Of a stretch of 37,183 nucleotides of DNA, positions 1-37,183 are shown one piece after another. The notes beneath the pieces are model-generated. The model was not told the DNA's origin and ran no database searches. It saw only the letters and a program-made list of their open reading frames with translations. Origin of the DNA: Oscillospiraceae bacterium. GTDB taxonomy: Bacteria; Bacillota; Clostridia; Oscillospirales; Oscillospiraceae. The stretch spans positions 1-37,183 of the forward strand of contig JAFVVH010000017.1 of the NCBI GenBank assembly GCA_017502285.1. Direction: 5' to 3'. Made by a program: the position numbers and the translations under genes. Numbering within the stretch: the stretch's first letter is position 1; each line of letters begins with the position of its first letter.

Positions 1-733
1 ACTCATGCTGCTGGCCTCCAGCATGAAGCTGTATGCCGTGAGCTATCTGTTCAACTTCGTGTTTGAGTGGGGCGTTCTGGCGCTGGTCATTCTCTTCCAG
101 CCGGAGATCCGCCGCATTCTGGAGCGCATGGGTGACGGCCGCCTGTTCAGTCTGTTTTTCTCCTTTCAGGCTAAAGATCTGAGTGGTGTGGAGCGGTCCA
201 TCAACGAGACGGTAGCTGCCTATACCGCCATGTCCGGGGACAAGGTGGGCGCGCTCATGGTCTTTGAGCGGCAAAATCATCTGGATGATGTGATCAAAAC
301 AGGAACAGCGCTGGATGCGGCCGTATCTGCCGAATTGCTGAAAAACATCTTCTGGAACAAAGCACCCCTGCACGACGGCGCGGTCATTGTGCGCAACGGG
401 CATATCATCGGCGCGGGCTGTATGCTGCCCTTGTCCGGCAACGTCAATCTCAGCCGCGAACTGGGTATGCGCCACCGGGCAGGCATCGGCATCAGCGAGC
501 ACACTGACGCGGTGGTTGCCATCGTCTCGGAGGAGACGGGCTCCATTTCTGTGGCGGTGGGCGGTATGCTCAAGCGGCATCTGGCTCCCGAAACACTGGA
601 GCGGCTGCTGCGCAATGAACTGCTGATCGAAGAGGAAAAGGCAGATGGCCAAAGCCTGTGGGCGGCCATTTCCTCTGTAGTAAAAAAATCCGGAAAGGAG
701 GCGGCAGCGGATGGAACGGATCAGAGAGAGTAA
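1..733 (+). CDS. cdaA: Diadenylate cyclase CdaA (5' end cut by window)
   Basis: This gene makes cyclic di-AMP from two ATP molecules at the cytoplasmic membrane. The visible 243 codons hold the end of the N-terminal membrane region (hydrophobic stretch near VLALVILFQPEIRR) and the complete DAC catalytic domain. The DGA motif (LHDGAVIV) and the RHR motif (MRHRAGIGISE), which bind ATP and metal in this family, are both intact. The family usually has about 275 residues with three N-terminal helices, so the true start lies upstream of the window. The reading frame is open from base 2, and the ATG at 5 is probably internal. The end overlaps cdaR by 23 bases, the usual pairing of synthase and regulator. 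Identification is firm; only the N terminus is unknown. Confidence 0.95.
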   Translation, partial: LMLLASSMKLYAVSYLFNFVFEWGVLALVILFQPEIRRILERMGDGRLFSLFFSFQAKDLSGVERSINETVAAYTAMSGDKVGALMVFERQNHLDDVIKTGTALDAAVSAELLKNIFWNKAPLHDGAVIVRNGHIIGAGCMLPLSGNVNLSRELGMRHRAGIGISEHTDAVVAIVSEETGSISVAVGGMLKRHLAPETLERLLRNELLIEEEKADGQSLWAAISSVVKKSGKEAAADGTDQRE

Positions 734-1943
734 ATGGCTGTATGTTCTGCTGTCCATCCTCATTGCCACGGCATTCTGGATGAGCGTGCGGGCCGGAGAA
801 GATCCAGAAATGGAGCACCGTGTGCGCGGAATCCCGGTGACAGTCACCGGAAGCCGGGTATTGGAAAATCAGGGACTGATGATCGATGACATTTCCCACG
901 ACACGGCGACTCTGATCTGGAAAGGAAGCTGGAGTGACATCGGTCAACTGGACAAAAACAGTGTGTCAGTCAGTGTGGACGTGTCCCGCATCTCCGAACC
1001 GGGCGTCTATAAATTGGACTATTCCGTAAATTATCCTGCCACGGTGGCGACCTCTGCCATCTCGCTGCAGGGCAGCGTTCCGGAGCAGCTCACCGTCACA
1101 GTATCCAAAATTTACTCCGATACGTTTGACATCCAGCCGGTTCTCAAGGGCAGTGTGGCCTCCGGCTATCAGGCCGGTGAATTCCTTGTGGAGCCGGAGA
1201 GTGTGCTGATCAGCGGCACACAGGAAAAAGTAGATATGATAGATCGCGTTCAGGTCGTGCTGGAGCAAAAGGAGCTGAAGGACTCTTTTGCCGGAGAGCT
1301 TCCTTTGCGGCTGCTTGATGCTCAGGGCAAAGAAGTGGAGCGCGGTGATCTGCGCATGACAGTGGACAAGGCCTACGTGATCCTGCCGGTGGTGGTGGTA
1401 AAGGAGATCCCTCTGCGGGTAGAGTTCAAAGACGGCGGCGGTGCCACACAGGCAAATGTCAAGTGTGAGATCCAGCCCAAGTCGATCACCGTCTCCGGTC
1501 CGGAGGAGGACGTGCTTCATCTGGACGAGTTAACGCTTGGTTCGGTGGACCTTTCTCAGGTCATGGATACGGTCACCAAGGAATTCCCGATCTATCTGCC
1601 GGCAGAACTTCAAAACGTAAGTGGCATTACTGATGCCCAAGTCACTGTGTCCGTTGCGGGACTTATCACCCGGGCATTTGAAGTGAAGAATATTGAACTG
1701 ACCAATGTGCCCAAGGGCTATTCTGCATCCCTGACCACTCAGGTACGGACCATCGTTCTGCGCGGCACAAAGAAGGAACTGGACAAGGTTGACGCAACTC
1801 AGATCCAGATCGTGGCCGATCTGTCTGACTTGTCCACGGCCACCGGCTCCTACAATGTGCCGGTGAGGGTCTATCTGTTTACCGACGGGGATGTCGGTGT
1901 GATCGGTCAAAACAACGTGGTGATCAATCTGTCCAAAAAATAA
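711..1943 (+). CDS. cdaR: CdaR, YbbR-domain regulator of CdaA
   Basis: This is a membrane-anchored extracellular protein of 410 residues that modulates CdaA activity in the families studied. One N-terminal hydrophobic segment (residues about 9-25, LYVLLSILIATAFWMSV) anchors it. The rest is a series of beta-rich YbbR repeats, visible as recurring blocks such as VLISGTQEKVDMIDRV, ITVSGPEEDVLHLDEL and IVLRGTKKELDKVDA. The ATG lies inside the end of cdaA, with an AAAGGAGG ribosome site 5' of it, so the two are translationally coupled. In Bacillus glmM follows; here an RseC-like gene follows instead. Function is assigned from family and neighbour. Confidence 0.93.
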   Translation: MERIRESKWLYVLLSILIATAFWMSVRAGEDPEMEHRVRGIPVTVTGSRVLENQGLMIDDISHDTATLIWKGSWSDIGQLDKNSVSVSVDVSRISEPGVYKLDYSVNYPATVATSAISLQGSVPEQLTVTVSKIYSDTFDIQPVLKGSVASGYQAGEFLVEPESVLISGTQEKVDMIDRVQVVLEQKELKDSFAGELPLRLLDAQGKEVERGDLRMTVDKAYVILPVVVVKEIPLRVEFKDGGGATQANVKCEIQPKSITVSGPEEDVLHLDELTLGSVDLSQVMDTVTKEFPIYLPAELQNVSGITDAQVTVSVAGLITRAFEVKNIELTNVPKGYSASLTTQVRTIVLRGTKKELDKVDATQIQIVADLSDLSTATGSYNVPVRVYLFTDGDVGVIGQNNVVINLSKK

Positions 1944-1967
1944 CCCATTTGTGAGGAGCGCATGGCT

Positions 1968-2384
1968 ATGGTCCAAACAGCCATTGTAAAACGAATCGTG
2001 TCTCCAGGCGTGGCAGAGGTTTCCCTCATGCGCCAGCTGGAGTGCGGCCTGAGCTGCAAGAGCTGCGAGGGCTGCCCCCAAAAACCAAAGGACGAGATCC
2101 TTGCATTGGCGGATAATTCCGTGGAGGCCAAGGTGGGGGATGCGGTGGAGGTAGAGTCCAACTCCGGAAGCGCCATCGGCATTGCCGCGCTGGTCTATCT
2201 TGTGCCGTGTATCGGCCTTGCCTTGGGTTACCTGTTGGGTGCGTGGCTGGGACTGGGTGAAGGACTTTGTGTGCTGATGGCCTTTGGGGGACTTTTCGGC
2301 GGTTTTGTTCCCGCGCTGCTGCTCAATCGAGCCATTGTTAAGCGGGACAAGCCGGAATTTACCATCCTGCGGATAAGAGGTTGA
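1968..2384 (+). CDS. RseC/SoxR-reducing-system family membrane protein
   Basis: This is a small membrane protein of 138 residues from the chosen start. Near the N terminus are four closely spaced cysteines (CGLSCKSCEGC pattern), then a short beta domain, then two hydrophobic helices (roughly residues 66-84 and 90-110). This is the RseC layout, known in proteobacteria for a link to SigmaE control and to the Rnf/Rsx electron-transfer complex that re-reduces SoxR. Its partner in Clostridia is not established, and no rnf gene is in the window. The ATG at 1968 sits 9 nt from the AGGAG site; the ATG at 1962 is only 3 nt away and less likely. It is followed 6 nt later by the DUF5685 gene. Confidence 0.8.
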   Translation: MVQTAIVKRIVSPGVAEVSLMRQLECGLSCKSCEGCPQKPKDEILALADNSVEAKVGDAVEVESNSGSAIGIAALVYLVPCIGLALGYLLGAWLGLGEGLCVLMAFGGLFGGFVPALLLNRAIVKRDKPEFTILRIRG

Positions 2385-2390
2385 TCAGGC

Positions 2391-3263
2391 ATGTTCGGAT
2401 ATGTCCGCCCTGTGCGCGAGGAACTCAAGTGCAAGGACTTTGACCTCTATCGGGCCACCTACTGCGGGTTGTGCCGCACCATGCGCAAGCGGTGCGGCTG
2501 GCTGGCACCTATGGTGCTGAATTTTGATTTTACCTTCCTTGCGGTTTTACTTGCCCCTGCCCAAGGGGAAAAGATGACCACCTGTCACCGATGTCAGGTG
2601 CCGCCCTTTTTGCGGCGCTGCATGTGTGAAACTTCGGCGGGACTTGAGTTGGCCGCGGATGAAAGCGTGATCCTTGCCTACTGGCAGATACGGGACAGGG
2701 TACGGGACGATACGTTTCTGCGCGGTCTGCCAGCCAGAGGGTTCAGTGTGCTGCTTCGCCCCTGTTATAAGCGCTGTGCCCGGCGGCAGCCGGAATTTGA
2801 CCGGAAGGTCAAGGAGCAGCTTGGCATTCTTCATCGGCTGGAAGCAGAGAACTGTACCTCTATCGACCGGGCGGCGGATGCCTTTGCGGTGCTGCTACAG
2901 GCTGCAGCCCCAGAGACAGGGGAGCAAAACCGGGACCGGGCCATGGAGCAGCTGCTGTACCATCTGGGCCGCTGGATCTATTTGGCCGATGCCCGGGACG
3001 ATCTTGAGGACGATCGGGCCAAAGGCTGCTACAACCCCATTAGCCTGCGCTATGGACAGCAAGCGTGTGACGAGCCGCTTGCCCTGACCATGGAGCATTC
3101 GCTGAGCCTGATGCGCGGCGCCTGCGCCTTGCTGGAGCTGGGGCGGCAGGAGGAACTGGTGAACAACGTACTTTGTCTTGGCCTTCCGCTGGTGCAACGG
3201 TCTATTTTTAACGGCAGCTGGAGGCAGATGAAAAAACAGAAGATTTGGAGAAACAAGCTATGA
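2391..3263 (+). CDS. DUF5685 family protein
   Basis: This 290-residue protein matches the DUF5685 family, which has no established function. Its N terminus ([20 protein letters not shown]) is typical. Cysteines are clustered: four in residues 14-35 (CKDF..YCGLC..RC), a second group near CHRCQVPPF and RRCMC, and a CYKRC-like pair, which suggests metal or redox chemistry. The C-terminal half is helical, and a [10 protein letters not shown] segment resembles the acidic motif of helical prenyl-transferase-like folds, though I would not assign that activity. The stop codon overlaps the start of a J-domain gene (ATGA). Clostridia often keep the two genes together, so they likely act in one process. 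Confidence 0.82.
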
Positions 3264-3850
3264 ACGATCCCTACAGCGTGCTTGGTGTCAGTGCCAACGC
3301 CAGTGACGATGAGATCAAAAAGGCGTACCGCGAGCTTGCGCGCAAATACCACCCGGACAACTATCAGAACAATCCGCTGGCCGATCTGGCCGAGGAAAAA
3401 ATGAAGGCCATCAACGAAGCCTACGAGGCCATTCAGAAAATGCGCGAGGGCGGGCACAATGCCTCCGGCGGTGCCCAAAGCTACCAGACCTACTCCACAC
3501 AAAGTCAGGACCCAGCCTTTGCTCGTGTACGCATGCTCATCAACAGCGGTAATATTTCCCAGGCGGAAGCGGTGCTGGATGAGATCGGAAACCACAGCGC
3601 GGAATGGTACTTCCTGCGCGGCGCGGTGGCCTATCGCAAGGGCTGGCTGGACGAAGCCATGCAGAACTATCAGATCGCCTGCCGGATGGACCCCAACAAC
3701 ATGGAGTACCGTCAGGCGCTGGCTATGATGCAGCGCGGAGGCGGCGGATATACCCCTTACGGCTATTCCAACACCGATCTGTCCGACTGCTGTACCACCT
3801 ATCTGTGCTTAAGATGTCTGTGTCCTCTGGATGGGGGACTTTGCTGCTGA
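3260..3850 (+). CDS. J-domain protein with TPR-like middle and cysteine tail
   Basis: This is a DnaJ-like co-chaperone of 196 residues. Residues 3-60 form a J domain with the essential HPD triad (residues 31-33) that stimulates an Hsp70. The middle has TPR-like helices ([20 protein letters not shown]). The last 25 residues carry seven cysteines in CC and CxC arrangements and end in GGLCC. It lacks the Gly/Phe, zinc-finger and C-terminal substrate domains of true DnaJ, so it is a specialised J protein. The ATG at 3260 overlaps the stop of the DUF5685 gene and follows a GGAG site by 9 nt; an in-frame TTG at 3245 is less likely. The cysteine tail fits metal binding or membrane association, which is inference. 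Confidence 0.85.
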
Positions 3851-3883
3851 GGAAGCAGGAACAAAAAAGAGGAAGTGTAATAC

Positions 3884-4762
3884 ATGCTTAAAAGTATGAC
3901 CGGCTACGGCAGGGGGGAGGCCGTGCTCAACGGCCGCACCATCACGGTGGAGGTCCGCTCCGTCAACAACCGCTATCTTGACTGTTCTGTCAAGGTGCCA
4001 AGGCTTTACATCTTTGCCGAGGATGCCATTAAGAGTCGTGTCCAGGGCAGTATTTCCCGGGGCAAGGTGGACGTGTTTGTCACCCTTGAGAGTATCGGGG
4101 GCGAGCAGGTTGTCATCAGCGTCAATCAGCCGGTGGCAGACAGCTACTACAATGCGCTGACCGGTCTGCGAGACCGTTATCGACTCCGGGACGACATTTC
4201 TGTGTCTCTCCTGTCCCGATTCCAGGACGTGCTGCTGGTGGAAAAGAGCCAGGAGGACGTGGAGGCAGTGGCCAAGGATATTTGCAGCGTGCTGGATATT
4301 GCTCTGGCAGATTTCAATGCCATGCGCCAGCGTGAGGGCGAGAAACTGGCTCAGGATATTCGCAGCCGTGCCGACACGATAGCACAGCTTCTGGCCAAGG
4401 TGGAGAAACGTTCTCCCCAGACTGTGTCAGAATATCGCGCAAAGCTGGAAAGCCGGATGCGTGAGGTGCTCTCCAATACCCAGTTGGAGGAAAGCCGTAT
4501 CCTGACCGAGGCAGCCATCTTTGCCGACAAGGTGGCGGTAGACGAGGAGACCGTCCGCCTGCGCAGCCATCTGGGGCAGCTGGCGGAGATGCTGGAAAGC
4601 GGTGTGCCTATCGGACGTAAACTGGACTTTCTGATCCAGGAATTCAACCGGGAGGCCAACACCATCGGCTCCAAGTGTACCGACCTTGAGATATCCCGTC
4701 ACGTGGTGGATATCAAGGCGGAGATCGAGAAGATCCGTGAACAGGTCCAGAACGTGGAGTAA
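3884..4762 (+). CDS. yicC: YicC/YloC family endoribonuclease
   Basis: This 292-residue protein is full length for the YicC/YloC family. It opens with the signature [12 protein letters not shown] and ends with the conserved region [17 protein letters not shown] followed by a helical tail. Members of the family form ring-shaped endoribonucleases that take part in RNA turnover; the E. coli protein affects small-RNA stability. The order yicC-remA-gmk-rpoZ is a classic Gram-positive cluster, which supports the call. The start at 3884 has a purine-rich GAGGAAG site upstream. Confidence 0.93.
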
Positions 4763-4776
4763 AGGAGTCTGACAGC

Positions 4777-5046
4777 GTGAAACTGATCAACATTGGATTT
4801 GGCAATATGATCTCCGCCGGGCGGCTCATCGCCATCGTCAGTCCGGAGTCCGCGCCCATCAAGCGTATGGTACAGGAGGCCCGGGATCGGGGTGTGCTCA
4901 TTGATGCCACCTATGGACGACGCACCCGCGCGGTGCTTATCATGGACAACGACCATCTGGTGCTGTCCGCCCTCCAGCCGGAGACTGTTGCCAACCGACT
5001 GAGCGAGAAGGACATAGCTGTGACAGAGGAGGAAGAAGAGGAATGA
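4777..5046 (+). CDS. remA: RemA-like DNA-binding regulator (DUF370)
   Basis: This 89-residue protein starts with GTG 9 nt after AAAGGAG. The conserved motifs [21 protein letters not shown] and [11 protein letters not shown] are RemA hallmarks. In Bacillus subtilis RemA forms oligomeric rings that wrap DNA and activate biofilm-matrix and osmoprotection genes. Whether it controls the same genes in this organism cannot be seen. It overlaps gmk by four bases (ATGA), so the two are co-translated. The acidic tail (EEEEEE) is unremarkable. Confidence 0.93.
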
Positions 5047-5660
5047 CACAGAAAAAGAAGGCAAAGGGCCAGCTCGTTGTGTTATCCGGCCCCTCCGGTG
5101 TAGGCAAGAGTACGGTGATCGCTGAACTTTTGTCTGAGCGGACGATGCACTTTTCCGTGTCCTACACCACCCGGAAGCCCCGGGTGGGGGAGCAGGACGG
5201 CGTGAACTATAACTTCGTTTCCCGGCAGGAGTTTGAAGGTATGATCGCCAGAGGCGAACTGCTGGAGTATGCCGAATATGTGGACAACTACTACGGCACA
5301 TCACTGAAGGTCATTCAGGACAAGCTGGATGCCGGTGTGGACGTTTTGCTTGACATTGAGGTCAAGGGCGCGGCCAAGGTGCGAAAAAGCTGTCCCGATG
5401 CCCTGTTTATCTTTATGATCCCGCCTTCGTTCGAGGAACTGTCCCGCCGCCTGCATGCGCGCAACACCGACAACGAAGACGTGATCACTGGCCGCCTGGA
5501 AAAGGCGCGTCTGGAATACAAAGAGATCCCCAACTACGACTATCTGGTCATCAATGACAAGGTTGCCAACGCAGTGGGGGAGATCGAATCCATCCTCACC
5601 GCGGCGGAATGCCGCTTTACAAACCGAAAATACATGATTGAAGGAGATTATGCGTTATGA
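5043..5660 (+). CDS. gmk: Guanylate kinase
   Basis: This enzyme phosphorylates GMP and dGMP to the diphosphates using ATP, a step in purine nucleotide supply and in (p)ppGpp control. The 205-residue protein has the P-loop GPSGVGKST (residues 16-24), the GMP-binding segment [19 protein letters not shown], and the lid region with R-rich helices ([14 protein letters not shown]). It overlaps remA upstream and rpoZ downstream by four bases each. Length and motifs are entirely normal. Confidence 0.97.
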
Positions 5661-5848
5661 TGCTCGAACCCCCTATGAAGAACCTGCTGGAAAAGGTGCC
5701 CAGCCGCTATGAACTGGTCAACGTGGTTGCCTGCCGTGCTCGTGAGATCGCCACTCAGGCCGAGGATGCCGGTATTCCTCTGGAGGATAAGCCGGTGAGC
5801 ATTGCCATCCGCGAGATCGCCAACGGTGAGGAGCAGACCGAAGCTTAA
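5657..5848 (+). CDS. rpoZ: RNA polymerase omega subunit
   Basis: This 63-residue protein is the omega subunit, which helps RNA polymerase assemble around beta-prime. The diagnostic segment SRYELVNVVACRAREIA is present, followed by a short helix (KPVSIAIREIANGE). Two ATGs (5657 and 5660) stand in a row; the first overlaps the gmk stop. A perfect 15-bp hairpin follows within 5 nt, closing the cdaA-to-rpoZ transcription unit. Confidence 0.92.
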   Translation: MMLEPPMKNLLEKVPSRYELVNVVACRAREIATQAEDAGIPLEDKPVSIAIREIANGEEQTEA

Positions 5849-5852
5849 ACAA

Positions 5853-5885
5853 AAAAGGCAAGTGAAAGGTTTTCACTTGCCTTTT
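5853..5885 (+). terminator. Rho-independent terminator after rpoZ
   Basis: A perfect 15-bp stem (AAAAGGCAAGTGAAA paired with its complement) closes on a 3-nt loop and ends in TTTT. It lies 5 nt after the rpoZ stop and only 22 nt before the priA start codon. Confidence 0.85.
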
Positions 5886-5907
5886 GCGGTGCAAAGGGGG
5901 CGGTATT

Positions 5908-8373
5908 ATGGGCCAAAAGTGCATAGTCAAAATTGCGCTGTCCAAGGCAATCTATGCCATTGACAAGCCCTATGACTACCTTGCCCCTGCCGAACTGGAG
6001 GAGCGTATCCGACCCGGTATGCGGGTGCTGGTGCCCTTTGGAAGCGGAAACCGCCCCTGTGACGGTGTGGTGCTTGCGGTGCAGCATCAACAGGAGCCGG
6101 GCAGCCTGAAAAGCGTATTGAGCCTGTTGGACGAAGAGCCGGTGCTCAGTGAAAAGCTGCTCAAACTGGCTCTTTGGATGCGGGAGCGCTGCTTTTGTAC
6201 CGTTTATGACGCGGTGAAGGCTATGCTGCCCGCGGGACTGTATTTCTCCCTGCGTGACTGCTGCTGTCTGCGGCAGGAGGTGAGCAGGGAGGAGGCTTAC
6301 GATGCCTGCGGCCAGTCGCTTGGAGCCAAAAAACTGCTGGAGCTTCTGCTGGCCTGCGGCGGTCGGGCAGATATGGAGCAGGTGCGCGGCGCATTTGGAA
6401 CAAGATCACCTGCTGCGGCCATCAAATTGCTCACAGAAAAGGGTATTATTACCGTAGAGACCAGTGCCATGCGGGCTGTGGGGGACAAAACCCAGCAGCT
6501 GGCGGTGCTGGCCATGCCTGCGGAGGAGGCCCTGGCGCTGGTAGCACCGCGCCGAAAGACAGCGCCCCTGCGCTATGCGGTGGTAGAGCTGCTGTGCGCC
6601 ATGGGCAGTGCGGGAGCCAAGGAGCTGTGCTACTTTACCGGCGCTTCTTCCGCGACCCTGCGTGGTCTTGCTAAAAAAGGGATCATCACGCTGGAAAAGC
6701 AGGAGGTCCTGCGTCGGGTCAGCCACGAGCCGGTGGAACCGGCGGACCCCGTAGTGCTCAACGAGGAGCAGACGGCGGCCTTTGAACAGTTAGATAAGCT
6801 GGCTTGTGCGCACAAGCCCGGTGCTGCGCTGTTGTACGGTGTCACCGGAAGCGGAAAGACGCAGGTGTATATCAAGCTCATTCAAAGCGCCCTGCAGCGG
6901 GGCTGTACGGCCATGGTGCTGGTGCCTGAGATCGCGTTGACACCGCAACTGCTGCGCGTTTTTGTATCCCACTTCGGTCAGCAAATTGCTGTGCTCCACA
7001 GCTCCCTGCGGGCCGGGGAACGCTATGACGAGTGGAAGCGGGTGCGCAGCGGAGATGCCAAGGTGGTCATCGGCACGCGCTCGGCGGTTTTTGCCCCACT
7101 TGAGCATATCGGTCTGATCATTCTGGACGAGGAGCAGGAGGGGTCTTACAAGTCAGAGAACACCCCCCGATACCATGCCCGGGACGTGGCAAAATATCGC
7201 TGCGCCCAAGAAAATGCCCTGCTGGTTCTGGGCTCTGCAACCCCGAGTGTGGAGACCATGTACCATGCAAACCGAGGCCAATATCACATGGTACGGCTGA
7301 CCAAGCGTTACAACCGCAAGTCGTTGCCGCAGGTGCTCATAGCTGATATGAAGCATGAGCTGCGGCAGGGTAATGGCACTTCCATCAGCTCGCTGCTGCG
7401 GCAGGAACTGGAGTACAATCTGGAAAAAGGGGAGCAGTCCATTCTCTTTCTCAACCGCAGAGGAGCCAGCCGCATGGTATCCTGTGGGGAGTGCGGCCAC
7501 GTGCCGGAATGTCCCCGCTGTTCTGCCAACCTGACCTATCATTCGGTCAATCGGCGGCTGATGTGCCATTACTGCGGTCATTCTCAGCCCCTGCCCGATG
7601 CCTGCCCGGAGTGCGGTGGTATGCTCAACTTTATTGGTACAGGCACACAAAAGGTGCAGGAGGAGCTGGAACAGCTGTTTCCGGGTACGGCCATCCTGCG
7701 AATGGACACGGACACCGTGTCTGCCGCACGGCCTCACGAATACTATCTGGACCGCTTCCGCAAGGAGAAGATTCCCATCCTGCTGGGCACTCAGATGGTG
7801 GCAAAGGGGTTGGACTTTGAAAACGTGACGCTGGTGGGTGTCATCTGTGCCGACCTGTCTCTGTTTGTTGAGGACTTCCGGGCCGGTGAGCGCACCTTCT
7901 CCCTGCTGACACAGGTGGTAGGCCGAGCCGGTCGGGGAGAAAAGACCGGCAGAGCCGTTATCCAGACCTTCACCCCGGAACATGAGGTCATCCGGTTTGC
8001 CGCCCAACAGGACTACGACAGCTTCTACGAGCAGGAGATATTGCTGCGTAAGCTGCGTGGATTCCCGCCCTTCGGTGATATTACCGTGCTCACCGTGTCC
8101 GGCCCGGACGAAGGGGGCGTGCTGCGGGTGTGTATGAAGCTGCGCTCCGGTCTGGAACGAGGCCTGGAGCAATTGGGGGAGCAGACCCGGGTGCTCGGTC
8201 CCGCCCCCGCCGTCATTACCAAAGTCAATAACCGCTACCGTTACCGGCTGGTCCTGTCCGGACCGAGCACGCCGGGACAGCGGCATCTGGTGTCCCATTT
8301 GCTGCGGGCGGTGCATCAGGACAAGGAAAATAGGGGTGTGTCTGCTTTCGCGGACATTAACCCGTTTGATTAA
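5908..8373 (+). CDS. priA: Primosomal helicase PriA
   Basis: PriA recognises stalled or repaired forks and reloads the replicative helicase. The 821-residue protein has an N-terminal 3'-DNA-binding region (IDKPYDYLAP), a Walker A motif GVTGSGKT (from residue 311), and a Walker B motif LDEEQEGSYK (about residue 406) where many homologues have DEEH. Eight paired cysteines between residues about 525 and 572 (CGECGH, CPRC, CHYCGH, CPECGG) bind two zincs. The helicase C-terminal motifs ILLGTQMVAKGLDF and QVVGRAGRG are intact. The ATG at 5908 follows GGGGG; an in-frame TTG at 5884 lies inside the terminator and is rejected. It heads a long operon through rsgA. Confidence 0.96.
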   Translation: MGQKCIVKIALSKAIYAIDKPYDYLAPAELEERIRPGMRVLVPFGSGNRPCDGVVLAVQHQQEPGSLKSVLSLLDEEPVLSEKLLKLALWMRERCFCTVYDAVKAMLPAGLYFSLRDCCCLRQEVSREEAYDACGQSLGAKKLLELLLACGGRADMEQVRGAFGTRSPAAAIKLLTEKGIITVETSAMRAVGDKTQQLAVLAMPAEEALALVAPRRKTAPLRYAVVELLCAMGSAGAKELCYFTGASSATLRGLAKKGIITLEKQEVLRRVSHEPVEPADPVVLNEEQTAAFEQLDKLACAHKPGAALLYGVTGSGKTQVYIKLIQSALQRGCTAMVLVPEIALTPQLLRVFVSHFGQQIAVLHSSLRAGERYDEWKRVRSGDAKVVIGTRSAVFAPLEHIGLIILDEEQEGSYKSENTPRYHARDVAKYRCAQENALLVLGSATPSVETMYHANRGQYHMVRLTKRYNRKSLPQVLIADMKHELRQGNGTSISSLLRQELEYNLEKGEQSILFLNRRGASRMVSCGECGHVPECPRCSANLTYHSVNRRLMCHYCGHSQPLPDACPECGGMLNFIGTGTQKVQEELEQLFPGTAILRMDTDTVSAARPHEYYLDRFRKEKIPILLGTQMVAKGLDFENVTLVGVICADLSLFVEDFRAGERTFSLLTQVVGRAGRGEKTGRAVIQTFTPEHEVIRFAAQQDYDSFYEQEILLRKLRGFPPFGDITVLTVSGPDEGGVLRVCMKLRSGLERGLEQLGEQTRVLGPAPAVITKVNNRYRYRLVLSGPSTPGQRHLVSHLLRAVHQDKENRGVSAFADINPFD

Positions 8374-8389
8374 AGGAGTAGTGTATACC

Positions 8390-8875
8390 ATGCTGCGTAC
8401 CATCATTACTGAGGGGGACCCTGTACTGAACAAGGTCTGTCACCCTGTGACCAAATTTGACGAGAAGCTGTGGACTCTGCTGGACGATATGCGTGAGACC
8501 CTTGCCGAATCCAACGGTGTGGGCCTTGCTGCACCTCAGGTGGGTATCCTGCGCCGTGTGGTACTGGTCATCAACGGCCAGGACGAGGTGCTGGAGCTCA
8601 TCAACCCGACCATCATCAAAACCGAGGGTGAGCAGGAGGGGCTGGAGGGCTGCCTGAGCGTGCCTGGCAAGTGGGGCAACGTAAAGCGCCCCATGGTGGT
8701 GCGTGTACGCGCTCAGGACCGGAAGGGAAACTGGTTCGAGGTAGAGGACGAAGAACTGACTGCCCGCTGCTTCTGCCATGAGCTGGACCATCTGGACGGC
8801 CACCTGTTCGTGGAGCATACGGAACGGCTGTTTACTTCGGAAGAACTGGACGCAATGATGGAGGATGAAGCATGA
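8390..8875 (+). CDS. def: Peptide deformylase
   Basis: This enzyme removes the formyl group from the N-terminal methionine of new proteins. The 161-residue protein carries all three active-site motifs: GVGLAAPQVG (from residue 43), EGCLSVPG (metal cysteine) and HELDHLDG (two metal histidines, about residues 130 and 134). The ATG at 8390 is chosen because AAAGGAG lies 11 nt upstream and the protein then begins MLRTIITEGDPVL, as in the family; a GTG at 8336 inside priA is unlikely. It overlaps fmt by four bases, the standard pairing of formylation and deformylation. Confidence 0.97.
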   Translation: MLRTIITEGDPVLNKVCHPVTKFDEKLWTLLDDMRETLAESNGVGLAAPQVGILRRVVLVINGQDEVLELINPTIIKTEGEQEGLEGCLSVPGKWGNVKRPMVVRVRAQDRKGNWFEVEDEELTARCFCHELDHLDGHLFVEHTERLFTSEELDAMMEDEA

Positions 8876-9795
8876 AGATCCTCTTTATGGGCACACCCGA
8901 TTTTGCCGTGCCTTCGTTGGAATCACTGCTGAACGCGGGGCATGAGATCTGCGGTGTTTTCACCCAGCCCGACAAACCTAAAAACCGGGGGATGAAGCTT
9001 CAGGCACCGCCTGTAAAGGAGTTTGCCCTTGCACACGATATTCCCGTATTTCAGCCTGAGAGCGTTAAGGATGGCACCGCCATGGAGCAGATCCGCTCGC
9101 TGGAGCCGGAGCTCATCGCCGTGGCCGCCTATGGCCGCATCCTGCCGGTGGATATTCTGGAATACCCCGCCTACGGCTGCATCAACGTGCACTCGTCCCT
9201 GTTGCCCAAGTACCGGGGCTCTGCTCCCATCCACTGGGCCATCCTCAACGGGGACGAGCAAAGCGGTGTGACCATTATGCACATGGCTAAAGCTATGGAT
9301 GCCGGTGATATTATCGCCCAGGCGGCCACTCCCATCGATCCCAACGAAACGGTGGAGACCCTTCACGACCGCTTGGCACAAATGGGTGCCAAGCTGCTGG
9401 TGGAGGTGGTGGAGCAGCTAAAAAACGGCACTGCCACCCGTACCCCTCAGGACGAGAGCAAGGTCACTTACGCGCCCATGCTGTCCCGGGAGCTGTCCCC
9501 TCTGGACTGGACACGTACCGCGCGGCAGCTCCACGATCAGGTGCGCGGCCTGATCCCATGGCCTGCCACCACAACGGATATTATCGGCGGTCAGCCGGTG
9601 AAGATCTTTGAGGTGGAGGAGACCGGAGTGGCCACCGATGCCGCCCCCGGTACCATCGTGGCCGCCGGAAAAGAGGGCATTGACGTGGCCTGCGGCGATG
9701 GTATGCTGCTGCGCATCAAGCAGCTGCAGGCGCAGGGCGGCAAGCGTATGGCCGCCGCCGACTATCTGCGCGGTCATCCCATCAACATTCAGTAA
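8872..9795 (+). CDS. fmt: Methionyl-tRNA formyltransferase
   Basis: This enzyme formylates initiator Met-tRNA with 10-formyl-tetrahydrofolate. The 307 residues comprise an N-terminal Rossmann domain (MKILFMGTPDFAVPSLESL), the folate and catalytic loop SLLPKYRGSAPIHWAI (with the N, H and later D residues of the family), and the C-terminal OB-fold domain that contacts tRNA (IPWPATTTDIIGGQPVKIF). It starts at an ATGA overlap with def. Length and motifs are normal. Confidence 0.97.
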   Translation: MKILFMGTPDFAVPSLESLLNAGHEICGVFTQPDKPKNRGMKLQAPPVKEFALAHDIPVFQPESVKDGTAMEQIRSLEPELIAVAAYGRILPVDILEYPAYGCINVHSSLLPKYRGSAPIHWAILNGDEQSGVTIMHMAKAMDAGDIIAQAATPIDPNETVETLHDRLAQMGAKLLVEVVEQLKNGTATRTPQDESKVTYAPMLSRELSPLDWTRTARQLHDQVRGLIPWPATTTDIIGGQPVKIFEVEETGVATDAAPGTIVAAGKEGIDVACGDGMLLRIKQLQAQGGKRMAAADYLRGHPINIQ

Positions 9796-9816
9796 TGACG
9801 GAAAGGAGGAGCGTGC

Positions 9817-11145
9817 ATGGACGCAAGAGAGGTTGCTCTGCTCACCCTCAATGCCTGCGAGCGGCAGGGGGGGTGGTCGGACGGTGTGCTGAAAAAGCAG
9901 CTTTCTCAAGCTGGGCTTGACAGCCGGGATGCTGGACTGGCTACCCAGCTGTGCTTTGGTGTGCTGCAAAACAAGCTCCTTCTGGACTTTTACCTGTCGC
10001 AGTTTTCCAATACCCCCCTCAAACGGATGGAGGCCAAAGTGGTGCAGCTGCTGCGCATCGGCCTTTATCAAATGCTGTTCCTTACCCGCGTGCCTCACAG
10101 TGCGGCGGTGAACAGTGCCGTGGAGCTGACCCGGCAGCACTGCAAAAACCCCAGAGCCTCCGGTATGGTCAACGGTATCCTGCGCGCGTTGGAGCGCAGT
10201 CTGGACCGTCTGCCCACCATTCCCAACACCGACAAGGTGCAGTATCTGTCCACGCTGTACAGCCATCCAAACTGGCTGGTGGAGCAGTGGCTGAGCGAGC
10301 TGGGGGAGGAAGAGACTACCCGGCTTTTGGCCGCCAATAACGCAGCTCCGCCCATTACCGCACAGGTGAATACCTGCCGCATCAGCAGTGTGGCGCTGCT
10401 GGGCCGACTGTCCGACGCAGGGGTGGATGTGCAGATGCACCCGTGGCTCAAGGATTGTCTTGTCATTCGGGATACGGGAGATTTGGAGCGGCTGGACAGC
10501 TTCCGTGACGGCCTGTTTTACATTCAGGACCCGGCCTCCCGCCTTGCGGTCATGGCCGCCGATGCCCGGCCCGGTATGCGTGTGCTGGACGCGTGCGCGG
10601 CTCCGGGCGGCAAATCCTTTGCCCTGTCCGCGGCTATGGGGAACAGGGGGGAGGTGCTCTCCTGCGACCTGCATCCCCACAAGAAAAAGCTCATGCAGGC
10701 CGGGGCGCAGCGGTTGGGATTGGACTGTATGAAGCCTCAGACCGCGGATGCCACCGTGTTCCGGGCAGAGTGGGAGAATGGTTTTGACCTTGTAGTGGCC
10801 GATGTGCCCTGTTCCGGCCTGGGCGTCATCCGCAAAAAGCCGGATATCCGCTATAAGGACCCGGAGTCTCTGGCCGATCTGCCCCAGGTGCAAAAGCGTA
10901 TTTTGGACAACGTATGCCGTTACGTGAAGCCCGGTGGTGTGCTGCTTTATTCCACCTGCACTCTGTTGGAACGGGAAAACCGGCACATTGTAGAGACGTT
11001 TTTAGGTGAGCACAGCGAATTTGCGCTGGAAGCGTTTGCGTTGCCTGAGCCTGTTGGACAGGTGGAGCAGGGTATGCTTACCCTGTGGCCCCACCGGCAC
11101 GATACCGATGGATTCTTCTTTGCCAAGCTGAGGAGGAAGGCATGA
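9817..11145 (+). CDS. rsmB: 16S rRNA m5C967 methyltransferase RsmB
   Basis: RsmB (Sun/Fmu) methylates C967 of 16S rRNA. The 442-residue protein has an N-terminal NusB-like RNA-binding domain (residues about 1-135), then a SAM-dependent methyltransferase with the binding loop ACAAPGGKSFAL (about residue 260), the PCSGLG motif (about residue 331) and the catalytic STC motif (about residue 380). It is preceded by AAAGGAGG and overlaps rlmN by four bases, so both rRNA modification genes are co-translated. Confidence 0.95.
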   Translation: MDAREVALLTLNACERQGGWSDGVLKKQLSQAGLDSRDAGLATQLCFGVLQNKLLLDFYLSQFSNTPLKRMEAKVVQLLRIGLYQMLFLTRVPHSAAVNSAVELTRQHCKNPRASGMVNGILRALERSLDRLPTIPNTDKVQYLSTLYSHPNWLVEQWLSELGEEETTRLLAANNAAPPITAQVNTCRISSVALLGRLSDAGVDVQMHPWLKDCLVIRDTGDLERLDSFRDGLFYIQDPASRLAVMAADARPGMRVLDACAAPGGKSFALSAAMGNRGEVLSCDLHPHKKKLMQAGAQRLGLDCMKPQTADATVFRAEWENGFDLVVADVPCSGLGVIRKKPDIRYKDPESLADLPQVQKRILDNVCRYVKPGGVLLYSTCTLLERENRHIVETFLGEHSEFALEAFALPEPVGQVEQGMLTLWPHRHDTDGFFFAKLRRKA

Positions 11146-12200
11146 CCGACATCAAATCCATGACACAGGCGGAAATGGCCGCCTTTTTCAAAGAAATGGG
11201 GGAGCCCGCCTTCCGGGCCAAGCAGGTGTTCTGCTGGCTGCACAAGGGAGCGGCCTGCTTTGATGAGATGAGCAACCTGTCCAAGCCCCTGCGGGAGAAG
11301 CTGGCTCAATGCTGCTACATCCATGTACCCAAGGTGGAGCGCAAGCAGGTTTCCGCCCTTGACGGAACGATCAAGTACCTGTGGCGGCTGCCGGACGGCA
11401 ACTGTATTGAAACGGTGCTCATGCGCTATAAGCATGGCAATACCGTGTGCATTTCCTGTCAGGTGGGCTGCCGCATGGGGTGCGCCTTCTGCGCGTCTAC
11501 GCTGGGCGGTAAGGTGCGCGACCTGCGCCCGTCCGAAATGCTGGATCAGGTGCTGTTCACCCAGCTGGACAGCGGCGAGCCTATCTCCAACATCGTGCTC
11601 ATGGGCATTGGCGAGCCCCTTGACAACATGGAGACGGTGCTGCGCTTTCTGGAACTGGTCAACTCGCCGGACGGGCTGAATATCGGCATGCGGCATATTT
11701 CACTGTCCACCTGCGGTCTGGCAGATAAGATTGACGTGCTGGCTCAGCATAAGCTGCAGCTGACCCTGTCTGTATCCCTGCACGCGCCGGACGATGAGAC
11801 ACGGTCCAAGATCATGCCGGTCAACCGCAGTGTGGGTGTGGATCGACTGATGCAGACCTGTCACGACTACTTCAAGGTGACGGGACGGCGCATTTCCTTT
11901 GAATATGCTATGATCGACGGCGTGAATGACTCGGACGCGCAGGCCGACCTGCTGGCAAAGCGGATCCGGGGCATGTCTGCCCACGTCAATCTCATCCCGC
12001 TCAACCACGTGGAGGAAAGTCCTCTCAAGCCCAGCCGGCGGATCAAGGAATTTCAGAAGCGGCTGGAGGAGCAGGGAGTTACCGTCACAGTCCGCCGCAG
12101 GTTGGGCAGCGACATCGACGCGTCCTGCGGCCAGCTGCGCCGTAAGGCCATGCAGCAGGAAAAGTCAAGTGTTACAGGAAAAGAGGCTGATATCTCATGA
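11142..12200 (+). CDS. rlmN: Dual-specificity rRNA/tRNA methyltransferase RlmN
   Basis: RlmN is a radical-SAM enzyme that methylates C2 of A2503 in 23S rRNA and of A37 in some tRNAs. The 352-residue protein has the CxxxCxxC cluster (C110, C114, C117; CRMGCAFC), the SAM-binding GIGEPLDNME motif, and the late conserved region RRRLGSDIDASCGQL, which carries the second catalytic cysteine. The ATG at 11142 follows AGGAGG and overlaps the rsmB stop; a longer in-frame start inside rsmB is unlikely. Confidence 0.96.
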   Translation: MTDIKSMTQAEMAAFFKEMGEPAFRAKQVFCWLHKGAACFDEMSNLSKPLREKLAQCCYIHVPKVERKQVSALDGTIKYLWRLPDGNCIETVLMRYKHGNTVCISCQVGCRMGCAFCASTLGGKVRDLRPSEMLDQVLFTQLDSGEPISNIVLMGIGEPLDNMETVLRFLELVNSPDGLNIGMRHISLSTCGLADKIDVLAQHKLQLTLSVSLHAPDDETRSKIMPVNRSVGVDRLMQTCHDYFKVTGRRISFEYAMIDGVNDSDAQADLLAKRIRGMSAHVNLIPLNHVEESPLKPSRRIKEFQKRLEEQGVTVTVRRRLGSDIDASCGQLRRKAMQQEKSSVTGKEADIS

Positions 12201-12922
12201 ATATATGGGGAATCACCCACCGCGGTGTAGTGCGGGAAGAAAATCAGGATGCCTTTGCGGTGCATACCCTGTCCCAGACGCAGGTGCTGGGCGTGGTATG
12301 TGACGGTATGGGCGGTGCCCGGGCGGGCAACGTGGCCAGCACCATGGCGGTAGAGGCATTTAATGCACTGTTTTTTGAGCTTTGGCATGCAGGGATGCTG
12401 AGCGCGGATAAAATGCTGGAGTCTGCCGCTGCCCACGCGAACGAGGGCGTGCATCACCGCTCTGTGACAGACAGCGACTGCTGCGGCATGGGAACTACCA
12501 TGGTGGCCGTTCTGCTGGACGGCGCCCATGCCACCGTGCTCAACGAAGGGGACAGCCGGGCGTATCACATTACCCCTGAGGCCATCACCCGGGTGACCCG
12601 CGACCATTCTCTGGTGGAGGATCTGGTGCTGCGGGGGGATCTGACCCCCGATCAGGCCAAAAGCCATCCCCACAAGAATCTCATTACCCGCGCGCTGGGG
12701 GCGGAGCCCGACCTGCATGCGGACCTGTTTGAGCTGGACGTGCACGAGGGCCATTTCTTCGTGTTGTGCAGCGACGGACTGAGTAATGTAGTAGATGATC
12801 AGGAGATCCTTTATGAAGTGCTGCACGGAGGCGCTCCAGAGGACTGCTGTCAACGGCTTCTGGATATTGCTATCAAGCGTGGGGCGCCCGATAATGTAAC
12901 GGTCGTCCTGATCCAATGTTAA
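12197..12922 (+). CDS. stp: PP2C-type Ser/Thr phosphatase (Stp/PrpC)
   Basis: This cytoplasmic phosphatase reverses phosphorylation by the PASTA kinase encoded next to it. The 241 residues carry the metal-binding PP2C motifs in order: REENQDAF, VCDGMGGARAG, MGTTMV, NEGDSRAY, RDHSLVEDL, CSDGLSNVV and the closing DNVTVVL. It overlaps rlmN by four bases and ends 14 nt before prkC. The stp-prkC-rsgA order is conserved across Gram-positives. Confidence 0.96.
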   Translation: MNIWGITHRGVVREENQDAFAVHTLSQTQVLGVVCDGMGGARAGNVASTMAVEAFNALFFELWHAGMLSADKMLESAAAHANEGVHHRSVTDSDCCGMGTTMVAVLLDGAHATVLNEGDSRAYHITPEAITRVTRDHSLVEDLVLRGDLTPDQAKSHPHKNLITRALGAEPDLHADLFELDVHEGHFFVLCSDGLSNVVDDQEILYEVLHGGAPEDCCQRLLDIAIKRGAPDNVTVVLIQC

Positions 12923-12936
12923 GGAGGTGAGCTGTC

Positions 12937-14934
12937 ATGGATCAGAATATTGGAAAATTGCTTGACAACCGATACGAGCTTCTGGAGCTCATCGGTGTGG
13001 GCGGCATGGCCAAGGTCTATAAGGCCCGCTGCCACCGTCTGAACCGCCTTGTGGCGGTGAAGATCCTTCGGGATGACCTGTCTCAGGACTCCGACTTCCG
13101 CCGGCGTTTTCAGGATGAGTCTCAGGCTGTTGCCATGCTGTCTCATCCCAATATCGTGGCTGTGTACGATGTGAGCCGTTCCTCCGAGATGGAGTATATC
13201 GTCATGGAACTCATTGACGGCATTTCCCTGAAGCAGTACATGCAGAAAAAGGGGAATAAGCTCAACTGGCGGGAGGCGCTGCACTTCATTACCCAGATCG
13301 TCAAGGCGTTGGGCCATGCCCACAGCCGCGGAATCATCCACCGGGACATCAAGCCCCACAACGTTATGGTCCTTAGGGACGGCAGCGTAAAGGTGGCTGA
13401 CTTTGGCATTGCACGGCTCGTTTCCGCCGGTCACAGCACCATGACGCAGGAGACCCTCGACTCGGTACACTATATCTCTCCCGAGCAGGCCAGGGGCAGC
13501 CACATTGACGCGCGTTCGGACCTGTATTCCGCCGGTGTGGTGCTTTATGAAATGACCACCGGACGACTCCCCTTTGAGGGGGATTCCCCGGTATCTGTGG
13601 CCATACAGCATATCAACAGCATCCCGCTGTCTCCCCGGGACATCAATCCCGACATTCCCGAAGCGCTGGAGGCCATTACCATGAAGGCCATGGCACCCAA
13701 GGCGGAGAACCGTTACGTCTCTGCCGATGCCATGCTGGCCGATCTGGAGGAATTCCGCAAGAATCCCAGTATCAATTTTGACTATACCCCCAGCGATCTG
13801 CATCTGACGCAGGATGGCGAGTCTGAGGACCCGGAAAAGACTCAGCCTATCTCTGCGGTATCCTTCTCCGGAAGAAACACCCAGGCCGGGCACAGGTCTG
13901 CAAAGCCAGCTTCTGACCGACCCCGCAGCAGGGCGGCGGCTATCGAGGATTACGATGATGAGCCCCAAAGTGCCAGCTGGCCCATTTTTGCAGCGGTGGC
14001 TGCTATTCTGGTCTTTACCATCGGTGTGCTGTATGTATTCTATTCCTCCTTTATCCAGCCTCTGTTTGCACCCACACCGAACTATACCATTCCCGCACTG
14101 GAGGGGTTGGTGTACGAGCAGGTGGTTCAGGACAGGGAATTGCTGGGTGACTTTTCCGTGCTGATCAGTTCCAAAATAGCCAGTGAGGAGCCTGCGGGCA
14201 CCATCTTGCGGCAGTCTCCCGATGGGGAGAGCACCACTAAGGATCCCAAAACACAGATCAGCGTTACGGTAAGCAGCGGACCGGAGATCGTGGTCATGCC
14301 CGATGTGACCGGATGGGAATATGTCAAGGCACTGGTGGAGCTGCAGAATCTGGGCCTGAAGGTACCTGTGCCGGAATACCAGACCCATGAGGAGGTCCCC
14401 TCCAACCACGTTATCTCCTATACTCCGTTGGAAGGTGCTGAGCTGCGCCCCGGCGACAAGGTGCAGTTGGTGGTCAGTACCGGACCTGCCGAAAAGCTGG
14501 AAGCGGTGCCCCTGTTCATCGGCCAGACCGAGGAGTGGGCCAGAAACAAGGCTGATCTGCAAAACCTTGTGATCGATAACATCATTCCTGTCTGGAGCAA
14601 TGAGCATGCCGCCGGTGTGGTGGTGGATCAGAGTGTGGCGGCCTATACCGAAGTGCCTCAGGGCACCAAGATCAACCTGCAGGTCAGCAAGGGTGTGGAT
14701 CCCGCCACGCTGCCTCCGGTGCCCAAGACCGTTTCCTTCCAGATCGCCCTGCCTACCGACCCTGTGATGGTCCATGTGGTGGTCAAGGACGGTCCCACCG
14801 TCATTCTGGATCGGAATGTGGATTGTACGCTGGAGGCGGCCCTGTCCTGTTCCGTGACTGGCACGGGAACGAAGCAGTACGACATTTATTTTGACAACGT
14901 GCTGGTCAAGACGGAAAGCGTGAGCTTCGGCTGA
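12937..14934 (+). CDS. prkC: PASTA-domain Ser/Thr protein kinase PrkC/PknB
   Basis: This membrane kinase senses cell-wall fragments and controls wall synthesis, growth and, in Bacillus, spore germination. The 665-residue protein has a kinase domain (residues 1-275) with the glycine loop GVGGMAKVY, catalytic K42, the HRD aspartate at D137 and DFG at D155. A charged juxtamembrane region follows. One membrane helix spans residues about 347-370. About three PASTA repeats follow (roughly 378-447, 448-515 and 517-587). The last 75 residues do not look like PASTA and may form a small beta domain. Translation starts after AAGGAGGTGA, and rsgA begins 1 nt after the stop. Confidence 0.96.
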   Translation: MDQNIGKLLDNRYELLELIGVGGMAKVYKARCHRLNRLVAVKILRDDLSQDSDFRRRFQDESQAVAMLSHPNIVAVYDVSRSSEMEYIVMELIDGISLKQYMQKKGNKLNWREALHFITQIVKALGHAHSRGIIHRDIKPHNVMVLRDGSVKVADFGIARLVSAGHSTMTQETLDSVHYISPEQARGSHIDARSDLYSAGVVLYEMTTGRLPFEGDSPVSVAIQHINSIPLSPRDINPDIPEALEAITMKAMAPKAENRYVSADAMLADLEEFRKNPSINFDYTPSDLHLTQDGESEDPEKTQPISAVSFSGRNTQAGHRSAKPASDRPRSRAAAIEDYDDEPQSASWPIFAAVAAILVFTIGVLYVFYSSFIQPLFAPTPNYTIPALEGLVYEQVVQDRELLGDFSVLISSKIASEEPAGTILRQSPDGESTTKDPKTQISVTVSSGPEIVVMPDVTGWEYVKALVELQNLGLKVPVPEYQTHEEVPSNHVISYTPLEGAELRPGDKVQLVVSTGPAEKLEAVPLFIGQTEEWARNKADLQNLVIDNIIPVWSNEHAAGVVVDQSVAAYTEVPQGTKINLQVSKGVDPATLPPVPKTVSFQIALPTDPVMVHVVVKDGPTVILDRNVDCTLEAALSCSVTGTGTKQYDIYFDNVLVKTESVSFG

Positions 14935-14935
14935 T

Positions 14936-15817
14936 ATGGAAGGGATCATCTTAAAAGCCCTGAGCGGCTTCTATTACGTCCATACCGGCGACGTGACCTA
15001 TACCTGCCGTGCCCGGGGCAAATTCCGCCATGCCAGGGTATCTCCGCTGGTAGGCGACCGGGTGGAGTTTACCCCACTGGAAAACAACACCGGCGCCCTG
15101 GATGCGGTGCTGCCCCGAAGTAATCAGTTCAGCCGTCCGGCCGTGGCCAACATTGACCAACTGGTGGTTATTGTGTCTCAAGCCACCCCCGTCACCGACC
15201 CGTTTCTCATTGACCGGATCATTGCCATCGCCGCCGGGCGGGGCTGTGAGTGTGTGGTGTGCGTGAACAAATGTGATTTGAACGATGGGGAGGAGCTGTA
15301 CCGCATTTACCGGGCGGCGGGCATTCCTACCGTGCGTGTGAGTGCTGTCACCGGGGAGGGAATGGATGAGCTACGGGCACTGATATCTGGAAAGGTATCT
15401 GCCTTTACAGGTAATTCCGGTGTAGGGAAATCCAGTATTCTAAATGCGTTGCATCCGGATTTTTCCCTGCAGACCGGAGATGTGAGTGAAAAGCTGGGCC
15501 GCGGGCGGCACACCACACGGCATGTGGAGCTGTTTGCGCTGGATGCAACCACGCTCATTGCGGACACACCGGGTTTTTCCTCATTTGACGCGGACAAAAT
15601 GGAGCTGTGCCGCAAGGAGGAGCTGGCCCGCTGCTTCCGGGAGTTTGTCCCGTATCTGGACAAATGTCAGTTTCAGGACTGCGCCCATATCAAAGAACGG
15701 GGCTGTGCCGTGCTGGAGGCGGTGGACCGGGGTGAGATCCCGCCCACCCGGCACGAAAGCTATGTGCGTCTGTACGAGCAAGCCAGCCAGATTCCGGATT
15801 GGGAACGTGATAAATAA
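14936..15817 (+). CDS. rsgA: Ribosome small-subunit GTPase RsgA
   Basis: RsgA is a circularly permuted GTPase that checks late 30S assembly. The 293-residue protein has an N-terminal OB fold (residues 1-65), then G motifs in permuted order: NKCDL (about residue 110), the P-loop GNSGVGKSS (about 160) and DTPGF (about 208). A C-terminal zinc knuckle follows (CxxxxC-H-C pattern in CQFQDCAHIKERGC). It starts 1 nt after prkC and is the last gene of the priA operon, followed by a terminator. In Bacillus rpe and thiN come next; here the spore locus follows. Confidence 0.96.
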   Translation: MEGIILKALSGFYYVHTGDVTYTCRARGKFRHARVSPLVGDRVEFTPLENNTGALDAVLPRSNQFSRPAVANIDQLVVIVSQATPVTDPFLIDRIIAIAAGRGCECVVCVNKCDLNDGEELYRIYRAAGIPTVRVSAVTGEGMDELRALISGKVSAFTGNSGVGKSSILNALHPDFSLQTGDVSEKLGRGRHTTRHVELFALDATTLIADTPGFSSFDADKMELCRKEELARCFREFVPYLDKCQFQDCAHIKERGCAVLEAVDRGEIPPTRHESYVRLYEQASQIPDWERDK

Positions 15818-15824
15818 AAGAATG

Positions 15825-15866
15825 AAGCGTCTGCCGTCTGAATACAGGACGGCAGGCGCTTTTTTG
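15825..15866 (+). terminator. Rho-independent terminator after rsgA
   Basis: A 14-bp stem with one G-T wobble (AAGCGTCTGCCGTC with its partner arm), a 9-nt loop and a run of T end the priA-rsgA operon 7 nt after the rsgA stop. It separates the housekeeping operon from the spore genes. Confidence 0.85.
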
Positions 15867-15929
15867 TGTCAGCACGGCGGGCGGGTCATATACTGGAATA
15901 AGCCCGTATGGGAGAGAGGAGGCATGAAT

Positions 15930-16001
15930 ATGGGGATCGTAGTAGTCAAATCACCTAAGTTTTTGCGCGGCCTGCTGCGCAGACTTTTTCGCATGAGATG
16001 A
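15930..16001 (+). CDS. spoVM: SpoVM, spore-coat anchoring microprotein
   Basis: This 23-residue amphipathic protein is too short for most gene finders. In Bacillus, SpoVM senses the convex forespore membrane and anchors SpoIVA there. From the ATG at 15930 the protein aligns without gaps to the Bacillus protein: K7, P9, K10, F11, L12, G14 and R17 fall in the same register, in the core VKSPKFLRGLLRR. Pro9 is important for curvature sensing in Bacillus. AGGAGG lies 7 nt before this ATG; the in-frame ATG at 15924 is only 1 nt from it and would spoil the register. The tail is shorter than the 26-residue Bacillus version. A CATATACT stretch at 15887 resembles a sporulation sigma -10 element, but no good -35 is seen. 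sipL and spoIVA follow, which strongly supports the call. Confidence 0.88.
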   Translation: MGIVVVKSPKFLRGLLRRLFRMR

Positions 16002-16029
16002 CATAGCTGTCCACTCCTGCGCATATAGT
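16001..16029 (+). promoter_or_regulatory. Possible sigma-E-like promoter for sipL
   Basis: ACATAGC and CATATAGT are separated by 14 nt, the spacing of sigma-E promoters. The -10 matches well and the -35 only at its CATA core. It lies 40 nt before sipL. This is a weak prediction that rests mainly on the locus context. Confidence 0.35.
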
Positions 16030-16069
16030 TGGTGCAAGGCCAAACAATCTGCAAGGGAGAGGACATACC

Positions 16070-17593
16070 ATGGAGCTGAATCTGGAACGGGAACATATCA
16101 ACTGTTATGACATGGTGCTGGACACTGAGGTGTGTCAGGAAGAAACGCTGGAGGCCATTGTGCCCGATGCCTGCCCGGATATTGCCCGGATTGTGGACAC
16201 AGGCGGACAGATCTGTCTGTCGGGAAAGCATGTACGGGATGGGGGGCTGTCCGTATCGGGAACGGTGAAAGTGTGGGTTTTTTACCAGCCAGAAGGAGGG
16301 CAAGAGCTGTGCCGCGTGGAGGTGAAGCTGCCCTTCACCATTCAGGCAGAGGCGGCCCAGCTGCACAGTCAGGGGCAATGCGTGGTCACACCCTGCCTGC
16401 GCAGCGTGGATGCCCGCTCGCTTAACCCCAGAAAGATCCTTGTCCGGGCGGATATAGGACTTGGGATACAGGCCTATCAACCCCGGGAGCTGGTGCTGTG
16501 CTGCGGCATTTCCTGTGATGAGGACGTAGGGGTGCAGCAGCGTACCGCACAGCACATGGCATATCTGACCCAAGCGGTGCAGGAAAAGGAATTCACATTC
16601 TATGACGAGGTGCGCTTGTCTGCAGGACCCGGGGGCAGGGCACAGGTGCTCAGTGTCCGGGCGGACCCATGGTGCATGGAGTCAAAGGTCATTGGCAGCA
16701 AGCTGATCTTCAAAGGAGAAGTTGCCCTGCAGGTACGCTATTTGGTGGGCGGGGAGCTTTGTGGTATGCGCTGTGCCATGCCTTTCTCTCAGATTATGGA
16801 GCTGGACGGCGCTGGGGAAGCGGCGGACTGCGAGATGGCCATGTGCGTGACCGACGTGGACTGGACCATGGCGGGGGAGGACGGACGAACGCTGAATGTG
16901 ACGCTGGAACTGCTTGGTCAGGCGGTGGTCCGTGACCGGTATCCTGTCACCGTACTTCAGGATACTTACAGCACGGTGCGTCAAATGACGATCCAGCAGG
17001 AAAGCTGCGTGCTGAACCAACTGCTGGACTGCGGGGTCCGGCCGCAGAGCGTGCGCGAACTGCTGGAGACGGAGACACCGGCAAAGACTGTTGTGGATGC
17101 CGCTGTAAGCGTCTCCCAGCTTAAGCAGAGCAGGCAGGATGCCCAGCAGGTGCTCACGGCAGAACTGCGGATGAATGTGCTGTATCTGGACGAACAGGAT
17201 GCGCTGCGCTCTGTGAGTCGGATTTTGAACGTAAGCGGGCGGCTGGAGCTTCCGGCCAATGGAGCGTGCAGGTGCAGCTGCCGGTGTCCCGGCGAAGTGT
17301 TTGCCGTTCCGGCCGCCGGTGGGGTAGAGGTCCGGTTCAACCCGGAATTCTATTGTCTGGTGACCCGGCAGCAGACCGTCCCGGCGGTCACCGGCGCAAA
17401 GCTTGGCCAGCCGCACGGTGAGCGGCAGGGAGAACAGCCTTCCGTGGTACTGCGTATGGCCGCGCCGGGAGAAGATCTGTGGGACATTGCCAAGTCCTGT
17501 TCCACCACACAAGAGCGCATCCGGCAGGCCAATCAGCTGGAGGAGGATGAACTGCCGGTGGGGCAGATGCTGCTCATTCCCAGCGCGAGATAA
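16070..17593 (+). CDS. sipL: SipL, SpoIVA-interacting coat morphogenetic protein
   Basis: This 507-residue protein has repeated DUF3794 (SPOCS) domains and a C-terminal LysM domain (residues about 455-505; the segment GEDLWDIAKSCSTTQERIRQ and the closing LPVGQMLLIPS). That is the architecture of C. difficile SipL, which binds SpoIVA through LysM and is needed for coat encasement; it is the functional counterpart of Bacillus SpoVID. The opening LDTEVCQEETLEAIVPDACPD is the typical DUF3794 start. Its position between spoVM and spoIVA fits exactly. The ATG follows GGGAGAGG by about 8 nt. A hairpin element begins 5 nt after the stop. Confidence 0.9.
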   Translation: MELNLEREHINCYDMVLDTEVCQEETLEAIVPDACPDIARIVDTGGQICLSGKHVRDGGLSVSGTVKVWVFYQPEGGQELCRVEVKLPFTIQAEAAQLHSQGQCVVTPCLRSVDARSLNPRKILVRADIGLGIQAYQPRELVLCCGISCDEDVGVQQRTAQHMAYLTQAVQEKEFTFYDEVRLSAGPGGRAQVLSVRADPWCMESKVIGSKLIFKGEVALQVRYLVGGELCGMRCAMPFSQIMELDGAGEAADCEMAMCVTDVDWTMAGEDGRTLNVTLELLGQAVVRDRYPVTVLQDTYSTVRQMTIQQESCVLNQLLDCGVRPQSVRELLETETPAKTVVDAAVSVSQLKQSRQDAQQVLTAELRMNVLYLDEQDALRSVSRILNVSGRLELPANGACRCSCRCPGEVFAVPAAGGVEVRFNPEFYCLVTRQQTVPAVTGAKLGQPHGERQGEQPSVVLRMAAPGEDLWDIAKSCSTTQERIRQANQLEEDELPVGQMLLIPSAR

Positions 17594-17598
17594 AAAAC

Positions 17599-17827
17599 TA
17601 TGGGCTGTTTCCTGCGGGAAACGGCCCATACAGCTTGGCAAAAAATTTTTTGCCAAGCTGTTGCAAATTTTGAACTTTAAAAAGTCCAAAATTTGGTTTG
17701 ATTAAACGCGAAAGACACCCCTCCTGGGTTTCTTTCACACTATCTTCCTTCCCGAAAAATAAGTATTTTTGTGCTTTTTGTAATCTGCTGACTACGGGCC
17801 GCCTCCCCCAGGAGACGGCCCATAGTC
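17599..17827 (+). repeat. Dispersed structured repeat, copy 1 (hairpin stack)
   Basis: Four successive inverted repeats and a conserved core fill the sipL-spoIVA gap. Hairpin A is at 17599-17630 (14-bp stem, one wobble). A perfect 30-bp palindrome (CAGCTTGGCAAAAAA arm) is at 17631-17660. An AT-rich hairpin (CAAATTTTGAACTTT arm) is at 17664-17695. A core at 17705-17748 is identical for 44 bp to copy 2 and contains a hairpin with a CTCCT loop at 17710-17736. Hairpin B is at 17790-17827 (17-bp stem, two mismatches). The segment 17692-17751 matches the reverse complement of 27611-27670 at 57 of 60 positions. Hairpin B ends on the -35 box of the spoIVA promoter. I do not recognise a named family. 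Confidence 0.85.
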
Positions 17828-17855
17828 ATATTTTACAGCTTATCCCCATAGACAT
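17825..17855 (+). promoter_or_regulatory. Sigma-E-type promoter of spoIVA
   Basis: GTCATATT (17825-17832) is a full match to the sigma-E -35 consensus. Fourteen bases later comes CATAGACAT (from 17847), a good -10. The predicted transcript starts near 17862, about 35 nt before the spoIVA GTG. spoIVA is a known sigma-E gene in Bacillus and Clostridia, which supports the reading. Confidence 0.65.
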
Positions 17856-17896
17856 GTATGGAAAACAGCGGCTCACGGGCCGAAGGAGGAATTCAA

Positions 17897-19375
17897 GTGG
17901 AAGCTCGCAAAATCTACGAGGATATCGCGCTTCGGACCGAGGGCGACATCTACATTGGCGTTGTAGGTCCGGTCCGCACCGGAAAATCTACCTTTATCAA
18001 GCGGTTTATGGAGTCCCTTGTTATCCCGAACATTGAAAATGTATACCGCCGGGAGCGGGCCAGAGACGAATTGCCACAGAGCGGCTCGGGGCGCACCATT
18101 ATGACCGCCGAGCCGAAATTTGTGCCTGAGGACGCGGTGCAGGTCCAGATGGAGGGGGGCGCGGCCTTTCAGGTGCGGCTGATCGACTGCGTGGGCTACA
18201 TGGTGGACGGAGCGGTGGGCCAGTTCGAGGGGGAGGAGCCGCGCATGGTCACAACCCCATGGTTTCCACATGAGATACCAATGACCGAGGCCGCCGAGCT
18301 GGGCACCCGAAAGGTCATTGCCGAGCACTCCACCATTGGCATCGTCATCACCACCGACGGCACCATCACCGACATCCCCAGAGAGGACTATGTTCAGGCG
18401 GAGGAACGGGTCATCAGCGAGCTGAAGGAGCTTGGAAAGCCTTTTGTGGTGGTCCTGAACTCCGCCTATCCCCAGTCCGAGCGGGCGCAGGCCATCCGCG
18501 CAGAGCTGGAAGAGAAACACGATGTGACCTGTGTGACGGTCAACTGCCTTGAGATCGATCAGGAGGGGATCGCGAACATTATCCGGGATGTGCTCTACGA
18601 ATTTCCCATCAAGGAGCTGGATCTGTTTTTGCCCAGCTGGGTGGATGCGCTGGAGCAGGAGCACCCCATCAAGGTAGAGCTTTACAGCGCCATTCGGGCA
18701 GGAGCACAGAGCCTGCGCCGCATCCGGGACGCGCAGGCGGCCATGGATGCCATGGCAGAATGCGAACAGGTCAGCGGGGCGCGTATCAGTGCCATCAATC
18801 TTGGGACCGGTGTGGCGCAGGGGAGACTGGAGCTGCCCAGAGCGCTGTTCTATCAGACGCTGTCCCAGCAATCGGGTTTTCAGATCAGCGATGACGGAGA
18901 TCTGGTATCCTTGCTGACCCAGCTGGCTGGGATCAAGGCCGAGCACGACAAGGTGGCGCAGGCACTGAAGGAGGTAGAGGAAACGGGCTACGGTATTGTG
19001 GTGCCATCCATCGATACTCTGGTGCTGGAGGAGCCGGAGATCGTCAAGCAGGGAGGGCGCTATGGGGTCCGGCTCAAGGCCAGCGCCCCGTCCATCCACA
19101 TGATTCGGGCGGATATTGAAACGGAAGTGTCTCCCATCGTGGGTACGGAGAAACAGAGCGAGGAGATGATCAACTACCTGCTGCAGGAGTTTGAGGGAGA
19201 CACCAAGAAGATCTGGCAGTCTAATATCTTCGGAAAGTCCTTCCACGAGCTGGTAGGGGAGGATCTGAACACCAAGCTCAAGCGTATGCCGGAAGATGCC
19301 AGGGGCAAGCTGCGGGAGACCCTGCAGCGCATTATCAACGAGGGCTCCGGCGGGCTGATCTGTATTATTCTGTAA
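17897..19375 (+). CDS. spoIVA: Stage IV sporulation ATPase SpoIVA
   Basis: SpoIVA is an ATPase that polymerises on the forespore surface to form the coat basement layer. From GTG 17897 the protein has 492 residues, the same length as the Bacillus protein, and its Walker A (GPVRTGKST) puts the lysine at K30, also the same. DELPQSGSGRTIMTAEPKF, LIDCVGY, EHSTIGIVITTDGTI and the extreme C terminus INEGSGGLICIIL are family signatures. GTG 17897 follows AAGGAGG by 7 nt; the upstream in-frame ATG at 17858 would add 13 unlike residues and sits at the transcript start. With SpoVM and SipL it completes the anchoring module. Confidence 0.97.
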   Translation: MEARKIYEDIALRTEGDIYIGVVGPVRTGKSTFIKRFMESLVIPNIENVYRRERARDELPQSGSGRTIMTAEPKFVPEDAVQVQMEGGAAFQVRLIDCVGYMVDGAVGQFEGEEPRMVTTPWFPHEIPMTEAAELGTRKVIAEHSTIGIVITTDGTITDIPREDYVQAEERVISELKELGKPFVVVLNSAYPQSERAQAIRAELEEKHDVTCVTVNCLEIDQEGIANIIRDVLYEFPIKELDLFLPSWVDALEQEHPIKVELYSAIRAGAQSLRRIRDAQAAMDAMAECEQVSGARISAINLGTGVAQGRLELPRALFYQTLSQQSGFQISDDGDLVSLLTQLAGIKAEHDKVAQALKEVEETGYGIVVPSIDTLVLEEPEIVKQGGRYGVRLKASAPSIHMIRADIETEVSPIVGTEKQSEEMINYLLQEFEGDTKKIWQSNIFGKSFHELVGEDLNTKLKRMPEDARGKLRETLQRIINEGSGGLICIIL

Positions 19376-19377
19376 GA

Positions 19378-19408
19378 AAAAACGAGCACCGTACAGGTGC
19401 TCGTTTTT
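19378..19408. terminator. Bidirectional terminator between spoIVA and the Crp/Fnr gene
   Basis: A 13-bp stem (AAAAACGAGCACC arm) with a 5-nt loop is flanked by A and T runs on both sides. It starts 3 nt after the spoIVA stop and touches the stop of the convergent regulator gene, so it can serve both. Confidence 0.85.
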
Positions 19409-20047
19409 CTATTGCTCACAGAGGTCTTTCAGTGCATCTGTGTTTAAAACTGTCACGCTGCGGTAGCCGGTTTTCAGCCAGCCCCGACGGGCGAAGTCGT
19501 TGAGCACCCGACTGACGGTGACACGGCTGGCGGAGACTCCGGCGGCAATATCTTCGTGAGTGCAGGGGATGCTGCCATTTTGCGCTGGTGTGAGGGAGAG
19601 CAGGTAGCGGGCGATCCTCTGTTCCGCGGGGCGAAAAGCCATATCGTTCACCTGCGCCGACAGCACCCGTACCGTACGGGCCAGATATTTGAGCATCATC
19701 ATGGCAAGGTCGGGATCACGGCGGATCTCCGCTGTGACCAGCTCACGGTCAATGGGGACGATCTCGCACTTGGTCAACGCCAACGCGCTGGACACCCGGG
19801 GCAGTTCGTCAAAAAAGGATGCTTCTCCGAACAACGAACCCTGCTCGTAAATGTTCAGCACACGCTCCGAGCCCCCCTCAGATTGGATAAAGCTTTTCAC
19901 ACGGCCCGACTTCAGATAATAAAAACAGGTCGGCTCGGTGTTCTGTAAATAGATCAGATAGCCCGGGGAGCAGCGCACCGCGGGGCGTTCCGCGGCAAAG
20001 GACTGCCAAATGTTAACGGGGAAGTCCAGCTCATGCAGACCATTCAT
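19409..20047 (-). CDS. Crp/Fnr family transcriptional regulator
   Basis: This 212-residue regulator has an N-terminal cyclic-nucleotide-binding-like beta barrel (residues about 20-125; YEQGSLFGEASFFDELPRVS) and a C-terminal winged helix (about 145-205; THEDIAAGVSASRVTVSRVL). No N-terminal cysteine cluster of the Fnr type is seen, so oxygen sensing by an iron-sulfur cluster is unlikely; the ligand is unknown. GGAGGG precedes the ATG. It is divergent from leuCDB, and a TGTAA-N6-TTACA palindrome lies 37 nt upstream of its start, so autoregulation and control of leuCDB are both possible. The target genes are not shown by the sequence. Confidence 0.92.
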   Translation of the reverse strand: MNGLHELDFPVNIWQSFAAERPAVRCSPGYLIYLQNTEPTCFYYLKSGRVKSFIQSEGGSERVLNIYEQGSLFGEASFFDELPRVSSALALTKCEIVPIDRELVTAEIRRDPDLAMMMLKYLARTVRVLSAQVNDMAFRPAEQRIARYLLSLTPAQNGSIPCTHEDIAAGVSASRVTVSRVLNDFARRGWLKTGYRSVTVLNTDALKDLCEQ

Positions 20048-20083
20048 TCTACGCCCTCCAAAAACACAAGATATTTTTTGAAT

Positions 20084-20099
20084 TGTAACATAGTTTACA
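20084..20099. promoter_or_regulatory. Crp/Fnr-type operator palindrome
   Basis: TGTAA and TTACA form a perfect dyad with a 6-nt spacer (CATAGT), the geometry of Crp-family sites such as TGTGA-N6-TCACA. It lies between the divergent Crp/Fnr gene and leuC. Only one site of this kind was found in the window. Confidence 0.55.
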
Positions 20100-20161
20100 T
20101 TCTTTTGGCAAGAGAGATGTCATACTGATTTCATCAAGAATAAATAAGGAGGTACGTTCCT

Positions 20162-21418
20162 ATGGGAATGACCATGACGCAAAAGATACTGGCCCGTGCG
20201 GCGGGCCTTGACAGTGTGGAGGCCGGACAACTCATCGAGGCCAAGCTGGATCTGGTGCTGGGCAACGATATTACCACCCCCGTTGCCATCACCGAGTTTG
20301 AAAAGGCGGGCTTTACCCGTGTCTTTGACAAGGATAAGATCGCTATTGTACTGGACCACTACACTCCCTGTAAGGACATCAAGTCCGCCCAGCTGTGCAA
20401 GCAGGCCCGTGAATTCGCCCACAATCACTCCATCACCAATTTCTTTGACGTGGGCCAGATGGGTGTGGAGCATGCGCTGCTGCCTGAGAAGGGCCTGTGT
20501 GCCCCCGGTGAGGTGATCATTGGTGCTGACTCCCATACCTGTACCTATGGCGCGCTGGATGCCTTTTCCACCGGCATTGGCTCCACCGATATGGCCGCGG
20601 GCATGGCCACCGGTCTTGCGTGGTTCCGTGTTCCCTCTGCTATCAAGGTCACCCTGAAAGGCAAGCTCCAGCCCCACGTCAGCGGCAAGGATGTGATTTT
20701 GCACCTCATCGGCCGCATCGGTGTGGACGGCGCGCTGTATAAATCCATCGAGTTTGCCGGGGAGGGTGTTGCCTCCCTGACTATGGACGACCGTTTTACC
20801 ATCTCTAATATGGCCATTGAGGCCGGTGGAAAGAACGGCATTTTCCCTGTGGATGAAAAGACCATGGAATACATTAACGGCCGGGTCAAGCGCCCCTGCG
20901 AGGCATTTCAGGCTGATCCCGATGCCGTTTACGACAGTGAGGTCGTGATCGACCTTGACACGCTGGAGCCCACTGTGGCCATGCCACATCTGCCTGAGAA
21001 CACTAGGGTGGTTTCCGAGGTTGCCGGTCTGCCCATTGATCAGGTGGTCATCGGTTCCTGTACCAATGGCCGCATTCAGGATATGCGCATTGCCGCCGGC
21101 ATCATGAAGGGCAAGAAGGTGGCCGCCAACGTGCGCTGCGTGGTCATTCCCGCCACCCAGGAGGTCTACATGCAGGCCATGAAGGAGGGGCTGATGGAGA
21201 TATTCATTCAGGCCGGTGCAGCGGTGTCCACCCCCACCTGCGGCCCATGCTTGGGCGGTCATATGGGCTGTATGGCGGAAGGGGAGCGGGCTGTATCCAC
21301 CACCAACCGAAACTTTGTGGGCCGTATGGGCCACGTGGAGTCTGAAATCATTCTGGCCAGCCCCGCCGTGGCGGCTGCCAGTGCCATCGCCGGCTGTGTG
21401 GCCGACCCCAGAGCGTAA
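20162..21418 (+). CDS. leuC: 3-isopropylmalate dehydratase, large subunit
   Basis: With LeuD this enzyme isomerises 2-isopropylmalate to 3-isopropylmalate in leucine synthesis. The 418-residue protein is of the shorter archaeal/clostridial type. The iron-sulfur cluster ligands are C300 (GSCTNGR), C360 and C363 ([10 protein letters not shown]). The substrate-binding [20 protein letters not shown] is present. Homoaconitase-like enzymes look similar, but the adjacent leuD and leuB settle the pathway. AAGGAGG precedes the ATG. No leuA is in the window, so the first enzyme must be encoded elsewhere. Confidence 0.95.
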
Positions 21419-21435
21419 GAGAGGAGCTGACAGAT

Positions 21436-21921
21436 ATGAAGGTTTATAAATACGGCGCCAACGTGGACACGGACGTGATCATTCCCGCGCGACACCTGAA
21501 CAATCCCGACCCCAAGGCGCTGGCCTCCCACTGCATGGAGGACATTGACGCTTCCTTTGCCTCCACCGTGGAGGAAGGGGATATCATCGTAGCCGGCCCT
21601 AACTTTGGCTGCGGATCCAGCCGTGAGCATGCGCCGCTGGCCATCAAGGCCTGCGGAGTCAAGTGTGTCATCGCGCCCTCCTTTGCCCGCATTTTCTACC
21701 GCAATGCCATCAACATCGGCTTTCCCATTATGGAGTGCGAGCAGGCGGCCCGGGAGATCAATGCAGGTGATCAGGTCAGCGTGGACTTTGCCACTGGCAT
21801 CATCACCGATCAGACCACGGGTAAAACTTATCAGGCCGCGCCTTTCCCGGAATTCATCAACGGCATTATCCAGAGCGGAGGCCTGCTCAGTTCCTTGAAA
21901 GCGAGAGGGGTGGCAAAATAA
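21436..21921 (+). CDS. leuD: 3-isopropylmalate dehydratase, small subunit
   Basis: This 161-residue subunit completes the substrate-recognition site of the LeuC enzyme. The swivelling-domain signatures [12 protein letters not shown] and [14 protein letters not shown] are both present. It lies 17 nt after leuC with its own GAGGAG site, and its TAA stop overlaps the leuB ATG by one base. The short length fits the two-subunit type. Confidence 0.95.
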
Positions 21922-22997
21922 TGGAATACAAGATCGCACTGATCCGGGGCGACGGTATCGGCCCAGAGGTGGTGAGAGAGGCGGTCAAGGTCCTTGACGC
22001 TGTTGCCGCCAAGTTTGGGCACCAATTCCTGTATACTGATGTGCTTATGGGTGGCTGTGCCATTGACGCGGTGGGCAAGTCCTACCCCGACGGTACGGCC
22101 CAGACCTGTAAAGGCTGTGACGCGGTGCTGTTGGGTGCGGTTGGAGGACCCAAGTGGGGTCACTCCACCGACCCTGACAAGCGGCCTGAGACTGCTCTGC
22201 TGTCCATCCGCAAGGAGCTGGGACTGTATGCCAACCTGCGCCCGGCCACCCTGCGTCCGGCACTGGCAGATGCCTGCCCTCTGCGGCGGGAGACCGCCGA
22301 AAAGGGGATCGACCTGATGATGGTGCGAGAGCTGACCGGCGGTGTGTACTTTGGCAAGCGGGACCGCTACCAGACCGAGGACAGGGGGGTGGAGGCCAGC
22401 GATTTGATGGCCTATTCCGAGCTGGTGATCGAGCGCATTGGCCGCCGTGCCTTTGAGCTGGCCCGCCTGCGCAGAAAAAAGGTGTCCAGCGTGGACAAGG
22501 CCAACGTGCTGGAGACCTCCCGCCTGTGGCGTGAGATCATGCACAGGCTGGCGGCGGAGTATCACGATGTGGAATACGAAGATGTGCTGGTGGACAACTG
22601 CGCCATGCAGCTGGTGCGGGATCCCGGCCAGTTTGATGTGGTGGTCACTGAGAATATGTTTGGTGATATCCTGTCTGATGAGGCTTCTATGATCACCGGT
22701 TCCATCGGCCTGCTGCCCTCCGCGTCCATGGGCGATACCAACCCCGCCCTGTACGAGCCCATCCACGGATCTGCCCCTGACATTGCCGGTCAGGATAAGG
22801 CAAATCCCATTGCCGCTATTTTGTCTGCGGCCATGATGCTGCGCTACTCCTTCCGGCTGGCAGCCGAGGCGGAAGCCATTGAGCAGGCTGTTGATGCTGT
22901 ACTGGCAGAGGGCTGGCACACCGGTGACATGGCGGGTGACACGGACAAGCTGGTGGGTACAGTACGTATGGGTCAGCTGATCTGCGCCAAACTGTAA
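21921..22997 (+). CDS. leuB: 3-isopropylmalate dehydrogenase
   Basis: LeuB oxidises and decarboxylates 3-isopropylmalate with NAD to give the precursor of leucine. The 358-residue protein shows GDGIGPEVV, the conserved LLGAVGGPKW, the substrate loop MVRELTGGVYFG, VDKANVLETSRLWREI and the metal-binding region DNCAMQLV with DILSDEASM. It overlaps leuD by one base. I see no strong terminator after it; the next gene has its own promoter. Confidence 0.96.
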   Translation: MEYKIALIRGDGIGPEVVREAVKVLDAVAAKFGHQFLYTDVLMGGCAIDAVGKSYPDGTAQTCKGCDAVLLGAVGGPKWGHSTDPDKRPETALLSIRKELGLYANLRPATLRPALADACPLRRETAEKGIDLMMVRELTGGVYFGKRDRYQTEDRGVEASDLMAYSELVIERIGRRAFELARLRRKKVSSVDKANVLETSRLWREIMHRLAAEYHDVEYEDVLVDNCAMQLVRDPGQFDVVVTENMFGDILSDEASMITGSIGLLPSASMGDTNPALYEPIHGSAPDIAGQDKANPIAAILSAAMMLRYSFRLAAEAEAIEQAVDAVLAEGWHTGDMAGDTDKLVGTVRMGQLICAKL

Positions 22998-23091
22998 CTC
23001 CGGCATACTTGTCATTTCGACTTTCTTGTGCGTATTTCCAGGGACAAACTGTGTAAATATGCAAAATTGTATTTTTAAATATAAAATCCTA

Positions 23092-23120
23092 TTGCATAAT
23101 TGCCGGTTAAAAACTATAAT
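23092..23120 (+). promoter_or_regulatory. Sigma-A promoter for the aminotransferase gene
   Basis: TTGCAT and a perfect TATAAT are spaced by 17 nt, upstream of the start codon at 23157. The surrounding 100 bp are AT-rich, unlike the genes on either side. Confidence 0.75.
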
Positions 23121-23156
23121 ATGGCAAGAACTAGATTTGTACGGAGGTCATTTCCT

Positions 23157-24344
23157 ATGAAACCCATTTCCAACATTGCAAAGGGCATTGCCCCTTCCGC
23201 CACTGTGGCGGTGGATACTCTGGCCAAGCAGATGAAGGCGGAGGGTATCGATGTTATCGGCTTTGGCGCCGGTGAGCCTGATTTTCCCACCCCTGACAGC
23301 GTGAAGGAGGCTGCCATCAAGGCCATCCATGACAACCAGACCAAGTACACCCCCGCGGCTGGTATCGTGCCCCTGCGTCAGGCCATCTGCGACTGGATGT
23401 CCAAGCAGTACGGCGTGCAGTATCAGCCCAGTCAGGTCTGCGTGACCAGCGGCGCCAAGCACAATGTGTTTGTTGCCCTGCAGGCCATCTGCAATCCCGG
23501 TGACGAGATCATTTTGCCCTCTCCCTGCTGGGTGTCCTACGAGGAGGCCATCAAGATGGCCGGTGCTGAAGTGACCTTTGTGGAGACCACCGAGGAGACC
23601 CGGTTCAAGATGACCGCTGACATGCTGGAAAAGGCCATCACCCCCAGGACCAAGGCATTCATCCTTACCAGCCCCTCCAACCCCACCGGCATGCTCTACA
23701 CCAAGCAGGAGCTGGAGGCTCTGGCTGAAGTGGTGCTGCGTCACGACCTGTATGTGATCAGCGACGAAATCTATGATCAGCTGGTGTATCAGGGAGAGTT
23801 CACCTGTTTTGCCACTCTGAGCGAGGAGATCAAGGAGCGTACCATCATCATCAACGGTGCTTCCAAGTCCTTTGCCATGACCGGCTGGCGTATCGGCTAT
23901 GCCGCCGCCAACGAGGAGATCTCCAAGGCTATGGCCAACTACCTCAGCCACTCCACCGGCAACCCCTGCACTGTGTCCCAGTATGCCGCGCTGGAGGCCT
24001 ATCGTTCCGAGGAAGATCTGGTGGGCAAGATGCAGCTGGCCTATACCCGCCGCCGCAAGTATTTCCTGGAGCGCATCGCCAAGATCCCCGGTGTGAGCTG
24101 TCTGGAGCCCGACGGCGCTTTCTACATCTTCATGAATATCAAACCCCTGCTGGGCCGCACCATTCAGGGCGTGCAGATCAATTCTTCCAGTGACTTTGCC
24201 AAGGCACTGCTGGAGAAGGGCCTTGTGGCCGTGGTCCCTGGTGAGGCATTCCGCGCTCCTGGCTATGTGCGTTGGTCCTATGCCACCTCCATGGAAAATA
24301 TTCGCGAGGGACTGGATCGGCTGGAAAAGTTCCTGGCCGACTGA
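23157..24344 (+). CDS. Class I/II pyridoxal-phosphate aminotransferase (aspartate type)
   Basis: This enzyme transfers amino groups between an amino acid and a 2-oxo acid; the sequence type is that of bacterial aspartate aminotransferase (AspB-like). The 395-residue protein has GAGEPDFPTP near the N terminus, SPSNPTGMLY, SDEIYDQLVY, and the cofactor lysine K237 in NGASKSFAMTGWRIGY. The ATG at 23157 follows CGGAGG; a longer in-frame start at 23100 lies within the promoter and is rejected. Its place after leuCDB could mean a role in branched-chain amino acids, but it has its own promoter and terminator, so that is only a possibility. Confidence 0.92.
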   Translation: MKPISNIAKGIAPSATVAVDTLAKQMKAEGIDVIGFGAGEPDFPTPDSVKEAAIKAIHDNQTKYTPAAGIVPLRQAICDWMSKQYGVQYQPSQVCVTSGAKHNVFVALQAICNPGDEIILPSPCWVSYEEAIKMAGAEVTFVETTEETRFKMTADMLEKAITPRTKAFILTSPSNPTGMLYTKQELEALAEVVLRHDLYVISDEIYDQLVYQGEFTCFATLSEEIKERTIIINGASKSFAMTGWRIGYAAANEEISKAMANYLSHSTGNPCTVSQYAALEAYRSEEDLVGKMQLAYTRRRKYFLERIAKIPGVSCLEPDGAFYIFMNIKPLLGRTIQGVQINSSSDFAKALLEKGLVAVVPGEAFRAPGYVRWSYATSMENIREGLDRLEKFLAD

Positions 24345-24354
24345 TAGCAACTCG

Positions 24355-24388
24355 AAATACGGTGTCGTCAAAGACGACACCGTATTTT
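24355..24388 (+). terminator. Terminator after the aminotransferase gene
   Basis: A perfect 15-bp stem (AAATACGGTGTCGTC arm) with a 3-nt AAA loop ends in TTTT, 10 nt after the stop codon. Confidence 0.88.
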
Positions 24389-24438
24389 CTTAATAAAACT
24401 TTAGGGAAAAGACTATAGAAATCGTCTCGAAACTGCGA

Positions 24439-24444
24439 TATAAT
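24439..24444 (+). promoter_or_regulatory. Likely -10 box for the AI-2E permease gene
   Basis: A perfect TATAAT lies 36 nt before the start codon, downstream of a terminator. No convincing -35 is present at 17 nt, so the promoter may be weak or use an activator. Confidence 0.45.
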
Positions 24445-24480
24445 GAGATACAGAAAGCGAAACAAGAAAGCAGGTGCTTC

Positions 24481-25773
24481 ATGAAACGACAGAAATATGC
24501 CTCCTATATTGCCGCGGGTGTGACCGCTTTTCTGGTCATTGCGGCCGCGCTGTTGCTGGCCTTTGCACTGCTGCGGTTTGAGCGCATCAGCAGCTTCTGC
24601 GCCACGCTGTCCGATATCCTGCGGCCTGTCACCTTCGGCCTTGTTCTGGCCTTTTTGCTGCTGCCGGTGCACCGAAACATTTACGGGTTTCTGTCAAAAA
24701 TTAAGGGTGGCGTCCTGTGTGCGACAGAGCGTAGAAAAAGCATCACCGGTTTGGCTGCTATTCTGCTTAGCCTGCTGGTGCTGTTTGTGGCCATCTATTT
24801 GCTGCTGGCCATGCTCATTCCTCAAGTCTATGTCAGCGTGGTTGGCCTGATTCGGGCCATGCCTGACTATATCCGCAGCGCTCAGAGCTGGCTGCAGGAG
24901 TTTTTGAAGAACAACCCTGACGTGCAGGCGGTGCTGATGCCTATTTACAGCTCGCTGGCCGCGTCTTTGCAGGAATGGCTCCAGTCCGACCTGCTGCCCA
25001 ATCTGGAAAGCGTCAACAGCACGCTGAACTGGTTGCAGACCACATTCTGGCCCGTGGCCTCCGGTGTTTCCTCTGTGATGCTGGAAGTGCTCTACTTCCT
25101 GAAAGACGCGCTGATCGCCGTGATCGTGTCTGTCTACCTGCTGGTGCGCAAGGATACCTTTGCTGCCCAGTCCAAAAAGATCGTATACAGTATTTTTCGT
25201 ACCAAGCACGCGGATATGGTCGTGGAGGAGACTCGCAATGCCTACCGCATCCTCAGCGGCTTCATCATCGGCAAGCTGATCGACTCGCTGATCATCGGCG
25301 TGATCTGTTTCATGGGGTGCTCGGTGCTGCGCTTCCCGTACCCGGCTCTGGTGGCCACTGTGGTGGGGGTGACCAACATCATTCCGTTCTTTGGCCCATT
25401 TATCGGTGCCATTCCGTGCTTCCTGCTGATCCTGCTGGTGGATCCTATAAAGAGTCTGTATTTCCTGTTGTTTATCTTCGTGCTACAGCAGTTTGACGGC
25501 AATATCCTCGGCCCGAAAATTCTGGGTGATTCCACCGGTCTGGATGCCTTCTGGGTACTGTTTTCCATCCTGCTGTTCGGCGGTCTGTTCGGCTTTACCG
25601 GCATGGTGCTGGGCGTGCCCGTGTTCGCCATGATCTACTCCATCCTCAACCGGTTGGTGCGTATCGGCCTGACCCGGCGCGGCCTTCCGGTGGAGACAGG
25701 GGAGTATATAGGCAAAACTGCTGCTATGGCCCCCAGAAGCACCGACCCGGACGACGGCTGGGACAATAAATAA
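24481..25773 (+). CDS. AI-2E/YtvI family transporter-like membrane protein
   Basis: This 430-residue polytopic membrane protein has about eight hydrophobic helices: two close to the N terminus, one near residue 100 and a group in the C-terminal half (FIIGKLIDSLIIGVICFMG, VVGVTNIIPFFGPFIGAIPC, LFIFVLQQFDGNILGPKILG). The last motifs are characteristic of the AI-2E family. Members include the autoinducer exporter TqsA, sodium/proton antiporters and the Bacillus sporulation protein YtvI, so the substrate cannot be named. The soluble part between helices 3 and 4 (residues about 130-190) is typical. It stands alone between two terminators. Confidence 0.88.
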   Translation: MKRQKYASYIAAGVTAFLVIAAALLLAFALLRFERISSFCATLSDILRPVTFGLVLAFLLLPVHRNIYGFLSKIKGGVLCATERRKSITGLAAILLSLLVLFVAIYLLLAMLIPQVYVSVVGLIRAMPDYIRSAQSWLQEFLKNNPDVQAVLMPIYSSLAASLQEWLQSDLLPNLESVNSTLNWLQTTFWPVASGVSSVMLEVLYFLKDALIAVIVSVYLLVRKDTFAAQSKKIVYSIFRTKHADMVVEETRNAYRILSGFIIGKLIDSLIIGVICFMGCSVLRFPYPALVATVVGVTNIIPFFGPFIGAIPCFLLILLVDPIKSLYFLLFIFVLQQFDGNILGPKILGDSTGLDAFWVLFSILLFGGLFGFTGMVLGVPVFAMIYSILNRLVRIGLTRRGLPVETGEYIGKTAAMAPRSTDPDDGWDNK

Positions 25774-25780
25774 ACATTAA

Positions 25781-25812
25781 AAACGGCGCCCGGATATTTC
25801 CGGGCGCCGTTT
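25781..25812 (+). terminator. Terminator after the AI-2E permease gene
   Basis: A perfect 14-bp GC-rich stem (AAACGGCGCCCGGA arm) with a 4-nt loop and trailing TTT follows the stop codon by 7 nt. It is nearly symmetrical and could act on both strands. Confidence 0.85.
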
Positions 25813-25890
25813 GACATTCGAATTGTTCTTTTGGGGTGAATGTGACTAAAATTTTTGCAAAAAATACAAGTAAATCATAACAGGTCCATA

Positions 25891-25919
25891 TTGTATTTTA
25901 CAATTTAAGATGATACAAT
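25891..25919 (+). promoter_or_regulatory. Sigma-A promoter of the aldolase gene
   Basis: TTGTAT and TACAAT are spaced by 17 nt, and the -10 is extended (TGATACAAT). The -35 lies inside the short dyad TTGTA-TTT-TACAA (25891-25903), which could also bind a regulator. The start codon is 35 nt downstream. Confidence 0.7.
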
Positions 25920-25954
25920 GTTTGCAGCAAAAAATAACAAAGGAGTTGTTCTAT

Positions 25955-26923
25955 ATGGCACTGGTTACTACCAAGGAAATGTTCGCAAAGGCCTATGACG
26001 GCGGCTACGCCATCGGCGCCTTTAACGTGAACAACATGGAGATCGTTCAGGGCATCACTGAGGCTGCACGAGAGGTCAATGCCCCCCTGATCCTGCAGGT
26101 GTCCAAGGGCGCCCGCGCCTATGCCAATCCCACCTACCTGACCAAGCTGGTTGAGGCTGCTGTTTTGGAGTGCCCCAACATTCCCATCGCCCTGCATCTG
26201 GACCACGGCGACAGCTTTGAGACCTGCAAGTCCTGCATCGACGGCGGCTTTACCTCCGTTATGATCGACGCTTCCTCCAAGCCCTTTGCAGAGAACATCG
26301 AGATCACCAAGAAGGTGGTCGAGTACGCTCACGACCACGGCGTGGTGGTCGAGGCTGAGCTGGGCTCTCTGGCCGGCGTGGAGGATGAGGTCAGCGTATC
26401 TGCCGAGGATTCTTCCTATACCCGTCCTGAGGAGGTTGAGGAGTTCGTGGCCAAGACCGGCTGTGACTCTCTGGCCATCGCCATCGGCACCAGCCACGGC
26501 GCCTACAAGTTCAAGCCCGAGCAGTGCACCCGCAATGAGAAGGGCATTCTGGTTCCTCCTCCTCTGCGCTTTGACATTCTGGAGGAAGTTTCCAAGCGTC
26601 TGCCTGGCTTCCCCATCGTGCTGCACGGCTCCTCTTCCGTGCCTCAGAACTACGTGAAGATGATCAACGACAACGGCGGCAACATGCCCGACGCCGTGGG
26701 CGTGCCCGAGGAGCAGCTGCGTCAGGCTGCCAAGCTGGCCGTGTGTAAGATCAACATCGACTCTGACCTGCGTCTGGCCATGACCGGCACCGTGCGTCAG
26801 TTCTTCGCGGAGCACCCCGACAAGTTCGACCCCCGCGAGTACCTGAAGCCCGCCCGCGCCAACATCAAGGAGCTGGTCAAGGACAAGCTCATCAATGTTC
26901 TTGGCTGCGACGGCAAGGCCTGA
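25955..26923 (+). CDS. fba: Class II fructose-bisphosphate aldolase
   Basis: This zinc enzyme splits fructose 1,6-bisphosphate into two triose phosphates in glycolysis. The 322-residue protein has HLDHGDSFE with catalytic D83 and zinc ligand H84, the later zinc histidines (GTSHGAYKF and VLHGSSSVP), and the phosphate-binding INIDSDLR region. The ATG at 25955 follows AAAGGAG; an upstream in-frame ATG at 25910 overlaps the promoter. Codon use is strongly biased to a few C- or G-ending codons, as expected for a highly expressed gene. It stands alone with its own promoter and terminator. Confidence 0.96.
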   Translation: MALVTTKEMFAKAYDGGYAIGAFNVNNMEIVQGITEAAREVNAPLILQVSKGARAYANPTYLTKLVEAAVLECPNIPIALHLDHGDSFETCKSCIDGGFTSVMIDASSKPFAENIEITKKVVEYAHDHGVVVEAELGSLAGVEDEVSVSAEDSSYTRPEEVEEFVAKTGCDSLAIAIGTSHGAYKFKPEQCTRNEKGILVPPPLRFDILEEVSKRLPGFPIVLHGSSSVPQNYVKMINDNGGNMPDAVGVPEEQLRQAAKLAVCKINIDSDLRLAMTGTVRQFFAEHPDKFDPREYLKPARANIKELVKDKLINVLGCDGKA

Positions 26924-26942
26924 TCCGATCTCTGAACACAAG

Positions 26943-26975
26943 AAAATCCGCACCCCGGATAGGGTGCGGATTTTT
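26943..26975 (+). terminator. Terminator after the aldolase gene
   Basis: A perfect 12-bp stem (AAAATCCGCACC arm) with an 8-nt loop and TTTTT lies 20 nt after the stop codon. Confidence 0.87.
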
Positions 26976-27035
26976 CCTTTCTGTGGAGCAGGGGAAAGGG
27001 GGAGGGCATAGGATAGGGGAGAGAGGAGGGAGGTC

Positions 27036-27542
27036 ATGCCCCGAATCATCCCCTATGACCGACGGGCTGCCATCCGATATGCCCACCGATGGGCCTTTGG
27101 GCGCAACCCGCGCTACTACGACTATGAAAATATCGGCGGCGATTGCACCAACTTTGCGTCCCAGTGTTTGTATGCAGGGACCGGAGTGATGAATTTTACA
27201 CCGGATTTCGGCTGGTACTACGTGGATGCCAACAACAAATCGCCATCTTGGACGGGTGTGGAATATTTCTATGACTTTATGGTACGAAAACAAACCACAC
27301 CCGGGCCGTTCGGAGTACAGGCCAACATGAGCATGCTGCTGCCCGGTGATTTTGTTCAGCTGAAGCTGACCAGCGACCGCTTTTCCCATACGCCCATTAT
27401 CGTGGACATCGCCGGGCCGCCGACAGTAGATAACATCCTGATCGCCGCCCATTCCTTTGACTCCGATTACCGGCCTCTGAGCACTTACGACTTTCAGGAA
27501 CTTCGCTTTATTCACATTGTGGCAGCCTATGGAGCCAATTGA
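27036..27542 (+). CDS. Amidase-domain protein (putative amidase, NlpC/P60-like)
   Basis: This 168-residue protein consists almost entirely of the putative amidase domain seen in Clostridia and Bacilli. The likely nucleophile is the cysteine in GGDCTNFASQCL (about residue 37), and the likely base is the histidine in HSFDSDYRPL (about residue 148). The opening YDRRAAIRYAHRWAFGRNP is typical of the family. Related domains cut peptides in the cell wall, but this protein has no signal peptide or membrane segment, so it acts in the cytoplasm, in the spore compartment or after lysis. The substrate is unknown. It follows GAGGGAGG, and a hairpin begins 3 nt after the stop. Confidence 0.85.
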   Translation: MPRIIPYDRRAAIRYAHRWAFGRNPRYYDYENIGGDCTNFASQCLYAGTGVMNFTPDFGWYYVDANNKSPSWTGVEYFYDFMVRKQTTPGPFGVQANMSMLLPGDFVQLKLTSDRFSHTPIIVDIAGPPTVDNILIAAHSFDSDYRPLSTYDFQELRFIHIVAAYGAN

Positions 27543-27545
27543 AAG

Positions 27546-27765
27546 ACCCGGCATCCAAAATGGAAGCCGGGTTGAGGCTGTCAAAAAACACGGAACATGC
27601 TCATCAACAGGAGGGAAGATAGTGTGAAAGAAACCCAGGAGGGGTGTCTTTCGCGTTCAATCAATCCAAATTTTGAACTTTTTTAAAGGTTCAAAATTTG
27701 CAACAGCTTGTCGAAAAGACTTTTTCGACAAGCTGGACCCGGCATCCATTTTGGATGCCGGGTCC
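27546..27765 (-). repeat. Dispersed structured repeat, copy 2 (hairpin stack)
   Basis: This is the same architecture as the sipL-spoIVA element, in inverted orientation. Read on the - strand from the recombinase stop, the parts are as follows. Outer hairpin is at 27735-27765 (perfect 14-bp stem). The CAGCTTG hairpin is at 27704-27735 (perfect 14-bp stem, 4-nt loop). The CAAATTTTG hairpin is at 27667-27700. The 44-bp identical core is at 27614-27657. A second outer hairpin is at 27546-27572 (12-bp stem, one mismatch) and ends beside the amidase gene. The two outer hairpins resemble each other (both ACCCGGC..GCCGGGT) but not those of copy 1. The CAGCTTG stem differs from copy 1 at paired positions in a way that keeps pairing (GGCA/TGCC against GTCG/CGAC). 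Confidence 0.85.
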
Positions 27766-27768
27766 ACT

Positions 27769-28803
27769 TTATTCGTCCTTACTTTCAATTATTTCAGTTG
27801 TTTTGCTTGGCTTTTTGACTCTTCCCAGAGGATTTGCCCGGGCTGCGGTACGTAGATCCTCGTTGTCGACATGGGTATAAATTTGAGTGGTATTCAGATG
27901 ATCGTGGCCCAAAACCTCTTGTAAGGTACGCACATCCACGCCGTTCTGGAGCATCAGGGTAGCAGCGGTGTGCCGCAGCTTGTGGGAGGAGTATTGAGTG
28001 GAGTCCAGTCCGGCAGCGCTCAGGTGTTTTTTTACCAGTTTGTGTACCGCGGCGGTGGTAATGCGCTTGTGGTTCTGTCGGGTGACAAACAGGGCGTTTT
28101 TGTCAATAAGGCCCATGCCGGAGCGCTCCGTAAGCCAGTCATCCAGCGCCTGCCGGCAGGCTTCGTTGAGGAAGATGACCCGTTCCTTGTTGCCTTTGCC
28201 CAGCACCCGCAGCTGTTCACCGCGAATATCAGTCACATTCAGGCCCACAAGCTCGGAAATACGCAAACCGCAGTTTAAAAATAGGGACAAAATACAATAA
28301 TCCCGGGTCTGATTTTTGCCATCTACACTTGTTAATAAATTAACAGACTCGTCCAGATTTAAATAGCGGGGCAGAGACTTCTTTAACCGGGGAGAATCCA
28401 GATCCTGCATGGGATTTTCGCTCAAGACCTTAGCCTTATTGGTCAGGTACTTATAAAAAGAGCGGATAGAGGCGACCTTGCGGGCACGAGCGGCTGCAGA
28501 CAAGCCGACACCGGCATCGGCGCTGTTGTGGCGCTTGGGACGCTCACGGCCCAGATAATTCATGTAGGAATACACGTCACTGAGCGTAATGGAGCGCACA
28601 AGCTCCAGATCCACGTCCAGTATAGAGATTTCGTCAAAGGGTGTGTTTGCAGGCGTTTTGCCTTTAAGCAGCTTAATGTAGCGAAAGAAGCTGCGCAGGT
28701 CAAGGAAATATTCGTCAACGGTTTTGCGGGAATGACTTTGGATGGTTTCATGATAAGTCAGAAACTCCCGCAGGATATGCGGCGCATCTGTAATAAAGTT
28801 CAT
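27769..28803 (-). CDS. Xer-type tyrosine recombinase
   Basis: This 344-residue site-specific recombinase has an N-terminal SAM-like DNA-binding domain (residues about 8-120) and a catalytic domain with the full set: R181 (CGLRISELVGL), lysine in GKGNKERVI (about 203-206), H274 and R277 (HKLRHTA), H300 (LGHDHL) and nucleophile Y309 (IYTHV). Length and motifs match XerC/XerD, so dimer resolution is one possible role; a second Xer partner is not in the window. The ATG at 28803 gives the usual N terminus (MNFITDAPHILREFLTYHE) but has no strong ribosome site; an in-frame GTG at 28860 is an alternative. No prophage or integron genes are adjacent. The stop lies 3 nt from a repeated hairpin element. 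Confidence 0.92.
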   Translation of the reverse strand: MNFITDAPHILREFLTYHETIQSHSRKTVDEYFLDLRSFFRYIKLLKGKTPANTPFDEISILDVDLELVRSITLSDVYSYMNYLGRERPKRHNSADAGVGLSAAARARKVASIRSFYKYLTNKAKVLSENPMQDLDSPRLKKSLPRYLNLDESVNLLTSVDGKNQTRDYCILSLFLNCGLRISELVGLNVTDIRGEQLRVLGKGNKERVIFLNEACRQALDDWLTERSGMGLIDKNALFVTRQNHKRITTAAVHKLVKKHLSAAGLDSTQYSSHKLRHTAATLMLQNGVDVRTLQEVLGHDHLNTTQIYTHVDNEDLRTAARANPLGRVKKPSKTTEIIESKDE

Positions 28804-29136
28804 ATAGATGAAACAGTCCCGTAAATCGCAGCAAGCAGCTCCAAAGGCCCTGAACACCACTTTTCCACGTTTCCCACCCCTCTGTGGTCAACAAAATCTT
28901 TATTTTGTTGACCTAATGGTGTAGATTAAACCAGGCCCTCCCCGGGCCAAGCCTATAAAAGGAATTTGATGCGGCGGCTTGTCCGATTTTGTTTGCGGTC
29001 TGTTTGCGCCCTCCCTTCTATTTATTTATGATGGTATCAAAAACAGCATACGCGCGCAGCTGAACCATGTCAACAGCATAATCCGCTGCCCTTTGGCGCA
29101 TAACTAAAGCTCAGACAATTTTACAGGAGGTTTTCC
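28804..29136. other. 333-nt gap between recombinase and small cysteine-rich gene
   Basis: This divergent intergenic region should hold the promoters of both neighbours. The only clear structure is a perfect inverted repeat at 28886-28913. AGGAGG at 29124-29129 serves the small gene. I see no convincing sigma-A -35/-10 pair on either strand, no further open frame with a ribosome site and no RNA gene. Confidence 0.6.
28886..28913. repeat. Perfect palindrome upstream of the recombinase gene
   Basis: Two 12-bp arms (GGTCAACAAAAT and its complement) flank a 4-nt centre. It lies 83 nt upstream of the recombinase ATG, or 26 nt from the alternative GTG, on the transcribed side. It could be an operator, a 5'-leader hairpin or a recombinase-binding site. 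The centre is shorter than the 6 nt of dif sites. Confidence 0.6.
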
Positions 29137-29331
29137 ATGAGCCTGATTGCATGTACCGAACCCTGCGTTTATCAGCAGGATGGCTGCTGTCACCTGTCCC
29201 GGGCGGCCTCCTGTGCATCCCCTGGCAGTGTGGTTAGCTGCGTGAACTTTGTAGCCCGGTCACAGCACGGCGCTGAGTGCCTGACGGATGTTGTCCACCC
29301 GGATCAGCTCCAGCCCCTCCGGGACCACTAA
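29137..29331 (+). CDS. Small cysteine-rich protein (DUF1540-like pattern)
   Basis: This 64-residue protein has an excellent ribosome site (AGGAGG, 7 nt before ATG). Its cysteine pattern (C6, C10, C17-C18, C26, C35 in CTEPCVYQQDGCC and SCVNF) resembles small zinc-binding DUF1540 proteins. Similar small clostridial proteins are sometimes mislabelled hydroxymyristoyl-ACP dehydratase, and no such enzyme motif is present. The last 24 codons overlap the 3' end of radA on the other strand by 72 bp, so that tail is probably not conserved. Function is unknown; metal binding is inference. Confidence 0.68.
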   Translation: MSLIACTEPCVYQQDGCCHLSRAASCASPGSVVSCVNFVARSQHGAECLTDVVHPDQLQPLRDH

Positions 29332-30621
29332 TTTTCCGCTGCTGCGGCTGGGTACGATGCACTTTGTAAAGCCCAAACGGCGCACCTCGCTCAGCCGCTG
29401 GCCAAGCGAGCTGACCGAGCGCAATTCTCCGGTGAGACCTACTTCCCCGATGGCCACAAGGTCACTGGGTACGCTCTTATCCCGGAAGCTGGACGCAAGG
29501 GCGATCATCATGGCCAGATCTGCCGCAGGCTCGTCCAGCGTCAGGCCGCCAATGACGTTGATATAGGCATCGCAGTTGCTCACCAGCAGGCCCCCCCGCT
29601 TCTCCAGCACCGCAAGCACCAGCATGGCCCGGTTATAGTCAAATCCGTTGCTGGTGCGTCTGGGTGTTCCAAAACTGCTGGGTACCACAAGTGCCTGCAC
29701 CTCTGCTAATACGGGCCGTATCCCTTCCATGGTACAGGTAACGCAGGTGCCCGGTGCGTCCAGCGGCCGTCCGGCCAGCAGCGCTTCCGATGGATTTGGA
29801 ACTTCTGCAAGTCCAAAGTCCTGCATTTCAAAGACTCCGATCTCATTTGTAGCACCGAAACGGTTTTTTGCCGCGCGCAGGATGCGGTGGGACATGTTCT
29901 GCTCACCTTCAAAGTAAAGCACGCAATCCACCATGTGTTCCAGTACCTTGGGACCGGCGATGGAGCCTTCCTTGTTGATGTGGCCGATGACAAAAACGGT
30001 GAGCCCCTCCCCTTTTGCCAGCTGCATCAGGGTCATGGTACACTCTTTCACCTGTCCCACGCTGCCGGGGGCGGTGGTCAGATCGCCGTTGTAAAGGGTC
30101 TGGATGGAGTCTACGATCAGCACATCTGGCTTGAGTTGATGGACGGCCTCCACCACGTTTACCAGATTGGTTTCCGCCAGCAGATAGAGGTTATCGCCAT
30201 TTACATTCAATCGCTCAGCACGCAGTTTGATCTGGCGCTCAGACTCCTCGCCGGATACATACAGCACCTTAGAAAAGCGGCTGAGCTGGCCGCAGATCTG
30301 CAGCATCAGGGTGGATTTGCCGATACCCGGCGCGCCGCCCAGCAGCACCAGCGAGCCCTTCACCGCGCCGCCGCCCAGCACCCGGTCAAGCTCGTTCATT
30401 CCGGTATGAAAACGCAGCTCATCGCCACCCTCCACCTCGTCAATGCGTTTGGGAAGTGACTGTGGCACAAGGGATACGGCGCTTTTTCCGGTTGATTTCT
30501 TCGTGGCTTGTGCAGGCTGCTCCACCACGGTATTCCATGCGCCACAGGCAGAGCATCTCCCCTGCCATTTCGGGCTTTCGTTGCCGCATTCGGTGCAGTA
30601 AAAAAGCGTTTTTGCCTTCAT
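29260..30621 (-). CDS. radA: DNA repair protein RadA
   Basis: RadA is a RecA-like ATPase that extends branches during recombination repair. The 453-residue protein has a zinc finger (C9, C12, C23, C26), Walker A GGAPGIGKST (residues 95-104), the family-specific KNRFGATNEIG motif, and a Lon-like C-terminal domain. The ATG at 30621 follows AGGAG by 7 nt and gives the standard start MKAKTLFYCTECG; a longer frame reaches into cwlD and is rejected. It lies 13 nt after cwlD, so the two are probably co-transcribed. The 3' end overlaps the small cysteine-rich gene antisense. Confidence 0.96.
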   Translation of the reverse strand: MKAKTLFYCTECGNESPKWQGRCSACGAWNTVVEQPAQATKKSTGKSAVSLVPQSLPKRIDEVEGGDELRFHTGMNELDRVLGGGAVKGSLVLLGGAPGIGKSTLMLQICGQLSRFSKVLYVSGEESERQIKLRAERLNVNGDNLYLLAETNLVNVVEAVHQLKPDVLIVDSIQTLYNGDLTTAPGSVGQVKECTMTLMQLAKGEGLTVFVIGHINKEGSIAGPKVLEHMVDCVLYFEGEQNMSHRILRAAKNRFGATNEIGVFEMQDFGLAEVPNPSEALLAGRPLDAPGTCVTCTMEGIRPVLAEVQALVVPSSFGTPRRTSNGFDYNRAMLVLAVLEKRGGLLVSNCDAYINVIGGLTLDEPAADLAMMIALASSFRDKSVPSDLVAIGEVGLTGELRSVSSLGQRLSEVRRLGFTKCIVPSRSSGKLVVPEGLELIRVDNIRQALSAVL

Positions 30622-30634
30622 AAGCTCGCTCCTC

Positions 30635-31327
30635 TTATGTGATCCACTGTAAATAGCCGCCCGCCAGCGCGGCGGCAACTTTGGTCTGGTATGTACTGCT
30701 TTGCAAAAGCCGATCCTCCTGCGGATTGGTGAGAAAGCCGCACTCCACCAGCACCCCCGGACAGGATATGTGGTTCATCAGAAAAATGGTGTCCGGGATC
30801 TGCTTTTCCAGCCGGCTGTTGTTGGCATCCAGTGTCAGGCGCAGGCTTTCCTGCATGGTTTGGGCCAACTCCCGGGAGCCGTCTGTGGGCGCGAAAAAGG
30901 CCTGTGCGCCGCTGTACCGTCCGTTGGGATAGCTGTTCTGGTGGATGCTGAGCAGGATGGCGTTTTCCTGTGCGTTCACCCTGTCGGCCCGATTGTGCAG
31001 GTCGGAATTCTTTTTCTGGCGCAGGGTCTGTGCCTCTTTGTTGTGCAGGGAAATATCTTCCTCGCGTAGGGGCAGCGTAGGCACACCGTACAGCCCCAAT
31101 ATGCCGTCCAGACGCAGGGCCACAGCAAGATTGATGTGACTTTCCAGTGCCCCGGTCAGAGAGATGGCGCCGCCGTCCTCCCCGCCGTGACCAGCATCGA
31201 TGACCAGCGTGGGCACGCCGGGCCGGGTGGGACAAAAGGTCTGTTGATCCGGTTGAACATCAAAAACATGCCCAACCAGCAGAAAAAAGGATAAAATCAC
31301 AGAGAATATGCTTTTACCTTGAGACAT
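30635..31327 (-). CDS. cwlD: N-acetylmuramoyl-L-alanine amidase CwlD
   Basis: CwlD strips peptides from muramic acid during cortex synthesis so that muramic-delta-lactam can form, which is needed for germination. The 230-residue protein has an N-terminal signal or anchor helix (residues about 7-22), then an Amidase_3 domain with zinc ligands H47 (DAGHGGEDGG), E62 and H129 (SIHQNS) and the catalytic glutamate E195 (VLVECGFLTN). Single-domain size with an N-terminal anchor fits CwlD better than vegetative amidases, and the spore genes nearby agree. It precedes radA. GGAGGGG lies 6 nt before the ATG. Confidence 0.88.
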   Translation of the reverse strand: MSQGKSIFSVILSFFLLVGHVFDVQPDQQTFCPTRPGVPTLVIDAGHGGEDGGAISLTGALESHINLAVALRLDGILGLYGVPTLPLREEDISLHNKEAQTLRQKKNSDLHNRADRVNAQENAILLSIHQNSYPNGRYSGAQAFFAPTDGSRELAQTMQESLRLTLDANNSRLEKQIPDTIFLMNHISCPGVLVECGFLTNPQEDRLLQSSTYQTKVAAALAGGYLQWIT

Positions 31328-31375
31328 GGTAGCCCCTCCCCTCTCCTGCTTATCCTATGAGGGGCGGAAATTTTA

Positions 31376-31382
31376 TAGAATG
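31376..31382 (-). promoter_or_regulatory. Possible sigma-G-like -10 box for cwlD
   Basis: On the - strand CATTCTA matches the sigma-G -10 consensus (CATWMTA) and lies about 50 nt before the cwlD start. The only -35-like sequence (GTAAA) is 16 nt away and one base off, so the call is tentative. Confidence 0.3.
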
Positions 31383-31508
31383 AGATTAACATACTTATTT
31401 TACCATAATTCGGACTTTTGGGAAAGAGGTCAGGATTATTTTCCTTTGGACAGGCACGGATCCGGTTAGCGTTTCTTCACTTGCCTTTTGCCGGGAACAT
31501 AGACTGAC

Positions 31509-31530
31509 TTGGGGAGCAGACTCTCCCCAA
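31509..31530 (+). other. Hairpin in the cotJ leader
   Basis: TTGGGGAG and CTCCCCAA form an 8-bp stem with a 6-nt loop, 10 nt before the cotJAB ribosome site. It could stabilise the mRNA or, with the T-rich bases after it, act as a weak terminator. A CATAGACT stretch at 31499 resembles a sporulation -10 box but lacks a clear -35. Confidence 0.45.
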
Positions 31531-31554
31531 TTAATTCCTTAGGAGGAAATGAAT

Positions 31555-32004
31555 ATGGAAAACGGCAACGCCGCCAAGTGTCCCGACCGCTGCGGCACCC
31601 TGCCTTCCTGTGCCCCACTGGCTACCGGTTACGTCCCCTTCCAGCAGGAGGGCAGCCGGCGCTATGACCAGCGCGAGGCGCTGAGCAACGGTACACTGTT
31701 TCCAGGCCTGAATTTGCCTTTTCACCTGATGGTGCAAGGCAGCAGCTTACCCAGCGGAAGCATGAGCGATCTGCAGGCACTGTGCTTCGTGCTGCAGGAG
31801 CTGGCTTTGTATCTGGACACCCATCCCGATGACGCAGAGGCCTTTGCATTGTTCAAACAGCTTACTGCCATGGAAAAGACCGCACGCGAGGCATGGGAAA
31901 AGGCCAATGGTCCAATCAAGCGCAGTGCCGCGGCGCAGGGCGAGCGCTGGGACTGGCTAAAGGATCCCTGGCCCTGGAACTATGAGCACAACGAGGTGAA
32001 GTGA
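31555..32004 (+). CDS. Fused spore coat protein CotJA-CotJB
   Basis: One 149-residue frame holds two proteins that are separate in Bacillus. Residues about 1-65 are CotJA-like (YVPFQQEG, ALSNGTLFPGLNLPF). Residues about 70-149 are CotJB-like (LQALCFVLQELALYLDTHPD, DWLKDPWPWNYE). No stop or shift separates them, and the linker is short (GSSLPSGSMSD). An internal ATG at the join could allow separate CotJB synthesis, but only a weak GGAAG precedes it. The ATG at 31555 is 8 nt from AGGAGG and is preferred to 31549. In Bacillus the CotJ proteins form an inner coat component with CotJC, whose gene follows 4 nt later. Confidence 0.88.
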   Translation: MENGNAAKCPDRCGTLPSCAPLATGYVPFQQEGSRRYDQREALSNGTLFPGLNLPFHLMVQGSSLPSGSMSDLQALCFVLQELALYLDTHPDDAEAFALFKQLTAMEKTAREAWEKANGPIKRSAAAQGERWDWLKDPWPWNYEHNEVK

Positions 32005-32008
32005 AGTT

Positions 32009-32626
32009 ATGTTTGTCTATGAAAAGAAGCTGCAGTTTCCGGTGAAGATCGCCACACCCAACCCCAAGTTGGCCGCCTTTATCATCAGCCAGTACGGCGG
32101 CCCGGACGGTGAGCTGGGCGCATCTATGCGGTATCTTTCCCAGCGCTATGCCATGCCCTATGCCGAGGCCAAGGGCCTGCTCACGGACATTGGCACCGAG
32201 GAGCTGTCCCATCTGGAGATGGTGGCTGCCATTGTTCATCAGTTGACCCGCAATCTGACTGATGAGCAGGTCAAGGCTAATCCCAACTTCGCCGCCTATT
32301 TCGTGGATCACACCGCCGGTGTGTATCCCACCGCCGCCTCCGGCTTTCCCTGGACCGCTGCCTCCATCCAGTCCACCGGTGACGTGATCGCTGACCTGAC
32401 GGAGGATCTGGCTGCTGAGCAGAAGGCACGCAAGACCTATGACAATATCCTGCGCCTGTCCGACGACCCGGACGTGAACAATGTCATCCGCTTCCTGCGC
32501 GAGCGTGAAGTGGTGCATTACCAGCGCTTTGGCGAGTGCTTGCGCAAGGTGCAGGAAAAGATGGATCAGAAGAACGTCTATCTCTATAACCCCGCCTTTG
32601 ATAAGGCGCGGCCTGCAAAGGACTGA
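32009..32626 (+). CDS. cotJC: Spore coat protein CotJC, manganese-catalase family
   Basis: This 205-residue four-helix protein belongs to the manganese catalase family. It starts MFVYEKKLQFPVKI, as CotJC does, and carries glutamate and histidine metal ligands in helices (GTEELSHLEMVAAIVHQ; EREVVHYQRFGE). It would protect the spore against peroxide or serve as a structural coat protein. It begins 4 nt after cotJAB with a GAGGTGA site, so they form one operon, and it is followed by a strong hairpin. Confidence 0.93.
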   Translation: MFVYEKKLQFPVKIATPNPKLAAFIISQYGGPDGELGASMRYLSQRYAMPYAEAKGLLTDIGTEELSHLEMVAAIVHQLTRNLTDEQVKANPNFAAYFVDHTAGVYPTAASGFPWTAASIQSTGDVIADLTEDLAAEQKARKTYDNILRLSDDPDVNNVIRFLREREVVHYQRFGECLRKVQEKMDQKNVYLYNPAFDKARPAKD

Positions 32627-32646
32627 CCTTCTCCTCTCTCTGGCAA

Positions 32647-32683
32647 AAAACAGCAGGTATCCAATTTGGATACCTGCTGTTTT
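32647..32683. terminator. Bidirectional terminator between cotJC and ligA
   Basis: A perfect 17-bp stem (AAAACAGCAGGTATCCA arm) with a 3-nt loop has A and T runs on both ends. It lies 21 nt after cotJC and about 50 nt after the convergent ligA stop. Confidence 0.87.
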
Positions 32684-32733
32684 ACATTGTAACATAGCCT
32701 GAAGTCCAACTATCCTTTCTATCATGTGCGATT

Positions 32734-35407
<2,674 letters not shown>

Positions 35408-35454
35408 GCCCCACACCTCCTATTGGGAAGATATGCGCGGCACGGCTCGGCCTA

Positions 35455-36705
35455 TTATTCCCCTCCCAGCAGCTCCCGCACCGCCAGCAGTACCCCAGCC
35501 CGGCCGGACTCATAGGTCAGGCCCCCCTGCAGGTAGACGGTGTAGGGTTCGCGCATGGGCGCGTCGGCAGACAGCTCAATGGATGCGCCCTGCACAAAGG
35601 CGCCGGCGGCCATGATGACCTGACTGTCGTAGCCGGGCATGTCCCACGGCTCCGGGGTGACGTAGGAGTCCACCGGCGCACCGAACTGGATGCCCTTGCA
35701 GAACTTTTTCAGCGCCTCCGGCTGCTTCATGTGAATCATTTGGATAATGTCGTGACGAATGTCGGTGGAACGAGGTTGGGTCTCATAGCCCAACTGTTCC
35801 ATGATGCCGGCGGCAAACACGGCGGTCTTTACCGCCTGAGCCACCGTGTGAGGTGCCAAAAACAGGCCCTGATACAGCAGACGGTTCTGGCCCAGCGTAC
35901 AGCCGCACTCCCCGCCGATGCCGGGAGCGGTCAAACGCATGGAGGCACCCTCCACCAAATCGCGCCGTCCGGCGATGTAGCCGCCGGTGGGTGCAAGACC
36001 GCCGCCGGGGTTTTTGATCAGCGAGCCAACAACAAGGTCCGCGCCCACCTGCGTGGGCTCCTGCTCCTCGACAAATTCACCGTAGCAGTTGTCCACCAGA
36101 ATGGATACGTTGGGATTGACCGCCTTGATGCGTTGGCACATCTCCCCTATTTCTGCAACAGACAAAGATGCGCGGGTGGCATAGCCCCGGGAGCGCTGGA
36201 TGAGCACAGCCTTTACCTTCGGGTCGGCAACAGCACGTTCCATGCCCTCAAGGTCGGGCTTGTCATCCACCAGATCCACCTGACGGTATTCCACACCGTA
36301 ATCCTTCAGCGAGCCGGGCCCCTTGTCCACTACACCGATGGCGCCCAGCAGGGTGTCGTAGGGTGCGCCCACGGCAGACACCAGTACGTCACCTGCCTTC
36401 AGCGCCCCGAACAGGGCGCAGGTGATGGCATGGGTGCCGTTGACGAACTGGATGCGCACCAGCGCGGCCTCGGTTCCGAAAATATCGGCGTAGATCTCGT
36501 CCAGCTTGTCCCGGCCCAGATCGTCATAGCCGTAGCCGCTGGTACCGGCAAAGTAGTTTTCCGCTACTTTATGTTTCTGAAAGGCGGCCAGCACCTTTTC
36601 CGTATTGGCGGCGGCGATGGAATCAATGCGGACAAACTGCTCACCAACGGCCTGCTCGGTTCGGGCGGCCAGCTGTCTTATTTTATCATTTATCTGTAAA
36701 GACAT
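35455..36705 (-). CDS. Methionine gamma-lyase family protein (aluminium-resistance type)
   Basis: This 416-residue pyridoxal-phosphate enzyme belongs to the family named after methionine gamma-lyase or aluminium-resistance protein (YnbB in Bacillus). The fold-type I features are present: a glycine-rich entry loop (FAGTSGYGYDDLGRDKLDE), an aspartate in ILVDNCYGEF and cofactor lysine K231 (GSLIKNPGGGLAPTGGYIAG). The substrate is uncertain; the name does not prove methionine cleavage. The ATG at 36705 is preferred to the GTG at 36717, though both have only weak purine-rich upstream sites. It lies downstream of the M42 peptidase gene on the same strand. Confidence 0.88.
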   Translation of the reverse strand: MSLQINDKIRQLAARTEQAVGEQFVRIDSIAAANTEKVLAAFQKHKVAENYFAGTSGYGYDDLGRDKLDEIYADIFGTEAALVRIQFVNGTHAITCALFGALKAGDVLVSAVGAPYDTLLGAIGVVDKGPGSLKDYGVEYRQVDLVDDKPDLEGMERAVADPKVKAVLIQRSRGYATRASLSVAEIGEMCQRIKAVNPNVSILVDNCYGEFVEEQEPTQVGADLVVGSLIKNPGGGLAPTGGYIAGRRDLVEGASMRLTAPGIGGECGCTLGQNRLLYQGLFLAPHTVAQAVKTAVFAAGIMEQLGYETQPRSTDIRHDIIQMIHMKQPEALKKFCKGIQFGAPVDSYVTPEPWDMPGYDSQVIMAAGAFVQGASIELSADAPMREPYTVYLQGGLTYESGRAGVLLAVRELLGGE

Positions 36706-36726
36706 ACTACTTGTCACTCTTTCTCT

Positions 36727-37183
36727 TTAAATAGCATCCAACTTTGTCTGAGCGAGCGCCGACACGAGTGCGGCACAGGCATCCACGTCGGACAGATCGG
36801 CCATCTCACAAGGGGTGTGGATATAGCGGCAGGGCACGCTGATGCCTCCGGTGACCACACCGCTGCGGTTGACGCTCATCACACCCGCGTCGGTGCCACC
36901 GGCGCGCAGAATGTCCCGCTGAACGGTAATACCGTGGGTCTTGGCAACATCTTCCAGCTTGGCCACCATTTCCGGGTGGCAGATAACGGAGCTGTCCATG
37001 ACCTTGACCGCCGCCCCCTTGCCCAGTTGGGTAGTGCCATACTGCTCGCTGCCGGGCACGTCGTCCACATCGGTCACATCCACCGCCACACCGTAGTCCG
37101 GGTCAATGGAATAGGACGCGGTCTTGCCGCCACGCAGACCTACCTCCTCCTGCACGGAGAAAACAAAGGTGCAGTCGTTGGGG
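36727..37183 (-). CDS. M42 family metallopeptidase, C-terminal part (cut by window)
   Basis: The visible 151 codons are the C-terminal third of an M42 (glutamyl aminopeptidase/endoglucanase-like) peptidase, which trims peptides in the cytoplasm. VQEEVGLRGG contains the catalytic glutamate pair, and GTDAGVMSVNRSGVVTGGIS and RYIHTPCEMAD hold the late metal histidine region. The frame stays open to the window edge (the residues before VQEEV read FVFS), so the start lies beyond 37183. It is the first visible gene of the unit leading to ligA. Confidence 0.92.
   Translation of the reverse strand, partial: PNDCTFVFSVQEEVGLRGGKTASYSIDPDYGVAVDVTDVDDVPGSEQYGTTQLGKGAAVKVMDSSVICHPEMVAKLEDVAKTHGITVQRDILRAGGTDAGVMSVNRSGVVTGGISVPCRYIHTPCEMADLSDVDACAALVSALAQTKLDAI

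Follow-up and report, generated by a model that had tools for sequence, protein, structure and literature searches.

A short dispersed repeat bordered by duplicated stem-loops in Oscillospiraceae genomes, probably a MITE of an IS1182-type system that inserts in terminators

The window, that is, the whole stretch of 37,183 nucleotides analysed here, is contig C11 of an Oscillospiraceae assembly of 1.49 Mb (83 contigs, 78% complete), and from its sporulation genes and one named relative (Eubacteriales bacterium MAG) we infer a clostridial spore former as the host. A block of hairpins occurs in it twice, between the genes for SipL and SpoIVA (copy 1) and between those for an Amidase_6 protein and a tyrosine recombinase (copy 2; Pfam assignments), as detailed in Table 1. 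Local alignment of the two loci scored 184, whereas 200 letter shuffles gave 25 at most, and folding of both regions, outer hairpins included, gave z values of -13.8 and -13.0 against dinucleotide shuffles. The composite block reported at these loci in a preliminary description was real, and its 44-bp identical core was recovered as the longest exact match (44 nt, 17705-17748 against 27614-27657, on opposite strands), while the best ungapped 60-nt match comprised 58 identical positions instead of the 57 counted there. The parts follow the same order, as had been described, if one copy is read on the other strand, the copies being mutually inverted. The outer hairpins, which had been assigned to the element, are alike within one copy and unlike between copies, and represent the duplicated host target. 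A terminator scan flagged one hairpin at copy 2 and nothing at copy 1.

Table 1. Features of the two copies of the repeat in the window.
Feature	Position	Strand	Basis or remark
Copy 1, first duplicated host hairpin	17597..17630		3 nt past sipL stop codon; flank match to 17791-17824 scores 28, between-copy 99th percentile 25
Copy 1 element, 160 nt	17631..17790	- (core orientation)	between the two hairpin copies
Copy 1 hp3, right end as palindrome CAGCTTGGCAAAAAATTTTTTGCCAAGCTG	17631..17660	-	sequence; family end consensus AGCnTGTCgAAAAA
Copy 1 hp2, palindrome CAAATTTTG...CAAAATTTG	17664..17695	-	sequence
Copy 1 conserved core module	17688..17761	-	R1 88.8 bits, E 4.2e-17 (copy itself part of model)
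Copy 1 hairpin hp1	17708-17738	-	within core
Copy 1 purine-rich GGGAAGGAAGATA	17741-17753	-	within core
Copy 1 left end, degenerate	17771..17790	-	sequence; left-end pattern not found in copy 1
Copy 1, second duplicated host hairpin	17791..17824		upstream of spoIVA
Copy 2, first duplicated host hairpin	27545..27572		direct repeat D4 with 27736-27763, 86%; flank score 36
Copy 2 element, 163 nt	27573..27735	+	inverted relative to copy 1
Copy 2 left end GAGGCTGTCAAAAAAC	27574..27589	+	sequence; element left-end consensus AGnCTGTCgAnAAA, IS1182 left end AGCCTGTCGAAAAA
Copy 2 conserved core	27601..27674	+	R1 84.5 bits, E 3.7e-16 (copy itself part of model)
Copy 2 hp1	27624-27654	+	within core
Copy 2 hp2	27667..27700	+	sequence
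Copy 2 hp3, right-end palindrome CAGCTTGTCGAAAAGACTTTTTCGACAAGCTG	27704..27735	+	sequence
Copy 2, second duplicated host hairpin	27736..27763		loop TTTT = reverse complement of first copy's AAAA; terminator-like on + strand

Read in the orientation of the core (minus strand for copy 1, plus strand for copy 2), the element runs from the left end AGnCTGTCgAnAAA through a spacer, a purine-rich stretch GGAGGGAAAGATA, the hairpin hp1 (GTGAAAG...CTTTCAC) and a short linker to the hairpins hp2 and hp3, with the host hairpins outside; hp3 is the right end doubled to a palindrome. In a collection of 118 distinct copies from different genomes (handles G) and loci (handles L), hp2 was present in 115 (75 distinct 5' arms) and hp3 in 109 (72 distinct 5' arms). 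The hairpin-to-hairpin length had a median of 162 nt and a range of 110-195 nt (n = 73, the set of 76 copies with duplicated flanks described below minus three with matches under 20 nt). In these 73 copies the end consensus was AGnCTGTCgAnAAA (62 copies) and AGCnTGTCgAAAAA (68 copies), which form imperfect inverted repeats; because a loose pattern of the expected end served to locate them, the consensus leans toward that pattern. The repeat is, in sum, short, dispersed, multicopy, devoid of a transposase gene and bounded by terminal inverted repeats, as expected of a MITE.

The copy count by nucleotide and covariance-model searches that the preliminary description had proposed returned many copies. 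With copy 1 as the blastn query, six distinct copies were found in the window genome, where two had been noted, and matches were obtained in nine of the 64 genomes of the genus, its own genome counted; the counter-case of that description, two copies only and none in relatives, did not materialize. A covariance model, R1, based on 30 core sequences and a 13-bp hairpin supplied by the analyst, matched 72 of 400 same-family genomes, spread over 33 of 106 genera, the per-genome counts being lower bounds (at most 12 candidates scored per genome). A class-wide sample yielded two R1-positive genomes out of 391, the window genome and one of the same family, under stricter filters by which weak matches may be lost. 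A phage origin was dropped after a 77-nt stretch found no match in a phage collection and two exact 31-nt core variants found none among viral contigs, searches in which divergent copies would be missed.

Other arrangements were recorded as well. The window genome carries a second mini-element (L053, G000:C75:33806-34006) with similar ends, another interior and an exact duplicate of AAATCCCCCATCCGTTTGGATGGGGGATTT flanking it. The core occurs with other ends in L012 and L033-L035, flanked by other repeated hairpins, of the type GCAAAAGAACTTTSTGCGAAACTTCGTTTCGCC in L033-L035. In four G083 loci (L286, L288, L290 and L292) the core hairpin is combined with other downstream hairpins and lacks the usual ends, and in L286 the core adjoins a tRNA-like sequence (by eye). 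In L014 and L017 the left flank of the element recurs downstream as a long direct repeat (scores 113 and 139).

The duplication of the host hairpins was evaluated by scoring each left flank against the right flank of its own copy and, for comparison, against those of every other copy; L152, which is cut short, was left out, leaving 117 copies. The own-flank score exceeded the between-copy 99th percentile (25) in 76 copies and the 99.9th percentile (48) in 43, and the remaining 41 did not exceed the 99th percentile and showed no flank duplication. Five of the six copies of the window genome were above the 99th percentile, and in an earlier round with fewer copies 10 of 19 were. The matches were mostly stem-loops of 20-40 nt. 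The 76 positive copies include some atypical ones (L012 and L033-L035, with a different repeat on both sides, and L030, with 13 nt only) and others with partial matches or matches over neighbouring repeats (L146, L159 and L023), and orthologous copies in close species (e.g. L020 and L022) were counted separately. Four T directly followed the right hairpin in 29 of the 73 copies and the left hairpin in seven, whereas four A preceded the left hairpin in 25 and the right one in four, an asymmetry expected if insertion at the foot of the stem-loop split one terminator. Gene context was determined for 116 loci with a crude gene caller, whose codon model was seeded with five Pfam-named genes: 39 lay between convergent genes, 34 were co-directional with the core, 25 anti-directional, nine divergent and nine incomplete, and the median gap from the 3' side of a gene was about 37 nt (element boundaries approximate). 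This context fits terminators as targets. According to PMC9208149, in the passages available, IS1182 elements are over-represented between convergent genes.

For six copies the predicted pre-insertion joint, consisting of the left flank, one hairpin and the right flank, was assembled and searched in the 64 genomes of the genus. Whole-joint matches were obtained for L031 (G030 and G006, 94% each), L020 (G006, 93%) and L021 (G060, 91%; G030, 88%), and for L026 a match covered most of the joint (G030, 85%; G060, 83%). Alignment of these four joints revealed a single hairpin in the close relatives; G058 and G040, which are more distant, were diverged in the hairpin region itself. Among the matches listed for the L036 joint, the long ones in G006 and G030 were split into two parts separated by about 160 nt, which suggests that these sites are occupied; for L016 the sole listed match across the joint was of 73% (G040) and was left unaligned. 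A target duplication in 76 of the 117 copies was accompanied by aligned empty sites for four of the six joints tried.

The loops of the paired hairpins could be scored in 55 of the 76 copies, and were direct in 44, inverted in ten and ambiguous in one; L023, among the ten, was an alignment artefact, and the clear cases were L004 and L006 (window genome), L155, L182 and L210. Simple gap repair does not yield inverted loops; they could be flipped if small loops invert within palindromes, or if a hairpin is transferred in the course of insertion. At L031 the hairpin of the empty site is identical to the right copy, and the left copy was changed with its pairing largely kept. Such paired changes, together with the inverted loops, show local editing of palindromes, as would be the case if composite terminators had grown in place by slippage or gene conversion, which would duplicate hairpins round a resident core without transposition. 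That explanation is nevertheless very improbable, given that the same element of about 160 nt sits in different terminators of one genome, that relatives have empty sites and that autonomous ISs leave the same footprint.

These ISs belong to the IS1182 family. In G029, a genome of the same genus assembled in one contig, IS1182-family elements were identified by PF13751 and NF033551 (394 bits, cut-off 270), and the end CAGCTTGTCAAARAA was found on both sides of seven of 11 loci and on one side of the other four, with up to two mismatches allowed; like hairpins were seen by eye on both sides of three of the 11 copies (L070, L071 and L073). Flanks also matched across different G029 copies (L068/L069, L062/L064 and L066/L074, by eye), which suggests recombination between these copies. 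A tblastn search with the G029 transposase gave matches in 21 of the 64 genomes of the genus, of which G007 had at least 25. Where both ends of the G007 IS copies were found (n = 23), the flanking hairpin was duplicated in 16 and the hairpins were unlike in seven, and one IS in G365 likewise had such ends and, as judged by eye, a hairpin in duplicate. The G007 IS end consensus, AGCCTGTCGAAAAA and AGCTTGTCGAAAAA, is similar but not identical to that of the element, and we counted the ends as shared. Among further elements scanned, seven of eight relatives at about 30% identity lacked such ends and L227 gave a two-mismatch match only, and the G137 fragments L226 and L230 (58% and 39%) were also devoid of them. 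A location of the core inside the IS1182 elements was rejected, as it was absent from the 23 IS loci searched; no core match was detected in G007 either (blastn and R1), for all its transposase copies.

Because ends and footprint are shared with IS1182 elements, mobilization in trans by a transposase of this family is our reading. It is rather unlikely, though worth weighing, that the repeat is the same kind of mobile element served by some other enzyme, with similar ends and hairpin targets. The transposase searches, which covered PF13751, PF01609 and tblastn with P0001, found no IS1182 transposase in the window genome (78% complete), in 10 of 12 carriers at E <= 0.001, including the one-contig G005 and G221 and the two-contig G187, or in nine of 16 carriers at E <= 1e-10. 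PF01609 was above its cut-off in two of 13 carriers, with no DDE_Tnp_1 match in 11 of the 13, and G326 (72% complete) had at least 11 copies of the element, equal in core score, and gave no hit for IS1182. The transposase was present in the carriers G029, G365 and G342, and hits cut by contig ends occurred in G030, G288 and G430. Multicopy ISs are often lost from short-read assemblies, and such loss and the hits at contig ends could account for the missing IS in drafts, but not in the one-contig genomes. The similar ends and the same whole-hairpin footprint of the IS1182 copies in G007, G029 and G365 argue for the IS1182 transposase over another enzyme.

The core hairpin, hp1, was examined in 94 distinct sequences from 100 loci, in which 94.3% of the cells pair. 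Six of its 13 pairs were changed on both sides (shuffle mean 3.9; 4/500 shuffles reached six), 55 cells carried double changes (shuffle mean 10.8; 0/500 reached this value) and the covariation score was 0.173 (shuffle mean 0.094; 0/500), dropping to 0.027-0.066 when the partner was slid. Further pair types (n = 11) were not above the shuffle mean (11.7), one of the 13 pairs was unpaired in 66 of the 94 sequences, and the first 30 core sequences had shown one pair with double changes. Since the sequences are related and their alignment had been fitted to the model, these figures overstate independence. One pair was U-G in 42 of the 94 sequences and unpaired in one, by which one hp1 strand appears favoured, and G-U outnumbered A-C by 59 to 3 in hp1, but not clearly in hp2 (12 to 8) or hp3 (16 to 6), counts that are not independent. 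These observations point to a single-strand role of hp1; this hairpin probably serves in recognition or confers stability, one of its strands being the one that is read.

The covariation of hp1, with 55 double-change cells that no shuffle reached, the favoured strand and the strong folding of both window regions would also be found if the block were a structured RNA with a host function, either a 3'-UTR module or a small RNA, and its repeats paralogous RNA genes with their own terminators. We consider this unlikely: the target hairpin is duplicated and empty sites exist, a sigma-70-type promoter pattern was found at neither window copy, and the loci showed no preferred orientation with respect to genes (34 co-directional against 25 anti-directional, p = 0.30, with the crude gene caller), which speaks against the 3'-UTR regulatory module put forward in the preliminary description as a primary identity. 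Its small-RNA option kept a covarying core hairpin in its favour, and this part may have an RNA or single-strand role, but no named Rfam family could be assigned, as none matched the window at the gathering threshold, and a full-length match to the Bacteroides sRNA BTnc231 (L146:1487-1638, one of six loci tested) was sub-threshold (30.3 bits, gathering score 80.4). A SAM riboswitch above its gathering score at L157:67-158 is unrelated to the element. An anti-Shine-Dalgarno sRNA, considered for the CUCCU loop that the window copies show on one of their strands, was rejected because the loop varies (GTCAG, ATCAG, AGGAG and others). Candidate structured RNAs have been compiled from human microbiomes, many of the palindromic ones being predicted terminators (PMC8040213, available passages).

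The same core could conceivably be translated, since a GGAGG-like, Shine-Dalgarno-like purine-rich stretch lies about 8 nt ahead of a GTG in many copies, the GTG is present in 105 of the 118 copies, and a mini-ORF of about 11-20 codons would follow. Its changes, however, track base pairing and not codons (GAA with TGT against GGG with TCC), and in G326 the GTG is replaced by GCG throughout (11 copies, L201-L211), the pair being retained as C-G, which makes a coding role highly improbable.

The analysis shows the block to be a dispersed repeat with the target hairpin on both sides of most copies examined, single-hairpin empty sites, and ends like those of hairpin-duplicating IS1182 elements of the same genus. 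Many copies, target duplication, empty sites and IS-like ends bear out the miniature mobile element that the preliminary description had listed among its options, and the element is probably a non-autonomous MITE of about 160 nt that belongs to an IS1182-type system and inserts in the stem-loops of intrinsic terminators. In the mechanism we propose, an IS1182-type transposase supplied in trans would act on the element and, on both strands, join its 3' ends to the 5' feet of the target stem-loop, which may be extruded as a cruciform, and gap repair would then copy the whole hairpin, as in pathway b of PMC5678879. Against this reading stand the carriers with no transposase match, the missing core match in the IS1182-rich G007, the copies of repeat and IS with unlike or unduplicated flanking hairpins, the inverted loops, and the absence of the core from the 23 IS1182 loci. 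The outer copy retains the terminator T-run where there is one, so that termination may survive, and this could account for the tolerance of an insertion between, for example, sipL and spoIVA. The occurrence of hp1 with other ends (L012 and L033-L035) and outside the usual architecture in G083 is the basis for viewing it as an independent module; as a tentative idea, hp1 and its purine-rich 5' flank might constitute an RNA or single-stranded DNA signal for transposition or for the host, and might form with the hairpin-duplicating IS1182 branch a hairpin-recognizing DDE system, whose flipped loops would record hairpin intermediates.

REP and BIME elements are extragenic palindromes moved by RAYT transposases; the element shares with them the extragenic palindromes and differs in being a unit of about 160 nt with end repeats and a duplicated target hairpin. 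Closer parallels are the staphylococcal IS1272 and TnSha1, which have an IS1182-family transposase, terminal inverted repeats of about 16 bp and sequence-independent stem-loop targets, several of them confirmed terminators (PMC5678879, PMC4923244). They differ in that all or part of the target stem-loop is removed: IS1272 replaces inverted repeats (PMC5678879), and for both elements part of the hairpin was deleted, with no duplication (PMC4923244), whereas the whole stem-loop is found here on both sides of IS copies and MITE alike. The replacement of a stem-loop typical of IS1272 was thus not the outcome at our loci. The figure of PMC5678879 includes a pathway b by which the stem-loop would be duplicated, with one copy at each end, and for IS1272 a different pathway was proposed. 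The MITEs of ISMac2 in Methanosarcina acetivorans (160 and 169 bp) are likewise short, non-autonomous, of similar length and ascribed to an IS1182-family IS (PMC3852290), but the tabulated values of 26 and 4, and 25 and 0, which we take as repeat and target-duplication lengths, are unlike ours, the available passages mention no hairpin target, and the word terminator does not occur in the text. ISPse1 of Paracoccus also belongs to the IS1182 family and has 16-bp terminal repeats (PMC3281130), but differs in being tabulated with a 4, which we read as a duplication of 4 bp of the target; this indicates that the family is not uniform in behaviour. Neither whole-hairpin duplication by an IS1182 element nor the present repeat was described in the titles and abstract openings searched, few of them from subscription papers; within that literature, what is new is the outcome of insertion, the group of hosts and the conserved core, the general kind of element being known already.

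The element bears on how a DDE transposase can choose hairpins independently of their sequence. Since the staphylococcal IS1272 removes its target hairpin and the branch described here duplicates it, the two outcomes can be compared, with many natural and empty sites at hand. In these genomes, like terminators in pairs, or hairpins of composite build, are often the mark of an insertion, and this affects the annotation of terminators and candidate RNAs.
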